A DNA stretch of 64,000 bases from Paenisporosarcina antarctica (lineage in GTDB: Bacteria > Bacillota > Bacilli > Bacillales_A > Planococcaceae): assembly GCF_004367585.1 (NCBI RefSeq), contig NZ_CP038015.1, forward strand, positions 2,486,001-2,550,000, written 5' to 3'. The notes beneath the pieces are model-generated. The model was not told the origin of the DNA and made no database searches. It saw only the letters and a program-made list of their open reading frames with translations. The position numbers and the translations under genes are program-made. Positions 1 to 64,000 of the stretch are shown here, one piece after another. Every line of letters begins with the position of its first letter. Within the stretch, counting starts at the first letter, position 1.

Positions 1-168
1 AGCCCCCATAAATATGGCCCAGATAAAGGAATAGTTCGCTACCTCTTCAGTCCAAATCACAGAAATACCTAGATAACGCGTTGCGATTTGTATCAAAATC
101 GTGATAAAAAATAGACTTAAAAACAGCACACCAACTGTCATTTGTATTTTTTCAAGCATTCTAACCAT
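1..168 (-). CDS. dctQ: TRAP transporter small permease (DctQ-like), 5' end only
   Basis: Only the first 56 codons lie in the window; the gene runs off the left edge. The visible protein starts MVRMLEKIQMTVGVLF, has one long hydrophobic segment at about residues 10-28, and then the stretch RYLGISVIWTEEVANYSFIW, which is typical of DctQ subunits (Arg-Tyr, then a Trp-Thr-Glu-Glu at the start of the second membrane helix). DctQ proteins are four-helix membrane subunits that pair with DctM in sodium-driven uptake of organic acids. The ATG is preceded by GGGGTGG at good spacing. It lies 24 bases behind dctP, so it is in the same operon; a dctM gene is expected next, outside the window. Confidence 0.85.
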   Translation of the reverse strand, partial: MVRMLEKIQMTVGVLFLSLFFITILIQIATRYLGISVIWTEEVANYSFIWAIFMGA

Positions 169-192
169 ACTGTCCACCCCTATTGTTAACGA

Positions 193-1215
193 TTATTTAC
201 GTAGGCTGTTGATTTGTTCAACAATTTCTTCTGCACCGATATCTACTGCCAATTTATCTTGAATAGGAATCGCAAGTTCTTGGAATTTAGTCGTATCGAT
301 TTCATTCACAACGGCACCTTCGTCGATTGCTTTTTGTTTATATTCTTCTTCTTGTGCATAGACTGCTTCACGCTCAGCTTCTACAGATGCTGTAGCTGCT
401 TCTAACAAAGCTTCTTTTTGTTCATCAGTCATAGCATCAAATTTCTTGCCGTTTACTAGCATTAAGCGAGTTGTATAATCATGTGCTGTTTCAGAAATGA
501 ACTTACCATTTTTCGTTTTGTGATGGTTTTGTTGAACAAAGTATGGATAAGCATTCTCAGATGAATCCACTACATTTTGTTGAAGTGCTTGATAAAGCTC
601 ACCCCATGCAACAGACGTTGGTACTGCTCCAGCTTGTGTCCAGTAATCCGACACGACGCCAGATGTTTGAGTACGGATAGATAAACCTTTCAAATCGTCC
701 ATCGATTCAATCGGTTTCTTTCCGTAGTAATGACGCACACCAGCTGACCAATATCCAACTAATTTAAAATCATTGTTAGATTTCTCGTTAATCAGCTCCG
801 CCATTTGGTCTCCAACTTCACCATCAACAACTGATTCCCAGTGCTCATAGCTTTCAAATAGATAAGGTAGTGCTAATAGATCAACTTCTTTTACACCAGT
901 TTGAGACATAAATCCTGGTGACACGACAATGACATCAGCTGCACCTAATTTTAGCTTTTCAACAAGTTCAGACTCTTCTGTTCCAAGTGTACCTGCATGA
1001 ACTTCTACCTCTATATTTGCGTTGGAGTCTTCAAGAACTTCCTCAAACTTTAATAATCCAGTTTGATATGGATTGTCAGGTGAAGTTTGGTTATGAGCAG
1101 CAAGAATTTTTAAGCTTTCCCCATCACTTGATCCTTCTGTTTTGCTATCTCCACAACCGGCAAGAATTGCAGATAACCCCATTGTTACTGCTGCTACAAA
1201 AATTAATTTTTTCAT
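193..1215 (-). CDS. dctP: TRAP transporter substrate-binding lipoprotein (DctP family)
   Basis: 340 residues with a lipoprotein signal peptide: positive MKK, hydrophobic core and lipobox LAGC with the acylated Cys at residue 21. The rest matches DctP/TeaA binding proteins, including the region LSIRTQTSGVVSDYW with the Arg that usually binds the substrate carboxylate, followed by GAVPTSVAWGELYQALQQ. It would capture an organic acid outside the membrane and pass it to DctQ/DctM. The gene sits 17 bases after hxlB and is followed by dctQ. The substrate cannot be read from sequence; the neighbouring hexulose-phosphate enzymes suggest a sugar acid. Confidence 0.92.
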   Translation of the reverse strand: MKKLIFVAAVTMGLSAILAGCGDSKTEGSSDGESLKILAAHNQTSPDNPYQTGLLKFEEVLEDSNANIEVEVHAGTLGTEESELVEKLKLGAADVIVVSPGFMSQTGVKEVDLLALPYLFESYEHWESVVDGEVGDQMAELINEKSNNDFKLVGYWSAGVRHYYGKKPIESMDDLKGLSIRTQTSGVVSDYWTQAGAVPTSVAWGELYQALQQNVVDSSENAYPYFVQQNHHKTKNGKFISETAHDYTTRLMLVNGKKFDAMTDEQKEALLEAATASVEAEREAVYAQEEEYKQKAIDEGAVVNEIDTTKFQELAIPIQDKLAVDIGAEEIVEQINSLRK

Positions 1216-1232
1216 TTTCCATTTCCCCTTTG

Positions 1233-1790
1233 CTATTCCATATTTGTGTGTTTATTTTTCATTTCTTCAAATGACATAGAATCAGACGCCTTTTCCAATG
1301 TATAGATAATAATACTATCCAGTAAGAGATGAACTGATTGATCAAACTGATTACCTAGCGGTTGAATCGTATCTGGTTCATTACTCTTGCGATACTTTGT
1401 TGCAGCTGGTACATGTAGAACATTTTGACAATCCTTACTAACCTTAGCTTCACGATTAGTTGTGACAAGTGCAAGAACTGCCTCTTTTTTCTTTATGGTT
1501 TCTACTAAACTTGTAATCATGGCTGATGAACCAGAACCAGAGATGACGACAAGCAAATCATCTTTCTGAATGCTCGGTGTTGTGGTCTCCCCGACGACAT
1601 AAACCGAAAACCCTCCGTGCATTAATCGCATAGCAAACGCTTTTCCCATTAATCCCGACCGACCTTCACCGAAAACAAAAATGTTTTTTGCCTGGACTAG
1701 TAACTCAGATAGCTCAATTGCTTCCGTTTCATTTACATGAGCTAATACGGTTTTGATTTCTTGTGTAACGGTTTCAAGTATGTTCCTCAA
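1233..1790 (-). CDS. hxlB: 6-phospho-3-hexuloisomerase-like SIS domain protein
   Basis: 185 residues, the usual length for HxlB, forming a single SIS sugar-phosphate isomerase domain. Visible SIS elements are FGEGRSGLMGKAFAMRL near residue 40 and VVISGSGSSAMI near residue 80. HxlB converts arabino-3-hexulose 6-phosphate to fructose 6-phosphate. The start is TTG, which overlaps the hxlA stop codon by four bases, so the two are translationally coupled. Known pairs of this type fix formaldehyde by the ribulose monophosphate route, but here the pair is joined to a LacI regulator and a TRAP transporter, so a role in sugar-acid breakdown is equally possible. Confidence 0.85.
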   Translation of the reverse strand: MRNILETVTQEIKTVLAHVNETEAIELSELLVQAKNIFVFGEGRSGLMGKAFAMRLMHGGFSVYVVGETTTPSIQKDDLLVVISGSGSSAMITSLVETIKKKEAVLALVTTNREAKVSKDCQNVLHVPAATKYRKSNEPDTIQPLGNQFDQSVHLLLDSIIIYTLEKASDSMSFEEMKNKHTNME

Positions 1791-2416
1791 AACTGTGTCA
1801 CCCCCTCTTGTATTTCTTTTGCGGCTACAGCTGGATTCTCATGACCTGTGATAGCGCTTCCAACAATCACGACTGAAGGTTGTTGTTTCATGAGTAACGG
1901 TAATAGATCGCGATTGATACCACCAGATACAACAAGTTGGAAATCCGAAATATGATTGGTTAATTGGAAATGTTGTGCACCCCATTCCACATCCTTTTGC
2001 AAATCAATGCCGATATGAATATTAAACATTCGTACCCCAAGACGATGGAGCTCTTCGACCCTTGCATAATCAGTTACTCCGAGTAAATCAACCATCAACT
2101 GTTGACCATATTGATTGGCGACAACTAACATATCTTCGATCGTTTGATTATTGGCAAAAGCCATAACGGTCGTAATATGTGCACCTGCTTCAAAAGCTTG
2201 TTTTGCTTCATGCTTACCGGCATCGCAAGTCTTCATATCAGCAACAATCTTTTTATTTGGATAGCGTTCGCTCATTTCACGGACAATCGACATTCCGTAT
2301 TCTTTAATAACACCCGTTCCTACTTCAATAAAGTCGATATAGGACTCAGTCTGCTCGACTATTTCAAAACACTTTTCTTTAGTAAGTCGGTCAAGCGCCA
2401 ATTGAATTTTCGTCAT
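1787..2416 (-). CDS. hxlA: 3-hexulose-6-phosphate synthase-like (OMP decarboxylase superfamily)
   Basis: 209 residues from the ATG giving MTKIQLALDRL, chosen because GGGAGGGG lies just ahead; an upstream start would overlap the regulator gene. It is a TIM barrel of the orotidine-phosphate decarboxylase superfamily, with Asp9, Glu31 and the D-x-K-x-x-D motif at residues 60-65 (ADMKTCDAG). This superfamily holds both hexulose-phosphate synthase (formaldehyde plus ribulose 5-phosphate) and 3-keto-L-gulonate-6-phosphate decarboxylase. The overall look and the pairing with hxlB favour the synthase, but the TRAP-transporter context leaves the substrate open. Confidence 0.82.
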   Translation of the reverse strand: MTKIQLALDRLTKEKCFEIVEQTESYIDFIEVGTGVIKEYGMSIVREMSERYPNKKIVADMKTCDAGKHEAKQAFEAGAHITTVMAFANNQTIEDMLVVANQYGQQLMVDLLGVTDYARVEELHRLGVRMFNIHIGIDLQKDVEWGAQHFQLTNHISDFQLVVSGGINRDLLPLLMKQQPSVVIVGSAITGHENPAVAAKEIQEGVTQF

Positions 2417-2430
2417 ATACAATCCCCTCC

Positions 2431-3426
2431 CTAGCAAGAATCTCTTTCAATTAACACTGGTTGAAATAAGTAAATATGTTCTTCTTCTTTAAAATCACCT
2501 TTGATTTTTTCAAGTAATAGTTCAGCTGCTTTTTTTCCCATTTCAAAAGCAGGCTGTGCAACGACAGTTAATGCCGGATTGTATAAATTCCCAAATGAAA
2601 CATCATCTATACTAATCAGTGCAAAGTCTTTCGGAATCACAATATGATGTTCTTTCACGTAGTTCAAGATTTCTAGAAGTGCTAAGTCATTTCCTGCAAT
2701 AATTGCATCAACTGGCTTGCTAGTAAGTAACTCACCAAGACTTGACTTTAATTGACCAAGATCTCTACTGACAATATAACCTTCATCTATCGGCAATTGA
2801 TGGAGTGAGGTAAGTTCCTTGAATACCCTAACCCGTTCCTGTCGAGGGAATACTCTGTGAAGCGCATTGGTCATTAAAGCTATTTTTTTATAGCCCTTTT
2901 CCACTAAATGTTCTACAGCCATTTTGACGGCTTGTTCATTATCAAGAAGAACTGAGGAAATTTTAAGATCAGGAATCTTTCGATCAAGAAATACAACCGG
3001 ATAATTTGTTTTCACCATTTCTTCATAGAGTTCAAGATTTTCCCCCGTTGGAAAAACAATTAAGCCATCTACTTGTTTATCACGCAGCATCTGAATATAG
3101 CGTTCTTCTTTTTCAGGGTTATCGTCTGCGTTACAAACAATAACGTGAAAATCCAAAGAATTGCAATAATCTTCAATAGAGCGGATAACCTGTGTTGAGA
3201 AAGCATGTAAAATATTCGATACAATCACACCTATCGTAAAAGTGGACTTTTGTTTTAAGCTACGGGCCACACTATTTGGACGATAGTTCAGTTCTTTAAT
3301 TGCCTCTTCAATACGGATCTTCGTACTCTCTGACATAAACTTATATCGTTTATTTACATATTGCGAAATAGTACTCTTGGATACTCCGGCATAGGCAGCA
3401 ACATCAGCCATCGTTACTTTATTCAT
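2431..3426 (-). CDS. LacI-family transcriptional regulator of the hxl-TRAP operon
   Basis: 331 residues. The N-terminal helix-turn-helix VTMADVAAYAGVSKSTISQY is classic LacI, followed by the hinge region (RPNSVARSLKQK) and a periplasmic-binding-protein-like effector domain. It is the first gene of a five-gene operon and ends 14 bases before hxlA. The start ATG has GGGGG upstream. A tandem operator-like repeat and a cre-like sequence lie directly upstream, so autoregulation of the whole operon is likely (inference). The effector is probably the transported acid or a sugar phosphate. Confidence 0.92.
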   Translation of the reverse strand: MNKVTMADVAAYAGVSKSTISQYVNKRYKFMSESTKIRIEEAIKELNYRPNSVARSLKQKSTFTIGVIVSNILHAFSTQVIRSIEDYCNSLDFHVIVCNADDNPEKEERYIQMLRDKQVDGLIVFPTGENLELYEEMVKTNYPVVFLDRKIPDLKISSVLLDNEQAVKMAVEHLVEKGYKKIALMTNALHRVFPRQERVRVFKELTSLHQLPIDEGYIVSRDLGQLKSSLGELLTSKPVDAIIAGNDLALLEILNYVKEHHIVIPKDFALISIDDVSFGNLYNPALTVVAQPAFEMGKKAAELLLEKIKGDFKEEEHIYLFQPVLIERDSC

Positions 3427-3450
3427 TTTTTTACCCCCAGCGGAATTTTA

Positions 3451-3476
3451 GTAAATCGGTTTAGTAAATCGGTTTA
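3451..3476. promoter_or_regulatory. Tandem 13-bp LacI-type operator repeat
   Basis: The 13-mer GTAAATCGGTTTA occurs twice back to back, 25 bases upstream of the LacI gene. Each copy contains AAATCGGTTT, an imperfect palindrome around a central CG, the usual LacI-family operator layout. Binding by the adjacent regulator is inferred. Confidence 0.6.
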
Positions 3477-3489
3477 GTAGAAGTATAAA

Positions 3490-3503
3490 TGAAAGCGATT
3501 CCA
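3490..3503. promoter_or_regulatory. cre-like site (CcpA) upstream of the hxl-TRAP operon
   Basis: TGAAAGCGATTCCA matches the catabolite response element TGWAANCGNTNWCA at 13 of 14 positions. It lies just upstream of the tandem operator, so glucose repression of this catabolic operon is plausible. Confidence 0.4.
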
Positions 3504-3720
3504 AAATCAACACTAAATTTTCTGGTAATTAGATTTTTTTTTGTGGGCATGGAATTCTCACAGAACAACTGAATTTGAACGGGGGTAAATCCATTTTAAC
3601 AGGAATAAAATGGTGGAACGTTCCTCCACATCGATATCTGATACGTCAAAAATGGATTTGAGCTATAAAATATTTGAACATGCAAATCGACGGAACTGCA
3701 TTTCGTCCGTTATCGAGACA

Positions 3721-3864
3721 CTATTTATGTTTCAGTTCTTCGAGCACAAAAGAAAAGTCAACGAGTTCATTGATTTGGTGTAGCATATTATTTTCTGGCA
3801 CAACGATATCGGAAATCGTCATAAATGGGCTTAGGCTTAAAGATTCTTGATCGGAAATAATTGG
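3721..3864 (-). pseudogene. IS1182-type transposase, N-terminal remnant
   Basis: The minus strand encodes a short peptide with SDQESLSLSPF, then DIVVPENNMLHQINELVDF and SFVLEELKHK before a stop. This is the typical N-terminus of IS1182-family transposases (VPxDNLLRxINELVDFSFxYEELKDKY), which are over 400 residues long; nothing of the DDE domain follows. The usual start Met is also missing. It is a decayed fragment of an insertion sequence. The surrounding gene-free DNA (3504-4040) holds one imperfect stem at 3906-3945 and otherwise nothing recognised. Confidence 0.6.
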
Positions 3865-4040
3865 GACACTACTTGAAATTAGTGCACTTATTATACAACA
3901 AAAAGAAGCAATCCCTTCCTCGCCAAATTGAGGAAAGAATTGCTTGTTTAGATTGAAAAGCCGGCACATTCTGTTAGTTTTTGAACAGATAAAGGAACTT
4001 ACTTCTTTAGATGAAAGAAAATATATATACAAGTGATTGC

Positions 4041-4207
4041 AGTGGAAGGCGGCGACTCCGGCGGGAAAAGCGAGACAGACGAGACCCCACAGGTAACGAA
4101 TTGTGCACAATTCGTTTGCGACGAGTAACCGCAGGAGCAAGGGTTTTCTAGCGGACGAGGAGGCTTGCGCTTGCCCCGCGGAAAGCGTCCGCATGAAACG
4201 GAAATCA
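4041..4207 (-). repeat. GC-rich dispersed intergenic repeat (Bacillaceae GGCGGCGACTC...GAAAGCGTCCGC type)
   Basis: This block is far richer in GC than its surroundings. It begins TGGAAGGCGGCGACTCC and ends CCGCGGAAAGCGTCCGCATG, with an inner palindrome ACGAATTGTGCACAATTCGT. I know this block as a common non-coding repeat in Bacillaceae and Planococcaceae genomes. Open frames across it look spurious. A related, inverted copy lies at 60844-61060. Confidence 0.7.
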
Positions 4208-4280
4208 CCTATACTCCCTATCGCTAGACTTTTCTATATAACTAGTTATGAGTAGCATTATCACCCCGCTGATAACAATA

Positions 4281-5255
4281 CTATAACCACCACATATCAG
4301 CCGGTTGTTCTTTAATCACTACTGATTTTAAATTGGATACTGCACGCTGGAATCCTTCTTCGATGCTCATGATTGGGTCTTCGTGTTCGATGCTGACAAC
4401 ATAATCATAGCCATAGGTGCGAAGGGCACTTATAATGTCTGACCATTCTTGAACGGAATGTCCACAACCTACTGAACGAAAGCTCCATGCACGTGTGCGG
4501 ATATTATTGTAAGGTTGCATGTCTGTCAGACCATACATATTTACATTGTCTTGGTCGATATACGTATCTTTTGCATGGAAATGATGGATTGCATTTTCTT
4601 TTCCAAGAATTTTGATGGCTCCAACAGGGTCAATTCCTTGCCACCATAAGTGACTTGGATCAAGGTTTGCACCAATGTATTCATTCGTCGCTTCACGAAG
4701 TTTCAACAATGTATATGGTGTATGCACGGAGAAACCACCGTGCAATTCAAGACCAATCTTCACGTTAGCTTGTTTAGCAATTTCCGCTATTTCACTCCAA
4801 TAAGGAATTAGTTTCTGTTCCCATTGCCAAGCTAAAATATCTCCGTATTCATTTGGCCATGGTGCAACAGGCCAGTTTGGATGTTTGGCATCCTCGTCTG
4901 CACCTGGAGTTCCAGAGAATGTGTTGACAACTGGAACACCCATTAGTTGGGCCAATTTAATGCTTTTTCGCAACGCTTCATCGCCATCTTTTGCTAAAGT
5001 TGGATCTGGACTAACCGGATTTCCATGACAGCTAAATGCACTGATTGTTAATCCGCGAGAAATAATAGCATCCAAATACTCATTACGTTTTCCTTCATCT
5101 TCTAACAGTTCATCAATTGGACAGTGATCCGTTCCAGGATAGCCACCAGTTCCAATCTCAACTGCATCTAAGCCTGATGCTTTTACATAATCAAGCATTT
5201 CTTCAAATGGTTTTTGGGCAAATAACACTGTAAATACGCCTAATTTCACGTCCAA
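4281..5255 (-). CDS. Sugar phosphate isomerase/epimerase-like TIM-barrel protein
   Basis: 324 residues of the AP-endonuclease-2/xylose-isomerase-like TIM-barrel family. Metal-binding residues are recognisable in GLELHGGFSVH, NLDPSHLWWQGID, HFHAKD and VSIEHEDP. It is the last gene of an eight-gene operon, 7 bases behind an oxidoreductase gene. In comparable clusters such proteins epimerise, isomerise or cleave keto-sugars made by Gfo/Idh/MocA enzymes; that role here is inferred from context. The exact reaction is unknown. Confidence 0.88.
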   Translation of the reverse strand: MDVKLGVFTVLFAQKPFEEMLDYVKASGLDAVEIGTGGYPGTDHCPIDELLEDEGKRNEYLDAIISRGLTISAFSCHGNPVSPDPTLAKDGDEALRKSIKLAQLMGVPVVNTFSGTPGADEDAKHPNWPVAPWPNEYGDILAWQWEQKLIPYWSEIAEIAKQANVKIGLELHGGFSVHTPYTLLKLREATNEYIGANLDPSHLWWQGIDPVGAIKILGKENAIHHFHAKDTYIDQDNVNMYGLTDMQPYNNIRTRAWSFRSVGCGHSVQEWSDIISALRTYGYDYVVSIEHEDPIMSIEEGFQRAVSNLKSVVIKEQPADMWWL

Positions 5256-5262
5256 TTCCCCC

Positions 5263-6303
5263 TTATGTGAATGAAACTGCTTTTCCAGTTTCGCTGCTTT
5301 GATAAATAGCCTCTATTACTTTGGAAACAATAAGTGCTTCTTGAGGCTTAACAAGAGGAGTTTGACGTCCTTTACAACTTTCAATAAAATTAATGGCTTG
5401 TGAGATTCCAGGATTATCTTCATCTGAAATCCAATACGCTTGTTGATCTAAAAGCATTCCGTACTTTGATTGATAGAGCTTTAATGGAAACACATCAAGC
5501 CCACCACTTGTACCTGATATACTAACTCCTTCAATATCATCCGCCAAATTTGCTGCCCATGATGTTTCAAATAATAGCGTAGCACCATCTTTAAATTTAA
5601 TATACGCCGTCGCATGGTCATCTACTTCAAATGTCGTATGGTCAAACTTACCCCATTGATTCACCACATCCGGTTGACGGCTTAACTCATTGTATGTTGC
5701 TCCTGAAACTTCTGCAATCTCAGGGAAATCCATTAAATGAAGTGCTAAATCTAGGAAGTGACAACCAAAATCGATTAAACTGCCGCCACCTTGTAGATCT
5801 TTATTGGTAAAAACGCCCCAACCTGGTACTTTTCGTCTTCGAATCGCTTGCGCACGAGAAACAAGCGGACGACCAATTTCGCCTTCATCGATAAATCTTT
5901 TCGCAGCACGCGCTTCTTTCATGTAGCGATAGTGGTAAGCAATCATTAACACTTTTCCCGCAGCATCAGCTGCTTCGATCATCGCTTCACATTCTTTTGA
6001 AGTCATGGCCATTGGCTTTTCACATAACACATGCTTTCCTGCATTTAAAGCGGCAATCGCAATCTCTGCGTGAAATTTATTTGGCGTACATATTGTCACG
6101 GCATCAACATGTTCAAAAAGCTTCGTATATTGTGATGTGTAAAAAGGGATTGAGAATTCGGCTGCAACTGACTGTGCTCGCTCCTGAATCACATCACAAA
6201 CGGCGGTTACCTCAACATGGTCGCTTAACTTCAGAAAGGAGGGAAGATGCCTTGAAACGGCAATTCCTCCAACTCCTATAAGTCCGACTCTCAGTTTTTC
6301 CAT
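5263..6303 (-). CDS. Gfo/Idh/MocA-family NAD(P)-dependent oxidoreductase (second copy)
   Basis: 346 residues from the ATG giving MEKLRVGLIGVGGIAVSRH; the AGGTGATG just upstream is the ribosome site, so the earlier GTG/ATG codons were rejected. An N-terminal Rossmann fold (GVGGIA) is followed by the family motif VLCEKPMA with its catalytic Lys, then a C-terminal substrate domain with DFGCHFLDLALH. Such enzymes oxidise or reduce a sugar hydroxyl, often at C3. It is paralogous to the next gene upstream, 9 bases away, and both probably act on the sugar taken up by the operon's ABC transporter. Confidence 0.9.
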   Translation of the reverse strand: MEKLRVGLIGVGGIAVSRHLPSFLKLSDHVEVTAVCDVIQERAQSVAAEFSIPFYTSQYTKLFEHVDAVTICTPNKFHAEIAIAALNAGKHVLCEKPMAMTSKECEAMIEAADAAGKVLMIAYHYRYMKEARAAKRFIDEGEIGRPLVSRAQAIRRRKVPGWGVFTNKDLQGGGSLIDFGCHFLDLALHLMDFPEIAEVSGATYNELSRQPDVVNQWGKFDHTTFEVDDHATAYIKFKDGATLLFETSWAANLADDIEGVSISGTSGGLDVFPLKLYQSKYGMLLDQQAYWISDEDNPGISQAINFIESCKGRQTPLVKPQEALIVSKVIEAIYQSSETGKAVSFT

Positions 6304-6312
6304 CTTCATCAC

Positions 6313-7338
6313 CTATAACTTCACAATTTTTTTCGTATCATTTGATTCTAATGCACCTAAGATCACGAGCAATGATTTCTTGCCTTCTTCTCCACTAATT
6401 AAAGGCGGGTTGCCAGTCAAAATTGATTCAATAAAATGATTAATGACGCCAGTTGTAATTTGACCGCCCTCTTCATTTGATTGAATTTGTCCAAGGCTAA
6501 ACTCTTCTTTCGTGCCGTCATTTTTATGGTAAACAACCGAATAATTTTCGTCGTCTTCTAAGCGTAAAACACCATTTTCAGTGTAAATTACAGTTGAATT
6601 ATCTTCTTTTCCATTATAAGACCAGCTAGCTGCAAGTGTCCCAATGATGCCACTTTGTGTTTTCAAAATAAGCACCGCATTGTCATCTACGTCCGCATCT
6701 ATTTTTGAACTTGTTTCAAGCATTGCAGCAACTTCAACCATTTCTTCACCTAGAATATAGCGTAGTAAATCGATTTTGTGTATACCGAGGTCGCCCATAG
6801 CACCAATAAACGCTTCATTTTTATTAAAGAACCAGCTGCTTTTACCGTCTGCACTCCATGCTTCTGGTCCAGGATGACCAAAAGCGGTTCTGAAGCTGTA
6901 TATTTTACCGAGCTTCCCTGTTGCAATCCAATCTCTTGCTTGTTGATGAGATTCAACAAAACGTTGGTTGTGACCGATCATAAGCGTTTTGCCACTATTT
7001 TTTGCTGCTTCAATCATTTGATTTGCTTCTAGTTCACTTGTCGCCATTGGTTTTTCGCAAAGAACATGCTTGCCTGCTTCTAGTGCAGCAACTGTAATTG
7101 GCGCGTGTAAATAGTTAGGTGTACAAACACTTACTGCATCAAGATCTTCTTTTAACAGATCGTGATAATTTGTAAATATTTTAGTAACACCGTATAGTTC
7201 ACCTACTTCTTTTGCTCTTGCTTCATTAATATCACAAACTGCGACAAGTTCAACCTGATCATTTCCAGCGTATTCTACTAAATGACGATATTTCGCAATG
7301 CTACCAGTTCCAATTACACCGACTTTTAATTTTGCCAT
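6313..7338 (-). CDS. Gfo/Idh/MocA-family NAD(P)-dependent oxidoreductase (first copy)
   Basis: 341 residues. The Rossmann motif GVIGTGSIAKYRH begins at residue 7, VLCEKPMATSELEA carries the conserved EKP, and GDLGIHKIDLLRYILG lies in the substrate domain. Two different members of this family in one operon suggests oxidation of one sugar position and later reduction of another, as in known keto-sugar pathways (inference). It is 6 bases behind the ThuA gene. Substrate and cofactor preference cannot be told from sequence. Confidence 0.9.
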   Translation of the reverse strand: MAKLKVGVIGTGSIAKYRHLVEYAGNDQVELVAVCDINEARAKEVGELYGVTKIFTNYHDLLKEDLDAVSVCTPNYLHAPITVAALEAGKHVLCEKPMATSELEANQMIEAAKNSGKTLMIGHNQRFVESHQQARDWIATGKLGKIYSFRTAFGHPGPEAWSADGKSSWFFNKNEAFIGAMGDLGIHKIDLLRYILGEEMVEVAAMLETSSKIDADVDDNAVLILKTQSGIIGTLAASWSYNGKEDNSTVIYTENGVLRLEDDENYSVVYHKNDGTKEEFSLGQIQSNEEGGQITTGVINHFIESILTGNPPLISGEEGKKSLLVILGALESNDTKKIVKL

Positions 7339-7344
7339 AATGTA

Positions 7345-8073
7345 TTATTCCTCCTTGTAGCCTTCAAGCTTTTCTAGTGGCTTTGCATTTCCATAGACAG
7401 GGTAGTCACGATTTGTTGGCGTAGCCCATTTCACAGCATTACCTATGACTTTTTGTATTTGTTTATTATAGTAAGTTGGATGTGTTTCATGTCCAGGACG
7501 GAAATAGAAAATCTTACCGTTCCCACGTTTAAAGGTTGCCCCACTTCGGAACACTTCCCCACCTTGGAACCAACTAATGAATACGAGTTCATCTGGTGCT
7601 GGGATATCAAAGTGTTCGCCGTACATTTCCTCTTCTTCGATTTCAATGTATTCGCCAATACCTTGAGCGATAGGATGACTTGGATCGACAACCCACAGAC
7701 GTTCTTTTTCCTTTGCTTCACGCCATTTTAAATCGCAGCCAGTACCCATTAGTTTCTTGAAAATTTTCGAGAAATGAGCAGAGTGAAGGACAATGAGTCC
7801 CATGCCTTCCCATACGCGTTTTTGAACTTTCTCAACAATTTCATCGCTTACTTCATCATGTGCAAGATGTCCCCACCATAGAAGTACATCTGTATTATTT
7901 AATACATCATCAGTTAGGCCGTGTTGTGGTTCGTCCAAAGTTGCCGTTTTAACATCGAAGCCTTGCTCGCCTAGTGCAGTAGCTAAAACTTGATGTATTC
8001 CGTCTGGATATATGTTGCGAACCTCTTCGTGTTGTTGTTCATGACGATATTCATTCCATACTGTAACTTTCAT
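7345..8073 (-). CDS. ThuA domain-containing protein
   Basis: 242 residues, a single ThuA (trehalose-utilisation, class I glutamine amidotransferase-like) domain. Visible marks are [32 protein letters not shown] and [19 protein letters not shown]. ThuA proteins occur next to Gfo/Idh/MocA dehydrogenases in trehalose, sucrose and keto-sugar clusters, and the context here is the same. No signal peptide, so it acts in the cytoplasm. It follows the second permease by 13 bases. Confidence 0.9.
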
Positions 8074-8086
8074 TTATGACACTCCT

Positions 8087-8908
8087 TTACTCTTTTACTG
8101 AGCCAGATGTTAGTCCGGAAACTATTCTTCTTTGGAAAATCAATACAAGTATAACAATTGGGATGGTCACAATGACAGTTGCAGCTGATATATCACCCCA
8201 TGGAATTGAAAATTGACTTTGGTAGAACGAAATTCCAACTGGCACTGTACGCCACGAATCTTCTGTGTTGATGGTTAAAGCAAATAAATATTCATTCCAC
8301 GCTGCAATGAAAACAAGAATTGCAGTTGTAAATATACCAGGTGCCGCAAGCGGGAAAATAATTTTACGGAATGTTTGAAAAGGTGTTGCTCCATCAAGTT
8401 TTGCCGATTCTTCAAGCTCCCAAGGTATCTTTTGGAAGAATGTTGCCAGAATCCAGATAGCAAGTGGCAAACTAATGGTGATGTAGGGAATTACGAGCCC
8501 CATATAGCTATTACGAAGTCCGATTGCCGTAATAAAGTTATAGATAGGTGAAATAATCGCAATTTGCGGGAACATGGATGATGCTAAAATTATACCTAAT
8601 ATGAGCCCTTTAAATTTAATTGGGAGTCGAGTCAGTGCATATGCTGCAATGGAAGCGAATCCGATCGCGATAATCGTCGTTAAGCTAGAAACGATAAAGC
8701 TATTAAACATATAGCGAACCAAAGGTCGATTCGTTAATGCATTAATGTATGAATCTATTGAGGGACTTGATGTAAACCAGTTAAAATTATTGAAAATTTC
8801 ACCCGGAGGTTTGATCGACGTGAGGAAGACCCAGATAAAAGGGAACATCACGAAAAACACAAACACAACGAGAAAAATGTAAAAACCGATTCCTGGACGC
8901 TTGTTCAT
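8087..8908 (-). CDS. Carbohydrate ABC transporter permease (MalG type)
   Basis: 273 residues with six membrane segments. The binding-protein-dependent transport signature (EAA loop) is ESAKLDGATPFQTFRKIIFPL, contacting the ATPase. It forms the inner-membrane channel with the 8921-10234 gene, whose end is 12 bases away. The operon lacks an ATP-binding subunit, so a shared MsmX-type ATPase encoded elsewhere is expected, as for many Bacillus sugar importers. Confidence 0.93.
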   Translation of the reverse strand: MNKRPGIGFYIFLVVFVFFVMFPFIWVFLTSIKPPGEIFNNFNWFTSSPSIDSYINALTNRPLVRYMFNSFIVSSLTTIIAIGFASIAAYALTRLPIKFKGLILGIILASSMFPQIAIISPIYNFITAIGLRNSYMGLVIPYITISLPLAIWILATFFQKIPWELEESAKLDGATPFQTFRKIIFPLAAPGIFTTAILVFIAAWNEYLFALTINTEDSWRTVPVGISFYQSQFSIPWGDISAATVIVTIPIVILVLIFQRRIVSGLTSGSVKE

Positions 8909-8920
8909 CTTAGTTCCTCC

Positions 8921-10234
8921 TTATCGAGATCGTCCACCAAAAAGATCAGACCCGATGAATTTTATAAATAGTGTTGAGATAAGAGCTACACAAGCAAAAA
9001 CGATAACTGAAAGAACTGAACCTGCTCCGAAGTTTTGTTGTGAGAATAGTGTAATGTACGCATAAATTGAAATGGATTCCGTCGAGTTAGCCGGTCCGCC
9101 GCCTGTAAGTACGAAGATCAGATCAAACACCCGGAAAGCGTCCAATGTCCGAAATAGTAAGGCTACTAAAATAGCCGACTTTAACATGGGTAATGTTATT
9201 TTCCAGAACTGTTGCCACTTATTTGCTCCATCGACTTCCGCTGCTTCATACAAGGAACCAGAAATCGTTTGAAGTCCAGCAAGTAAGAGAAGAGCCATAT
9301 ACGGTGTAGTTTTCCAAACATCTGCAAAAATAACTGAGAACATACCACCTGCACCCGTTGATAAAAGGACAGATGCGTCACTAATTAAGCCAAACTGTTC
9401 AAAGTAGTGAGCGACAATTCCTGTTTGTCCATCATACAAAAAGGACCACATCATTGCGCCAACTGCCGTTGGAATCGCCCATGGAATTAGAACCGATGCA
9501 CGAACCAATCCTCTGCCAATGAATACGCGATTAATGAGCAAGGCAATAAGTAAACCGAGGACAAGTTCAAATCCTACTGATGCTATTGTGAACACGAACG
9601 TATTCCCTAATGCTTTCCACATACGCTCACTTTTTAGGTAACGTGAATAGTTGCTAAAACCAATAAAGTTAGATTCAATAATGGAACGGTTAGAAGAGTT
9701 TATTGAGCCTGCAATATTTGCTGATGCAGTTTTAAAGGCTTCATCATCTGAATTCTGTGATAATGTGGTTAGTTCTTTTTCTGCGTTCGTTAAGAATTCT
9801 TTATAGTCTTTTGCAAATTCTTTGTCGATTTTTGCATATTTTAATTCTCCATCTGAAATGGCTGTAAAGGAAGCTAGAAGACCTTCAACCTCTTCATATT
9901 GTTTGTCTAGTCCATCCATTGCAAGTAGGTCTTCATGATACCCTTTGATCTCTTGATTGATTTTAGTTGTTGCATCCTTCGTCTCTTGATCAGGTGCTTG
10001 TCCAGCTAAGCCATCCAGATCTCTTGATAAATAAAAATAATCATTTGCATAGCGTTCTAAATCGACATTGGATTGTACAAACCTTTCTGAACGAGAAGGG
10101 TCATTCAAACGATAGTCGAACAAACTGTTATAAAAAGATTGGGCTACCGGCCATAATGTGATAAGAATAACAAGTATTAGTGCAGGTGCGACCATTAAAT
10201 AACCAAGTTGCTTTTCATTTAACTGAAACTTCAA
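8921..10234 (-). CDS. Carbohydrate ABC transporter permease (MalF type) with large extracytoplasmic insert
   Basis: About 437 residues, much longer than the roughly 300 usual for Firmicute MalF-type permeases. After the first membrane helix (GYLMVAPALILVILITLWPV) comes a hydrophilic, Lys/Glu-rich, helix-prone stretch of about 150 residues. The remaining five helices then follow from about residue 215, with the EAA loop EAAEVDGANKWQQFWKITLP. The insert sits where E. coli MalF has its P2 loop, which touches the binding protein. The start chosen is TTG with GAGGGTGAT upstream; a GTG three codons earlier is possible. Confidence 0.9.
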   Translation of the reverse strand: MKFQLNEKQLGYLMVAPALILVILITLWPVAQSFYNSLFDYRLNDPSRSERFVQSNVDLERYANDYFYLSRDLDGLAGQAPDQETKDATTKINQEIKGYHEDLLAMDGLDKQYEEVEGLLASFTAISDGELKYAKIDKEFAKDYKEFLTNAEKELTTLSQNSDDEAFKTASANIAGSINSSNRSIIESNFIGFSNYSRYLKSERMWKALGNTFVFTIASVGFELVLGLLIALLINRVFIGRGLVRASVLIPWAIPTAVGAMMWSFLYDGQTGIVAHYFEQFGLISDASVLLSTGAGGMFSVIFADVWKTTPYMALLLLAGLQTISGSLYEAAEVDGANKWQQFWKITLPMLKSAILVALLFRTLDAFRVFDLIFVLTGGGPANSTESISIYAYITLFSQQNFGAGSVLSVIVFACVALISTLFIKFIGSDLFGGRSR

Positions 10235-10262
10235 CTGTATCACCCTCTTTTTTAATTAATAG

Positions 10263-10291
10263 AAGGGAAGGTGAATGATCCACCTCCCCTT
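10263..10291 (-). promoter_or_regulatory. Intercistronic hairpin behind the binding-protein gene
   Basis: An 11-bp stem (AAGGGAAGGTG with CACCTCCCCTT, one mismatch, 7-base loop) lies in the 82-base gap between the binding-protein and permease genes. Such hairpins commonly protect the abundant binding-protein mRNA or cause partial termination; this effect is inferred. Confidence 0.5.
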
Positions 10292-10316
10292 TAGTTTATT
10301 TCTGCTAAATGCTCTT

Positions 10317-11615
10317 TTATTCTGCCATTGCTGCTTCAATTTTTTCTTGCATGTTTTTCGCAGCTTCTTCAGGAGTTATATCTTCTGCAAGTGCTTTTGA
10401 AAGTTCAACTTGCATGATGTCAGAGATTAGCGGATAAATTGGTGATACCGGTCTTGGTACAGCATTTTGAAGTGTTGCTACGAACTCTTCATTTGAAAAT
10501 AATGCAGCTGCATCTTTTACGTCTTCGTCTTCATAAAGTGCTTCGATCGTTGGGGCACGTCCGCCTTCAACAGCACTGATTTTTTGACCTTCAGGACCAG
10601 ACATGAATTTCACGAATTCCCAAGCAGCCTCTTGGTTTTCACTATAACGATTAATCATACTCATCCAACCACCAAGTGTGGCAGCGTTCGTATCGTCACC
10701 AGCTGGAAGAACTGCGAAACCAACATTTCCGGCAACTTCAGAACCGTCTTTGTTTTCTGAAGTAGACTGCATATAAGGCCAGTTACGAGCAAAAACTGCT
10801 TGTCCGCCAACCCATGCATTATTTGTTTCAGTTTCTTGGAAGCTTAAAATATTACTAGGTACAAAATCAGAATTAACAAATTCAACCATCTTCGTGATTC
10901 CAGCAATTGTTTCTGGACTATTTACAACAACTTCATTGTTTTCATCTACAACTTCACCGCCGTATGATGCGATAAATTCAACTGCGTTAGTAATCATTCC
11001 TTCATATTGATTGGCTTGCATGAGGTAACCAAATTCAGTTCCTTCTTTGCCTTTCAGCTCGCTTGCCATTTCAAATAGTTCATCCCATGTTGCAGGAGCT
11101 GTTTCAACTATATCTGTACGGTAAAAAAGAAGTCCCGCATCTGTGTATTTCGGCATTGCGTATTGGCGACCATTGAAGTTACCAGATTGAACCGTACCCG
11201 GGAAATAATCTTCCATTTTGATACCATCTGCTTCAATGAAGCGATCGAGTTCAAGCGCATATTGAGCTTGCGCAAATTCTGCTGGCCAGATAACATCCGC
11301 ATCAAATACATCGATTTCTGTACTCTTGCTACTGAAAGTGGTTACGTATTGATCATGAGAAGCCCCAGTATCTGCCGGCATTTCTTGTTGCTTAACCGTA
11401 ATATTTGGATTTTCATCTTCAAACGCAGCAATTAACTTTTCAGTCGCGCCAGTAACATCAACACCGCTAGCATAAACGATTTCAACTTTTTCATCAGACT
11501 TGTCATCTGATCCTTTGTCAGCGGTTGCATTTTCATCGTCCCCACTACATGCTCCGAGAAGTAAAGTCATCGAAAGGAATGTTGCACCGGCCATCTTTTT
11601 GTTCCAAATTTTCAT
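10317..11615 (-). CDS. Sugar ABC transporter substrate-binding lipoprotein
   Basis: 432 residues. The start is the ATG giving MKIWNKKMAG, 8 bases after AGGAGG. The signal peptide ends in lipobox LGAC with Cys23, then a Ser/Asp/Lys-rich linker. The body is an extracellular solute-binding protein family 1 fold, with features such as EIDVFDADVIWPAEFA and MNRYSENQEAAWEFVKFM. It should bind an oligosaccharide or glycoside on the cell surface for the two permeases. It lies 20 bases behind the LacI gene. Confidence 0.93.
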   Translation of the reverse strand: MKIWNKKMAGATFLSMTLLLGACSGDDENATADKGSDDKSDEKVEIVYASGVDVTGATEKLIAAFEDENPNITVKQQEMPADTGASHDQYVTTFSSKSTEIDVFDADVIWPAEFAQAQYALELDRFIEADGIKMEDYFPGTVQSGNFNGRQYAMPKYTDAGLLFYRTDIVETAPATWDELFEMASELKGKEGTEFGYLMQANQYEGMITNAVEFIASYGGEVVDENNEVVVNSPETIAGITKMVEFVNSDFVPSNILSFQETETNNAWVGGQAVFARNWPYMQSTSENKDGSEVAGNVGFAVLPAGDDTNAATLGGWMSMINRYSENQEAAWEFVKFMSGPEGQKISAVEGGRAPTIEALYEDEDVKDAAALFSNEEFVATLQNAVPRPVSPIYPLISDIMQVELSKALAEDITPEEAAKNMQEKIEAAMAE

Positions 11616-11635
11616 CAATAATTCCTCCTAATAGT

Positions 11636-12622
11636 TTATGTCGATTGTCGTTCAACTAATTCAATAGGTAATAGAATATCTTGCGCATCATTGACTCTCT
11701 TTTTATTGATAATCTCGAGCATCACATCCATTGTTTTATACCCAATGTTTGTGGTGAATTGATTGATTGTCGTAATTTGTGGATCGAGTAATTCTGCTAT
11801 CGGCTGATCATCAAATCCTACAACAGCAAGATCGTTTGGCACATTCCACGAATGCTTTTTAGCTTCATGAATGATTCCTGCAGCCACTTCGTCACTCCCA
11901 CTAAATACAGCAGTGGGCGGGTTAGGCAGCTGCTGTATCTTTCGAAAGATGGCTCGTCCGTCTTCAATCGTAAAAACATCTCGAAACATCCATTCCTGCA
12001 CTGGTTCAATCCCTGCCTCTGTAACCGCTTTCAAATAACCTTTACGACGATTGATAGAAACGCTACTATCATTACCTTGACAGTAGGCAATTTTAAGATG
12101 TCCTTTTTCAAGTAAGTGTTTGGTACCGATGTAACCGCCTTCAATTTGGTCTAGTCTGACTCTGGTGATTGTAGCATCAGCAAGGTATTCATTACAGAAA
12201 ATGATGGGACCATACTTTGTAAAAGGCTCAATCACTTCCCAACGATTTTCAACCGAAGCCATAATGATGCCATCTACTTGCTTTGATATGAGAAGCTTAA
12301 AAAATTCAAGTTCCTTTTCCTTATCAATTCTCGTATTGCAAAGGATCAACTGAAAGCCGCATGTGGCAGCCCGTTTTTCCATAGCATCAACCAATTGACT
12401 AAAGAAAGGATTGACAATCCGGGACACGAAGACAGCAATTTTCTTTGTTTTTAAATTTCGCATTTGCTGTGCAGATGAATTAGGAACATAGCCAAGTTCC
12501 TCCATCGCATTTTTCACGGCAACCTTTTTCTCCTCACTAACATAGGGATGATTGTTAATCACTCTCGATACAGTAGCTTGTGATAATCCAGCCTTCAGCG
12601 CAACATCTTTAATGGTATACAA
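11636..12622 (-). CDS. LacI-family regulator of the keto-sugar/ABC operon
   Basis: 328 residues from the TTG giving YTIKDVALKAGLSQATVSRV as the helix-turn-helix; AAAGGAG sits 9 bases ahead, so a further-upstream TTG was not used. The effector domain is of the ribose-binding-protein type and ends PIELVERQS, typical of the family. As first gene of the operon and next to a perfect palindrome at 12657-12684, it most likely represses its own transcription and that of the whole cluster until a sugar binds. Confidence 0.93.
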   Translation of the reverse strand: MYTIKDVALKAGLSQATVSRVINNHPYVSEEKKVAVKNAMEELGYVPNSSAQQMRNLKTKKIAVFVSRIVNPFFSQLVDAMEKRAATCGFQLILCNTRIDKEKELEFFKLLISKQVDGIIMASVENRWEVIEPFTKYGPIIFCNEYLADATITRVRLDQIEGGYIGTKHLLEKGHLKIAYCQGNDSSVSINRRKGYLKAVTEAGIEPVQEWMFRDVFTIEDGRAIFRKIQQLPNPPTAVFSGSDEVAAGIIHEAKKHSWNVPNDLAVVGFDDQPIAELLDPQITTINQFTTNIGYKTMDVMLEIINKKRVNDAQDILLPIELVERQST

Positions 12623-12656
12623 GCGCTCACTCTCCTTTAGGAACACCTCCAACTAA

Positions 12657-12684
12657 TTACGTATGAAATCGATTTCATACGTAA
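12657..12684. promoter_or_regulatory. Perfect 28-bp palindromic operator containing a consensus cre
   Basis: Half-site TTACGTATGAAATC is followed exactly by its reverse complement, centred on the CG of ATCGAT. The inner TGAAATCGATTTCA (12664-12677) fits the cre consensus TGWAANCGNTNWCA at every position. The site is 34 bases upstream of the LacI start, so both the pathway LacI protein and CcpA could use it. Confidence 0.75.
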
Positions 12685-12802
12685 AGCATATTACAAACGT
12701 TTAACAATTACAACATTAAATTTGAATATTCTAAATTCACATTTAGTTCTACAACAAATACGCAATGTCGCTTATTTATGATCAATCTTATGTAGACCAA
12801 GG

Positions 12803-12832
12803 AAAAACACCTCCCGCAATGGAAGGTGTTTT
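12803..12832. terminator. Duplicated terminator hairpin, distal copy
   Basis: AACACCT and AGGTGTT flank a short GC-rich loop (CCCGCAATGGA), with A and T runs on both sides. It repeats the hairpin at 12982-13011 almost base for base, 179 bp apart, and the DNA between them (12833-12981) shows no gene. Confidence 0.7.
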
Positions 12833-12981
12833 AGCTTCAACTATTTAATAAAAACTCCATAAATAAAATCTTTCCTTTAGGGGTGTCGCAATATTTCTTC
12901 ATGTTAGTTCTACGAAAATAAATCCGTCCACCTAGACAAAAATCACATCGCGTAACTTCATAATTCATCATTCACAATGCA

Positions 12982-13011
12982 AAAAACACCTCCCGCAATG
13001 GAAGGTGTTTT
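12982..13011 (-). terminator. Terminator of the SurA-like lipoprotein gene
   Basis: Same hairpin as 12803-12832 (AACACCTCCCGCAATGGAAG, then GTGTTTT). It lies 22 bases past the stop codon of the lipoprotein gene and has a T run on the minus strand. Confidence 0.8.
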
Positions 13012-13032
13012 CAACTGATTATCCAACTTATA

Positions 13033-13824
13033 TTAAATCTTTAATTCAATCTTCGCATCTTTTTTCAACTCTTCAACATGTGCTGCAAATAGTTCTTGTT
13101 GTTGTTGCTGTTCAAGAATTCCTCTAATTTCTTCTTTTGCTTCTTCAAATGGAGGTAATTCTTGTGCAGATTCAGCTTCTTTTGCTTGAGCTGCCGCTTG
13201 GTCATAATATTCTTGAATCTCTTTATCCGCTACTTTCTTAGCAGGAACAGCTTTTTCTTTATATTTTTCAAATACAATTGATTGGCCAATTTGTTGTTTC
13301 AATGTTTTGACATCCATTTTTTCAGCTTTGAGGGCTTCCTTCATTCCTTCTTCGCCACCAAATTGTTCTTCATAAGATGCATATTCTTTATTAATTTCTT
13401 CTTCAGTAGCAGTCAGTTTCGACTCTTCTGCTTTTTGAAGAATTAATGTTTGATTTACAATCGCATCAAGAACTTGCGATTTTACTTGTTCAACCGCTTC
13501 TTTACTTGTTGGATCTTGACCAGATTGTTGCATTTGACCTTGAATTGACGTCAAAGCAGTATTATATTCAGCACCTGTAAGTTCTTCATCATTTACTACA
13601 GCAACAATTTCACTCTTATCAACTTGTTGCTCAGCTAACTTAGCTTTCATTTCTTCAGCAGCTGCTAGTTCTTCTTTAGTAGGTTCTTTTTGTTCAGTAG
13701 CTTGCTCAGCTGTTTCTTCTTTTGGCTTTTCCTCTTTTGTTGCTTTATCGTCTTCGCTACAAGCTGCTAAACTTAATGCAAGCGCGCCTGCTACAAATGG
13801 CAGTAAAATTTTCTTATAATTCAT
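13033..13824 (-). CDS. SurA N-terminal-domain lipoprotein
   Basis: 263 residues from MNYKKILLPFV, preceded by AAAGGGG. Signal peptide with lipobox LAAC (Cys22), then a charged Lys/Glu/Thr linker to about residue 75 and a SurA/PrsA-type N-terminal chaperone domain (VAVVNDEELTGAEYNTAL, then AIVNQTLILQKAEESKL). The parvulin peptidyl-prolyl isomerase domain found in PrsA is not present; the C-terminus is Gln/Glu-rich helix. It likely helps fold exported proteins at the outer face of the membrane. It stands alone with its own terminator. Confidence 0.85.
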   Translation of the reverse strand: MNYKKILLPFVAGALALSLAACSEDDKATKEEKPKEETAEQATEQKEPTKEELAAAEEMKAKLAEQQVDKSEIVAVVNDEELTGAEYNTALTSIQGQMQQSGQDPTSKEAVEQVKSQVLDAIVNQTLILQKAEESKLTATEEEINKEYASYEEQFGGEEGMKEALKAEKMDVKTLKQQIGQSIVFEKYKEKAVPAKKVADKEIQEYYDQAAAQAKEAESAQELPPFEEAKEEIRGILEQQQQQELFAAHVEELKKDAKIELKI

Positions 13825-14370
13825 AATAATGTGTACCCCTTTCATATCATAAACTCATATGGCTAGAATTTCGAATCAATAATTCGGTAGCCTAGATTGC
13901 ATCTTAACGAACTATCACGAAAAAATAAACCCATAACCCTTCAAAACATCAAAATGACATCAAATTGTCACTTAAGAAACACGATAAACACCACTCTAAC
14001 AGTACTTAGCTTGTTCTAGGTTACACGATTTCATCTCGTATTAGCGATGTTTTATCTCATCTTCAGTTGCATTTATCTGTATTTCACCATACTTTATCTA
14101 AAATTCACTTTAAACACATAATTTGAAGATGCTATATGTGTGATTTTTTCTGCACTTGTTAACCAAAGAGTACACTTTCCTCACAACAAAACCCGCCAAG
14201 CACCACCTGAAGGGGCCATTTATCTCTCCAGGTCTGTGGGTTTCATTAGTATATAAAAAAACTTAAATTGGTGCTGTCGGACAAATCCGACAGCTTTTTT
14301 TGTGACGTGCGTTAATGAACTATCTTGTTAGTGTTGTTGATTTTCACATAATAAAATTACATAATTTAGC
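13825..14370. other. Gene-free spacer with one orphan terminator-like hairpin
   Basis: No ORF with a ribosome site is visible on either strand. The only clear structure is a perfect 8-bp stem at 14273-14301 (GCTGTCGG, ACAAAT, CCGACAGC) followed by seven T on the plus strand. No plus-strand gene lies upstream of it. Confidence 0.6.
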
Positions 14371-14490
14371 TATTACAACATGGATCACAATTTTTACAAC
14401 GTGGAGGTCTATTTTTACAACGTCATCTTCCATTATTACAACGTAACAGCCTATTATTACAACTGAGCTATCGCTCGATACTAGAACCAC
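14371..14490 (+). repeat. 21-bp periodic array, TTTTACAACGT family (array B1)
   Basis: Five consecutive units begin at 14371, 14392, 14413, 14434 and 14455, exactly 21 bp apart. Each starts TWTTACAACRT and continues with about 10 variable bases; the last changes to ATTACAACTGAG and runs into GAGCTATCGCTC, a small stem. The array matches 31791-31895 unit by unit and a two-unit remnant at 17645-17700. The following 14491-14854 shows no gene. Confidence 0.85.
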
Positions 14491-14854
14491 ATTTTTTTGT
14501 CGAACAATGCACTTTATCATGTGGCAAATCAGTCTTAAGAATACAATAAATAATAAAAAATTCCGAAATTGTATCTTCGCCAGCTAGATTTTATGAAATT
14601 AGTGTCCATTCTCTAATTAACCATATTCGAAGTGTTCTCATATTTGTAGTGGAGCAGAGGACGAATATGTACCGCAAGTGAAAACTAGCGATTTTTCTTT
14701 CTTTAGGTTATGGGGACTTAGATTTGCTGTCGATAGCGACCAGGGAACGCTATTAATACAGTGTGGCAGTAAATGATCTCATTCACGAAAAAAAGCACCA
14801 AATCCATTACTTGAATGGATGGATGGCACTCTTGGCATGTTATGGATAAAATAC

Positions 14855-15940
14855 TTACACAAGTACGGATCTAGTACCTATAATTTTTTTAATATTTTCT
14901 AAACCTAATCTATCCACAGTTCTTCCTGACTCTCTAAAATCGATTGAAAGTGATGCATTCGCGATATTAATAAGTCCTGTACATGTTGGAGTTTTAATAC
15001 CTAGTGTACTTCCAAGCGACTCCAACAAAACTAACCCCTCTGGAACATCTTCCGTTATAAATCTAGAATCTGCTCGAACTGGACCATGCGGAGAACTGTT
15101 TTTCGCATAATGGAGAAACGCTTCTTTACTATTTATACTCAAATCAACAGCATTTCGATTCTTACAAGCATCCACATAAGGAACTCGATTCGCTCCAATG
15201 GCTTCTAAAACATTCATCTTCTCATCATCTAAACTTTCCACCATATTCCAAACATGAGGCGTAAACACTTCTTTATACATCCAATAATCACCCTTAGTAA
15301 ATTCAATTCTTGGCATACTCATGATGCCTCCAATCGTATGAACAATTAAATTTGGATTGTGTAAAGCAGCTTCGATGATTGTCTCAAGATACTCAAAATT
15401 ATAGTCAAGACTATCTAATTTACTCTTAACTAATTTAAGGTCTTTTACCTCATTTTGATATATTGCAACTGGATTCCTAACATTTTTAAACAATACTTTT
15501 ACTTTACCTGGAGTTATGATTCGACAATCAATTGGTGAACTTTGCGCTTCGACTACTGTGAATTCGAAGTTTGGAGAATGTTTCAGGAAATAAGCAGTCG
15601 ATAAATACCCTGGTTCCAATAACACAATATGGTTGGGATTTAGGTACGGTAGTAAACGATTTATTATTTGTTCATGGAAGTTTGTTTGGACATAGACAAT
15701 GACTAATTCAGTATCTTTTAGTGCTAGTTCGATATCGGTTGTGATCAAATCGATTTGAACAGAGCTAGTCTTATCATTTTCAATAATATTTACTTCTCCA
15801 TTATGTTCTTTCAAAAAATTAAAATGCTCATTGTGAAGAGATTTTGAAGTTTTTAAAAGATTTACCTTATGGCCCTTCAATTTCAAGTCTGCTGCAATTG
15901 TTGTTCCACCATGTCCTGCTCCAACTACGACAATATTCAT
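14855..15940 (-). CDS. Opine/octopine-type dehydrogenase (NAD/NADP octopine-nopaline dehydrogenase family)
   Basis: 361 residues from MNIVVVGAGHGGTTIAADLK, 8 bases after GGAGG. The N-terminal Rossmann fold (GAGHGG) is followed by the C-terminal octopine-DH domain with HTIGGIMSMPRIEF and FTPHVWNMVESLDDEK, which carries the usual catalytic His region. Members reductively couple a 2-oxoacid to an amino acid, or act on other 2-hydroxyacids. No nicotianamine-synthase-like or exporter genes are nearby, so a metallophore role like staphylopine is not supported. Monocistronic; the substrate is unknown. Confidence 0.8.
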   Translation of the reverse strand: MNIVVVGAGHGGTTIAADLKLKGHKVNLLKTSKSLHNEHFNFLKEHNGEVNIIENDKTSSVQIDLITTDIELALKDTELVIVYVQTNFHEQIINRLLPYLNPNHIVLLEPGYLSTAYFLKHSPNFEFTVVEAQSSPIDCRIITPGKVKVLFKNVRNPVAIYQNEVKDLKLVKSKLDSLDYNFEYLETIIEAALHNPNLIVHTIGGIMSMPRIEFTKGDYWMYKEVFTPHVWNMVESLDDEKMNVLEAIGANRVPYVDACKNRNAVDLSINSKEAFLHYAKNSSPHGPVRADSRFITEDVPEGLVLLESLGSTLGIKTPTCTGLINIANASLSIDFRESGRTVDRLGLENIKKIIGTRSVLV

Positions 15941-16493
15941 CCAAAATTCCTCCATAAAATTTAGTTTTTTTCAAAGAAACTTGACACTTCACCTGTAACT
16001 TCCCGTGCTTTAGCTCAGTGAAAGTGCTAATTTTAATAGCAAAACATTCTGAATTTATATATCATCTAGTTGCAAAAGTTCTTATCTCATATATTTCAGT
16101 AAAAACTACTTCAAGCGATAATACTAAGTCGGCAAACAACTTAGAACCGTGATTCAAGAGCAAAATTACTTTTATAGCACTTATAGTTATATTCTACCAA
16201 TATTCCAGAAAAATGTATAGGATTAATTTATTGAAAAAAGTGAATTATGTAAATTTTCTACTATTCAACTCAATATAAACACAAAAAAATTTCATCAATT
16301 ATTGTGCTGTGCTGGATTCTTTTTTTATAATTGTCTTTTTTGGATGCCTTATTAACAAGCAACAAAAATCACTTTATAGTAGGATTCTCTTAGTCGAATA
16401 GCACTGAATTTTAAAAGAACGATCCTTGTATATAAGCACATCCCTTAAACAAATTGCATAGGATAATTTTATAACTGTGAAGGGATTGAGAAA
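15941..16493. other. Gene-free AT-rich spacer between divergent genes
   Basis: The space separates the minus-strand dehydrogenase from the plus-strand cupin gene, so it must hold both promoters. No ORF with a ribosome site, strong hairpin or repeat was found. Confidence 0.5.
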
Positions 16494-17312
16494 ATGTACT
16501 ATCATCCTCATATGCAGCAATATCCTTATTATGTTAATGCACCCATGTATAACTATGGAAGACAATCTGTTTGCCGAGCTTGTACTCAAAGAATCGAGCA
16601 TGCAAACAGATTAGATTCTTTAAACTCTTTCAATGGTGATGGAAGTATTTTGTTAAAAGATTATGGGCCAAAACCATTTGTTGTTAATATCAATGAAGCA
16701 ACGAAGCAAAACAATACGTTTCGTACTGCTTTATGGACTGGGAAACATCTACAAGTTACTTTAATGAGTCTCAATGTTGGCGAAGATATTGGTTTGGAAA
16801 TGCACCCTAACCTTGATCAATTCATACGTATTGAACAGGGTCAAGGGATTGTTCAAATGGGCAAAAGTAGAGATAATTTAAACTTTAAAAGAAATGTCTA
16901 TGATGATTCTGCAATACTAGTTCCTGCTGGAACATGGCATAATCTAACCAATACAGGTAATACTCCTCTGAAACTTTACTCGATATATGCTCCTCCTAAC
17001 CATCCATTTGGCACTGTTCATGTTACCAAAGCAGATGCATTAGCTGCGGAAGAAGGACACGAACATGGCAATGGACATACAGTTAATTCTGGGAGGACTC
17101 CAGATGAATGGATAAAGTACACGGAATTTCTAGTTAATGAAGGATTAGAGGATGTTAAAAGAGGAATTAATGCTACACATATTCTTCAAGAATTTATTCT
17201 AATGGGAGTTCTTGTAGGAAAAGGATATTCTCCTGAAAAAGCATATGAGACAGTAGAAGAATGGGAACGTACAGGAGAATCGAAACTTCTTCAACAAAGC
17301 AAAAGAATGTAG
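16494..17312 (+). CDS. Cupin domain protein with Tyr/Pro-rich N-terminus
   Basis: 272 residues. The first 30 residues are Tyr, His, Pro and Met rich (MYYHPHMQQYPYYVNAPMYN), like spore-coat or sticky surface proteins. A cupin barrel spans about 65-180, with motif 1 around IGLEMHPNLDQFIRIEQGQG and motif 2 VPAGTWHNLTNTG, giving metal-binding His/Glu. A His-rich segment (EEGHEHGNGH) follows, then a helical C-terminal tail. The ribosome site is GAAGGGA. A strong terminator follows. A coat-associated role is a guess from composition. Confidence 0.8.
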   Translation: MYYHPHMQQYPYYVNAPMYNYGRQSVCRACTQRIEHANRLDSLNSFNGDGSILLKDYGPKPFVVNINEATKQNNTFRTALWTGKHLQVTLMSLNVGEDIGLEMHPNLDQFIRIEQGQGIVQMGKSRDNLNFKRNVYDDSAILVPAGTWHNLTNTGNTPLKLYSIYAPPNHPFGTVHVTKADALAAEEGHEHGNGHTVNSGRTPDEWIKYTEFLVNEGLEDVKRGINATHILQEFILMGVLVGKGYSPEKAYETVEEWERTGESKLLQQSKRM

Positions 17313-17424
17313 TTTTAAAGCTTCCAGGTTAATATGGAATGACAACGAGTTGAAAATATCATAATTGTATAAAATGCACACTGAGATAATAGTTCATCGT
17401 AATAAAATACAGTCAAATAAATGT

Positions 17425-17456
17425 GCTTGGAGATATATTTCCAAGCTCATTTTTTT
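17425..17456 (+). terminator. Terminator of the cupin gene
   Basis: Stem GCTTGGA/TCCAAGC with an 8-base loop, then TCATTTTTTT; 112 bases past the stop codon. Confidence 0.8.
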
Positions 17457-17644
17457 AGAATACCACTAACTTTATCCTAGCCTTTTAACAAAGCACAAGC
17501 TGGCGTGTCCATTTATGCGCTGATTGTCTTTCGCAATACAATCCGAATGGCTCGATCAGAAAGATTTAGGCTAACATTGGCGTACCTTCCATGTAGATCG
17601 TGATATAGTAGATAAATTCAACTTCTAAAATCCCAATATTTTAC

Positions 17645-17700
17645 TATTACAACGTGACAGCAATTAATTGCAACTGAGCTTTCGCTCGACATTAGAGCCG
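17645..17700 (+). repeat. Remnant of the TTTTACAACGT 21-bp array (array B3)
   Basis: Only the last two units remain: TATTACAACGTGACAGCAAT, then AATTGCAACTGAGC, followed by the same GAGCTTTCGCTCGA-type tail as at 14455-14490. It is the most decayed of the three copies. Confidence 0.7.
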
Positions 17701-17800
17701 TCTCTTTTGACTACGCCAGACGCATTACACAGTATAGAAATATCCTTTTTGGCATTTTCGGAGGAGTACAACACTAAAAAAAGTTAAAAGATGAAGAAAT

Positions 17801-17945
17801 TGCATCCACTGCGTCATGTTCCTATGAAGTAGGAGTATTTTTCTCACACAAAGTTTATGTGAGAGTCGGATGCACAACCTGAACAAGACTGCTTGTAGGC
17901 AATAAGGAAGTGCGATGTGATTTTCTCACCTCGCACTTCTTTATT
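17801..17945 (+). other. Structured non-coding segment ending in a strong hairpin
   Basis: TGCATCC at 17801 pairs with GGATGCA at 17868, enclosing a second stem (CTCACA with TGTGAG). A long hairpin follows at 17906-17940 (GAAGTGCGA...TCGCACTTC) with a T-rich end. The nested stems resemble a folded RNA more than a simple terminator, but I cannot assign it to a known family. It may instead be decayed mobile DNA. Confidence 0.4.
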
Positions 17946-18107
17946 TATATTGCTGTCCAAAGCATCTTAGAAACCTGATGAAGTGAGAAAATGAGACGAT
18001 CAGAACCCTCGTCTATTTCATTCCCTCGGTTTCAAAGCGATCAGAATACCTAAGTTATCTTTTGATAAAATCCAGCACCCAAAATTGGCTGCCGGAATCG
18101 TAATTCT

Positions 18108-19544
18108 CTACAAGCTTAAGTCAAAAATAACGATATCCGAAATTCGAAATACTTCGTATTCATCGATTACAATGGAATAGTCTTTTGTTCTCTCGTAAGT
18201 TGACCATTCCCCAGCTCCATTCATGAACTTAAACACTTCATATGTGCTTACGACAGCATAGCCTTCTTCCATAACTATGCCCGTAACCTCGTTTTTCGTA
18301 AACTCAAAAATCATGCCTTGATTGGTTATTTCCGTAATGTATTCAGCCATTTCGTGATATATATTACTATCGTACAGAAGTAAGTCTTCGATGAAGCTAA
18401 AATCTTCATGGTAAAGTGCCATTTCATAGTTCTCACGGAAATAAAGGACAAATTCTGTTAAACTTCCCTCGTCAAAATAATTGCTATCATCTTGTGTATT
18501 CTCTTGATTTTCTTCGGGTTCCTCAATTTTCTCAGACTCTTCATTGTAAGAATCTGCTTCAGCTGAGCCTTCAGGTTTAAAATCATACTCATAGTCATCG
18601 TAGAATGAAAATATACTTGCCACTTCAGCAGATGTCATCGGTGAATCAGACCATTTTTTAAGCAAGTCAATCATGGTATACATCGGAATGGAAAATCCAA
18701 TCGATTGATCCGCTGTCAGTATTGCTGAATTAATGCCAATTACTTTACCTGTTTTAGCATCGAGTAATGGTCCTCCACTACTTCCAGGAGATATTTGCGC
18801 ATCTACTTGGTACACATTATCGTATTGAAAACCGGATTCAAATGAGCGGTCAAGTCCTGTTAAATAACCTATCGAAGCCGAATTTTCTAAACCTTGTGGA
18901 CTTCCAAGTGCGATGACCTCACTACCAATTTCCGTTACATTCGCTTCTGTTTCAAGTGAAGTTTGCCCCGCGTAATCATCCACTTGAATTAAAGCAATAT
19001 CATACTTGTCGGAAATACCAATTACACGTCCAGTCGTTTTTTTGCCCAATACATTACGAACAATCACTTCTGTATAGCCAGCTACCACATGAGCATTCGT
19101 CACAACAGTCCCTTTATTCTCAAATAAAAAACCGGAACCTAAGCCTGATTCAGTGAAAATCGTGTACACACGAGATTGAGATTCTTTAATAATTTGTGTT
19201 TTTTCTTTTTCATTACTAACTGGTTTGTTTTCTTTTAAGGGTTCTTCCTTTTGACTTTCAAGTTTTGGAGGATCAACCCTAGGAGCTTCTATCATTTCTT
19301 TAGTTGCATTTTTGGGTGAAAGTTGTTTGCTGACTTCAATCTGAGCTACTTTTTCTGTACCATTCATTATTGTTGCGATAATAAAACCAATAGCAACTAA
19401 AGCAAGAATTGATAAAAAACCTGCAACGATAGTAATTATTCTCTTTTTCTTTGATTTAAAACGTGATTTTATTAACTCCTTACCACAATTCGAGCAAAAT
19501 TTCGCTTCATGTTCATTTTTCAATCCACATTTTGCGCAAAACAT
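18108..19544 (-). CDS. Membrane-anchored HtrA-like serine protease with N-terminal zinc ribbon
   Basis: 478 residues from MFCAKCGLKN, right after GGAGGAGGGTGAG. In order: a CxxC...CxxC zinc ribbon (residues 3-24), a basic patch, one membrane helix (about 36-60), a Lys/Glu linker, and a trypsin-like domain with all three catalytic residues in VVTNAHVVAGY, DKYDIALI and GSSGGPLL. The C-terminal 110 residues form a separate mixed domain resembling the last domain of TcaA-like zinc-ribbon proteins. There is no PDZ domain, unlike standard HtrA. It probably senses or trims misfolded proteins outside the membrane. Monocistronic. Confidence 0.87.
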   Translation of the reverse strand: MFCAKCGLKNEHEAKFCSNCGKELIKSRFKSKKKRIITIVAGFLSILALVAIGFIIATIMNGTEKVAQIEVSKQLSPKNATKEMIEAPRVDPPKLESQKEEPLKENKPVSNEKEKTQIIKESQSRVYTIFTESGLGSGFLFENKGTVVTNAHVVAGYTEVIVRNVLGKKTTGRVIGISDKYDIALIQVDDYAGQTSLETEANVTEIGSEVIALGSPQGLENSASIGYLTGLDRSFESGFQYDNVYQVDAQISPGSSGGPLLDAKTGKVIGINSAILTADQSIGFSIPMYTMIDLLKKWSDSPMTSAEVASIFSFYDDYEYDFKPEGSAEADSYNEESEKIEEPEENQENTQDDSNYFDEGSLTEFVLYFRENYEMALYHEDFSFIEDLLLYDSNIYHEMAEYITEITNQGMIFEFTKNEVTGIVMEEGYAVVSTYEVFKFMNGAGEWSTYERTKDYSIVIDEYEVFRISDIVIFDLSL

Positions 19545-19788
19545 TCTCACCCTCCTCCCTGTAAAATCTTGTTACTTTATATACTATGCTCATAGGTGAA
19601 TATACATAAACGCTTCGCTTGAATCAGCTTTAGCTTCTTATCATCTGAAAAATCAGCAGTTTACATTAAATCGATTATCCCATGACGAACGGAAATTCTT
19701 AGCGTATAATGAGGACTGGCAATTAATTCTAAAAACTGATAACAAAATGAAGAGACAAGAAAGGCAGAAAGCGCATTCTAGCTCATCA

Positions 19789-20004
19789 CCGGCGCTGGAA
19801 GAACCGACTCGGAAACTTGTTTTCGCATGAGGATCTGTAAGGCTAAATACACAATTCCGTGTTACTCGTCGCAAAATACAGTGTCAAGAGTTTTTGCAAC
19901 GCCCTTATGAACCACGTCCTATGGGCACAGGCTCAGGTGTGAGCTGGCGTTTGGAGCTAGACATAACAACGCCAAGTACGAAGTATTGCTCGAAAAATTT
20001 TATA
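19789..20004 (+). repeat. Dispersed repeat CCGGCGCTGG...AGTACGAAG, split copy
   Basis: Two blocks, 19789-19838 (CCGGCGCTGGAAGAACCGA, then TCGGAAAC and GAGGATCTG) and 19935-20004 (GGTGTGAGCTGGCG, TTGGAGCTAGACATAACAAC, CCAAGTACGAAG, TATTGCTCGAAAAA), are found joined together at 61082-61205. Here about 95 bp separates them. The second block ends directly in front of the PopT gene. Confidence 0.75.
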
Positions 20005-20036
20005 CTTTCTATCTAGATAAAAAAGGAGATACATAT

Positions 20037-20849
20037 ATGTTTGATTGGAGAAATATTTTTCGCGGTATGGCTATGGGAACGAGCGATATTATCCCAGGTG
20101 TCAGCGGTGGAACTATTGCGGTTTTATTAGGAATTTATGATCAATTTATCAATGCAGTTAGCGGAATTACAACAAAAGAATGGAAAAAACACGTCCCTTT
20201 CTTACTAACGCTGGGACTAGGAATGGGATCAGCCATTCTTCTACTTAGTCACGCTGTGGAATGGCTCCTTGAGTCATATCCACAACCAACTAACTTCTTT
20301 TTTCTCGGTTTAATTCTCGGAATTCTTCCATATTTATTGAAAGAAGCAAATGTACGCGGCACGTTTAAAGCTAAACATTTTGTCATTTTAATAGTCGGTG
20401 CCATCCTAGTTGCAAGCATGGCATTTTTCAAACCAGATGAAGGCGGCAATCCTATCGAAACACTTACGATCCTATCCATCATTGGATTATTCTTAGCAGG
20501 TGCTAGTGCAAGTATGGCCATGCTTCTTCCTGGTATCAGTGGCTCATTTGTTTTACTGATTATAGGCGTATATCCCACAGCCATTAACGCAATTACAACC
20601 TTGAATCTCCCTATTATAATGGTCATCGGAGCAGGAATTGCATCTGGCTTTATATTGAGCAGTAAAGGCATTAAATATTTACTTGCCCGCTTCCCACTAA
20701 TGATGTATGCACTGATCATCGGATTAGTTTTCGGCTCACTTTTTGTAGTGTTCCCAGGACTAACACTAACTTTAAACAATGTTTTACTTAGCATTGGCGC
20801 GCTCTTTGTCGGTCTTTTTGTAGCCGTTTTGCTTGGAAAAAGAGGTTAA
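20037..20849 (+). CDS. popT: DUF368/PopT family polyprenyl-phosphate transporter
   Basis: 270 residues, highly hydrophobic, about eight membrane segments. The start is the ATG giving MFDWRNIFRGMAMG, behind AAAGGAG; an upstream in-frame ATG lies inside the repeat and lacks a ribosome site. Two inverted-repeat motifs typical of the family are visible: GTSDIIPGVSGGTIAVLLG near the N-terminus and ASMAMLLPGISGSFVLLI in the middle. DUF368 proteins were identified as undecaprenyl-phosphate translocases that recycle the lipid carrier for cell-wall synthesis. A terminator follows at 20871-20908. Confidence 0.88.
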   Translation: MFDWRNIFRGMAMGTSDIIPGVSGGTIAVLLGIYDQFINAVSGITTKEWKKHVPFLLTLGLGMGSAILLLSHAVEWLLESYPQPTNFFFLGLILGILPYLLKEANVRGTFKAKHFVILIVGAILVASMAFFKPDEGGNPIETLTILSIIGLFLAGASASMAMLLPGISGSFVLLIIGVYPTAINAITTLNLPIIMVIGAGIASGFILSSKGIKYLLARFPLMMYALIIGLVFGSLFVVFPGLTLTLNNVLLSIGALFVGLFVAVLLGKRG

Positions 20850-20870
20850 CAGCATTTAAATTTCAGTAAA

Positions 20871-20908
20871 AAACATCTATTTCTTAAATGAAATTGGTGT
20901 TTTTTTTT
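20871..20908 (+). terminator. Terminator of popT
   Basis: Imperfect stem ACATCTATTTC with GAAATTGGTGT, followed by nine T. Confidence 0.65.
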
Positions 20909-20957
20909 CTTGAAAACGCCAAAATATAAGACTAAAGACTTCTCTATTAATATAACA

Positions 20958-20985
20958 AGCGGCTGAAAATACAATTTCAGCCGCT
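20958..20985. repeat. H2-type dispersed hairpin
   Basis: Perfect 11-bp stem AGCGGCTGAAA/TTTCAGCCGCT with loop ATACAA. One member of the dispersed hairpin family also seen at 27570, 27951, 44230, 48899, 54698, 57143, 58249 and 61233; a weak further match is at 22656-22682. Confidence 0.7.
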
Positions 20986-21167
20986 CCCTTATTGCTATAT
21001 ATGTAAACTCTGTATTTTTAGTATGTCCAAAAGATTTCTCTGTATACTAATTGGTAAAAAAATTTCCAATGCATAGGAAAAAGAGTAACATCACATAATA
21101 AAAATTGTAATTGACTCCTTGTAAAAAGGATTCAAATTTACAACTAACTTGAGGAGGAGATTTATTT

Positions 21168-21680
21168 TTGGGTATTTTAAATGGTAATCCTAAACTAGAG
21201 CCATTGCATGAAGGTGAAGTATTTGGTGTTTGGTCGTATATTATTGCTAATAATGGATTAATAAGCATTTATCAAGCTTTCATTAATCATGCAGGCGACA
21301 GAGCCCTCAAATCACTACTTGAAGAAACTGTTCACACGATAAAAGCAGAAGTACAACATACATCAGAAATATTAAAAGCCAATGGAATTGCGCTTCCTCC
21401 AGCTCTTCCTGATCGCCCAGTAGCTACAGCAGAAGATATTCCTGTAGGAGCAAGATTTATGGACGCTGAAATTAGTGCCATATTATCTGCAAACATTGCT
21501 CAAGGTTTGGTGGCGTGTAGCCAAGTAATGGGTCAATCAATTCGCGAAGACATTGGCATGATGTTCGGACAGTTTCACACTGATAAAGCTCTATTTGGTG
21601 CCAAACTTTTAAAACTTAACAAAGATAAAGCGTGGCTGATACCTCCTCCACTTCATGATGCACCAAGACTTACACAATAA
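21168..21680 (+). CDS. DUF3231 family protein
   Basis: 170 residues, starting at a TTG behind GAGGAGGAG. The sequence resembles single-domain members of DUF3231, a ferritin-like helical-bundle family common in spore-forming Bacillales: LHEGEVFGVWSYIIANNGLI at the start and helical segments with IQ/AQ repeats. Function is unknown; members are often made in the sporulating cell. It is monocistronic with its own strong terminator. Confidence 0.8.
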   Translation: MGILNGNPKLEPLHEGEVFGVWSYIIANNGLISIYQAFINHAGDRALKSLLEETVHTIKAEVQHTSEILKANGIALPPALPDRPVATAEDIPVGARFMDAEISAILSANIAQGLVACSQVMGQSIREDIGMMFGQFHTDKALFGAKLLKLNKDKAWLIPPPLHDAPRLTQ

Positions 21681-21697
21681 GCAGCAAAAACACAGAA

Positions 21698-21735
21698 AAC
21701 CCTTGGCTTCTACCCCCTGGTAGCCAAGGGTTTTT
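21698..21735 (+). terminator. Terminator of the DUF3231 gene
   Basis: Stem AACCCTTGGCT/AGCCAAGGGTT, extended inside the loop by TACC/GGTA, then TTTTT. Confidence 0.9.
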
Positions 21736-21745
21736 CCTTAAACGA

Positions 21746-21789
21746 AAAAAGGAATCCATCAACTAACTAAATTGAGGGATTCCTTTTTC
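21746..21789. terminator. Bidirectional terminator between convergent genes
   Basis: Stem AAAAAGGAATCC/GGATTCCTTTTT with a 19-base loop. It lies between the DUF3231 gene (plus) and the SGNH hydrolase (minus, ends at 21821) and has T runs in both directions. Confidence 0.8.
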
Positions 21790-21820
21790 TTATATTTGTT
21801 AAACAAGAAATAATGTATTT

Positions 21821-22528
21821 CTAACGAGACGCAAGAACATCGATCCACACTTGATAGCCATTTCCATTCAAATGAATCCCGTCAAAAGTATATTCTTTCT
21901 TCAACTCTCCGTTTTCATCAATGAAATATGGATGCAAGTCTATATATGAAGTGTCATTCTCTTGCGCTATCTTTTTGAGTACTTCGTTAAATTTGGCTAC
22001 ATCATCATTGGGTAATTCATATTTAAAGATATCATTATTTACAGGAAGAATTGATTGAACAATAACTTTAGACGAAGATTGATCAAATGCTTGAACTATA
22101 CTTTTGACATTTTCTTCAAATACAATTATATCTGTTCCATGCAAAATATCATTAATACCAATCATGATATATACTTCTTTTGGATTTCTATTTACAACTT
22201 CATCTATCCTATTTAGAACACCCTTAGCATTATCATTGCTAATTCCTCTATTCAACACAACTTCTTCGGAAAAGTATTCTGGAAAATCCCCATAATCTGA
22301 AATGCTATCACCTACAAATACTTTATCTATATTTGTCGTGTCACTAGATTCAAATACGTCTTTTTTCAACAAATAATAATCCGGATATTCCTGCACAGTA
22401 GGGATATCCGACAATTGATTAGTAAAGAGATTCAATTGTCCTTTTTTAAAAATAACGAAGCCTATAAAAGCGACAAAGATAAGGTTAAATGATAAAGACA
22501 ATGTTAACAAAACTCTTAGTTTTTTCAT
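21821..22528 (-). CDS. Membrane-anchored or secreted SGNH/GDSL hydrolase
   Basis: 235 residues from MKKLRVLLTLSLSFNLIFVA; the choice over an upstream GTG is uncertain because the ribosome site is weak. One N-terminal membrane helix or uncleaved signal is followed by an SGNH fold with block I FVGDSISDYGD (Ser), block II LNRGISNDN (Gly), block III MIGINDIL (Asn) and block V FDGIHLNGNGY (Asp-His). These enzymes cleave esters from lipids or acetylated sugars at the cell surface. It stands alone. The substrate is unknown. Confidence 0.87.
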   Translation of the reverse strand: MKKLRVLLTLSLSFNLIFVAFIGFVIFKKGQLNLFTNQLSDIPTVQEYPDYYLLKKDVFESSDTTNIDKVFVGDSISDYGDFPEYFSEEVVLNRGISNDNAKGVLNRIDEVVNRNPKEVYIMIGINDILHGTDIIVFEENVKSIVQAFDQSSSKVIVQSILPVNNDIFKYELPNDDVAKFNEVLKKIAQENDTSYIDLHPYFIDENGELKKEYTFDGIHLNGNGYQVWIDVLASR

Positions 22529-22721
22529 ATCATGCACATCCCATTCTATCTAATTATCTCATTGAAATGGAATTACAGATCCCCTTACGTAACCTGCTAT
22601 ATCTCACAACCATTAAAGAAGCATAACTACAGGTAAAAGATAAGCACCATTAAACAGGCGACCGATAAAAATTCAGCCGCCTCTTTCTTGCTATTCACAT
22701 TGTCACGTCTAGAAACATTAA

Positions 22722-23210
22722 TTATTTACGATTTTTATCTTTTTCATCATTTTCAATTTGCGCAGAAATGAGTCCGAGTGCTACACCAAAAATTGCGCCA
22801 CCAAGAACTTCAATCGGTTGATGACCTAGAAGTTCTTTGAGCTCTGTGTCACGTTTACTGTACATTAAACTAGGAAAATCACTGGAGATGATTTCAAATC
22901 TGTCTTCAAGTTCATTTACAAGTTGTGCAATCTCACCCGTATGACGTCTAATTCCTTGTGCATCATACATGACAATAGACCCAAAAACGACTGCGAGCGC
23001 TGTTTCAGTATGTCTTGTCCCTTTATTCGCAGCCATATACGTAGCAAGTGCCGCTACTCCCGCAGAATGTGAGCTCGGCATCCCACCGGTCTGAATTAGA
23101 GGTCGCCAATCCCACTTACCAGTTAGCTTTTTATGTGTAAATACCTTCAAACCTTGAGCTATTGCAATGGCAGATAAAGCTGTAATCATACCACGATTCA
23201 TTTTCTTCAT
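22722..23210 (-). CDS. Divergent PAP2 family membrane protein (YuiD/DUF212)
   Basis: 162 residues from MKKMNRGMITALSAIAIAQG, behind GAGGGTGA; an upstream in-frame ATG lacks a ribosome site. The family motif TGGMPSSHSAGVAALATYMA carries the conserved Ser-Ser-His; MYDAQGIRRHTGEIA gives the second His region, followed by HQPIEVLGGAIFG. It belongs to acid phosphatase/vanadium-dependent haloperoxidase-related proteins like B. subtilis YuiD, function unproved. Hydrophobic helices place it in the membrane. Confidence 0.88.
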   Translation of the reverse strand: MKKMNRGMITALSAIAIAQGLKVFTHKKLTGKWDWRPLIQTGGMPSSHSAGVAALATYMAANKGTRHTETALAVVFGSIVMYDAQGIRRHTGEIAQLVNELEDRFEIISSDFPSLMYSKRDTELKELLGHQPIEVLGGAIFGVALGLISAQIENDEKDKNRK

Positions 23211-23436
23211 TCTCTTCACCCTCAATTCAAGTAATAGATAGATCATCTATAAAATCCTTCTTTTACATTTAATACCCTACTGGCTTCTTTTTATTCAACT
23301 TTCATAATAAATAGTAGAGGGAATATACTTTAAGCTTAGAATTCCTTACCTAATTAAAATCATCATTCTCAAAAATAAATACCCTTTTCCCTATAAATTT
23401 AATCAGCAGTAGATGCATTTTTATCCTCCACAAATG

Positions 23437-23541
23437 TTTATTCCTTGTTCATTGTGTTTTAATCCGGCTTGGCAGGTGTTTATTCCTGTTCACATTTTGT
23501 TTATTCCTGTTCGCTGGTGCTTTATTCCCGTTCATCTGTTT
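23437..23541 (+). repeat. 21-bp periodic array, TTTATTCCCGTTC family (array A1)
   Basis: Five units start at 23437, 23458, 23479, 23500 and 23521, all exactly 21 bp. The core is TTTATTCCTGTTC or TTTATTCCCGTTC, followed by about 8 variable bases; units one and two are degenerate. The same family occurs at 38085, 38286 and 53994. The rest of 23211-23725 holds no gene. Confidence 0.85.
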
Positions 23542-23725
23542 TGAAATTTGAAAGCTTGACCAGATACCTTTTTGCAAGAATCGAATAGAAATGTTTGCTG
23601 GATTGATTTTATTTCAATATCCACATTTTTAAAACAACATTAATCCATCCACTTCTAAGTTGCTGGATTATTTTAATTTTTATGCAATTGTTATTCATAA
23701 TCTGTATAGGTCATAGAATTGATAC

Positions 23726-24241
23726 CTAAGCCGTTATCCCACTCCCTGTGATTTTTTTATTCTTATTTCTTAAGAATTTTTCTCTAATAAACGGAATTAT
23801 CCACCGATCTAATCCTACTTTTGCAGCGTTAAAGCCAGCTACAAGAATGAAAAGTCCAATTAGAATCATTTGTGGGTTTGTACTCGTAGTACCAGAAAAC
23901 ATATAGGAGAAATTCATAACAACCCCCATTAGTGCAGCAAAAGTAGTGAACGCACCTAAAATAAGTCCAAGTCCTACAAAAAATTCTCCCCATGGAACTA
24001 GTACATTAAAAAGTTCAACGTTTGGTATCGCATGTCCATTTAAAAATGTTGCCCACCACGATTGAACAGCTGGATGTTCACCTGTTGCTTTATTTACAGC
24101 TCCTTCTAGAAAACCCCTTGCATCAAATGCACCACTAATTTTTCCCCATCCAGCTATTAACCATTGGAATCCAAGATATAGACGAAATACCGTTAATGAA
24201 TATGAAGCAAATTTATTTTTTCTTAAAAATCCTACAAACAT
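23726..24241 (-). CDS. DoxX family membrane protein
   Basis: 171 residues from MFVGFLRKNKFASYSL, directly after GGGGGGTATTTT. Four membrane segments and the conserved DoxX pattern FRLYLGFQWLIAGWGKISG, then LVPWGEFFVGLGLILGAFT. DoxX proteins are thought to support quinone-linked or thiol redox processes; the exact role here is unknown. The upstream DNA holds several decayed copies of this gene's first codons (24565-24810). Confidence 0.87.
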   Translation of the reverse strand: MFVGFLRKNKFASYSLTVFRLYLGFQWLIAGWGKISGAFDARGFLEGAVNKATGEHPAVQSWWATFLNGHAIPNVELFNVLVPWGEFFVGLGLILGAFTTFAALMGVVMNFSYMFSGTTSTNPQMILIGLFILVAGFNAAKVGLDRWIIPFIREKFLRNKNKKITGSGITA

Positions 24242-24403
24242 AAAATACCCCCTAAATAAAAATATGTAAGAAAACACGAACTGTTTCCTTACAGAAAAAA
24301 AGTTTCCCTAAAGAAACTATAGCATACCAAATGTATTTTTTCTAAAGAATTTTACAAAATGGACATGTTCGTAGGTCGACGTTATCCTATTTACTAGGAA
24401 ATC

Positions 24404-24440
24404 AAAAGAATCCATCGACGTTTAGTCGGTGGATTCTTTT
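24404..24440. terminator. Terminator-like hairpin
   Basis: Stem AAAAGAATCCATCGAC/GTCGGTGGATTCTTTT with a GTTTA loop. It lies upstream of doxX and downstream of the decayed doxX fragments on the minus strand, so it may be the surviving terminator of a lost duplicate. Confidence 0.7.
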
Positions 24441-24564
24441 GGAGAGGAATATGGAATTATTCATTTATGGTAATGCATGCTCTATGCTGCCCTGGTTGAC
24501 AGAAACGTTCCGATAAGAAAGCAATTATTTTCGGTCCAAAAACCTTTTGTCTTCCATGGAGGGA

Positions 24565-24810
24565 AATCATATGCATTTTCTCTTAAGAATTTTACAAATA
24601 TAAAAAGAAGTCGCCCAAAATAATACAGGTAATGAATTAGAAGCAAATGCGTGTTCTCTTAAGAATTCTACAAACATAAAATACCTCCTAAATAAAAATA
24701 TGTAAGTGAAACGAAACTTTTTTCCTTCAAGAAAAAAAGTTTCCTTAATACAACTATAGAATAACATATGCATTTTCTCTTGAGAATTCTACAAACGTAA
24801 AAATACTTCC
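24565..24810 (-). pseudogene. Decayed tandem duplicates of the doxX 5' region
   Basis: Three minus-strand segments (about 24565-24605, 24640-24765 and 24765-24810) repeat the doxX start. The middle one keeps the ribosome site AGGAGGTATTTT and reads MFVEFLREHAFASNSLPVLF before diverging; the others read FVKFLREN or similar. DNA just upstream of each also repeats (AAAAAGTTTCCTT). None continues into a DoxX protein. The rest of 24811-25101 shows no gene. Confidence 0.65.
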
Positions 24811-25122
24811 TGCAGTTTGTAACAAAATGAACTGCATGGAGCATGCACAACATGTTGACAAAACACCTGGTCTAGGAAGATACACTCTGCCACTAATCCC
24901 TTGGCGAATTCACTTTTCCCGTCTAATGAATATATATCCCCATCCATAAAGGCAGATTTTTTCTTGGAGTGGTTTAAAATTACCCGTCATTAATGACTCC
25001 ATTGAAGGTGCTCTAGAGACTTCCAACTTATGAAAAAAATAAATTTATTTTACATAGGATTATGTCTAGAAGAATAGATTAATTGTAACCTCAAATAATA
25101 GTTGGGTTACTTCTCAAATCTG

Positions 25123-26607
25123 ATGAGGTATGCAAAGGAGATGACTAACACGCTTCCTCTTATATCACCAGATCAAATGATTTCAACCATTCAACATGGA
25201 TTAAATACAACGCAAGTTCCCAAAAAGATACTCATTGTCGGTGCAGGTATGGCAGGACTGGTCTCTGCCTCATTGTTAAAGGAAGCTGGGCACAATGTAA
25301 CCATCCTTGAAGCTGCTCATAGAGTAGGGGGACGTATCTATACGAAACGATCTCCTTTTATCAAAGGACAGTATATGGAAGCAGGAGCGATGCGTATTCC
25401 AAATCATCATTATTTCACTTTGGAATACATAAAAAAATTCCACTTACCAGTAAATTTATTTATTAACTCTACTCCTAACGATCTGATCTATGTAAATGGA
25501 ATTAAAACGCGCCAATATCTGTATAAACAGAACCCTGATATCCTTGGCTACCCAGTTGCCCCTCACGAAAAGGGCAAAACAGTTACTGAGTTGATTCAAC
25601 CAGTACTTCAACCAGTTATAGACTTTATCAATTTAAATCCGCTGGAAAATTGGAGTTGGGTTATAAAGGAATATGATAGATACTCGATGGATGGGTTTTT
25701 AAGATATAACCCTAATGGGGTGACTTTATCTCCTGGTGCAATAGAAATGATTAAGGTACTCCTTGCTATCGAGGGCTTGAGTGAACTCGCATTCATTGAT
25801 TTATTACGCGAATTTATTATATTTTTAAACCCGAATACTCGTTACTATGAAATTACCGGTGGTAACGACCAACTTCCACAAGCTTTTATCCCACAATTAA
25901 GAGAAGACATTTTGTATAGACAAAAGTTGACCAAAATTGTGCAGCGTAATAACCAAGTCACCATTCATTCTATGGATACGGAGTCGTTGAAACCAATGGA
26001 AACGACATGTGACATTTGCATCTTGACCATCCCTTTTTCGGTTATGCAATTTGTTGAAGTTGAACCCCGCGATTCTTTTTCACACAACAAGTGGAAGGCG
26101 ATCCGAGAACTTCATTATGTGGTGTCTACAAAGATTGGTCTTCAGTTTAAGAGTAGATTTTGGGAGGAGGAAGGGATGCACGGAGGGCAAACGGCGACTG
26201 ATTTGCCCATTCGATTTAGTTATTATCCCAGTCATGGAATTGGGGAGAACTTGCCAGGAGTGATTATAGCTAGCTATACTTGGGAGGATGATTCAGTACC
26301 TTGGGACAGTTTGAGTGAGGAAAATCGAATTCAACAAGCCTTAAAGAACTTATCTACCATACATGGGCAACAAGTATATGATGAATTTATAACAGGGGCT
26401 TCTCACAGTTGGGCTCAATATCCATATTCAGGTGGAGATTTTACGGTGTTCAAACCAGAACAAGAAACAGAACTTTTTCATGCTATCTCTTCCCCGGAAG
26501 GAAGGGTACACTTTGCAGGGGAACACACTGCCCTCCCACACGCTTGGATACAAGGGGCCATTGAGTCTGGAATCCGTGTAGCACATGAAGTCAATGACTT
26601 ACCTTGA
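25123..26607 (+). CDS. Flavin monoamine oxidase / L-amino-acid oxidase-like protein
   Basis: 494 residues from the ATG giving [18 protein letters not shown]. The start is not certain: no good ribosome site precedes any candidate, and a TTG seven codons earlier is possible. An FAD-binding Rossmann motif [20 protein letters not shown] lies at about residue 36, the GG doublet is RVGGRIY, and the C-terminal FAD motif is [20 protein letters not shown]. The pattern matches the amine-oxidase superfamily used for amines or L-amino acids, making H2O2 and ammonia. No signal peptide. Monocistronic. Confidence 0.85.
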
Positions 26608-26718
26608 AATAATATTTACAAATGGTAGGAGGAAGTAAATCAGCTATTTTTTAAGTAATAGAAGAAGCTTTTATTCCTGTACATAATAATAAATTAATAA
26701 ACTTAAAACAGGAAAAAT

Positions 26719-27261
26719 ATGCTAAAACATGATAGAATAATATTTATGAAAAAATACATTTTATTTATCCTCATTTTACTAACTCTCTTTTACTCTTCTG
26801 GGCAAACTTATGAACAACAATCACTAATCCCCAATTTAATGAAATGGCTTCCTAGTGAACCTTTAAAGGGAGTTCTATCACTTTTTCAAATCCCGTATTG
26901 GGGAACGATCATTTCTGTAGAAGAACGTGGTTATCATGCATTTATTGAGTTTCTACTACGAAAAGGAGCACATATTGTTATTTTTGGAGCACTAGCTTTT
27001 GCAGCCTATATCGTGGTCCGTAAAATCAGACTGGCCTTTGTCATTACCGTTGTAATTGCGATTGCAGACGAATACCATCAATCTTTAACTGGAGGACGAA
27101 CGCCATCGATTCAAGATGTATTTCTTGACTCATTTGGTGCAGCTTTAGCGCTAGGTAGTTTATACATCTTAAGAACCTATTGGAATGTTACGAAACATCG
27201 ACATGTGACTAAATTAGTAACCCCAAAAACCAGACGTTATAATAAAAACCGGGCAAATTAA
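26719..27261 (+). CDS. VanZ family membrane protein
   Basis: 180 residues. Hydrophobic helices from MKKYILFILILLTLFYSSGQ (residues 10-29) onward, then the VanZ pattern FIEFLLRKGAHIVIFGALAF and IADEYHQSLTGGRTPSIQDV with the conserved Asp-Glu-His. VanZ-like proteins can give low teicoplanin resistance, but most are of unknown function. The start at 26719 has ACAGGAAAA upstream; the internal ATG at 26746 would begin at the first membrane helix and is the alternative. It ends with a basic tail. Confidence 0.85.
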   Translation: MLKHDRIIFMKKYILFILILLTLFYSSGQTYEQQSLIPNLMKWLPSEPLKGVLSLFQIPYWGTIISVEERGYHAFIEFLLRKGAHIVIFGALAFAAYIVVRKIRLAFVITVVIAIADEYHQSLTGGRTPSIQDVFLDSFGAALALGSLYILRTYWNVTKHRHVTKLVTPKTRRYNKNRAN

Positions 27262-27350
27262 AAGACAGTTAATTTTAAGATAGTACCTGGTGATCTGACA
27301 GGTATAACTAACTACTCAGTTCACAGCAAGACCAGTGATAAGAAGAATCC

Positions 27351-27597
27351 TGTGACGACTCTGGTTTCCGGCTCGCTAAAAACGGCACACCTGCTGCATC
27401 ATAACCTATAGAATATAAAGACTGGTGATGTGACGTTGTCACATCACCAGTCTTCTTTTTAAAGTCAATCTTGCGGCAGATGTGCGTCCTTCGCTCGCCT
27501 TCAACCTAAACGTGCAGAGTGTTTTGAGTTTGGTTTACGAGAGAATAGACACTTATTGTTCAGAAAGGAATGGGCCGAAGATACAATTTTGGCCCAT
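27351..27597 (+). repeat. Composite two-hairpin element, left copy (H1 plus H2)
   Basis: In order: CTGGTTTCCGGCTCGCT and CATCATAACCTATAG; hairpin H1 at 27418-27454, a perfect 17-bp stem with centre GTGACgttGTCAC and a T run that can end the vanZ transcript; CAATCTTGCGG...GTGCGTCC; AATAGACACTTATTGTTCAG; and hairpin H2 at 27570-27596 (GGGCCGAAGATACAATTTTG, then GCCC). An inverted copy lies at 27951-28195. No gene is supported between them (27598-27950). Confidence 0.75.
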
Positions 27598-27950
27598 TTC
27601 TGCAAGTTTTAAGTTATGGACATTTCCATTTATTATACACCTGTATAGTAGCAAGATTTTTGGATTCTATATCGTACTTAGGTGAGACACATCGGCACGT
27701 GAATCTAAACAGGAGCGTAGCGAAAACAAAACTATTAATTCTCGTATGGTGGTACTCTCTCTCGCGGTGCTTGATCATTAAAATGTTGGAAGAATATCAC
27801 CCAGGGACAAACACAATTGTGCCTCAAGTTCTCTACTGAAAATTTTATATTGCTTTCCAGGTTTAGCCACAAATTGGAGAACATTGGTGTCTGACCCTAG
27901 GACATCCTACTTTCAAATAACGTAGCCAGACTCTTTATAATTTGTAACAA

Positions 27951-28195
27951 GCAGCCGAAATTCCATCTTCGGCAGCCTCCTTTCTGAGCAGTAAGTGTCT
28001 ATTCCCTAGTAGACCAAAATCAAAGAACTGTGCACTTCAAGGTGGTAGGGGAGCGCCGGACACACACCCTCCGTAAGATTGTCTCTAAAAAAAGAAGAAT
28101 TGGGATGTGACGTTGTCACATTCCAATTCTTTTTAATCTATAGGTTATGGTTCAGCGGGTGTGCCTTCCATAGCGAGCCTGAAACCATAGTTAAT
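27951..28195 (-). repeat. Composite two-hairpin element, right inverted copy
   Basis: Read on the minus strand it has the same order as 27351-27597: CTATGGTTTCAGGCTCGCT, H1 hairpin (28095-28131, centre GTGACaacGTCAC), CAATCTTACGG...GTGTGTCC, AATAGACACTTACTGCTCAG and H2 (27951-27976). The H1 part serves as terminator of the ABC exporter operon that ends at 28319. The H1 and H2 stem sequences differ from the left copy while centre and loop are kept. Confidence 0.75.
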
Positions 28196-28318
28196 GCAAT
28201 GACACTTCCTTTTCCATCTTGAAACTCTCTCTACGCTTGTTAAGTACTAAAAGTTTTAAAACCTTAGCCTCTCTATCCCCCATATTCCACGAGTAAGGAA
28301 GCCTTATACATTAATACC

Positions 28319-29116
28319 CTACACATTTAAATCTCTCTTTTTATAAAAAACAAATGTTATCGTAAATAATGCAACGATAATGATGACTGACAATAACACA
28401 AATACGGTCTCAAAACCTTCCCCGTACATGACATTTTTTGCTTCGAAATATTTAAACGGTGTTACATATTTTAAACTGCCTATCTTGTCATTTAAATCGA
28501 TTGCAATTGATAACATAAACGTCATTAAAAGGATTCCTGTTGCTAATGAGCTAGCCTTTTTCGATTTTTTAATTACAGCTGCTATTGCACTTCCTATCGC
28601 TAAAAATAATAGCTGTAAAATAAACATACCTACCATTGTAATAGCGATATCAGCAGTGACGGATTCACCATTACTATATTTTCCAACTATAACTGCACTC
28701 GAAACCCATGTGACGATATTAAAAATCACAATATTTACAAGAGCTGCTAGCAATTTTGATGTGATAATTTTACTTCTTGAAATGGGTTTTACAAATAAAA
28801 ACTCGACAGTCTTATCTCGTTCTTCCTTTGAAATAATATCTGCTCCAAGCATAACAGCATGAAGCGTTGCCATGATTAACAAATATAAAAAGAGAATCCC
28901 AAAATAACCACTAGCCGTTGATATATCTAGTGTTCCAATTCCCATGATAGCTTGTAAGGATTTTGGCATCTGAGCAATAAGATCATTCATGGATTGGCCT
29001 GAGGAAGACATAACAACAAATTTACTCATACCACTACCAACCATTACCACCACCCCGATACACCATATAATAAGTGATTTCCGATGAGCTTTCATTTCTC
29101 TCATCATAATATTCAT
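28319..29116 (-). CDS. ABC-2 type exporter permease, subunit B
   Basis: 265 residues with six membrane segments and the ABC-2 pattern MLGADIISKEERDKTVEFLF followed by KPISRSKIITSKLLAALVNI. It ends in a basic KKRDLNV tail. It is a paralogue of equal length to the neighbouring permease, so a heterodimeric channel is likely. It belongs to the TetR-ATPase-permease-permease operon. The start has GGGAGGGG upstream. Confidence 0.9.
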   Translation of the reverse strand: MNIMMREMKAHRKSLIIWCIGVVVMVGSGMSKFVVMSSSGQSMNDLIAQMPKSLQAIMGIGTLDISTASGYFGILFLYLLIMATLHAVMLGADIISKEERDKTVEFLFVKPISRSKIITSKLLAALVNIVIFNIVTWVSSAVIVGKYSNGESVTADIAITMVGMFILQLLFLAIGSAIAAVIKKSKKASSLATGILLMTFMLSIAIDLNDKIGSLKYVTPFKYFEAKNVMYGEGFETVFVLLSVIIIVALFTITFVFYKKRDLNV

Positions 29117-29147
29117 AACGAAGCCCCTCCCTTAAAAACCAATATAG

Positions 29148-29945
29148 TTAAACTCCATGGATATCTTTTTTGACATATATAATATAGCTAACAACTAGCG
29201 CGACAATGATTATGGAAATTCCTGCGATAATAAATGAAATTTCATAACTACCATTTTCAATGATACTGGCTGTATCAAAATATTTAAACGGCGAAAGATA
29301 GCGCTTTGCTCCTTCTCCAGTTGTTGCAGCAAACATCCCAATAAAGAAGAAACTAAAGACAGTCCCAAGAGAAACAGCCATCACTGATTTAATTTTAGGA
29401 AAAATAACTGAAATGACAATTCCCAATGCAAGAAAAATTAACTGCATGAAAAGCAGTGTAATTGAAATCATAAAAAATAGTGTGAAGCTATAATCATCAG
29501 TTTTCACTTGAGAAGCTACCAAACTTGCCACAGCAATAAAGATTACATTGGTAATGAGTAAAGACGCAATTGCAGCCAGAATTTTGGATGTTACTATTTG
29601 TGAACGTGTAACAGGTTTCGTTAATAGAAAGTCTGCCGTTTTTTCACGTACTTCCTTTGAGATAATGGATATGCCTATAATCATCGCTTGAATCGCTCCG
29701 CATAGAGTGAGATAGACAAATGTATAGGAATAAAACCCCAAAATAGATCCCATCGTATTTATTTCTATTCCGAGTGCTTGCCTAACCGGTTCCGGAAAAG
29801 CTTCCAGCACCTTTTTAAATTCATCAATTTCCTTTGAAATCGACGGAAATAAAGACATGAATACGAGAACTAATGCACTTAATGATAGCGTCCAAATAAT
29901 GGTTGATTTACGATATGCCTTCAATTCATGCAGAAATATATTCAT
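29148..29945 (-). CDS. ABC-2 type exporter permease, subunit A
   Basis: 265 residues, six membrane segments, and the same conserved cytoplasmic motif ISIISKEVREKTADFLLTKP followed by VTRSQIVTSKILA. The tail KKDIHGV resembles that of its partner. It starts 6 bases after the ATPase gene stop, so they are coupled. Pairs like this export peptides, antibiotics or toxic lipids; the substrate is not apparent. Confidence 0.9.
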   Translation of the reverse strand: MNIFLHELKAYRKSTIIWTLSLSALVLVFMSLFPSISKEIDEFKKVLEAFPEPVRQALGIEINTMGSILGFYSYTFVYLTLCGAIQAMIIGISIISKEVREKTADFLLTKPVTRSQIVTSKILAAIASLLITNVIFIAVASLVASQVKTDDYSFTLFFMISITLLFMQLIFLALGIVISVIFPKIKSVMAVSLGTVFSFFFIGMFAATTGEGAKRYLSPFKYFDTASIIENGSYEISFIIAGISIIIVALVVSYIIYVKKDIHGV

Positions 29946-29951
29946 AGCTTC

Positions 29952-30836
29952 TTAGTCCTCCTTTTCATAATAGTGCATGAAGATTTCCTCGAGATCCGGC
30001 TCCCCTATCCAAAGATTCGCTATATCAATTCCGGCTATTTTTTTCATTACGTCGTTAATATTACCCCGAAATAAAAAGCTACATATGTCCCCTTTCACAT
30101 CGAAATCATTGATGCCATCTATATTAAAGAAATCCTTATTTACTGTAGATGTAGTTTGAATTTTAAAGCGTTTAAAGTTGTTGTCTTTTAACGTACTAAT
30201 CTTTTCTACCTTAATAATTTTACCGTCTTTAATAATGGCAACACGATCACATAATCGTTGAACTTCACTTAAAATATGAGACGAAAATAAGATGGTTGCT
30301 CCTTTTTTATTCTCTTCCTCTAACAAATCAAAAAATTTATGCTGCATTAATGGGTCCAAACCACTTGTAGGCTCATCTAGAATTATTAACTTAGGATCAT
30401 GGAGTAACCCTTGAACAATACCCACTTTCTTTTTATTGCCTAAAGATAAGTCATCAATCTTTTTAGTTAGATCTAAATCCATTATTTCAGCCAACTCTAT
30501 AATTCTTTTCGTGCAATCTTTTTTATAAAAACTAGCAGAATACTTTAATAAATCCATCACTTTCATATTGTCGTAGTAGAACACTTCAGATGGCAAATAG
30601 CCAATTTCTTTTGCAATTTCGGGAGCAAATTCGATACAGTCTTTACCAAATATTTTAGCACTTCCGCTGGTTGGGAAAATTAGTGACAATATAGTTCGTA
30701 TCGTTGTTGATTTTCCAGATCCATTCGGTCCAATAAATCCAAAGATTTCTCCTTCTTCAACATTAAAATTCACATTAGATATCCCTCTAGCTTTTCCATA
30801 AGTTTTCGTCAGATTATTAATTTCAATCACATTCAT
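29952..30836 (-). CDS. ABC exporter ATP-binding protein
   Basis: 294 residues from MNVIEINNLTKTYGKARG, behind GAGGAGG. Walker A is GPNGSGKST, the signature is LSLGNKKKVGIVQG and Walker B is LIILDEPTSGLDP. The C-terminal 80 residues form the extension common to drug/peptide exporter ATPases. An upstream ATG inside the TetR gene is rejected for lack of a ribosome site. It energises the two permeases that follow. Confidence 0.93.
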   Translation of the reverse strand: MNVIEINNLTKTYGKARGISNVNFNVEEGEIFGFIGPNGSGKSTTIRTILSLIFPTSGSAKIFGKDCIEFAPEIAKEIGYLPSEVFYYDNMKVMDLLKYSASFYKKDCTKRIIELAEIMDLDLTKKIDDLSLGNKKKVGIVQGLLHDPKLIILDEPTSGLDPLMQHKFFDLLEEENKKGATILFSSHILSEVQRLCDRVAIIKDGKIIKVEKISTLKDNNFKRFKIQTTSTVNKDFFNIDGINDFDVKGDICSFLFRGNINDVMKKIAGIDIANLWIGEPDLEEIFMHYYEKED

Positions 30837-30888
30837 GGTAGAACCTCCTCTTTTTATATCAAGATTATCCTGGTAGAACGATTTAGTT

Positions 30889-31512
30889 CTATTTATAAAA
30901 AGCATTTCTTAACGTCTCTGAATAAGTCTCCATTTCCGCTATTATCTCTTCCATATTTAATTGGTCAGATGAGATTTTTTTATATTTCTCCTGTTGTTGA
31001 TTTGCAAAACCCTCCATCGTCCAAAAAATGATATTTATGGCTTGGTTAATATCTATATCCTCTTTAAATTTTGAATGGTCATAGTCTGAAAAAAACTGTT
31101 GATATGCAGTAACAACCAATTTATTATGCCTTTGTGCTACCTCATTTTTAACTTCATTCGAGTCTTCAAAATAGGCACTTTTAATATAATTTATCAACTC
31201 GGGATACATGATAAATAACTCAAATTTCAGCATTGCCATATGCCTTAATTTAATAAATATATCTCGCTCATTCCAGTCTATTTTTGCATATATCTTTTCC
31301 ATAAACATTTCTTGTAAATGATCATATAAATATAAATACAATTCTTTCTTACTATTAAAATAGTGGAATAACAATCCTTTTGAAATCCCCGCTTCTTTAA
31401 CCATCTCATTGGTCGATGCATTGTCATACCCTTTTTGAGCAAATTCCTTACATGCTGCATTAATAATTCGTTGTTGTTTTTCTGGATTCAAATTCAAAAA
31501 CTTAGAAAACAT
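30889..31512 (-). CDS. TetR/AcrR family repressor of the ABC exporter
   Basis: 207 residues from MFSKFLNLNPEKQQRII, with AAGGAGGATGAC ahead. The N-terminal helix-turn-helix is KGYDNASTNEMVKEAGISKG followed by LLFHYFNSKKELYLYL, typical TetR; the rest is the helical ligand-binding domain. It is first in the operon, with two palindromic sites just upstream, so it likely represses itself and the exporter until the exported compound binds. Confidence 0.92.
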   Translation of the reverse strand: MFSKFLNLNPEKQQRIINAACKEFAQKGYDNASTNEMVKEAGISKGLLFHYFNSKKELYLYLYDHLQEMFMEKIYAKIDWNERDIFIKLRHMAMLKFELFIMYPELINYIKSAYFEDSNEVKNEVAQRHNKLVVTAYQQFFSDYDHSKFKEDIDINQAINIIFWTMEGFANQQQEKYKKISSDQLNMEEIIAEMETYSETLRNAFYK

Positions 31513-31538
31513 AGTCATCCTCCTTGCCCAATAACACT

Positions 31539-31590
31539 ATTGACCACTTCGGTCATTTTCAGTTTATTCCGATTGACCGAAATAGTCAAT
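31539..31590. promoter_or_regulatory. Paired TetR operator
   Basis: TTGACCGAAATAGTCAA (31573-31589) and, inverted, ATGACCGAAGTGGTCAA (31540-31556). Both are imperfect TTGAC-N7-GTCAA palindromes with the shared core GACCGAA, 33 bp centre to centre (about three helical turns), ending 27 bases from the TetR start codon. Confidence 0.75.
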
Positions 31591-31790
31591 GGATAACTAT
31601 ATAGTATGAGAAAAGTTAATTATTATTCATTTTCCAATGAATTAACTTCACAACAAAGCCACCGGTAATCATATATTTGCGACTGAAAAGTAACGCTATT
31701 TTCTACATTTCTATAAGATACTTCAATAGAGTGAGTTTCATTATTTATTTCCATATTCATATAAACTCAAATAAATTTCCATTATTTAAC

Positions 31791-31895
31791 TATTACAACG
31801 TGGGTCACGATTTTTACAACGTGCAGGACTTTTTTTACAACGTCTCGCTTCATAATTACAACGTGACACACCATAATTACAACTGAGCCATCTCC
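31791..31895 (+). repeat. 21-bp periodic array, TTTTACAACGT family (array B2)
   Basis: Five units at 31791, 31812, 31833, 31854 and 31875, each exactly 21 bp. They correspond in order to array B1 (unit 1 TATTACAACGTGGGTCACGAT, unit 5 AATTACAACTGAGCC). Remaining DNA between the operators and the next gene (31591-31790 and 31896-32126) shows no gene. Confidence 0.85.
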
Positions 31896-32126
31896 TTCAT
31901 TGATTTGAGGAACACTACAGTATAGAAATCTATGAATTATGGGATTGCTGATACAATATATAGCGTATCAATAGGCGGAAATTTCACCTTCTGCCGTCAT
32001 TGTTGGGGATCGAGTTTCTCATTTGGAATGAAGATCGACGGCAAGATTGCCTGTATTTAAGAAATTAAGTTGTAGTACCTTGAATTAATCCTCCAATGCT
32101 TCAATTAACCCCTTGCCATTCAAAAT

Positions 32127-32163
32127 AGAAAAAAACCCAGCAACTGAATTAGTTGTTGGGTTT
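32127..32163 (-). terminator. Terminator of the YdjM-like gene
   Basis: Stem AAACCCAACAACT/AGTTGCTGGGTTT (one mismatch) read on the minus strand, followed by a T run. Confidence 0.8.
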
Positions 32164-32297
32164 CCATATCTATTTTCATGAGTGGCGGGGAATATTCTAA
32201 AAAATTTTCCATTCTCCGACTTCTAGTCCTTCTTGCTATCTCTTCGCAACTAAATATGCATTAATGACCGCAATTGAATTTGAATCCTACACTTGAC

Positions 32298-32777
32298 TTA
32301 CAAATAATAACTAAACGTCTCGTATCCGAAATACACCGAAAGGACGGATAAGATGGCCATCACTACATATTCCACCGCGCTTCCAGTTCTAGTCGTAATG
32401 GGAAAACGCACTGTTATCTTCAATGGATAAAGCAATTTGATCCCATTTTTTGTCGCCATATCTAATACCATATGGCTAACGATTCCAATCAAAATTCCCG
32501 CCGTCACCGCTTCATTTGACACGAATGAATTCATAAAAATTGCAATTAACACTAAAAATAGCAAACTATGAGTGAATGAACGATGTCCGAAGATGACATT
32601 GATGACTTTCGATAGCGTTGGAAATGTCCGACCCATTTTACTGCCTCCATGGCATATATCTGGAATCAAAGCACCGATAACGCCCGCTCCAACTAAAAGT
32701 ACTGGATCGTAATTCGCAAATTGTGTAAACGCAAGACTTGCTGCTAAACCGCCTATGATGTGTGTGTTTCCTGTCAT
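32298..32777 (-). CDS. YdjM/DUF457-type metal-dependent hydrolase, membrane protein
   Basis: 159 residues with four membrane segments. It begins MTGNTHIIGGLAASLAF, with the conserved early His, then GALIPDICHGGSKMGRTFP, GHRSFTHSLLFLV and GIVSHMVLDMATKNGI. These His and Asp residues are the putative metal ligands of the LexA-regulated YdjM family. Activity is unproved for most members. Monocistronic. Confidence 0.87.
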   Translation of the reverse strand: MTGNTHIIGGLAASLAFTQFANYDPVLLVGAGVIGALIPDICHGGSKMGRTFPTLSKVINVIFGHRSFTHSLLFLVLIAIFMNSFVSNEAVTAGILIGIVSHMVLDMATKNGIKLLYPLKITVRFPITTRTGSAVEYVVMAILSVLSVYFGYETFSYYL

Positions 32778-33186
32778 GCGCTGAATTCTCCTTTTAAATT
32801 GTTTAATTCCATAGCAGGTATCTTAACACGTTAACTTTCCTACCTAAGCTATTCTTTCTATTATTTTACACCATTAAGGCTACTGACTGAATATGTATAT
32901 AACAGGAATTTTAGATTCCCCTCTGTATTTGCAATATCTCTCCTTAAATTCTAATAAGCAACATCAATTTACATGTCTACTTTTAAATTACAGTAATAAC
33001 AAAAAATTTTTTTACATCTCCATTTATTTAACACAGTACTAAAACCTTTATACATAAGCAATGATAGCGCTTCACAATTTTATTCTCAAAATAACGGTCC
33101 AAAAAAAAGGTTGTGTAATTTAAGGAATAATGTTATTAATTAGAATACTCAAAATATTATTATTCATGAAGGGAAGTGGCATCATA
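32778..33186. other. Gene-free promoter space between divergent genes
   Basis: AT-rich DNA carrying the promoters of the YdjM-like gene and the malic enzyme. No conserved repeat, hairpin or convincing cre match was seen. The in-frame codons upstream of the malic enzyme start lack a ribosome site. Confidence 0.5.
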
Positions 33187-34368
33187 ATGGTGAAAACAAT
33201 TAGCTCGGCTTTAGAAATGCACCTAATTAATAAAGGGAAGATGGAAATCCTCTCGAAAGTGCCTTTGGAAAATAACGCAGATTTGAGTTTAGCTTATTCT
33301 CCAGGTGTTGCAGAACCTTGTATCGAGATTGTAAAAAACCCATCAGCAGTATACGACTATACAATTAAAGGGAATCTCGTCGCTATTGTTACGGATGGAT
33401 CTGCTGTACTAGGTTTGGGGAATATCGGTCCTGAAGCTGCCCTACCTGTAATGGAAGGAAAGGCCTTGTTGCTAAAGAAATTTGCTAACATTGACGCCTT
33501 CCCTATTTGTCTGGATACGCAAGACGTCGATGAAATCGTTCGTATTGTAAAAGCAATTAGTCCAACTTTTGGAGGCATTAATTTAGAGGATATTTCTGCA
33601 CCTAGATGTTTTGAAATCGAGCAGCGTTTACGAAAGGAATGCAATATTCCTGTTTTTCATGATGATCAACACGGAACGGCAATCGTAGTAGGTGCTGGTT
33701 TAATCAACGCATTGAAAATCGTAAAGAAGAAAATGAGCGAAGTTAGAATAGTTGTTAATGGTGCTGGAGCTGCTGGTATTTCAATTGTGAATCTTTTGAA
33801 TAAAATTGGTTTTAAACATATTATGTTATGTGATTCAAAAGGAATTATTTACAAAGGACGCCCAGATGGCATGAATCCTGCGAAAGATGCAATTGCTGAA
33901 AAAACAAATTTATCTCATAGAAGTGGTTCTTTGTTTGATGCGATGTCAGGTGCAGATGTGTTCATTGGTGTTTCAGTCGGCAACATCCTTACAAAAGAAA
34001 TGGTTGACCGTATGAATGTAGATTCAATCGTTTTCGCACTCGCAAATCCAACGCCTGAAATAATGCCCGATTTAGCGAAAGAATATGGTGTAAGGGTTGT
34101 CGCGACAGGCCGTTCTGATTTTCCAAACCAAGTTAATAATGTATTAGCATTCCCAGGAATTTTCCGAGGTGCGCTTAATGTACGTGCTACCGACATTAAT
34201 GAGTCTATGAAGTTGGCAGCTACTTATGCTATCGCGTCTTTAATAGATGAAGATGATCTATCTGAAGATTATATTATTCCAAATGCTTTTGACAAACGTA
34301 TTACCAAAGTTGTAGCAGATGCAGTTAGCCAAGCAGCTGTACAGAGCGATGTGGCGTTACTGAAGTAA
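33187..34368 (+). CDS. NAD(P)-dependent malic enzyme (oxaloacetate-decarboxylating)
   Basis: 393 residues from MVKTISSALEMHLINKG, the short malic-enzyme class like B. subtilis YtsJ and MleA. Key parts: LAYSPGVAEPC (Tyr region), KGNLVAIVTDGSAVLGLGNI, FHDDQHGTAIVVGAGLINAL with metal-binding Asp residues, and the NAD-binding VVNGAGAAGISIV. It turns malate into pyruvate and CO2. GAAGGGAAGTGG precedes the start; a strong terminator follows. Monocistronic. Confidence 0.93.
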   Translation: MVKTISSALEMHLINKGKMEILSKVPLENNADLSLAYSPGVAEPCIEIVKNPSAVYDYTIKGNLVAIVTDGSAVLGLGNIGPEAALPVMEGKALLLKKFANIDAFPICLDTQDVDEIVRIVKAISPTFGGINLEDISAPRCFEIEQRLRKECNIPVFHDDQHGTAIVVGAGLINALKIVKKKMSEVRIVVNGAGAAGISIVNLLNKIGFKHIMLCDSKGIIYKGRPDGMNPAKDAIAEKTNLSHRSGSLFDAMSGADVFIGVSVGNILTKEMVDRMNVDSIVFALANPTPEIMPDLAKEYGVRVVATGRSDFPNQVNNVLAFPGIFRGALNVRATDINESMKLAATYAIASLIDEDDLSEDYIIPNAFDKRITKVVADAVSQAAVQSDVALLK

Positions 34369-34436
34369 AGTTTGTATTGACTAGTGTTTTCCGTATCGCT
34401 TTGGTCGCAAACCCACTGTTTCATAATCTAGAGAAA

Positions 34437-34473
34437 GAAAGAGAAGAGCGAAGGAACTTCGCTCTTCTCTTTC
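34437..34473 (+). terminator. Terminator of the malic enzyme gene
   Basis: 16-bp stem AAAGAGAAGAGCGAAG/CTTCGCTCTTCTCTTT with a 5-base loop, T-rich afterwards. A relative with the same GAGAAGAGC arms is at 37937-37968. Confidence 0.85.
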
Positions 34474-34609
34474 TTATTGTTTCATTTCAGTTGAAGAGTT
34501 TTCGCCAAAGAGTCATTCTAGTCTTTCTAAGATAAGCACAAAAAATCCAACACAATTAATTGAATAATAAGATTTATAAGTTCGTAGCTCCCCTTTGAAC
34601 TTTCCCAGC

Positions 34610-34750
34610 TTAGACTGGAGGATGTACGGGTACGCTAGTCGTTTCTTCATAAGCAACTTCATTTGTTTTTTCAGTTGCATAGTAATTATTATTCGCGAGT
34701 GAGGAAAAACTAATCATCATAATCAGTGCAAAATAAATGGTATTCTTCAT
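34610..34750 (-). CDS. Putative RRNPP signalling-peptide precursor (Phr/NprX/PapR-like)
   Basis: 46 residues. It starts MKNTIYFALIMMISFSSLAN, a secretion signal with hydrophobic core at 5-18, then a short acidic linker and the C-terminus ETTSVPVHPPV before TAA. The ATG is 12 bases after the receptor stop codon, and its ribosome site TGAGGAG includes that stop. Size, export signal and position directly behind an RRNPP receptor match NprX, PapR and Phr precursors, whose C-terminal 5-8 residues are the imported signal. Candidate mature forms lie within SVPVHPPV. No homologue is recalled. Confidence 0.75.
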   Translation of the reverse strand: MKNTIYFALIMMISFSSLANNNYYATEKTNEVAYEETTSVPVHPPV

Positions 34751-34762
34751 ATCAAACACTCC

Positions 34763-35980
34763 TCATAAAATGAATTTAACTGCTTTTTCGTACTTTCCTT
34801 CATTTTTAAAATGTTCTGCAAGCATTTTCGAAAAGTAATGATGGTATTCTTTTTGTTTATCCATCTTCACTATATACGGGACCACTTTATCTTCTAAAAA
34901 ACTCATGGCCTTTTGTTTTTGATTATTAAGTAGTAATAAATAAAACGATGAATAAAGCTGGTATTGTGGAACTCTCATTTTTACAGATTTTTCATTTAGT
35001 ATAGTAAAACTATTTTTACTTTCAATCCATTTTTCTAGCCTAAATTCAGTAAGGGCAATATTATGCAAACAAAGTAGATACTCTTCAGTGTCTTTATTAA
35101 AAATACTTGAGCTTTTTTTGAAGTAATCTAAAGCAATTAAGTAGTCACCCATCTTATGTCTTAAATCTCCAATATTGTGGTATATATGCGGAAGAAGTTC
35201 ATTCTCCTTAAGCATTTCAGAGTTTCTAATCAAATGCTCATAGCATACTAATGCCTCTTCATAAATCTTAGATTGCGAATAATTGATTGCTAGTGACATG
35301 TGAACATGCAAAATTCTTTTGTAATTGAATTGATCTTTATAAAATTCCATGGCCTTTTTACCGTAGTAAATAGCGTGACCTGATTGTTCCAAATATCCCT
35401 TTACGAGAGCAAGATGGTAATAGATTTCTCCTTCAAAAGTATTACTCACTGCGATTTCTTGAATAATTGTTGAAAGTTTCTCTTCTGCTTCTCCATATTC
35501 TCCCTTCAAAATTAATAATATAGCAGAGAAATATAAAAGTAAATATTGTTCATGTTGGGAAAAATTTTGCTTTTGTGTATTCAGCCATCTTATCTGGTCA
35601 CCAGCTAATTTTAAGTCTTTAATAAAAATGTAATATCTTAATTTATAAATTTCATACAAGTAAATATATTTAGTAAACGCTATAGTCTCCTTATAAAAAT
35701 CTAATTTAAGAAAGGTAATACATGCTTTCTCATGTTCAATATAATGGATATTTTTTATTATTTGTTCAAGTAATATATGTATATTGTGTTCACTTTCTTC
35801 GGCGTCTTGTACATTTATTTCTAGTCGATTTAATAAAAGTCTAATTGTTTCTACATTCGCTTCTTTGCTATTATTTTCTATTTTACTAAGATGTGTGATT
35901 GAACAAATTTCAATTGCAAGTTGGCTCTGTGTCATTTTCATTTTTGTTCGATGATACTTTATTAATGAGCCTATTTGCAT
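34763..35980 (-). CDS. RRNPP-family quorum-sensing regulator (NprR/PlcR-like, HTH plus TPR)
   Basis: 405 residues, close to NprR (about 420). An XRE helix-turn-helix occupies residues 5-58 (IGSLIKYHRTKMKMTQSQLA, then LSKIENNSKEANVETIRLLL), followed by a long all-helical region with TPR-like repeats (AIYYGKKAMEFYKDQF, ALVCYEHLIRNSEMLKE, ALDYFKKSSSIFNKD). Receptors of this kind bind a re-imported peptide and switch gene expression. Start behind AAGGTG. A peptide gene follows and a secreted protease gene is divergent upstream, as in nprR-nprX-nprA. Confidence 0.88.
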   Translation of the reverse strand: MQIGSLIKYHRTKMKMTQSQLAIEICSITHLSKIENNSKEANVETIRLLLNRLEINVQDAEESEHNIHILLEQIIKNIHYIEHEKACITFLKLDFYKETIAFTKYIYLYEIYKLRYYIFIKDLKLAGDQIRWLNTQKQNFSQHEQYLLLYFSAILLILKGEYGEAEEKLSTIIQEIAVSNTFEGEIYYHLALVKGYLEQSGHAIYYGKKAMEFYKDQFNYKRILHVHMSLAINYSQSKIYEEALVCYEHLIRNSEMLKENELLPHIYHNIGDLRHKMGDYLIALDYFKKSSSIFNKDTEEYLLCLHNIALTEFRLEKWIESKNSFTILNEKSVKMRVPQYQLYSSFYLLLLNNQKQKAMSFLEDKVVPYIVKMDKQKEYHHYFSKMLAEHFKNEGKYEKAVKFIL

Positions 35981-36164
35981 TTTTTCACCTTCTTACAAAA
36001 GATTTTAATTCTATTATAAACAATTTTTAGAGTATTCCAATATTTTAATGTATAAATCCTTCAAATTAGAGAGAGGAAATTTCTTTATATTATCACGAGA
36101 AGATTCAATTATTGCTTTTCATCTAATTTATTATACTATTTTTTTCATTTATTTTACTTAATTT

Positions 36165-36181
36165 AACTGAATTTTCCCAAT
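36165..36181. promoter_or_regulatory. 17-bp direct repeat, distal copy (candidate RRNPP box)
   Basis: AACTGAATTTTCCCAAT, identical to 36384-36400 and 219 bp away. It lies in the shared upstream region of the receptor gene and the protease gene. A weaker inverted match, ATTGGAAAATC, is at 36266-36276. Confidence 0.55.
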
Positions 36182-36383
36182 GAATAATTTGATTCGCTCT
36201 CTTCATTACTTTCTAACTAGATTAATATGAATGATAGTGTGATATATATCATGCAGATTGGATAAATTGGAAAATCGTCTTCTAATAAATATATGCACAC
36301 ATCCATATTAGTAAAGAAGTCATTACATTTGACTCATTCTTTCTACACAAAAATAGCAGATTTAATATATTCCGATATTAAAA

Positions 36384-36400
36384 AACTGAATTTTCCCAAT
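36384..36400. promoter_or_regulatory. 17-bp direct repeat, proximal copy (candidate RRNPP box)
   Basis: AACTGAATTTTCCCAAT, ending 69 bases before the protease start codon, a position where an activator could contact RNA polymerase. The repeat is too long to be chance in a 490-bp spacer. Confidence 0.6.
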
Positions 36401-36469
36401 AACGAAACTATCTATATATGCTAGATTTGTTTTAGAAACAAAAATACATTGACAAAAGGAGCACACACA

Positions 36470-37732
36470 ATGAAAAGATCGAGAAAAATCTTTATGAGTG
36501 TTTTATTAGCTGCTAGTCTAGCATTTCCTACTGTAGGTGCTAATGCAGAATCGACGAGTAATACTAGTGTCGAGAAATTCCGAGTTTATGTAGAAGCATC
36601 TAATCAATCAACAAAATCTGCACTGAAAGATCAATACAAGGTAAGATGGGAACTAACTGAAAATGGTTTCTCCACTGAAATGAATGATAAACAATTTACT
36701 GCACTGCAAAAAAACAAAAATATTACGGTAACTAAAGTACAGATAGTTACTCTTGATTCCGTAGTACGAGCAACTCAAAGTAAAATAGCTGCTGCTGAAT
36801 ATCCGACTCACCAAACACCATGGGGAATAAAAGCCATCTACAATAATAGTAACCAAACAACTACTTCTGGTGGACAAGGTATTAACATTGCTGTTCTTGA
36901 CACTGGCGTTAATGTTAACCATTATGATTTAGTCAATACTGTTGAACAATGTAAAGACTTCACTCGTGTCGTACAAATCACAAATGGTACTTGTAACGAT
37001 GCACACGGACATGGTACACATGTAGCGGGTTCTGCATTAGCTGATGGCGGAAGCGATGGTGCAGGAATTTATGGAGTTGCTCCTGCTTCAGACCTTTGGG
37101 CATATAAAGTACTTGGAGATAATGGATCAGGATATTCTGACGATATTGCTGCTGCAATTCGACATACAGCTGATCAAGCTACTTCTACTGGTACAAAAAC
37201 AGTAATCAACATGTCTCTTGGCTCTGCAGGCAATGACAGCTTAATTTCAAACGCAGTAACTTACGCTTATAACAAAGGTGTTCTAGTTGTAGCTGCTGCT
37301 GGTAACTCAGGTCCAAATCAAGGGTCAATTGGTTATCCGGGAGCACTTGTTAATGCAGTAGCTGTAGCAGCACTTGAAAATGTTCAGCAAAATGGCACGT
37401 ACCGTATTGCAGACTTTTCGTCTCGTGGATATGCTTCGACAGATGGTGATTACATCATTCAACAAGGTGATGTAGAAGTTTCAGCTCCTGGTGCAGCGAT
37501 CTACTCTACATGGAATAATGGTGGATATAATACGATTAGTGGTACATCTATGGCATCACCACACATTGCTGGATTAGCGTCAAAAATCTGGTCACAAAAT
37601 CCAAGCTGGACGAACGCTCAATTGCGCACAAACCTTCAAAACCGTGCAAAAACTTATGATATCAAAGGCGGATTTGGAGCGTCAACTGGTGATGATTACG
37701 CATCAGGGTTTGGATTTGCACGAGTGAATTAA
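36470..37732 (+). CDS. Secreted subtilisin-like serine protease (sphericase/S41 type)
   Basis: 420 residues from MKRSRKIFMSVLLAASLAFP, 9 bases after AAAGGAG. Signal peptide cut after ANA (residue 26), an inhibitor-I9 propeptide to about 105, then a subtilase catalytic domain: Asp144 (AVLDTGV), His181 (HGHGTHVAG), oxyanion Asn279 (AAAGNSG) and Ser360 (GTSMASPH). The sequence closely resembles sphericase of Lysinibacillus sphaericus and the cold-adapted Antarctic subtilisin S41, including two Cys around CKDF and GTCNDAHG. Probable target of the neighbouring RRNPP receptor. A strong terminator follows. Confidence 0.95.
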   Translation: MKRSRKIFMSVLLAASLAFPTVGANAESTSNTSVEKFRVYVEASNQSTKSALKDQYKVRWELTENGFSTEMNDKQFTALQKNKNITVTKVQIVTLDSVVRATQSKIAAAEYPTHQTPWGIKAIYNNSNQTTTSGGQGINIAVLDTGVNVNHYDLVNTVEQCKDFTRVVQITNGTCNDAHGHGTHVAGSALADGGSDGAGIYGVAPASDLWAYKVLGDNGSGYSDDIAAAIRHTADQATSTGTKTVINMSLGSAGNDSLISNAVTYAYNKGVLVVAAAGNSGPNQGSIGYPGALVNAVAVAALENVQQNGTYRIADFSSRGYASTDGDYIIQQGDVEVSAPGAAIYSTWNNGGYNTISGTSMASPHIAGLASKIWSQNPSWTNAQLRTNLQNRAKTYDIKGGFGASTGDDYASGFGFARVN

Positions 37733-37747
37733 CGAATAGCAGAACGG

Positions 37748-37784
37748 AAAAAAGACGAACCAATAACCTTGGTTCGTCTTTTTT
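37748..37784 (+). terminator. Terminator of the subtilisin gene
   Basis: Perfect stem GACGAACCA/TGGTTCGTC (with flanking A/T pairs) and TTTTTT, 16 bases past the stop. Confidence 0.92.
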
Positions 37785-37936
37785 CTTATTCTGCAAGAGT
37801 TAAAGTCATATATATTATTTCAAATTGACTATGGTTACATTGTTGCTTTAGGTATGACTGCTCTAACTCAGAGATTGAAAGTTCACCAGGTCGCTTTTGA
37901 CGGTAAAACCATTGCATCATAAACTAAAGAATTAAT

Positions 37937-37968
37937 GAGAAGAGCGAATTCCCTTAGCTCTTCTCTTT
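37937..37968. terminator. Orphan terminator-like hairpin
   Basis: Stem GAGAAGAGC/GCTCTTCTC with an 11-base loop and T-rich flank, sharing its arms with the malic enzyme terminator. No gene ends here; likely a duplicated copy. Confidence 0.6.
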
Positions 37969-38084
37969 CTAGTAGGCAATGAGTCTATCACTACCTAGCA
38001 ACTTATTCATATCACTAGCAATTTTTTAAATAATTTAAAAAGATTACTACATACATGTGAGGGTAATATTCTTGGGTTTCTGAC

Positions 38085-38280
38085 TTTAATCCCATTCATT
38101 TTGATTTAATCCCGTTCGCGAGATGTTTATTCCTGTTCAACTTGTGTTTATTCCCGTTCGCCCAATTTTTTCCACAAAAAACACCCCGAAATACACAGTG
38201 TGTAGGGGCCAAATTGGTTTGGTTTCCGCTGCGCTGCTGTTTTTTTTGAAGAAGTACAAACTGCGTTATGGAATGGTTCT
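38085..38280 (+). repeat. 21-bp array A2 with conserved tail
   Basis: Four units at 38085 (20 bp), 38105, 38126 and 38147 with core TTTAATCCCGTTCG or TTTATTCCTGTTC. A tail follows: CACCCCGAAATACACAGTG, TGTAGGGGCC, then TTGGTTTGGTTTCCGCTGCG, a hairpin-forming segment also found at 38369-38445 and in the 53980 block. No gene is present in 37785-39007. Confidence 0.85.
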
Positions 38281-38285
38281 GATGT

Positions 38286-38445
38286 TTTATTCCCATTCTT
38301 ATTGATTTAATCCCGTTCGCGAGATGTTTATTCCTGTTCGCAGTCGCTTAATTTCCGTTCGTCCAATTTCACCTTCAAAAATACCTCGAAACCAAAGTGT
38401 AGGGGGCTAATTGACTTGGTTTAGCTACGCTACTATTTGTTCCGT
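38286..38445 (+). repeat. 21-bp array A3 with conserved tail
   Basis: Four units at 38286 (20 bp), 38306, 38327 and 38348, then tail ACCTCGAAACCAAAGTGTAG and ACTTGGTTTAGCTACGCTAC. Units two and three match array A2 closely (TCCCGTTCGCGAGATG), so A2 and A3 are duplicates 201 bp apart. A further weak unit occurs at 38530. Confidence 0.85.
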
Positions 38446-39007
38446 GTAAACAGCAGTAATGATGTGACGTTGTTCTATTTAACTGAAATCGTCTAGCTTA
38501 AATTGATTTTTGAACCATACCTAAACTGATTTATTCACGTTCACTTCTATTCCCCACAAAATAACTGCATTCTCATCTGATTAAAAAGCACATTTTCAAT
38601 AATAAGTAGTTAATTGTTTCATTTAAAAACTCCGCCGAGTCCAATCTATTCTCATCCTAGCTCATCAAACAATTATCGAAACGATAATACTGGTTAATTT
38701 TAACTATAAAATTGTGACTAAATATAGAAAATTGAATAACGCCTGGGATTTTATTATTCAATTAGTTAAAATTATAGGTATATTTGAATATTTTGGTAAT
38801 TAGTAAAATTGGCTGATGTAAATATTTCCAAATATTCTGTAAACTATAATTATACTATTTCGGGTTCCTTAATATCCGAAAGAGAGGAGGATTATTAAGG
38901 ATTTTAAGCAAATGTTCAAGAACAATACCTAGCTAGGGTTTAGAGTTCCATCTTTTACAGTTAAATTGTTTCACTTAATAAATTCAAAATTATTAGGAGG
39001 AGAATTA

Positions 39008-40381
39008 ATGAAGAATAAATTCTGGATTCATACCGTATTGGCAAGTGTATTAATTTTACCAGTTGGAGCAACGACTGCTTTTTCCCATGACGAACTGGGT
39101 GGATCTGCAGAAAAAGGGGAAAATTTATCGGGCAGTGAGTTGGTTGCGCCAATACTAGAAGGAAGTAAAAACGTCAGTAATCTCAAAGAAATTGCGGCTG
39201 TTCCTTTGAAAGAACTTAAAGAAGGCGTCAAAAATTCTACTGCAGATGTTTACGCGCATAAAGGGTTCGCTTATCTAGGAACACACTCTGCAAATGGCGG
39301 CGCTGGCGGTGTCCGAGTATTTGACATGAAGAATCCTTCTACTCCGGTTGAAGTTTCATCATTTGCTGCCATTGAAGGTACTTGGCAAGAAAAAGTGATT
39401 GTGAAGACTGTGGACACACCTGGTTTTAAAGGTGATTTAGCCGTTGTCAGTGTCCAACAGCTTGATCGTAATAATCCTAATACAAAAGGCGGTTTCGTCT
39501 TGTACGATGTGACGAATCCAAAAGAACCGAAGGAACTAGGTTTCTGGGAGTCCCCTTCTCTTGCACGTGGTACACATGAACTGTATTTAACGGTTCAAGA
39601 AGATAACATTTATGTATTAACGGCAGATTGCTATGCGGACTACTACTCACATGGAGAGAATATGGATGTTTCTTTTGTTGACGTAACCAATCCTACAACT
39701 CCAGAAACCATCTACGAATTCAACCCACGTGAGTATATTCCAGAAGTTAGCGATGAAAATTACGACGGCTATAACTGGACGGATGAAGAAGGCATTAAGA
39801 GAACTGCTTTTGCGCACAGTGTAAAAACTGATGGCAACGGCACCACTGCTTACCTATCATATTGGGATTTAGGTACCATAATACTAGATATTAGCGATGC
39901 TAAAAACCCTACTTACTTAGGAAGAACAGACTTTGGTTCGACTGTTCAAGGAGCAGCACATTCAATGGACCTTGCAAAGGGTGGTAACGTACTCGTTGAA
40001 ACACGAGAAGTTTTCGGCCCAATTAGAGACGGCTTCGAAACATCATATGGCTACACTATGATCTATGATATTAAAGATAAAACGGCACCAAAGCTTCTTA
40101 GTACGTTCAAGACTGATTTCACAGAAAAAGTACCAGGCGGTTCTACTGTCCATGACCCGAAAGTACATGGAAACACACTTTACCTATCTCACTATTCAGG
40201 TGGAGTTCGCGTAGTGGATATTACAGATGCATCCAATCCAGTTGAAACTGGCTCATACATTCCAAGCAAATCAAATATCTGGGGCGTGTTTGTAAATCGA
40301 AATTATGTTCTAGCATCTGATATGGGATCGGGCTTAAAAGTATTACAAAAAAGTGGAAGTCCAAAAGCAATAAATGAATAG
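39008..40381 (+). CDS. Secreted LVIVD-repeat protein
   Basis: 457 residues from MKNKFWIHTVLASVLILPVG, behind AGGAGGAGAATTA. Signal peptide to about residue 27. Then a beta-propeller-like series of LVIVD repeats, each ending in a D-[VI]-x-[ND]P segment: VFDMKNPSTPVEV, LYDVTNPKEPKEL, FVDVTNPTTPETI, ILDISDAKNPTYLG, VVDITDASNPVETG. Such proteins are exported and of unknown function; some sit on the cell surface. Monocistronic with its own terminator. Confidence 0.87.
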   Translation: MKNKFWIHTVLASVLILPVGATTAFSHDELGGSAEKGENLSGSELVAPILEGSKNVSNLKEIAAVPLKELKEGVKNSTADVYAHKGFAYLGTHSANGGAGGVRVFDMKNPSTPVEVSSFAAIEGTWQEKVIVKTVDTPGFKGDLAVVSVQQLDRNNPNTKGGFVLYDVTNPKEPKELGFWESPSLARGTHELYLTVQEDNIYVLTADCYADYYSHGENMDVSFVDVTNPTTPETIYEFNPREYIPEVSDENYDGYNWTDEEGIKRTAFAHSVKTDGNGTTAYLSYWDLGTIILDISDAKNPTYLGRTDFGSTVQGAAHSMDLAKGGNVLVETREVFGPIRDGFETSYGYTMIYDIKDKTAPKLLSTFKTDFTEKVPGGSTVHDPKVHGNTLYLSHYSGGVRVVDITDASNPVETGSYIPSKSNIWGVFVNRNYVLASDMGSGLKVLQKSGSPKAINE

Positions 40382-40416
40382 CTTTAGATGAATAATCTTA
40401 GCAAATTCTCAATGTG

Positions 40417-40448
40417 AAAAACCGGGCAGATGTATTGCCTGGTTTTTT
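40417..40448 (+). terminator. Terminator of the LVIVD gene
   Basis: Stem AAAAACCGGGCA/TGCCTGGTTTTTT, one mismatch, 7-base loop. Confidence 0.85.
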
Positions 40449-40606
40449 ACTAATGTTCAAAGGAAATGACAAATTTGATTAAAACTATATTCCATAAAAA
40501 ATAGCATTATAAATTACAATATGTAGTTATAAAGTAGCTACTATGAAAAGATTATCTCCTAGTATAATGAAATAAATTCACTATAATACTAAGGAGATTA
40601 CTTACC

Positions 40607-40945
40607 ATGAACACATTTTTACCCTGCCCGAATTGTAACCAATCAATTACAGAAGAGGATTTTCAAAAATATAATAATCCCTTCACGATGCAATGCCCTC
40701 ACTGCAACGCAAAGTTTAAAGAAACCAAGGTCACTCCATAGCTCCTTTTAATCGCTGTTGCCTTAGCACCAGTATTCATATACATAGGGGTTACATTGCA
40801 AAACGAGATTGCAGAATTCTGGCCATTCATAGAAAAAATTCCGACAGCTTTCGTTTTTCTAGCATTTGCCTTCCCAATATACGCGATCTACGAAAAATTC
40901 AACTCCCGTATTTTGGTCTCAAAAGGCATTTTGCAACTTAAGTGA
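40607..40945 (+). pseudogene. Small zinc-ribbon membrane protein interrupted by an in-frame TAG
   Basis: AAGGAG and an ATG start a frame that reads MNTFLPCPNCNQSITEEDF, then CPHCNAKF: a two-CxxC zinc ribbon. Codon 45 is TAG (40739-40741). The same frame continues without break for 67 codons: LLLIAVALAPVFIYIGVTLQ and FVFLAFAFPIYAIYEKF, two membrane helices, ending TGA. Zinc ribbon plus two helices is a common small membrane-protein layout, so this looks like one 112-codon gene broken by a single nonsense change. A sequencing error would be the alternative. Confidence 0.7.
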
Positions 40946-40988
40946 TTAAAAAATCCAGATGCTTTTGATTTTCTTTCACTCAGACAGT

Positions 40989-41032
40989 AAAAGAAGCTAA
41001 ACACCTATATTAATATGCGCCTAGCTTCTTTT
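40989..41032. terminator. Bidirectional terminator between convergent genes
   Basis: Stem AAAAGAAGCTA/TAGCTTCTTTT with a long loop, between the interrupted zinc-ribbon gene and the STAS gene. Confidence 0.75.
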
Positions 41033-41063
41033 ATTTTTGATACAGAATTATTAGCTTTCACAT

Positions 41064-41915
41064 TCAAAGTATATTTTTAGACTTAAGGATATTAATGGCT
41101 TGTTTTAACGATCCATATGTTTGAATATCTTTAAAATCAATGCCTAAATGGACAGCAGTTTGAGCTACTTCGGGACGAATGCCTGTAAGAATAGCTGTGA
41201 TTCCTACCAGACGTAAAGAATCAATCACCATGAAAATCTGGTTCGCTACCATCGTATCCATTACAGGAACACCTGATAAGTCAATAATTAAAGACGTAAG
41301 CTTTAAATCATTACTTTGCGATAATGTGCTTTCCAATATACGATTTGCTCTAATTGAGTCGATATCGCCAATCAAAGGCAGTACGCCAACTTCATCTGAA
41401 AGTGGGATAATTGGTGCACTGAGCTCTCTGATTACGGCTTGTTGAGAAATTAAGCGCTTCATTAAGACATTCATATAGACGATTGTAAAATTTTCGAAAA
41501 TGAAATCAAACGTATTGTTTATCGTTTTTTCCCATTGAAATACATCCTTAACTGTGACCTCGACTGATCCAGTTTCCACACATAATTCGATATGCTGCCA
41601 AAACACACGCCGAAAATTTCTTAGTTGTTCCGAAACATCACTCAAAGCTGTTTCTGAATTAGCTCGATCCACAGCAGTATGATTGGTCCATTCGACTACA
41701 CTTTTACGCATTTCCTCATCAGTTTGCAACAGGGACTGTGCGATTACTTTTACATAGTTATTATTTTGACTTTTAATTCTCTGAACAATTTCAGGTGACG
41801 CATCCAGTGAGTAATGAGATCCTTTTCTTTTAAATCTTAATTCCAACCAGGTATCTGTAATGGCTGACGTATTCGTTATTAAATAGTCGTATAAAGCCTT
41901 CGTATTGTGTTTCAT
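41064..41915 (-). CDS. RsbR-type stressosome STAS protein
   Basis: 283 residues. The N-terminal 150 residues are helical, as in the globin-like sensor part of RsbR paralogues. The STAS domain begins at SAPIIPLSDEVGVLPLIGDI and contains IIDLSGVPVMDTMVANQIF and LTGIRPEVAQTAVHLGID, the signature of RsbR/RsbS proteins. The conserved phospho-Thr of VDTMVA is present; the other phosphosite (EIDTHRA in RsbRA) is Ser here (DIDSIRA). It likely joins the stressosome that triggers the sigma-B response. Monocistronic. Confidence 0.9.
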   Translation of the reverse strand: MKHNTKALYDYLITNTSAITDTWLELRFKRKGSHYSLDASPEIVQRIKSQNNNYVKVIAQSLLQTDEEMRKSVVEWTNHTAVDRANSETALSDVSEQLRNFRRVFWQHIELCVETGSVEVTVKDVFQWEKTINNTFDFIFENFTIVYMNVLMKRLISQQAVIRELSAPIIPLSDEVGVLPLIGDIDSIRANRILESTLSQSNDLKLTSLIIDLSGVPVMDTMVANQIFMVIDSLRLVGITAILTGIRPEVAQTAVHLGIDFKDIQTYGSLKQAINILKSKNIL

Positions 41916-42096
41916 TCGTTCACCCAGTTCTCTCTCAATTTACATAGTACAATTTTATCATATATTACTTCACGTCGACTAGTTTCCTGGTCGATTTCTA
42001 CTGTAAACACATGCCTTCGTTACAGCTCTGCAGTCATCTTACATTGTGTATATTTATGAGGACAACTATGTTATCTAATTTCTATCCTTGCTTACT

Positions 42097-43095
42097 CTAC
42101 GCATAAAAAATGTCTGAATAGGCATAAATAGCAGGTATGCCACCAGAGTGGATAAATAATATATTATCACTGGCTTTAAAGAAGTCTTTTTGAATTAAAT
42201 CTATGAGTCCAGCCATCGTTTTCCCCGTATACACAGGGTCAAGCAAAACAGCCTCCGTCCTTGCTAATCGCTTGACTGCCTGTACCATCTCTTTTGTTGG
42301 CAAAGCATAGCCTGGTCCGACATATTCATCGAAACAAGTCACAGCTTCACGAGATATCGTTTTATCTAGTCCAATATGAGCAGCGGTATCTCTAGTTAGT
42401 TGATATACGAGCTCTTCTTGAAGCTCTTTCCCGCGGCTAATGTTGATTCCGATAACTTTGGTGTTGTCATTCATTCCTTGAAAACCAGTAATTAATCCAG
42501 CGTGCATGCCGCCACTACCGCTTGTACATATAACATAGTCAAATTGAACACCTAGTTCTGTAGCTTGTTCGGTAATTTCTTCCGCACATGCTGCGTACCC
42601 CAATATCCCCGTCACATTGGATCCACCAACTGGTATGACATAAGGTTTCCGTCCGTCTTTTTTAATTTCATTTGCTGTCTTTTCCATTTCTTCGTATACG
42701 TCTGTACCGTTGGGAACAATTTTGATGGATTCAGTTCCCAACAACTGAAATAGAAGAAAGTTGCCATTTGTTTGCGTATCATATTGCGCTTCTATATTCT
42801 CTTCTAATATGAGTATACATTTGAGATTTTCCTTCACACACGCAGCTAACGTTAATCGGCAATGATTCGACTGAATTCCCCCAGCCGTAATAATAGTATC
42901 TGCACCACTTGCTTGTGCATCTGCTATGAGAAACTCTAGTTTTCTTGTCTTGTTGCCACCCTCTGTTAAACCAAGTAAATCATCCCGTTTAATGAATACT
43001 GTAGGTCCATTTAACGAGGTAGAAAAACGGCTTGCTTTTTCAATTGGTGTCGGGAATTGTGTATAGCGATTTCGTGGAAATTTAGTTAAATTCAT
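42097..43095 (-). CDS. dcyD: D-cysteine desulfhydrase (PLP-dependent)
   Basis: 332 residues of the ACC deaminase/D-cysteine desulfhydrase family. PLP-binding Lys lies in LTEGGNKTRKLEFL; GGIQSNHCRLTLAACVK follows, and the glycine-rich phosphate loop region is YVICTSGSGGMHAGL. The enzyme splits D-cysteine to pyruvate, H2S and ammonia; some relatives act on other D-amino acids. It lies 44 bases behind the hydroxyacid dehydrogenase gene, in an apparent two-gene operon, with GGGGGAGGG ahead of the ATG. Confidence 0.88.
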   Translation of the reverse strand: MNLTKFPRNRYTQFPTPIEKASRFSTSLNGPTVFIKRDDLLGLTEGGNKTRKLEFLIADAQASGADTIITAGGIQSNHCRLTLAACVKENLKCILILEENIEAQYDTQTNGNFLLFQLLGTESIKIVPNGTDVYEEMEKTANEIKKDGRKPYVIPVGGSNVTGILGYAACAEEITEQATELGVQFDYVICTSGSGGMHAGLITGFQGMNDNTKVIGINISRGKELQEELVYQLTRDTAAHIGLDKTISREAVTCFDEYVGPGYALPTKEMVQAVKRLARTEAVLLDPVYTGKTMAGLIDLIQKDFFKASDNILFIHSGGIPAIYAYSDIFYA

Positions 43096-43139
43096 TTACA
43101 TATCCCTCCCCCAAATTGCTCGTATCGTATCGTACCTTA

Positions 43140-44105
43140 TTACTCAACTACTAAATTCTTCGGAGTATTACCAGAAATTCCATCTATTAAGTTAGTTGCC
43201 GCAAGATGCGCCATTTTCATTCGTGTATTAATACTGGAACTACCGATATGTGGTAACGCCACAACATTAGGTAATGTTAGTAATGGATGGTCAATTGGTA
43301 CAGGTTCTTCTTGAAATACATCTAATCCGGCAGCCCAAATTTCTTTATTAATTAATGCTTCGTATAAAGCATCTTCATTTACAACACCACCACGCGCTGT
43401 ATTAATTAATACAGCAGTTGGCTTCATTAAAGCCAATTCTTCTTTATTAATTGTATCTTTGGTTTCTAGTGTAAAAGGCACCAACACACATACAAAATCA
43501 GACTCTCTAAGTAATGTTTCTTTATCCTTGTATTGAATGCCTAATTCTTCTTCTGCTTTACTTTTTCTCGAGCGATTCGTATAGATGACATTCATATCAA
43601 AACCTTTAGCCCTTTTCGCCAATGCCTCGCCGATTCTTCCCATGCCAATGATGCCCAGTGTCGAACCGTGAATATCCTGCCCTGTCAGCTGCATAGGAAA
43701 CCAGGATTTCCACTTACCTTCTCGTAAATAATCAGATGACTCGACCAAACGTCTTGCAGTAGCCATCAGGAGAGCAAACGTCAGATCAGCGGTCGTCTCA
43801 GTTAATACACCTGGCGTATTTGTAACCATTATTCCTCTTTCAGTTGCAGCCTTAATATCAATATTATTGTATCCAACAGCCATGTTGCTAATCACTTTCA
43901 GTTGAGTGGCCTGATTTATTAGGGTCTCGTCAATCGGATCTGATACCATACTTAAGATTCCATCCACATCTCGGATTTCTTTCATAAGTACTTCCCTCGG
44001 CACAGGCTCTTCTTCTTTATCCCACATGCTCACTTCACATATTTCTCTAAGCCGGTCAACCACGGCATCAGGTAATTTTCTTGTTATGTAAATTTTTAGT
44101 TTCAT
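43140..44105 (-). CDS. gyaR: D-isomer 2-hydroxyacid dehydrogenase (glyoxylate/hydroxypyruvate reductase type)
   Basis: 321 residues. The NAD-binding motif is LGIIGMGRIGEALAKRAKGF; catalytic Arg is in LINTARGGVVNEDAL, Glu in AGLDVFQEEPVP and His in VALPHIGSSS. It fits glyoxylate reductase/glycerate dehydrogenase (GyaR/YvcT class). It reduces glyoxylate or hydroxypyruvate in the cytoplasm. Upstream of dcyD in the same direction; a link through D-amino or serine-derived keto acids is possible but inferred. Confidence 0.9.
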   Translation of the reverse strand: MKLKIYITRKLPDAVVDRLREICEVSMWDKEEEPVPREVLMKEIRDVDGILSMVSDPIDETLINQATQLKVISNMAVGYNNIDIKAATERGIMVTNTPGVLTETTADLTFALLMATARRLVESSDYLREGKWKSWFPMQLTGQDIHGSTLGIIGMGRIGEALAKRAKGFDMNVIYTNRSRKSKAEEELGIQYKDKETLLRESDFVCVLVPFTLETKDTINKEELALMKPTAVLINTARGGVVNEDALYEALINKEIWAAGLDVFQEEPVPIDHPLLTLPNVVALPHIGSSSINTRMKMAHLAATNLIDGISGNTPKNLVVE

Positions 44106-44229
44106 GATTAACTCCTCCTATCATAATCAGTACAATACACACCGATAGGGTATTTATTCGACAATAGTAGATATAATCCTGTTGTTTTTGGATTAATGAA
44201 AGAAAAAATATAATCCTTTAACAAAAAAT

Positions 44230-44257
44230 AGCAGCCAAAGATGCAATTTTGGCTGCT
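44230..44257. repeat. H2-type dispersed hairpin
   Basis: Perfect 10-bp stem AGCAGCCAAA/TTTGGCTGCT with loop GATGCAAT, in the spacer between gyaR and the ABC exporter genes. Confidence 0.75.
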
Positions 44258-44433
44258 TGTTTAGTTTCTTTCAGGATTTTGTAATTCCAATAATAAAGTT
44301 AAGATTCCTCACATCTCAAGTCATTATTGCAACTTTCATCGATTTGGTGCAAATTCCCACTTCCCTCATACATTCCTCAAAAACATAGCGGATGGCGATA
44401 TCTCACATATAGTTACCCAGTAGAAGGTAGATG

Positions 44434-45591
44434 TTAATTTATAGCTGCTTTAATAAAGTATTTAAACCTTACTAAGGCAATTAAAATGCCCAATATCCCA
44501 TATCCAAGGAGTACCAGCAGTCCTTGCCATACATCACTTACTTGCGCATCTCGCACCATTACGTCTTGCAGACCAGTTTGTGCCCAATATTGCGGAGTAA
44601 AATGACCAATGGTTTGTGCAAAGCTTGGCAATAGTTCAAAAGGAAACCATAATCCTGCTAAAACTGCCCCACCTAAAGCGAACACTTGCGTAAGAGCGAG
44701 TCCTTGATTTTCACCACTTACACATACCGCCATGGCTAAACCCAGTCCGGTACCACATATTGATAGGCACAAGACGATAATACTAATAGCTCCCATATTA
44801 CCTAGATCCAAGTCATAGACAAGGTGACCAAAGCCGAGAAGAACTGTACATTGTATAAGCACGCTTATGAGAGCCGGAATCCACATTCCGATTAAATACA
44901 CAATCGGTTTAAGTGGTGTCGTTCTTAGTCGAGCTACCATACCAGACTGCTTTTCTTGGAAGAACCTGCGCACCATGGTTATCATAATGAAAAATACAAA
45001 CATGACCGTGTATCCTGGTACATATTGCGATATTGCATCCGTGTGTTTTGCGCTTTTATCTATTACTTCAATGGTGAGTGGAGGCAGAAGTATGTTGTCT
45101 ACTTCAGAGCTATTTAGTCCTAAGGTTTTTAAAGCCTCTGTCACCTTATGTTCCCCGTACCTGTTCGTTATATTTTCCAATACCGCTTGAATCGGTGCCA
45201 CTACTTGTATAGCAGTGGGATCACGATAAAATTGTAAAGTTGTTGGCGTGCTACCTGAAGTCATATTTTTTTCGAAGTTTTCTGGAATAACCAGAAGTGA
45301 AGAGATTTTTCCATCTCTTAATTGTTCAATTTGATCTTTTTCGTTCGAATCACTATTTACAAGTTCAAAACCACTAATTTTATCTATCTGACTAAGAAAA
45401 TCTTGGGACACAACCGATTCATCCTGATCAATATATTGAACTGTAATAGACGTATTGGCATTACCAAAAATTGAGCCAAACAAAACGATGAAAAGAATGG
45501 GCATTCCGATTAAAAAGAAAAAATTCCCTTTCTCTCGTACAATCATTTTAAGTTCCTTCATAATAATACTCTTCAAAATCGATTTCCCCAT
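44434..45591 (-). CDS. ABC-2 type exporter permease (DrrB/YhfE-like, six helices)
   Basis: About 385 residues from MGKSILKSIIMKELKMIVRE; the start is uncertain, since no strong ribosome site precedes it and an ATG ten codons later is possible. One N-terminal helix (FFFLIGMPILFIVLFGSIFG), a large extracytoplasmic domain of about 150 residues, then five helices with the ABC-2 pattern RFFQEKQSGMVARLRTTPLK. It starts about 13 bases after the ATPase gene stop. Together they form an exporter of unknown substrate. Confidence 0.88.
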   Translation of the reverse strand: MGKSILKSIIMKELKMIVREKGNFFFLIGMPILFIVLFGSIFGNANTSITVQYIDQDESVVSQDFLSQIDKISGFELVNSDSNEKDQIEQLRDGKISSLLVIPENFEKNMTSGSTPTTLQFYRDPTAIQVVAPIQAVLENITNRYGEHKVTEALKTLGLNSSEVDNILLPPLTIEVIDKSAKHTDAISQYVPGYTVMFVFFIMITMVRRFFQEKQSGMVARLRTTPLKPIVYLIGMWIPALISVLIQCTVLLGFGHLVYDLDLGNMGAISIIVLCLSICGTGLGLAMAVCVSGENQGLALTQVFALGGAVLAGLWFPFELLPSFAQTIGHFTPQYWAQTGLQDVMVRDAQVSDVWQGLLVLLGYGILGILIALVRFKYFIKAAIN

Positions 45592-45604
45592 TCCATCTAT
45601 GAGA

Positions 45605-46528
45605 TTATTTATCGCGTAAACTCGTACCTGTGAGCGATAAAAATACACTTTCCAAAGTTGGTCGCATCATCTCTAACGCTTGTATTTTAATGCCTTGTTC
45701 AGTCGTTGTCTTTAAAATGGTTTGCAGTAAGTCTACAGGTTGATCAGATTCAATGACCCACCCATCATTTTTTGAGGTGATTTTCGATATATGAATGAGT
45801 TGCTTCAATTTTTCTATGTCGTCCGTTTCAATATAAATGGATTTCGTACTGTACTGTTCAAGAAGCTCTTTTAAGTTCCCTTGTGTAATAATTTTTCCGT
45901 TATCAATAATGGCGATATCATCACAAAGCACCTCCACTTCCTCCATATAATGAGTGGAATAAATGATGGTGACGCCTTCTTCTTTTAATGCCCGAATCAT
46001 ATCAAAAATGTGATTTCGCGATTGTGGGTCAATCCCAACTGTTGGTTCATCCAAGATTAATATTTTCGGATCGTGTAATAATGCGGCTGCAATATTTATT
46101 CTCCTTTTCATTCCACCTGAATATTCCTTTACCTTATCTTTAGCCCTGTCTAACAGACCCGTTTGTGTTAATACTTTTGTAATGCGTTCCTGAAGTAGCT
46201 TTCCTTTTACTCCATACATTTGGCCAAAGAACAAGAGATTATCATAGGCGTTTAATTCCTCATACAAAGTAATAGACTGCGGAACATAGCCTACCTTTTG
46301 CTTAATAGAGTGAAGATGTTTTTTTGAATCCATTCCAAGTATCATGACATTCCCGTTATCCGCATCAACAATACCCGTAAGAATTTTCATCGTGGTCGAT
46401 TTCCCCGCACCATTAGGACCAAGTAGTCCAAAACATGTGCCAGCTTTGACAGAAAATGAAATATCCTCTAATGCCGTTTTCTTTCCATATTTTTTACTTA
46501 GGTGCTGAATATCTAATACCAATTCCAT
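45605..46528 (-). CDS. ABC exporter ATP-binding protein (DrrA-like)
   Basis: 307 residues. Walker A GPNGAGKST, Q-loop VPQSITLYEEL, signature EYSGGMKRRINIAAALL, Walker B ILILDEPTVGIDP and switch His in IIYSTHYMEE. The C-terminal 90 residues are the usual exporter extension. First gene of a two-gene operon with the permease. A simple ATPase-permease pair like this often exports a drug, toxin or lipid; no regulator is adjacent. Confidence 0.92.
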   Translation of the reverse strand: MELVLDIQHLSKKYGKKTALEDISFSVKAGTCFGLLGPNGAGKSTTMKILTGIVDADNGNVMILGMDSKKHLHSIKQKVGYVPQSITLYEELNAYDNLLFFGQMYGVKGKLLQERITKVLTQTGLLDRAKDKVKEYSGGMKRRINIAAALLHDPKILILDEPTVGIDPQSRNHIFDMIRALKEEGVTIIYSTHYMEEVEVLCDDIAIIDNGKIITQGNLKELLEQYSTKSIYIETDDIEKLKQLIHISKITSKNDGWVIESDQPVDLLQTILKTTTEQGIKIQALEMMRPTLESVFLSLTGTSLRDK

Positions 46529-47110
46529 TGTGACACCATCCTTAAATTCAATAATTTCACCATCAAATGCCTACCTAAAAGATACGTTTCCATTTGAATT
46601 ATTAGACTAATAGATTTTCCGAACTTGATTTCCAAACTCTTTATTGAAATCAATTCTACAGGAAACTCACAATTTATTGCAATTAGTGCAATAGCTATAT
46701 AAAGGTACACAATCACCAAACAGATTTCCAACTGTCAGAACACCAATTCTTAGTTCTACTCTTTGATATCTATAAATGAAGCTCATAAAAGCGACCCCAT
46801 GCATCAATTGATGGTTCTAGATTATATTGAAAGAAAGGATAGACATCTACTTAGCAAAAACAGTTTCTGACTAATTCCCTCTCAACTCAAGTTATTGAAG
46901 CAACTTTTCAATTCTCTAAAAATTAAGCACTGATTTTTTTGTGGTGCCCAATAGTCACTTCAAAAAACTAAAAAGAATATAAAAGGAATGTCTCCGATCT
47001 GACCATTTTGTTCTATGTAAGGACTATAAGGGCCACAAACCCGGATATCCAAACTTAACAAATAAACGCCCACTACTGAAAAGTAGAGTACGTGGCGATC
47101 GGAGCAGACT
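46529..47110. other. Gene-free spacer between divergent genes
   Basis: No ORF with a ribosome site was found on either strand. It carries the promoters of the ABC exporter (minus) and the HTH gene (plus). No strong hairpin or repeat family member was seen. Confidence 0.5.
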
Positions 47111-47866
47111 ATGTATTATTTATCAGAGTATCAAACATTTACTAGCGTCAAAGAAATGGACTTACATGTTCAGCAGCATATCAATGCCCATTACAACGAA
47201 TTAATTCAAACGGATCGTGACGTACTTTCTTTAATTAGTCGCTACTGCTGTAAATTTCCAGGGGCTGCTCATTTGAAAGTAGAAACAATCATGAAGGCAT
47301 TATCGAAGTCAGATGCGACGATTCGCCGTGCTATTCGTAAGCTGGCCAAATTGAAGATTATTGAAAAAATATCGTTTATCCGACGCGTCTCAAAAGGCTA
47401 TGGCGCGAACATTCTTCGTATTTTACCCTTTGAAGACAAGTCGACTATGAATACTCGCAGTGATAACGAAAGTGTTACGCCTGTAAGCAATCCAGCCACT
47501 CAATTGGAGAAACAAACCTCTCTTTCTATTAATCTTATACAAAATACATATGATACAGAGGACGCGATTAAGAAGGGATTAATTACCAAGTTACCAGAAA
47601 GAATCGGGCACATTTTGGGTGCTTTTTTCGATATGAATACGATGTATAAAGTGTATGGCATCATGTTACGAGCGAAAGCAAAAATAGACCGTTCCATTAC
47701 GTTTGAAGAGTACGAGGAAGACTATATAAACGCGATTCTATCTGTGGTCAATGCCTATAAACGAGGAAAAGTTAAGAATATATATGGAGTGTTATATGCA
47801 GCGATTTCCAGTGCCACAAAGCGTTTATATGTGACAGCTTTATTTAATGACGCTATGGATCGCTAG
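47111..47866 (+). CDS. Helix-turn-helix protein of unknown role
   Basis: 251 residues, start behind CGGAGCAG. Residues 60-105 form a winged-helix-like unit (HLKVETIMKALSKSDATIRR, then AIRKLAKLKIIEKIS). A Ser/Thr-rich linker follows, then a helical C-terminal domain. The layout recalls replication or mobile-element regulators in Planococcaceae, where similar proteins are often present in several copies. No neighbour supports a function. The gene is isolated, and no terminator is obvious right after it. Confidence 0.65.
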   Translation: MYYLSEYQTFTSVKEMDLHVQQHINAHYNELIQTDRDVLSLISRYCCKFPGAAHLKVETIMKALSKSDATIRRAIRKLAKLKIIEKISFIRRVSKGYGANILRILPFEDKSTMNTRSDNESVTPVSNPATQLEKQTSLSINLIQNTYDTEDAIKKGLITKLPERIGHILGAFFDMNTMYKVYGIMLRAKAKIDRSITFEEYEEDYINAILSVVNAYKRGKVKNIYGVLYAAISSATKRLYVTALFNDAMDR

Positions 47867-47999
47867 ATTTTTCAGCAACTTACATAGTTTTACCTATAGG
47901 TGACAATCATGACGTTGAGAGAGTCACCGATTTCCTTATGGATCGCTAAAGTATGAAGTCCACAAACTTCTTTAAACTATCTGCAATTTACCACAACAA

Positions 48000-48022
48000 A
48001 AAAGCACCCATTATGGATGCCC
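48000..48022 (-). terminator. Terminator of the 47-residue gene
   Basis: Read on the minus strand, GCATCC pairs with GGGTGC and is followed by TTTTTT; 24 bases past the stop. Confidence 0.7.
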
Positions 48023-48045
48023 AATATTATCAGTTTAATGACTCC

Positions 48046-48189
48046 TTAAACTGGTGGCGTTTCATTTGAGGAATTGTTTAAGCTTGCCAAATTATCATAA
48101 GCAATGAGGGTAACTCCAAGCTTATTTTCAAGTTCATTAATTTCTTGTAACTGTTCACGGTCAATATGTGCAATTTTACTTTCTTCCAT
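48046..48189 (-). CDS. Conserved-looking 47-residue hypothetical protein
   Basis: A short frame starts with ATG behind GAAAGGATG and reads MEESKIAHIDREQLQEINEL, then ENKLGVTLIAYDNLA and a polar tail ending TPPV. A coiled or amphipathic helix followed by LGVTLIAYD recalls small conserved Bacillales proteins of unknown function. Its own terminator (48000-48022) and a clear ribosome site support expression. The ATG four codons earlier overlaps the ribosome site and was not used. Confidence 0.6.
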   Translation of the reverse strand: MEESKIAHIDREQLQEINELENKLGVTLIAYDNLASLNNSSNETPPV

Positions 48190-48401
48190 TATAGTAGACA
48201 TCCTTTCTTTTCAGAATAAGTATGTGCTTCATATAAAGGATTATACAAAAAACCGTCTGGCTAATTCGACATGTTATTATTAATTCACTTATTTTTTACC
48301 CTTTATTTTCGCTGTAACAAAGTGTCAGTATTCATACAATTTATGTCGGAAAATTTTTCTTCAACTCTGACACATTTCTGCTATTTATATGGGAATGTCC
48401 T

Positions 48402-48410
48402 TGCTATAAT
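48402..48410 (+). promoter_or_regulatory. Extended -10 promoter of the 73-residue gene
   Basis: TTGCTATAAT gives TGN plus TATAAT, 31 bases before the ATG at 48441. No good -35 is seen at 17 bp, as expected for extended -10 promoters. Confidence 0.5.
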
Positions 48411-48440
48411 AATTTTTAAAAAAGAAGAGGTGTTCCATAT

Positions 48441-48662
48441 ATGAAATCTGATTTCGAGTTTCTACTAGACATGATTATTGGTCCACGTGAATTTTTTTAT
48501 GTAATGGAATGCGATGTATGCGGATTTGATGAAATTCATTTTCAACATCCCATTACAAAAAAACAAATAGGGATTGCTTGTAAGGGTTGTCATTTTGTAT
48601 GTAAGTTAGATTTTGTTGCTAACCCTAATGATAATAATCGCTATTTTTCAATTTCATATTAA
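48441..48662 (+). CDS. Small Cys-rich zinc-binding protein
   Basis: 73 residues starting MKSDFEFLLDMIIGPREFFY behind GAAGAGGTG. The pattern CDVCG at 24-28 and CKGCHFVC at 48-55 gives a likely zinc ribbon. The family is not recognised. It stands alone, with its own extended -10 promoter. The role is unknown; other small CxxC proteins in the window (49223, 61343) are unrelated in sequence. Confidence 0.65.
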   Translation: MKSDFEFLLDMIIGPREFFYVMECDVCGFDEIHFQHPITKKQIGIACKGCHFVCKLDFVANPNDNNRYFSISY

Positions 48663-48898
48663 ATTTTCTTTATCTGAAGTGTCTACAATATATTAGAAAA
48701 GTTATTCCTTGAACATTTGTACCCACTACTGTCTCCGTTTACTTTTATTACCATATAGAAGAGTTTCCACCACATATTTAGTAGATGAATTTGTTTTGTT
48801 TTCTTCTTTCTTTAAAGGTTCCAACCAAGATTTTTCAAACTGTATAGTTTGCGAAACCCTTCTTTCAATTAACGCAGAACGAACCTCTAGGTAGAAAT

Positions 48899-49135
48899 AA
48901 GCAGCCGAAATTGCATCTTTGGCTGCTTCCTTTCGAAGTAGAAAGTCTCCCTTCACTAGTAAACCAAAATTTAGCAACTATGCACGTGAAGTTGATGGCG
49001 AGCGACGGACGTAAATCCGCCGCAAGATTACCTTTTAAAAAGAAGAATCGTGATGTGACAACGTCAACATCACGATTCTTTTTATGCCCTAGGTTATGAT
49101 GCAGCAGCTGTTACGTCTAAAGTGAGCCGGAAACC
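48899..49135 (-). repeat. Composite two-hairpin element, third copy
   Basis: Same layout as 27951-28195: H2 hairpin at 48899-48928 (AAGCAGCCGAAATTGCATC, perfect stem but for one pair), then TCACTAGTAAACCAAAAT, GCGAGCGACGG...CCGCAAGATTA, H1 hairpin at 49044-49080 (AAGAATCGTGATGT...ACATCACGATTCTT) and CTAGGTTATGATGCAGCAGC with GTGAGCCGGAAACCATAG. It fills the gap between two small genes. Confidence 0.75.
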
Positions 49136-49222
49136 ATAGTCGATAATACTTTATCTATTTTCTTATTTAACAAAATGTGCTTCAATGATTTAAGCAATGA
49201 ATAGTTATAAATGGAGGTCAAT

Positions 49223-49405
49223 ATGACAATCGATGCAAAAAAATGTCCGATATGCGATAACAACAATGATTGTGGCAATGAATTAGGAGATCCCACCTGC
49301 TGGTGTACAACACAGTTTTTCCCTAAAGAAATTTTCGAGTTAGTACCTGGAGAAAAAGTAGACAAAGCCTGTATTTGTAAAGACTGTCTTCAAAAAATAC
49401 AATGA
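49223..49405 (+). CDS. Cysteine-rich CWC family protein
   Basis: 60 residues from MTIDAKKCPICDNNNDCGNE, with GGAGGTCAAT ahead. It has seven Cys or more, in the CPxC...C...CWC order that defines the Cys_rich_CWC family: CPICDNNNDCGN, PTCWCTTQFFP and a final CICKDCL. Probably binds zinc; function is unknown. The 49406-49684 DNA that follows shows no supported gene. Confidence 0.8.
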   Translation: MTIDAKKCPICDNNNDCGNELGDPTCWCTTQFFPKEIFELVPGEKVDKACICKDCLQKIQ

Positions 49406-49684
49406 CGAAGTCCACCATAACAGATTCGTCTTTTTCTTTCCTGCAGCATTTTTTTGATATATTCGAAGACATTTTTGTTTCGTGCATTTCGCAACGCTCT
49501 CTTTTTTACCGGATAATTCCTTTTTTGAATAAGCATTATTTTTCTAAGCAATCGGTATTGATTGGTATCATTGCTTCCAAAGGCAAAGTACGAGAGAATA
49601 GATAATAATAGAAACTTTTTCGCATCTCATTCGTAGTAATACATGTAGATGACAGAAAGGGTCGAAGAAGGATGTGATGGCTTA

Positions 49685-50197
49685 ATGAGTTTTCTTAGTA
49701 AATTGTTTGGCAGTAAAGAACCACAAAGACCTGATGTTAAAGAACGTACCGTCATGAATATAAAAACGGGAGATTTTATTACGTATGATCTTGAAGACTT
49801 CGAAGTTGTTGGCAAACTTTCATTCAATGACCATGGCTTCAAGTGGTTTGCATACCAACTTCAAGGTAATAATAAAGTGATCTGGTTAAGCGTTGAGATG
49901 GATGATGAATTAGAACTAGGTATTTACGTGAAGTCCAAATTAAAATTACAAGAGCCCCTTCCTAAAAAAATTGAGCTTGATGGCGTTACTTATTTTCAAG
50001 ATGAATATGGTACTGCAATTGTAAAAGGTGAAGGAAGAAGTCAAAATGTAGATGGTGCTCAGTGTCGTTACTTCTCTTATTTCGATGAAGAAGATGAAAA
50101 AGCACTCTCATTAGAAATTTGGGGCAATGAAATAGAAGCAAGTACTGGCTATTATATTGAAGAGTACGAATTAAAGATTATTGCAGGAAGTAATTAA
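49685..50197 (+). CDS. DUF4178 domain protein of the PspA cluster
   Basis: 170 residues from MSFLSKLFGSKEPQRPDV, behind AAGGATGTGATGG. An amphipathic N-terminus may touch the membrane. The body fits DUF4178 (TGDFITYDLEDFEVVGKLSF, WLSVEMDDELELGIY, YYIEEYELKII). Such genes commonly flank pspA and spermidine-synthase-like genes in Firmicutes and Actinobacteria. It is the first gene of this cluster, 28 bases ahead of pspA. Its function is unproved. Confidence 0.8.
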   Translation: MSFLSKLFGSKEPQRPDVKERTVMNIKTGDFITYDLEDFEVVGKLSFNDHGFKWFAYQLQGNNKVIWLSVEMDDELELGIYVKSKLKLQEPLPKKIELDGVTYFQDEYGTAIVKGEGRSQNVDGAQCRYFSYFDEEDEKALSLEIWGNEIEASTGYYIEEYELKIIAGSN

Positions 50198-50225
50198 TTA
50201 ACTTTACTAATAGGAGGAATAATAA

Positions 50226-50891
50226 ATGTTTCAATTTTTTAAACGAATGCAAACTGTTGTAGGTTCAGAATTAAATGCGATGTTAGACAAGGCCGAAGAT
50301 CCAATAAAAATGCTTGACCAATTTATGCGCGAAATGGAAGCAGACATTCGTGAAGTAGAAAGTTCTGTTGTTAAACAAATTGCCAATGAAAAATTTCTAC
50401 AAAAGAAAGTTAATGATTCAAACAGCATGATCACTAAGCGCGAAGAACAAGCAATAAAAGCATTAGAAGCTGGTAACGAAGATTTAGCAAGACGTGCACT
50501 TGAGGACAAAAAAGTTCATTCTGAGCAAGTATCTTCCCTTCAAGAATCACATAATCGTGCAAAAGAAGATGCATCCGTTCTCCGTTCTAAACTTGACGAA
50601 ATGAAAAACGAATATAATCAAATGAAACTTAAAAAAGATTCATTAAAAGCACGTGCTGAATCTGCACAAGTACGCACGAAGATGAACCGTACGATGTCAG
50701 GTGTTGGCGGCAATGAATCACGTAACGGCTTTGATCGTATGGAAGAAAAAGTACTTCAATTCGAAGCTGAAGCTGAAACAAGTGAAGATATGCGCTCATC
50801 TAATCGTAGTCTTGATGACGAGTTTAAATCACTTGATAGCGGTGTTGATGACGAGTTAGCTGCTCTTAAAAAGAGAATGGCCAAATCATAA
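50226..50891 (+). CDS. pspA: PspA/IM30 family membrane-stress protein
   Basis: 221 residues, nearly all helical coiled coil, with the amphipathic start MFQFFKRMQTVVGSELNAML and then DPIKMLDQFMREMEADIREV, the classical PspA motif. PspA proteins assemble on damaged membrane and limit proton leak. Ribosome site TAGGAGG. In this cluster the protein likely works with the DUF4178, DUF4247 and DUF350 proteins. A hairpin follows at about 50908-50940. Confidence 0.93.
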   Translation: MFQFFKRMQTVVGSELNAMLDKAEDPIKMLDQFMREMEADIREVESSVVKQIANEKFLQKKVNDSNSMITKREEQAIKALEAGNEDLARRALEDKKVHSEQVSSLQESHNRAKEDASVLRSKLDEMKNEYNQMKLKKDSLKARAESAQVRTKMNRTMSGVGGNESRNGFDRMEEKVLQFEAEAETSEDMRSSNRSLDDEFKSLDSGVDDELAALKKRMAKS

Positions 50892-50988
50892 TCTATCCAC
50901 AATTTTTCAGGATCGGGATCTGTTATAAAACAGGTCCTTTCCTTTTTATCACAAACTATGTCTTACACTGGAAAGGTAGGTGAAAAAT

Positions 50989-51582
50989 GTGAAAAGGACG
51001 ATTCTGTCCATAATGATTGTCAGTGTCCTTCTTTTTGTCTCTGCATGTGGGAATGGCTCAGGTTCAGGATCCCTATTCAAAGATGGCATCGAAGACTATA
51101 TTGGCAGTACATATCAACTATTCGATACGGTTACAAGTACTGCAAACAGTGATGATTACGCACAAGTATATATTGCAGAGAACCAAGATATCTCAACAGT
51201 AGCTAGCGATATCCAAAACCATGAAAAACCTTCTGAAATGAGTGAAGAACGAGACGGCAAACAAATATTCATTTACGACAATCAATTTGTTACATTAACC
51301 GAATCACAGGATAATTCTTCGGATACGATGATTGAAGTTGCAGGAGAAGAATTTGTCCAAAAGAATTATCGTCCTAGTTTCTTTGAAGGATATTTGTTGG
51401 CAAGCCTTTTAGGTAATATGTTTGGAAATAATTGGGGCAGCAACAGAAGTCAAGCATGTAAAGTAAATCCGAGTAGTTGTTACGGAGGTTACAATGCTGC
51501 AGGCACATTTGCAGGGAAAAATTCTGTTCCTTCAATTCGTGGTTCATCCGTTCGTGGCGGAGGAACAGGTTCAGGTAAGTAA
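50989..51582 (+). CDS. DUF4247 lipoprotein of the PspA cluster
   Basis: 197 residues. Start GTG giving MKRTILSIMIVSVLLFVSAC, the final Cys being the lipobox Cys20; AGGTG precedes it. A GTG three codons earlier is possible. A Gly/Ser linker (GNGSGSGSL) follows. The middle contains FVQKNYRPSFFEGYLLASLL and the end is rich in Gly, Ser and Arg (SSVRGGGTGSGK), as in DUF4247 proteins. The protein should face outward on the membrane. It is 22 bases ahead of the DUF350 gene. Confidence 0.82.
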   Translation: MKRTILSIMIVSVLLFVSACGNGSGSGSLFKDGIEDYIGSTYQLFDTVTSTANSDDYAQVYIAENQDISTVASDIQNHEKPSEMSEERDGKQIFIYDNQFVTLTESQDNSSDTMIEVAGEEFVQKNYRPSFFEGYLLASLLGNMFGNNWGSNRSQACKVNPSSCYGGYNAAGTFAGKNSVPSIRGSSVRGGGTGSGK

Positions 51583-51604
51583 TTGGTAGAAAGGGGATAA
51601 AAAG

Positions 51605-52000
51605 ATGAATTCATTATTGTTAACAGTTATGTATTTTGCAATTGCAATTATTATTGTCCTAGTGGGCTTAGCAATTTTTGAAGTAATGACCAAGAAGTAT
51701 AAGGATTGGGATGAGGTGCTAAATGGCAATAAAGCAGTAGCCCTTTCAATTAGTGGTAAAATCGTGGGAATCTGTATTATCTTAGCATTCGCCATATACA
51801 ATAGTTCTGCCATTACGGGGACATTGATTTGGGGAGGAGTTGGAGTTGCTCTCCAACTAGTCGCGTACTTATTATTTGAATTATTTACACGTAAATTCTC
51901 AGTAGAAGACCAACTTCACAAAGGGAATATGGCTGTTGGAATTATCAGTTTCGCTGTATCAGTAGGGTTAGCATTCGTAATTGGAGCTTCCATTACATAA
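51605..52000 (+). CDS. DUF350 membrane protein of the PspA cluster
   Basis: 131 residues with four membrane helices (LTVMYFAIAIIIVLVGLAIF, VGICIILAFAIYNSS, LIWGGVGVALQLVAYLLFEL, VGIISFAVSVGLAFVIGASI). The internal repeat of two helix pairs and the sequence TRKFSVEDQLHKGNMAVGII fit DUF350 (YjfL). Relatives next to psp genes in many phyla are thought to sit in the membrane with PspA. AAAGGGG precedes the ATG. A strong terminator follows. Confidence 0.87.
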   Translation: MNSLLLTVMYFAIAIIIVLVGLAIFEVMTKKYKDWDEVLNGNKAVALSISGKIVGICIILAFAIYNSSAITGTLIWGGVGVALQLVAYLLFELFTRKFSVEDQLHKGNMAVGIISFAVSVGLAFVIGASIT

Positions 52001-52023
52001 ACAAACTAGATTGCATACATTTC

Positions 52024-52068
52024 AATAGCTGTCCAAATTATTTTTCATTTGGACAGCTATTGATTTTT
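52024..52068 (+). terminator. Terminator behind the DUF350 gene
   Basis: 15-bp stem AATAGCTGTCCAAAT/ATTTGGACAGCTATT, 8-base loop, then GATTTTT. Separates the next gene, or attenuates read-through to it. Confidence 0.88.
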
Positions 52069-52157
52069 CAACTCATACAAATTTATAGCTTCTAATGACT
52101 AGCTATTGGATCTAATTTAACGAAACAAGCTTCATGGGAAGTAAGGAGTCTGAACAA

Positions 52158-53723
52158 ATGAGCATGATTAGTGACTTAGGAACAAAACAAAGTAAAGCCA
52201 TTTATTGGGCTTCTGGTATTGTTTCTATTTGTGGAATTATATTTGAAGTATTATTTGGAGCTGCAGGTTCGTACATTTTAGGAGATGGTGTGAAGCAATA
52301 TACGATCATCATCTCACTTTTTTTAACTGGAATGGGAATCGGTGCTTCAATCAGCGAACACGTCACGAAAAATTTAATTATTTCTTTTATTTGGATTGAG
52401 TTTGCTATAGGGTTAATCGGTGGATTTTCAACCTTTTTATTCTTCGGTGTCACAGCGTTTCTTCCAGACGGAACAGATGCCATATTTTTGTATTCCATCA
52501 CCCTTATTATAGGTGGCTTAACGGGTGTTGAACTGCCAATTTTGATTCGCAAAGCAAATGAAATCGGAGTAACGTTAAGTAAAAGTACTGCACGTGTCTT
52601 ATTTTCAGATTACGCTGGAGGCTTAATTGGTGGTTTACTCTTTGCATTTTACTTACGACCTGAGTTTGGACTTGTAAAAACGGCCTTTATGGTTGGCTTA
52701 ATTAATGTAGGCGTTGCGCTTTGGGTCCTTTATTATTTCAGACGTGAAATTGCCCGGTTCCGTGTACATCTAGTTGCCGGACTATCACTTTTTGTCGTAC
52801 TTCTATCTGGTGTGTTTTGGGGAGATGAAGTTGCTTTTACATTTGAACAAAAGATGTATCGTGATCCAATTATTCACTTTCAACAAACAGATTATCAACA
52901 AATCATATTAACAAAAGAAAAAGGTGATCTTCGCTTATTTCTTGACGGACAGCTTCAGTTAAGTTCAACAGATGAATATCGTTATCATGAAACCCTCATC
53001 CATCCTGCAGTTGCAAGCGTTGATAATCCTGAAAACGTACTTGTCCTTGGCGGAGGAGATGGTCTGGCTTTGAGAGAATTGTGGAAGTACGATGAAATCA
53101 AACACGTTGATCTTGTCGACCTTGATGCTGCCGTTGTGGAACTTGCTAAAACCAATTTTGACCTCCTTGGTTTGAATAAAGACTCATTTTCAGATCCGCG
53201 TGTTACGGTTCATCATGAAGATGCATTTTCATTTATGGAAGATGGTAAGGATTTTTATGACGTGATTTTAGTTGACTTGCCTGATCCGAATAACGAATCT
53301 TTAAATAAGCTCTATACATTGCAGTTTTATCAGCTGCTTCGTAACCATTTAGCGCCCGGTGGAACTATCATGATTCAATCGACTAGTCCAACTTTCGCCA
53401 CTGACGTGTACTGGACGATTGATCATACTGTTCAACAAGCAGGTCTCTACACTGAAAATCTTCATGTAGACATTCCTAGCTTCGGCGACTGGGGTTTTGT
53501 CATGGCAAAACGCGAGCAAACTGATCGTACGATTGAAAATATCGATTTGTCCGTTGACACAGACTTTTTAACCGATGAAGTATTACAAGGACTTACAGTA
53601 TTCGGAAAAGATATTGATCGGGACATTGTCGATGAAAAAGGCAATGCTTTTCAATATAAGCCTAATACGTTAACTGACCCTATTTTATTGCAAATGTATG
53701 AGAAGGCTTGGGTAAACTATTAA
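52158..53723 (+). CDS. Membrane-fused spermidine synthase-like protein (PspA cluster)
   Basis: 521 residues from MSMISDLGTKQSKAIYWASG, with AAGGAG upstream. The first 210 residues hold about seven membrane helices. The rest is a spermidine-synthase/methyltransferase fold: NVLVLGGGDGLALRELWKY, HVDLVDLDAAVVELAK, VTVHHEDAFSFMED, VILVDLPDPNNESLNKLYTL. The key Asp and Glu residues for decarboxylated SAM binding are present, but the fusion to a membrane domain differs from soluble SpeE. It may aminopropylate something at the membrane or be a non-polyamine methyltransferase. It is usually linked to pspA and DUF350. Confidence 0.85.
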   Translation: MSMISDLGTKQSKAIYWASGIVSICGIIFEVLFGAAGSYILGDGVKQYTIIISLFLTGMGIGASISEHVTKNLIISFIWIEFAIGLIGGFSTFLFFGVTAFLPDGTDAIFLYSITLIIGGLTGVELPILIRKANEIGVTLSKSTARVLFSDYAGGLIGGLLFAFYLRPEFGLVKTAFMVGLINVGVALWVLYYFRREIARFRVHLVAGLSLFVVLLSGVFWGDEVAFTFEQKMYRDPIIHFQQTDYQQIILTKEKGDLRLFLDGQLQLSSTDEYRYHETLIHPAVASVDNPENVLVLGGGDGLALRELWKYDEIKHVDLVDLDAAVVELAKTNFDLLGLNKDSFSDPRVTVHHEDAFSFMEDGKDFYDVILVDLPDPNNESLNKLYTLQFYQLLRNHLAPGGTIMIQSTSPTFATDVYWTIDHTVQQAGLYTENLHVDIPSFGDWGFVMAKREQTDRTIENIDLSVDTDFLTDEVLQGLTVFGKDIDRDIVDEKGNAFQYKPNTLTDPILLQMYEKAWVNY

Positions 53724-53800
53724 TGATTCGAAATGAAAGAGTTACCGCCAGATACTTCTTGTAGTCCGGGTTTCTTTGGATGGCAAGCAAAAAATCAAAA

Positions 53801-53848
53801 AGACAAGAGCGAAGTGACTTAAATTGTCACTTCCCTCTTGTCTTTTTT
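53801..53848 (+). terminator. H1-type terminator of the spermidine-synthase-like gene
   Basis: 18-bp stem AGACAAGAGCGAAGTGAC/GTCACTTCCCTCTTGTCT, one mismatch, then TTTTTT. The top of the stem has the GTGAC/GTCAC pair shared by all H1 hairpins; CAATCTTGCG...GTGTGTCC follows, as in the composite element. Confidence 0.88.
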
Positions 53849-53979
53849 CTTGCAAGCAATCTTGCGTTGGATGTGTGTCCATCGCCACCGGCAACCATCA
53901 TGAAGGCCGCTGAAGAAATTCGTTGTTTATAGTCCTTCATAGAAAGACATTTTATATTTAGATTTGGTATTAGATTTAC

Positions 53980-54670
53980 GTGCGGTTGCCGTGTTTATTC
54001 CCGTTCATTTTGATTTAATCCCGTTCACAGTTGTTTTATTCCCGTTCGAACGCAGTTTAATCCCGTTCAAATTAATTTATTCCCATTCAAACATGATTTA
54101 TTCCCGTTCACCCTATTTATCCCATTAAAATAGCCCGAAACACCAAGTGTCAGGGGCTAAGTTGTTTTGGTTTTCGCTTCGCTGCTGTTTGTGAAGTGCA
54201 AGCTACGTTATAGAGTGCGGTTGCCGTGTTTATTCCCGTTCATTTTGATTTAATCCCGTTCATAGTTGGTTTATTCCCGTTCGAACGCAGTTTAATCCCG
54301 TTCAAATTAATTTATTCCCATTCAAACATGATTTATTCCCGTTCACCCTATTTCTCCCATTAAAATAGCCCGAAACACCAAGTGTGAGGGGCTAAGTTGG
54401 TTTGGTTTTCGCTTCGCTGCTGTTTGTGAAGTGCAAGCTACGTTATAGAGTGCGGTTGCCGTGTTTATTCCCGTTCATTTTGATTTAATCCCGTTCATAG
54501 TTGGTTTATTCCCGTTCGAACGCAGTTTAATCCCGTTCAAATTAATTTATTCCCATTCAAACATGATTTATTCCCGTTCACCCTATTTCTCCCATTAAAA
54601 TAGCCCGAAACACCAAGTGTGAGGGGTAAGTTGGTTTGGTTTTCGCTTCGCTGCTGTTTGTGAAGTGCAA
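53980..54670 (+). repeat. Three tandem 235-bp repeats, each with six 21-bp units and a tail (array A4)
   Basis: Copies start at 53980, 54215 and 54450 (GTGCGGTTGCCGTG), spaced exactly 235 bp. Each carries six 20-21-bp units of core TTTAWTCCCGTTC, then AGCCCGAAACACCAAGTGT and GGGGC, a hairpin, then TTTCGCTTCGCTGCTG. Copies 2 and 3 share variants (CATAGTTGG, GTGAGGGG) absent from copy 1, so their split is more recent. No gene is supported in 53849-54697. Confidence 0.92.
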
Positions 54671-54697
54671 GAATAGACACTCGATTCACATTAAAAA

Positions 54698-54723
54698 AGC
54701 GACCGAAGATTCAATTTCGGCCG
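54698..54723. repeat. H2-type dispersed hairpin
   Basis: GCGACCGAA/TTCGGCCGC (one mismatch) with loop GATTCAAT, 38 bases past the stop of the secreted PLD-like gene, so it may serve as its terminator. Confidence 0.7.
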
Positions 54724-54760
54724 CCTGTGACTTTATTATATGTTTGTCCATTTCACATTT

Positions 54761-56728
54761 TTATTGTGTAGTAACCGTACCGCCTGCCTGTGAATAACGC
54801 GCATTAAATTCTTGTAAGAATTGATTCGTAATAGCTGTGTCATGAATGATAAGTAAATTCTCATCATTTATGTCTTCTCCATTCGTACTCCAATTAGTAG
54901 AACCGACAATGACAGTTGGATCGCTATCTGTATCGGCATCAACAATCATCGTTTTACTGTGCAGCTTGCGAGATTCAGTATCTTTAAACACCGGTGCAGC
55001 ATTTGCCCAGCGTGTATTTGGATTGTTGACACTTCCCGTTACAGTTTGACCTGTCATTTCAATACTGGCAGACCACCACTGTGTCCAGAAGCTGCTGTCA
55101 AAAACGCCCTTCACATCAAATCCAGTTAGAGTCCCTTGCTGATCTTCATACGACCCTTCCCACTTGTTTTTCAATTCATCGACTAGAGCCTGATCACTCC
55201 ATGCAAATATGGTGAAATACGTTTTGTAATCAGCTTCGGTTTTAATAAGATTCACCATTCTCGCAATTGCATTGTCACCAGGCGAGAAATACACCTCAAT
55301 GTTTTTACCACCAACTATGATTTGATGGACAGTATTATCAATTTTTCGTGAGCTGAAATTAGAAATTTGAAGATCAGGGGTTAATGTGTCTGTTCCCCAC
55401 ATTTCATTAAACTCTGTTTCATAAATTTCAGCTAATTCCGTAGAGTTTACTTCTACAATATGCTGTTGGTTACCATCAAGAATACCATTGGCCATGTTTT
55501 CGTCTGTCCCGTATAGACCAGTAACCGTGTAATTCCAACTTCCAGTAAACACCCATTTATCATCAATAAGTGCAAATTTATTATGCATTTGAGTCGACGG
55601 AGAGTAATAGCTACCGTCAGCCTTCTGTTCTGCTTCTACAAATAAATAACCTGTCATTTCAGTATTCCCCACCATAATGGTCTTTTGAGGAAAGTCGCTC
55701 GGTGACGATGGCAGACCATGATTTGCACGTTTTGTTGTATCTTCTACAGCCAACATAGGTGATTCTGAGAGAACCGTTATATCATCAGCTGTTCCTATAA
55801 TCATGTCTTGTCCTCGAACCATCTCTTCTATATAAAGCCTCATTAATTCAAATCGTTCAATATAGCTAGGATCTGTCGCATCTTTTGAGTCAGCAATCAC
55901 TCGAACATCAACGCCATCAGATGCTTTCAAAATAAGAGCATCCACGATTTTAGGAAGATTGATTTCATAAGTTGCAAAATCAATACTAGTTTGCGCTCCG
56001 TTTATACGCTCAATTAATCTATTTTCAAGATTCACATTGTAATTAGCTTCATTATTAGGCGACGCATATTGATCAAGTGCACATTTATTAAAGTACACAT
56101 TAATGGCGTCAGGAGCATCTGAAACCTGATTTATACGCTCGACTGTATCAGTACATCCTCCATTTTGAGGTGCTTCAGAATTAGCTTTACCAGGTGTTCC
56201 TATTCCCTCAACATATGTATCTGTAGCCATGCTCCAATTAGCAGAATCTGTTCCAGTAACTAAAGAATCAATTCGTTCCATTGTCGCTTTGGTGTTGTTG
56301 TCACCACTATGCCAAGCATTAACTTGATCAATAACAGCATTGCTTGAGTCTCTTAATTCAAATATTTCGCCTGTGTTTCCCATAGCTCCACTATAAATCT
56401 GGTTAGCTGTAACTTCTGAAACCGTTGTATCATTTGTTCTTTCAAGTATAAAATAGCCATTTGCAGGAATGTTTCCGCTTAGAGAAATGGACGGGGTTCC
56501 ATCTGAGCTAGTTAATGTCCATCCATTTAAAGACTGGGAAGTACTTGTGTTATTGTAAAGTTCAATCCATTCATCATTATAATCTACCGTTGTTCCCATC
56601 CAAGCGATTTCATTAATGACAACTTCCCCGTTAGTTGCAGCCTGAACGCTCGTTATTGGAGAAACTGTAGGTGTAATAATTGCTAGTGCTAAACTAAATG
56701 AAGCTAATATTTTAATAAATTTTCCCAT
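54761..56728 (-). CDS. Secreted lamin-tail and phospholipase D-like protein
   Basis: 655 residues from MGKFIKILASFSLALAIITP, behind AAAAAGGAG. Signal peptide to about VQAA. A lamin-tail domain (VVINEIAWMGTTVDYNDEWI through LNGWTLTSSDG) at about 35-180, then two PLD-like halves with HKD motifs HNKFALIDDKWVFTGSWN and HSKTMIVDADTDSDPTVIVG. Both halves are needed for one active site. Such exported proteins are nucleases or phospholipases for nutrient DNA or lipids. Monocistronic. Confidence 0.9.
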   Translation of the reverse strand: MGKFIKILASFSLALAIITPTVSPITSVQAATNGEVVINEIAWMGTTVDYNDEWIELYNNTSTSQSLNGWTLTSSDGTPSISLSGNIPANGYFILERTNDTTVSEVTANQIYSGAMGNTGEIFELRDSSNAVIDQVNAWHSGDNNTKATMERIDSLVTGTDSANWSMATDTYVEGIGTPGKANSEAPQNGGCTDTVERINQVSDAPDAINVYFNKCALDQYASPNNEANYNVNLENRLIERINGAQTSIDFATYEINLPKIVDALILKASDGVDVRVIADSKDATDPSYIERFELMRLYIEEMVRGQDMIIGTADDITVLSESPMLAVEDTTKRANHGLPSSPSDFPQKTIMVGNTEMTGYLFVEAEQKADGSYYSPSTQMHNKFALIDDKWVFTGSWNYTVTGLYGTDENMANGILDGNQQHIVEVNSTELAEIYETEFNEMWGTDTLTPDLQISNFSSRKIDNTVHQIIVGGKNIEVYFSPGDNAIARMVNLIKTEADYKTYFTIFAWSDQALVDELKNKWEGSYEDQQGTLTGFDVKGVFDSSFWTQWWSASIEMTGQTVTGSVNNPNTRWANAAPVFKDTESRKLHSKTMIVDADTDSDPTVIVGSTNWSTNGEDINDENLLIIHDTAITNQFLQEFNARYSQAGGTVTTQ

Positions 56729-57033
56729 ATTTTTCTCCTTTTTAACAAATATTTGTGTATCATACAATATTATCTTACATGTTTCGACATTTTTTTCATA
56801 TGTAATTTTTGCAAATGTTTTGTTAATTTAATATTTACAAATTTACTTATCGGTGTGCCCATGCAACAAACATTTTATTAAAAACATGCCATATTTAATC
56901 GCTAGCCATGCACTTTGGTTGAAGAAGAGGTGTTTACATTTATAAAGCGAGGCGAGTTTACTGCCATGGCGAATAAGGTTCCTGTATCAATTTGGACAAC
57001 AAACATGCTACTCCTAACCCAAACAACAAAAAA
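56729..57033. other. Gene-free spacer upstream of the secreted PLD-like gene
   Basis: AT-rich DNA that should carry the promoter of the minus-strand secreted gene. No supported gene, repeat or strong hairpin was found before the element at 57034. Confidence 0.45.
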
Positions 57034-57168
57034 GACTGAGCGCAGTGATTTTGTCACTTTCGCTCAGTCCCTTTTACTATAGGAAATCTTACGGAGGGTT
57101 CACGTCCGACTCTCTCCTGAAACCTTTAAATGCAAAAATTAACAACCGAAGATGCAATTCTGATTGCT
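57034..57168 (+). repeat. Composite two-hairpin element, short fourth copy
   Basis: H1 hairpin at 57034-57069 (GACTGAGCG...CGCTCAGTC with centre AGTGAttttgTCACT), then AAATCTTACGGAGGG and ACGTCCGACTC, then degenerate H2 at 57143-57168 (CAACCGAAGATGCAATTC). It follows the left-copy order of 27351-27597 but is shorter. Confidence 0.7.
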
Positions 57169-57296
57169 TTTTGGTTTCTTTATTTTCTATAGTAAATGGT
57201 CTCAGTCATTAGTAGCCTGTATAGACTTCCAATGACCTCAATTAATAACTACTACAGGGTACAGGATTACACTGACTGTGATAACTAGCTGTATAG

Positions 57297-57980
57297 TCAT
57301 CCATAAATAATAAAAATACCGATAACAGCAAGTACATTCCACAAACCATGGGCTATTATAGAAGCCGTCAATCTCTTTGTATATAGATAAAGCAATGTAT
57401 AGACAGTACTCGGAACGAGGAGATCGACCCATTCATTAATATTTATCGGCAGGTGACCCGCTGCAAAGAATATAATGGCAAAAATAGCAGCAATGTATAA
57501 AGCAATCCTTGAGTTTCTGAAAATACCGGCGATTGCCCCAATAACAAAACCTCGATTATATAGTTCTTCAGTCAATCCTCCTCCAATGACCCCCAAGGGA
57601 ATGTACCACAAAATATTAATCCATTGATGATCGAGCATGGTTAGTATCCCTGAAATATCCGCTCTACCGTCTCCACCTGTGTTTGGAATGAGCCAAATAA
57701 ATTGGATAAGCGCCCAACAAATAGCAACAATAGAGCCTAGCAAGGCATCTTCTTTCCATTTAGATGAGGTGAACCCAATTTTCGTGAAATCTAGTTTCAT
57801 ATAGCGAAGGCTGAAATAAATCAGCGGAATAATGAGGGCAGCCTGTAAAATTCCGATGATTGTCAAATTCATTCCTTGATATCCACCTAAAAAGCCCATT
57901 TGAAAAGGAACTTGAGTAAGAGCAAAGAGAATAAATCCTACAAATATTATTAAGAACCACATGACTAAAGACTTTATCAT
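57297..57980 (-). CDS. CPBP family intramembrane metalloprotease
   Basis: 227 residues from MIKSLVMWFLIIFVGFILFA, behind GGGAG; a TTG five codons earlier is possible. About seven membrane helices. The abortive-infection/CAAX protease motifs are EELYNRGFVIGAI (EExxxR), FFAAGHLPININEW (His) and IAHGLWNVLAVIG (His-x-x-x-Asn/Asp region). Such proteases cleave within the membrane; some give bacteriocin immunity. Monocistronic; no bacteriocin genes are nearby. Confidence 0.9.
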   Translation of the reverse strand: MIKSLVMWFLIIFVGFILFALTQVPFQMGFLGGYQGMNLTIIGILQAALIIPLIYFSLRYMKLDFTKIGFTSSKWKEDALLGSIVAICWALIQFIWLIPNTGGDGRADISGILTMLDHQWINILWYIPLGVIGGGLTEELYNRGFVIGAIAGIFRNSRIALYIAAIFAIIFFAAGHLPININEWVDLLVPSTVYTLLYLYTKRLTASIIAHGLWNVLAVIGIFIIYG

Positions 57981-58356
57981 TCTCTGAACTCCCAAGTTTA
58001 TTATTTTATGTCCAATAGTAGATTAACAACAGATGTAACCGTCAAGTACTTTGCTTTCTTATTCCGGTTGGGTTCTTCACCATCTTAAGTTGCCACCCAC
58101 GTTGATTTCGACCGTTTTATTCATCCACATTTAATTAAAATAGAAAGCAATTTTCTTTGTAGTAATAGCATTCATGTTTCTGATTTCGAAAATGGAACAC
58201 GTTTTCCAAGGTCATTATGGACGACAAATCCCTGCACAAAAAGGCAGACGAACGAAGACGCAATTTCGGCAGCTATTAACTTCCAATATTTTTAATAATA
58301 TATGGTGTCACATACACTAACTGAGCAAGTACTGTCCTGTGTGGCAGAATCAAGGT
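57981..58356. other. Gene-free spacer with one degenerate H2 hairpin
   Basis: No gene seen. GAACGAAGACGCAATTTCGG at 58249-58273 is a decayed member of the H2 hairpin family with only part of the stem kept. Confidence 0.55.
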
Positions 58357-58764
58357 TTAATATAAATAAGCAAAATAAATCGCTAGGAGAACCACTAATA
58401 GAAGCGGAAAATAAAAGAGGATTAGTGTTTTTGAAACAGAGACTTTAATCCAAGAATCAACATCTTTTTTGAATAATGATGTATTCATAGAGAAATCAAT
58501 ATCTGCCTCTAAGGTAGCCCTAACTTTGTCATACAACTTTCTGAACAGTTTTTCCTGGTGTAAGAAAAACCCATCAAGTAGCCAAAAAAAGAGTATGGGG
58601 ATAAGCACCGAAAATAAATACTTTGAGTCAATTTCTTTGGGATTCGCAAATACAAATATTCCAACAACTATCGTTACCGTCCATCCCTTTAGCAAAAAGG
58701 AGTTACTTGCCATTCGAAGTATTGTTTGTTGAATAAATTCTAAATGTCTAATTTTACTGTCCAC
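58357..58764 (-). CDS. Small membrane protein paired with a TIR-domain gene
   Basis: 135 residues, start GTG behind GGGGGGTG. Three hydrophobic segments are visible: FLLKGWTVTIVVGIFVFA (about 23-40), YLFSVLIPILFFWLLDGFFL (49-68), and a C-terminal run ending LLVVLLAIYFAYLY. HQEKLFRKLYDKVR after the second helix is a pattern I recall in small membrane proteins found beside TIR and other defence genes. It begins 36 bases after the TIR gene, so they form an operon. Probably a membrane partner or effector; not proven. Confidence 0.7.
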   Translation of the reverse strand: MDSKIRHLEFIQQTILRMASNSFLLKGWTVTIVVGIFVFANPKEIDSKYLFSVLIPILFFWLLDGFFLHQEKLFRKLYDKVRATLEADIDFSMNTSLFKKDVDSWIKVSVSKTLILFYFPLLLVVLLAIYFAYLY

Positions 58765-58800
58765 TTATTAAACACCCCCCTTTAAGTATTTAATGAAATA

Positions 58801-59565
58801 CTAGTTCAAACTAGTATAAAGATCATCAAGAGGATGATTTTCTTTAGTAGAATGAATCCATTTATTTTCCCATTTATTTAAAAATTCCTGATCAATTTTT
58901 ACTAAATCATTTAAATCAACGGTGTAGTTTATCTTTAACTCTTTCTGTGCATTAAAGATTTCCGCTTCAAACTCTCGCTTTATCTTTCTATCAATTTTCC
59001 TCCTTACAACCTTCATGGCAATTAATTCTGTATATATCCATGGAGACTGTGTTGAACTTTCAATCGAATCTTTAGGACTGACAATGGAGTTAGGCGTGTT
59101 CAGAAAAAATATACATTCAGTTTTATCTATCATCTTTAAAAGAGAATTTGTCAGCATCATGTGGATGTGACTAGTTGAATAATTTCTTTTGTTATAATCA
59201 AACGTTTTGCCATCCTCATTTAAACAATAGTCATGATCAATTTGTTTCAATAAATCATTTGAATAGCCCCACAAACCAGAATCTACAAAAGAATTTAATT
59301 TAAATTGACTTTTCAACCAGCCAGCAAGACCTATGGCAATCTTTTCATCTTTATGGGAATGAGAAATAAATACATCTGCATGAATGCTAGGAAACCAATC
59401 ATTTTGAATTTCTTCGCCACTTAATACACCTGAATCTACATGTTTAAATACATAGTTAGTAAAGTCTCTGCTTAGTTTCTTTTGATTCTCACCATTTACA
59501 CGATTTCCTTCATGATAATAATTGGTGAATTCATCAGCAATTTCTACATTAAACCCTAAGTACAT
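58801..59565 (-). CDS. TIR-domain protein (putative anti-phage or NAD-cleaving)
   Basis: 254 residues from MYLGFNVEIADEFTNYYHEG, behind AAAAGGTGAG; an earlier ATG lacks a ribosome site. The first 60 residues have no recognised domain. The TIR fold begins at HADVFISHSHKDEKIAIGLA (about 63-82), followed by FVDSGLWGYSNDLLKQID and, at about 173, the segment QSPWIYTELIAMK whose Glu180 fits the catalytic Glu of NADase TIR domains. It is first in a two-gene operon with a membrane protein. Bacterial TIR proteins commonly act in phage defence by consuming NAD or making cyclic ADP-ribose signals; that is inference here. Confidence 0.82.
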   Translation of the reverse strand: MYLGFNVEIADEFTNYYHEGNRVNGENQKKLSRDFTNYVFKHVDSGVLSGEEIQNDWFPSIHADVFISHSHKDEKIAIGLAGWLKSQFKLNSFVDSGLWGYSNDLLKQIDHDYCLNEDGKTFDYNKRNYSTSHIHMMLTNSLLKMIDKTECIFFLNTPNSIVSPKDSIESSTQSPWIYTELIAMKVVRRKIDRKIKREFEAEIFNAQKELKINYTVDLNDLVKIDQEFLNKWENKWIHSTKENHPLDDLYTSLN

Positions 59566-59863
59566 AAATATCTCACCTTTTCTATTGTTCATATTTTTAA
59601 AATAGTTGCTAAGAATTATTTGGGTTCAATTAAACAAGTTTAGGATTATATCGGTTATTTATACTTTTTGACTATTTTCATAAGTACACTTCTTAATACA
59701 TAACTTTTACATTCGATAGCAATGCCGACTTTCCCTGCGAAATTGTAGATTGACTACAAATAATTCAATAAATAATCATGGTGCATGAAAAAATGAGTTG
59801 CTATATTAATCAAGAAACAAGGACACTTTGGACGGTAACCAACTTCACCAAAACCTAGAAAAT

Positions 59864-59910
59864 GAAAAAGACAATCTAAGTGACTAGGTCACATAGATCG
59901 TCTCTTTTTC
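59864..59910. terminator. H1-type hairpin behind the nitroreductase gene
   Basis: Long stem GAAAAAGACAATCTAAGTGAC with GTCACATAGATCGTCTCTTT and a T run; GTGAC/GTCAC at the top as in other H1 hairpins. It ends the minus-strand nitroreductase transcript. Confidence 0.8.
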
Positions 59911-59954
59911 AAATCCTCGAAGGGTATTTCATTATTCTCCATCTGAGGCGATTT

Positions 59955-60686
59955 TTATTTTAAATGAAATCCCTTTTTCTCTAAAAATGATCGGACATGT
60001 AATCGTTGTGGTTTTTTTAGATATACGGCCATTCCCTTAGTCCACGTTGTAGACTTTTCATTTGTACTTCTATTTTTATAGTATCTTTCTATTTCTTTAT
60101 CATATGTAGGAAGTAGTTCATCGTACTTCACTTCGTCGTACTTATTTTCATGTAAAATTGCATCTACTGGTAGTCTCGGCTTTACCTCATTATGTTCTGC
60201 AGGCACACCCATTGTCATCCCGTAAACAGGAAATACTCCATTTGGCAACTCCACCAAATCACTTATAGCTTCCATCTCATTTCGCACGCCGCCAATATAA
60301 CAGATTCCATATCCCTTTGACTCCGCAGCAAGCGCAAGATTTTGTGCAAAAAGACCAACATCTGTTATTCCAACGATTAAACTTTCCGCATTATCAAAAA
60401 CGATCGATTCGCCGTGCATTTTACCTGCGTGGGACAATCTACTAAAATCTGCACACAACAACAATACAGCACCTGCGCCAAGCATTTGTTTAGGATTTCG
60501 AGATAGTTCTGCTAACTTTTCTCTTTTCTCTTTGTCGGTAACCCAAACTACTGAATAGGCCTGAACAAAATGAGAGGTTGCAGCATGTTGAGCAATTTCG
60601 ACGAGTTCACTGACCTCTTCTCGAGATAGCTGCTTTTCTGTATAACTACGAACCGATGAGTGAGATCTAATTAACTCGATTACCAA
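59955..60686 (-). CDS. NADPH-dependent nitroreductase/FMN oxidoreductase (NfrA family)
   Basis: 243 residues. The N-terminal RSHSSVRSYTEKQLSREEV carries the FMN-contacting Arg and Ser residues; AAESKGYGICYIGGVRN and PVYGMTMGVP follow, as in NfrA1/NfsA-type enzymes. It binds FMN and reduces nitro compounds, quinones or flavin with NADPH. Start TTG behind GGGGGAA. Cytoplasmic; monocistronic. Confidence 0.9.
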   Translation of the reverse strand: MVIELIRSHSSVRSYTEKQLSREEVSELVEIAQHAATSHFVQAYSVVWVTDKEKREKLAELSRNPKQMLGAGAVLLLCADFSRLSHAGKMHGESIVFDNAESLIVGITDVGLFAQNLALAAESKGYGICYIGGVRNEMEAISDLVELPNGVFPVYGMTMGVPAEHNEVKPRLPVDAILHENKYDEVKYDELLPTYDKEIERYYKNRSTNEKSTTWTKGMAVYLKKPQRLHVRSFLEKKGFHLK

Positions 60687-60843
60687 AATGAATTCCCCCT
60701 ATTTTCTCATATATTATTCCCAATGATTATATATTCTATCATTTATTTAAAATTATCGGAATTCTCAAGTCTTCTGGAAAATAAGAAAAGCCGGGCAAAG
60801 TACGCCCGGTCCTTTAAGAAGGGTAACCATAGAAACCCGTTTA

Positions 60844-61060
60844 TTTCCGCTACGGTGGACGCTTTTCAAGGGCTTGGCTTCAGTCTCCTCGGGCCAATAG
60901 GATGTTGGTCACGAAGAAGTTGCCACACGACGTGGCGTTCTTAGTCTTCGTTCCATGTGCTCCTGCAGTTACTCGTTGCAAAGACACTGGCTTTTGGCCA
61001 GTACCTTTCCTGCGCGCCTTCATCTCATGCTTTTCCAGCAGAAGTCGCCACCTACGCTTC
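60844..61060 (+). repeat. GC-rich dispersed intergenic repeat, second copy
   Basis: It begins TTTCCGCTACGGTGGACGC and ends GCAGAAGTCGCCACCTACGC, the reverse-complement layout of the 4041-4207 block, with a different middle. A short hairpin (CCGGGC/GCCCGG) precedes it at 60790-60810. No gene is supported in 60687-61342. Confidence 0.65.
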
Positions 61061-61081
61061 AAGCAACTAGTGTGAATTTAT

Positions 61082-61205
61082 CCGGCGCTGGAAGAACCGA
61101 TTCGGAAACAATTTGTTTCCGCCTGAGGGTCTGAAGCTGAGGTGTGAGCTGGCGCTTGGAGCTAGACATAACAACTCCAAGTACGAAGATATTGCTCGAA
61201 AAAGC
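61082..61205 (+). repeat. Dispersed repeat CCGGCGCTGG...AGTACGAAG, intact copy
   Basis: CCGGCGCTGGAAGAACCGA, TTCGGAAACAATTTGTTTCC (a palindrome), GAGGGTCTG, GGTGTGAGCTGGCG, TTGGAGCTAGACATAACAAC and CCAAGTACGAAGATATTGC in one piece; the same blocks are split at 19789-20004. The H2 hairpin at 61233-61258 (CAATCGAAGATGCAATTTCG) lies right after it. Confidence 0.75.
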
Positions 61206-61342
61206 TGATACTCTCTTGTATAACGAAAAAAACAATCGAAGATGCAATTTCGACTGCTTCATGCTTTCTTACTATTGAATAATAGTCCTCACATTTCCCT
61301 TTAAGAATTGTAAGTCAAACAACCAGTTTTTCATCTCATATT

Positions 61343-61531
61343 TTATTGCGCAACTGGTTTTTTACTTTTCTTACCATAATAACGTTTGATCACTTTAAAT
61401 GATCTTCTTTCTGCATACTTCTTGCACGATTCACAGAAAACCATGCGCATTCCACTACGATTTTCAAATTTAATTAATGTTACATCTTGAATTTTACAGA
61501 TTGCACATGATCTCTTAAATATTTTTATCAT
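61343..61531 (-). CDS. Small Cys-containing, highly basic protein
   Basis: 62 residues from MIKIFKRSCAICKIQDVTLI, behind GGGAG. Two pairs, CAIC (9-12) and CESC (near 34), can hold one zinc; the C-terminus is very basic (VIKRYYGKKSKKPVAQ), suggesting nucleic-acid binding. The last codons contain AACCAGTT, which pairs with AACTGGTT at 61319, so the terminator overlaps the gene end. The family is not recognised. The 61532-61853 DNA that follows is AT-rich and shows no gene. Confidence 0.65.
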   Translation of the reverse strand: MIKIFKRSCAICKIQDVTLIKFENRSGMRMVFCESCKKYAERRSFKVIKRYYGKKSKKPVAQ

Positions 61532-61853
61532 GCAAGAATCTCCCACTTTCCATAATACTGTTTATTAAAACTTATTTATGTAAATAGTAATAGCGATAGG
61601 TATTAGGACATGACATCACGTATTAATAATCATCATTTTCTTGTAATTTTTCCTATAACTTAGTATATATGAATCACTTTATTTTTCATAGCAGAACTTT
61701 TGTGAGATTTTGTCGAATTTCTATTTTTTTATTTATTGTAAGGAAATGTCGAAAAATTCTACTATGTATTGGAATTTCCTCCTTAAATATATACCCCTTA
61801 AGGTAAAATTTTTATATAATAAAATCGACACTGACCTTTTACAACCATAAAAA

Positions 61854-61893
61854 AATAGGACGGCTAATTCCATTGAGGATTAGCAGTCCTATT
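61854..61893 (-). terminator. Terminator of glpD
   Basis: Read on the minus strand: AATAGGACTGCTAAT/ATTAGCCGTCCTATT, one mismatch, then TTTTTTT, 84 bases past the glpD stop. Confidence 0.88.
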
Positions 61894-61976
61894 CGGCTAT
61901 TATTTTAAGTTTAACAACTCTTTAAAGAGCCCATTATGAGAAAGCAGCCACTCTTTAGTTTCTATCATAAATTTTT

Positions 61977-63656
61977 TTAAACCGATTCCTTATTTTCAAA
62001 TGGAATGACTGCATCGTGTATTTCTTGTTCTAATTCGACTTGATATGCTTGATACGTTTCTTCATCCCATTTCAACAAGTTTTTCATGAGGTTCAAAATC
62101 GAAACTTTGTGAAGCTCGACCCAATTGATGTCAAAGAACAGTCTGCCTGTACGTCGAATAAAGAAATCAACCGGTTTGACCATCATTTCATTTTGAATCG
62201 CATAGACAACTTCCGCGTAAACAGCTGGTGTCATAGAACCTTCAAGTTCCATTCCTGATGCAGCATGTGCAATTAAATAAAGCTGATCTGCATTCGTTCC
62301 ATAAAAAGAGGCGAAGTGACGTCCCTCGTCAACTGTTAATCCGAATTGGCCCGCTTCGAGAGCTTTCATTTCAACGAAAGATTCAAATTGTTTTGAGCCA
62401 CCAAAATCAGCACCTGAAATAGGTAAATTTATGGTCATGCACTTTCCAAAAGCTTGTTTGGTTTCTGATTTTAAACGCTTCGTTACAAGATCCACCACAT
62501 GCTCAGACATTTTTCTATAGCCGGTCAATTTACCGCCAGCAATTGTAATTAGACCACTTTCATGTTCCCAAACTTCATCTTTACGAGAAATCTCAGATGG
62601 ATCTTTTCCTTCTTCGTATATAAGAGGACGAACACCCGCCCAACTTGATTCAACATCATCAACAGAAATGCTAACAACGGGAAACATATAATGAATGGCA
62701 TCTAATATATATTGACGATCTTCAATTGTCATTTTAGGGTTCGCAATATCTTGATTTTTTTCAAATACTGTATCGGTCGTCCCCACATATGCCTTGCCAT
62801 TACGCGGGATTGCGAACATCATTCGTCCATCCTGTGTATCAAAATATAGAGCTTGCTTTAACGGGAAAACAGATTGGTCGACTACTAAATGAACCCCTTT
62901 TGTTAACCGCAGTTGCTTTGTGTTTTTGGAATAATCCATATTGCGGACAGCATCGACCCAGGGACCGGCTGCATTTACAACTTTTTCCCCTGAAATACGC
63001 AATTTCTTACCTGTTATCTGGTCAATCGCTTCAATACCTGTAATCTTTTTTTCAGAATAGGTAAAGCTTTGTGCTTTAACATAATTAATGAATTCAGCAC
63101 CATTTTCCACAGCTTTTTTTATTACTTCAAGTGTCAAACGAGCATCATCAGTTCGATATTCAACATAGTAACCTGCTCCACGTAGCCCTTCTTTTTTAAC
63201 TAAAGGCTCACGGTTTAGTGTTTCTTTTGCAGTTAGCATTTTGCGTCGTTCTTTTCTTTTAACTCCTGCTAAATAATCATAAACACGCAAACCAAAAGAA
63301 GTGCTTAGCTTACCAAACGTCCCGCCTTTATGGATCGGTAATAGCATCCATTCTGGAGTCGTGACATGCGCTCCATTTTCGTAAACGATTTCACGCTCTT
63401 TGCCGACTTCAGCAACCATTTTAACTTCAAATTGTTTTAAGTAACGCAGTCCACCGTGGACAAGTTTTGTTGAGCGACTTGATGTACCACCTGCAAAATC
63501 TTGCATTTCAACAACAGCAACTTTCATCCCTCTAGTCACAGCATCCAGTGCAATTCCCGCTCCGGTAATTCCTCCACCAATGACAATAAGGTCATATACC
63601 ACTTGGCTCATAGTCGTCAACTTTTCTTCTCTATTTGTACTTGAAAAAGTTTGCAT
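61977..63656 (-). CDS. glpD: Aerobic glycerol-3-phosphate dehydrogenase
   Basis: 559 residues, the usual GlpD length. The FAD-binding motif [20 protein letters not shown] lies near residue 20, followed by [19 protein letters not shown], a hallmark of GlpD. It oxidises glycerol 3-phosphate to dihydroxyacetone phosphate at the membrane and passes electrons to quinone. AAGGAGGAACTAATTAC precedes the ATG. It lies downstream of glpK with a hairpin between them, matching the glp operon order of Bacillus, where GlpP antitermination controls the genes. Confidence 0.96.
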
Positions 63657-63726
63657 GTAATTAGTTCCTCCTTAAAATTAATATATCATTTTTACATTAT
63701 ATTGGACTATTTTTACAAATAGAAAA

Positions 63727-63782
63727 AGAGAGACCTGAATAACATTACGAGCAATTGCTCAATAATGAATTCAGGTCTCTCT
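63727..63782 (-). promoter_or_regulatory. Leader hairpin between glpK and glpD (probable GlpP-controlled terminator)
   Basis: Stem AGAGAGACCTGAAT/ATTCAGGTCTCTCT (14 bp, perfect), with an inner stem CATTA...TAATG and apex GAGCAATTGCTC. On the minus strand a T run (CTTTTTCT) follows. It is 70 bases upstream of glpD. In B. subtilis an inverted repeat in the glpD leader is the GlpP target. Confidence 0.75.
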
Positions 63783-63831
63783 AAGTCTCTACCCGTTTAT
63801 TAACTTAGCTTTACTATACCATATGCATGTT

Positions 63832-64000
<169 letters not shown>

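Follow-up and report, generated by a model that had tools for sequence, protein, structure and literature searches.

A candidate RRNPP-type quorum-sensing cassette with a proline-rich propeptide tail beside a sphericase gene in Paenisporosarcina antarctica and its relatives

Results and discussion

Organization of the locus

Genes for an RRNPP-type receptor, a small propeptide and a secreted subtilase lie together in the window, a 64,000-nucleotide stretch of the Paenisporosarcina antarctica genome (contig NZ_CP038015.1; Table 1). The peptide gene starts 12 nt past the receptor stop codon, and the subtilase gene is divergent from this pair. An initial annotation had proposed an NprR-sized HTH plus TPR receptor, a 46-residue exported-type peptide ending in SVPVHPPV and a divergent secreted subtilase. 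All three are borne out by the open reading frames, the Pfam matches and the best solved relative of the protease.

Table 1. Features of the receptor, propeptide and sphericase region, with positions in the window
Feature	Position	Strand	Basis and remarks
Terminator-like hairpin, 19 pairs	34435..34475		Pattern scan, plus-strand listing; between peptide gene and convergent malic enzyme gene
Propeptide gene, 46 aa, MKNTIYFALIMMISFSSLANNNYYATEKTNEVAYEETTSVPVHPPV	34610..34750	-	Start codon ATG at 34750, last base of stop codon at 34610; ORF and sequence
Last eight codons (SVPVHPPV) and stop, presumed mature signal	34610..34636	-	Exact ends inferred
AGGAG, RBS of peptide gene	34759..34763	-	Abuts receptor stop codon; read off sequence
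RRNPP-type receptor gene, 405 aa, cytoplasmic	34763..35980	-	N-terminal HTH (roughly residues 1-57) followed by nine helix pairs forming a TPR-like superhelix; Pfam HTH_3 and TPR_12
Second copy of element, TTTTCCCAATGA, receptor side	36172..36183	+	Read on the reverse strand, supplies TTGGGA, a -35-like hexamer for a possible receptor promoter
Operator-like element TTTTCCCAATAA, 5' of sphericase	36391..36402	+	About -43 to -32 if assigned -10 is correct
Extended -10-like element TATGCTAG, putative sphericase promoter	36417..36424	+	14 nt 3' of operator-like element
Secreted subtilase gene, sphericase type	36470..37732	+	Pfam Peptidase_S8, 7.4e-49; sphericase 1ea7, E = 2.7e-154

The receptor

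In the AF2 model of the receptor (mean pLDDT 92.1), the helix list gives nine pairs of helices following the HTH. A Foldseek search with this model put NprR on top (apo NprR chain 5dbk_B, TM 0.72/0.81). NprR is also the best natural solved relative by sequence (4gpk, E = 4e-15; 4.7e-30 in a profile search), and engineered TPR proteins match the receptor sequence as well as NprR does. The Pfam matches, the model and Foldseek agree on the N-terminal HTH and TPR superhelix of the RRNPP family; together with the sequence search, they place the nine TPR-like pairs nearest to NprR, for which nine TPRs are described (PMC9765709).

In an alignment of eight receptors, 31 of 57 columns are invariant in the HTH part and 72 of 348 in the remainder, as expected if the DNA site is shared. 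The PF18768 (RNPP_C) profile had no match in the P. antarctica genome and is therefore useless as a family test. A plasmid search found 12 records, all 24 to 30% identical.

The propeptide and its tail

The propeptide resembles a signal peptide at its N-terminus, as assessed by visual inspection and with a simple hydrophobicity rule. It is presumed to be exported and to carry the pheromone, VPVHPPV or SVPVHPPV, at its C-terminus. A small exported-type propeptide beside the receptor is in keeping with the RRNPP family.

The initial annotation would have been contradicted had related receptors lacked a conserved small gene behind them, but such a gene was found. An ORF was scored if it lay at the expected place and had PP among its last 12 residues. 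Such an ORF lies directly behind 94 of 96 testable distinct clade receptors, compared with 6 of 33 controls (other RRNPP-like receptors); these loci are related and the counts are not independent trials. The clade comprises 98 receptors, two of which (L085 and L096) were excluded as too near a contig end, while L050 and L098 are without a PP-tailed ORF. PP tails occurred in 421 of 10,178 background ORFs, with the true peptides counted in. Four of the six positive controls (L106, L107, L112 and L113) belong to the sister group, with a similar tail.

Clade tails mostly take the form P-[I/V]-x-P-P or [V/I]-[L/M]-P-P, and residue x of P-I-x-P-P may be H, R, Y, L, Q, W, D or F. The tail core is repeated within the propeptide three times in L038 and L039 and four times in L134, and the repeated unit thus marks the presumed signal. 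Tail conservation and repeats point to a conserved C-terminal signal of the RRNPP kind. The suggestion that the signal type is unusual holds up, since the proline-rich core is conserved, is repeated internally and is unlike SSKPDIVG, the NprX signal. On the receptor tree, tails of one type group together (28 label changes against a shuffled mean of 77.9, with 0 of 200 shuffles as low), a clustering that is favoured by receptor near-copies and that includes wrong labels for L143, L145 and L149, whose peptides actually end in QVLPPL.

Association with sphericase

Among 52 family genomes with the receptor, sphericase is present in 51, and in all 51 genomes having both, the two genes are 88 to 489 bp apart. 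The lone exception, Psychrobacillus antarcticus (locus L050, genome G160), is without sphericase and without the PP peptide. These 51 adjacent pairs and a common promoter element (see below) lend support, at the level of sequence, to the proposed link between receptor and protease.

Of 88 genomes with sphericase, 37 are without a receptor at E 1e-60. Five of these were inspected, and in three (G136, G202 and G233) sphericase is adjoined by a PP peptide and a receptor that has diverged further. No receptor or PP peptide was found within 7 kb at the sphericase gene of G019. The G007 assembly gave no receptor at E 1e-60, its contig ending 193 nt beyond the sphericase start.

Sphericase is not an obligatory partner, since among the 46 loci L054-L099 there are 26 with none in the fetched stretch. 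In L098 the receptor is present and the PP peptide absent. A sphericase-receptor operon was considered for this type of locus and dropped, as hairpins were seen by eye between both genes in L062, L065 and L068.

A common element upstream of sphericase

The element TTTCCCAA lies 5' of sphericase in 70 of 71 loci over three layouts: 29/29 divergent, 22/23 of the g8/g3 type and 19/19 of the L054-L099 type (shuffled maxima 4, 2 and 2, respectively). The search reached 480 nt from the protease gene, and three divergent loci carry the element more than 320 nt away. In the window, the site at 36391 is the only exact 12-base match. Among L054-L099 loci, the element precedes the receptor in 23 of 26 without sphericase, compared with 2 of 19 with sphericase upstream.

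The promoter and start of sphericase are assigned from sequence and would place the element near the -35. The putative promoter combines an extended -10 with the lack of a good -35 hexamer, nothing like TTGACA being present at the element. The strict -10 form TA[TC]G.TA, which passes over variants such as TGTGATAG, was found in 15 of 29 divergent loci, and in these the element and the extended -10 are 14 or 15 nt apart. On the receptor side, a possible promoter (TTGGGA-18-TAAAAT, minus strand, 9/12) lies in a region where promoter-like sites are no commoner than in shuffled sequence. As a like element overlaps its -35, expression of receptor and peptide is probably autoregulated.

Sites of the form TTTTCCCAATNA number 20 in the P. 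antarctica genome and 6 for the reversed control, counted under a further condition that excluded the site at 36391; 15 of these 20 sites overlap ORFs 80 aa or longer. The element followed by TGNTA occurs at two sites in this genome, at sphericase and within an ORF, a hint for which the own-genome count alone was used, the spacing range being too narrow for several relatives. A wider regulon was also considered and rejected. The gene for a secreted 5'-nucleotidase-like protein (L180) was the strongest candidate outside the locus, and it was traced in seven sequences from six other genomes: neither TTTCCCAA nor its complement lies within 490 nt upstream of the gene in any of the seven, L188 having one at -493.

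Comparison with known systems

In NprR-NprX of the Bacillus cereus group, the peptide gene lies behind the receptor gene and a secreted protease, the M4 enzyme NprA, is the neighbour. The neighbour here is an S8 sphericase, and the tail is of the VPVHPPV type, unlike SSKPDIVG. Both systems have an HTH plus TPR receptor, and the peptide, presumably a co-activator here, is described as one for NprR (PMC4970707). Of 14 functional NprR positions taken from the same source, 1 is identical in the receptor and 13 differ in a sequence alignment. By these tests the receptor is not an NprR ortholog and is best read as a distinct RRNPP subfamily with an NprR-like predicted fold. The nprR-nprX-nprA logic of the initial annotation is supported by the fold, the peptide gene and the adjoining protease. 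It needs correcting at two points, the NprR residues and the protease type.

PlcR-PapR is described as a peptide-dependent HTH-TPR activator with a short signal (PapR7 is ADLPFEF, PMC6568020). The PlcR chain is shorter, at 280 residues in 3u3w, and matches the fold less well (TMq 0.34). Rap-Phr systems share the TPR superhelix and the exported propeptide, and repeated pheromones are known in some Phr propeptides (PMC11343458). Among NprR propeptides, all 17 of unusually large size carried repeats (PMC9765709). Rap proteins, unlike the receptor, are described as lacking an HTH and acting on other proteins, and their sequence match to the receptor is weaker.

Proposed mechanism and alternatives

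The data are best explained, with a probability of roughly 0.8, by a dedicated RRNPP-type quorum-sensing cassette, forming a subfamily apart from NprR, in which the sphericase promoter of the cassette is activated by a proline-rich pheromone. The propeptide would be exported and then cut outside the cell, releasing VPVHPPV or SVPVHPPV as the short signal. This would be reimported by an oligopeptide permease, for which five SBP_bac_5 proteins encoded in the genome are candidates, and would bind in the receptor's TPR groove. Once loaded, the receptor may then bind TTTTCCCAATAA and activate transcription of sphericase. Since the same trio and a common DNA element are found in related bacteria, the tail is probably a crowd signal that times enzyme release.

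Reversal of sign is an unlikely alternative, in which the receptor alone represses sphericase and the peptide relieves repression. A repressor could act too at an element near the -35 of the putative sphericase promoter, and at the copy overlapping the -35 of the possible receptor promoter. However, the extended -10 and the absent TTGACA-like -35 fit an activated promoter, and NprR is activated by its peptide (PMC4970707). Slightly less probable again is an ordinary NprR-NprX ortholog with a drifted peptide, whose peptide-free form would block Spo0F as NprR does. The HTH with nine helix pairs and the rank of NprR as best natural solved relative by sequence and fold agree with this. Against it, three of the four Spo0F-contact positions (D107, Y118, E188 and Y223; PMC4970707) differ in a sequence alignment, E188 (E183) being the identical one. 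None of seven NprX-pocket and closure residues (R126, Y165, W167, H201, N306, D309 and R343) is identical, in an alignment that the repeats make less sure. In a quick tree an NprR fragment falls outside the receptor clade, although its branch is long and its placement uncertain, and neither the tail nor the protease type resembles NprX or NprA.

It is very improbable that the receptor is a plain regulator and the small gene encodes either an antimicrobial peptide or a secreted inhibitor or chaperone of sphericase. The product of the small gene is of exported type, proline-rich and encoded next to a protease gene, and proline-rich peptides withstand many proteases. Yet 24 of the 26 L054-L099 loci that have no sphericase in the fetched stretch retain the PP peptide. 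It lies behind the receptor in every layout while its position relative to the protease varies, and the propeptide is conserved, by eye, at its end only, the part repeated in some.

Within the quorum-sensing reading, sphericase may be both output and pheromone-maturing enzyme, forming a self-reinforcing switch across these genera, although this is doubtful. The pheromone would then be proline-studded and protease-proof because it must survive, and might even be freed by, the broad protease that it switches on.

Distribution and significance

The proposed system occurs in Lysinibacillus, Psychrobacillus, Solibacillus, Paenisporosarcina, Chryseomicrobium, Neobacillus and other genera. Among the matches listed from open-licence literature, no system with such a tail was found for these genera. 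A survey of RRNPP systems gave 34 candidate clusters, 21 of them new (PMC10075063), and one of NprR gave 282 homologs in 21 genera (PMC9765709); some of the receptors described here may already be listed in these surveys. The main text of PMC10075063 has no mention of Planococcaceae, Planococc-, Caryophanaceae, Lysinibacillus, Solibacillus, Sporosarcina, protease or proline, and that of PMC9765709 none of Lysinibacillus, Planococcus, Solibacillus or proline.

Pheromone core, receptor, DNA element and output are here proposed together for one system. Residue x of P-I-x-P-P varies in a way that suggests a specificity code already in place, and a natural dose series is provided by propeptides carrying one, three or four copies of the unit. 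With a synthetic heptapeptide, the timing with which cells release costly secreted proteases would become directly testable.

Conservation of the small gene and its proline-rich tail

The three genes that the initial annotation had combined into a peptide-signalling cassette, a receptor, a small peptide gene and a divergent subtilase, are borne out (table below). The AGGAG ahead of the 46-aa gene abuts the receptor stop codon.

Positions of cassette genes, elements and related features (L, fetched receptor loci; G, searched genomes)
Feature	Sequence	Position	Strand	Remarks
Receptor, 405 aa	window	35980..34763	-	HTH_3 and TPR (Pfam)
Peptide gene, 46 aa	window	starts 34750	-	ORF, 12 bases past receptor stop; tail SVPVHPPV
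Subtilase	window	36470..37732	+	divergent from receptor; nearest solved relative sphericase 1ea7, E 2.7e-154
Operator-like element	window	36391-36402	+	ahead of sphericase
Repeated phrases	window	38060-38380		intergenic, like TTTATTCCCGTTCGC and TTTAATCCCGTTCGCGAGATG (by eye)
TTTTCCCAATNA elements	L033 (G033)	2745-2756, 4353-4364		one ahead of each of two successive sphericase genes
TTTTCCCAATNA	L110	5796-5807		between receptor and subtilase match
TTTTCCCAATNA	L114	5504-5515		as L110
TTTTCCCAATNA	L115	5513-5524		as L110
TTTTCCCAATNA	L009	2977-2988		as L110
Second receptor copy	L032 (G027)	5729-6940		directly behind peptide gene
Second receptor copy	L031 (G009)	95-1306		directly behind peptide gene
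Two tandem RRNPP-like receptors	L035 (own genome)	3586-7001		G000:C1 ~920.6-924.0 kb

Relatives were collected by a scan of named genomes (best 80 of 109 used) and a search of 261 family genomes (receptor cut-off E 1e-60), from which 30 receptor matches were taken as loci, plus 27 further stretches. A distinct receptor was assigned to the clade if it shared 36% identity or more with the window receptor, or 38% or more with that of genus g8 (n = 98); 96 were testable, with at least 170 nt past the stop, L085 and L096 lying too close to a contig end. Conservation of the small gene behind related receptors had been set as a test of the cassette: a correctly placed ORF whose final 12 residues include PP follows 94 of the 96 (93 by a stricter core; these loci share kinship and are not independent trials), compared with 6 of 33 receptors outside the clade, four of the six being a sister group (L106, L107, L112, L113). 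Among background ORFs the figure is 421 of 10,178. The two clade receptors with no PP-tailed ORF behind them are L050 and L098. In Psychrobacillus antarcticus (L050, L165) the receptor is present and neither PP peptide nor sphericase was found; it is possible that this is an eavesdropper or a decaying system.

The small ORF begins 12 to 19 nt past the receptor in the seven closest relatives, with tails TVPIHPPV, TVAIRPPV, TIPIRPPVG, SIPIYPPVLL, YLPIHPPII, TIPILPPID and TIPILPPIG. Most tails of the main group follow P-[I/V]-x-P-P, where x is H, R, Y, L, Q, W, D or F; A-I-R-P-P (L003) and T-I-P-P-P (L166) depart from this form. Those of genera g8 and g3 are [V/I]-[L/M]-P-P. IPIHPPIG occurs three times in two Psychrobacillus propeptides with distinct receptors (L038, L039; L137 is a near-copy) and FPIHPPIL four times in that of L134 (G191). 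Repeated mature peptides are known in RRNPP propeptides, according to parts of PMC9765709 and PMC11343458. Because the tail is repeated inside these propeptides, the signal is presumed to be a unit of seven to eight residues, in the window putatively VPVHPPV or SVPVHPPV. Signal peptides were assessed by eye and a simple rule. The entire propeptide is only 28 to 31 aa in Lysinibacillus, Ureibacillus and Solibacillus (L040-L047), with the unit directly after the hydrophobic stretch; export and cutting may differ there.

A probable receptor subfamily separate from NprR

The predicted receptor fold is close to that of NprR (AF2 mean pLDDT 92.1, nine helix pairs), which provided the best Foldseek matches (5dbk_A by E-value; 5dbk_B, TM 0.72/0.81). 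However, when 14 functional NprR positions from a portion of PMC4970707 were mapped by sequence alignment of the repeats, the window receptor was identical at one. A quick tree (132 sequences) places the PP receptors in a clade of 109 rows, with support of 91 for the clade and 99 for each of its two halves; the NprR fragment lies outside it, on a long branch. The label P-I-x-P-P or x-L-P-P applies to 93 of the 109 rows; the remainder includes three wrongly labelled rows, Shouchella rows that have no peptide of this kind, and also L014, L050, L085, L096 and L098. The window receptor is filed as an RRNPP receptor of a probable subfamily separate from NprR.

No description of this system was found in mainly open-licence journal literature on RRNPP/NprR/NprX, sphericase or the tail letters, nor any paper there joining NprR with Planococcaceae, RRNPP with Neobacillus or NprX with Lysinibacillus. 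None of the sphericase papers found concerned quorum sensing by title and, among the matches listed, HPPV was the only tail string to occur, in unrelated contexts. For Lysinibacillus sphaericus, a section of PMC10518010 mentions peptides of another class, which are leaderless. PMC10075063 reports 21 new RRNPP subfamilies, so one of its unnamed clusters may already contain the window receptor.

Further receptors occur in these genomes. The second copy in L032 matches TPR models and no HTH model (Pfam), with no PP peptide seen close behind it; it could titrate pheromone or act in a Rap-like manner. Behind one of the tandem receptors in the window's own genome lies a 45-aa peptide whose tail, TSTPGTFVTLSY, is of a different type. 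Paired receptor matches a few hundred bases apart were also seen in G002, G004, G005, G006, G007 and G008, G005 and G006 sharing a genus group with the window's genome.

Association with sphericase and a putative promoter-region element

At E 1e-60, the receptor was found in 52 and sphericase in 88 of the 261 family genomes, and 51 of the 52 receptor genomes have both (lists compared by hand), at a distance of 88 to 489 bp in all 51. The sole exception, G160, is the P. antarcticus genome of L050, which also lacks the PP peptide. The remaining 37 sphericase genomes comprise 23 of g8, 12 of g3, G007 and G019. Five of the 37 were fetched, and in G136, G202 and G233 a more diverged receptor and PP peptide adjoin sphericase. 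In G007 the contig stops 193 nt past the start of sphericase, and the assembly has no receptor at E 1e-60; none was seen in the 7 kb fetched from G019. In the window's relatives sphericase is divergent from the receptor; in g8, g3 and 19 of the 46 loci L054-L099 the two genes share a strand, with sphericase upstream. That adjacency persists although the layout changes argues for a functional link between cassette and sphericase. The partnership is not obligatory, as the fetched stretch of 26 of these 46 loci shows no sphericase.

The motif TTATTGGGAAA (complement TTTCCCAATAA) is present in the window and in all 22 divergent intergenic regions inspected. Ahead of sphericase, TTTCCCAA occurs in 29/29 divergent loci (shuffled maximum 4), 22/23 g8/g3-type loci (maximum 2) and 19/19 L054-L099-type loci (maximum 2); the one miss, L142, has TTTCCCGA instead. 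A strict TA[TC]G.TA lies 14 to 15 nt past the element in 15 of the 29 divergent loci, including the window, and many others carry variants such as TGTGATAG. If it is taken as an extended -10, the window element would lie at about -43 to -32; no TTGACA-like -35 was seen by eye at the element ahead of sphericase. TTGGGA on the opposite strand, 17 nt from TATAAT in L002 and 18 nt from TAAAAT in the window, could be the -35 of a receptor promoter, but the window stretch holds no more promoter-like sites than its shuffles do (15 versus 15.8).

Of the L054-L099 loci that show no sphericase, 23 of 26 have the element ahead of the receptor. With sphericase upstream this holds for 2 of 19, the element there standing ahead of sphericase instead. 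From this switch of place, and because the receptor HTH is rich in invariant alignment columns (31/57 versus 72/348 in the remainder), we infer that the receptor probably binds the element. In L110, L114, L115 and L009, TTTTCCCAATNA sits between a distant receptor (30 to 31% identity) and a downstream subtilase match (35 to 39%); judged from these sites, the association of receptor and protease may predate the PP clade.
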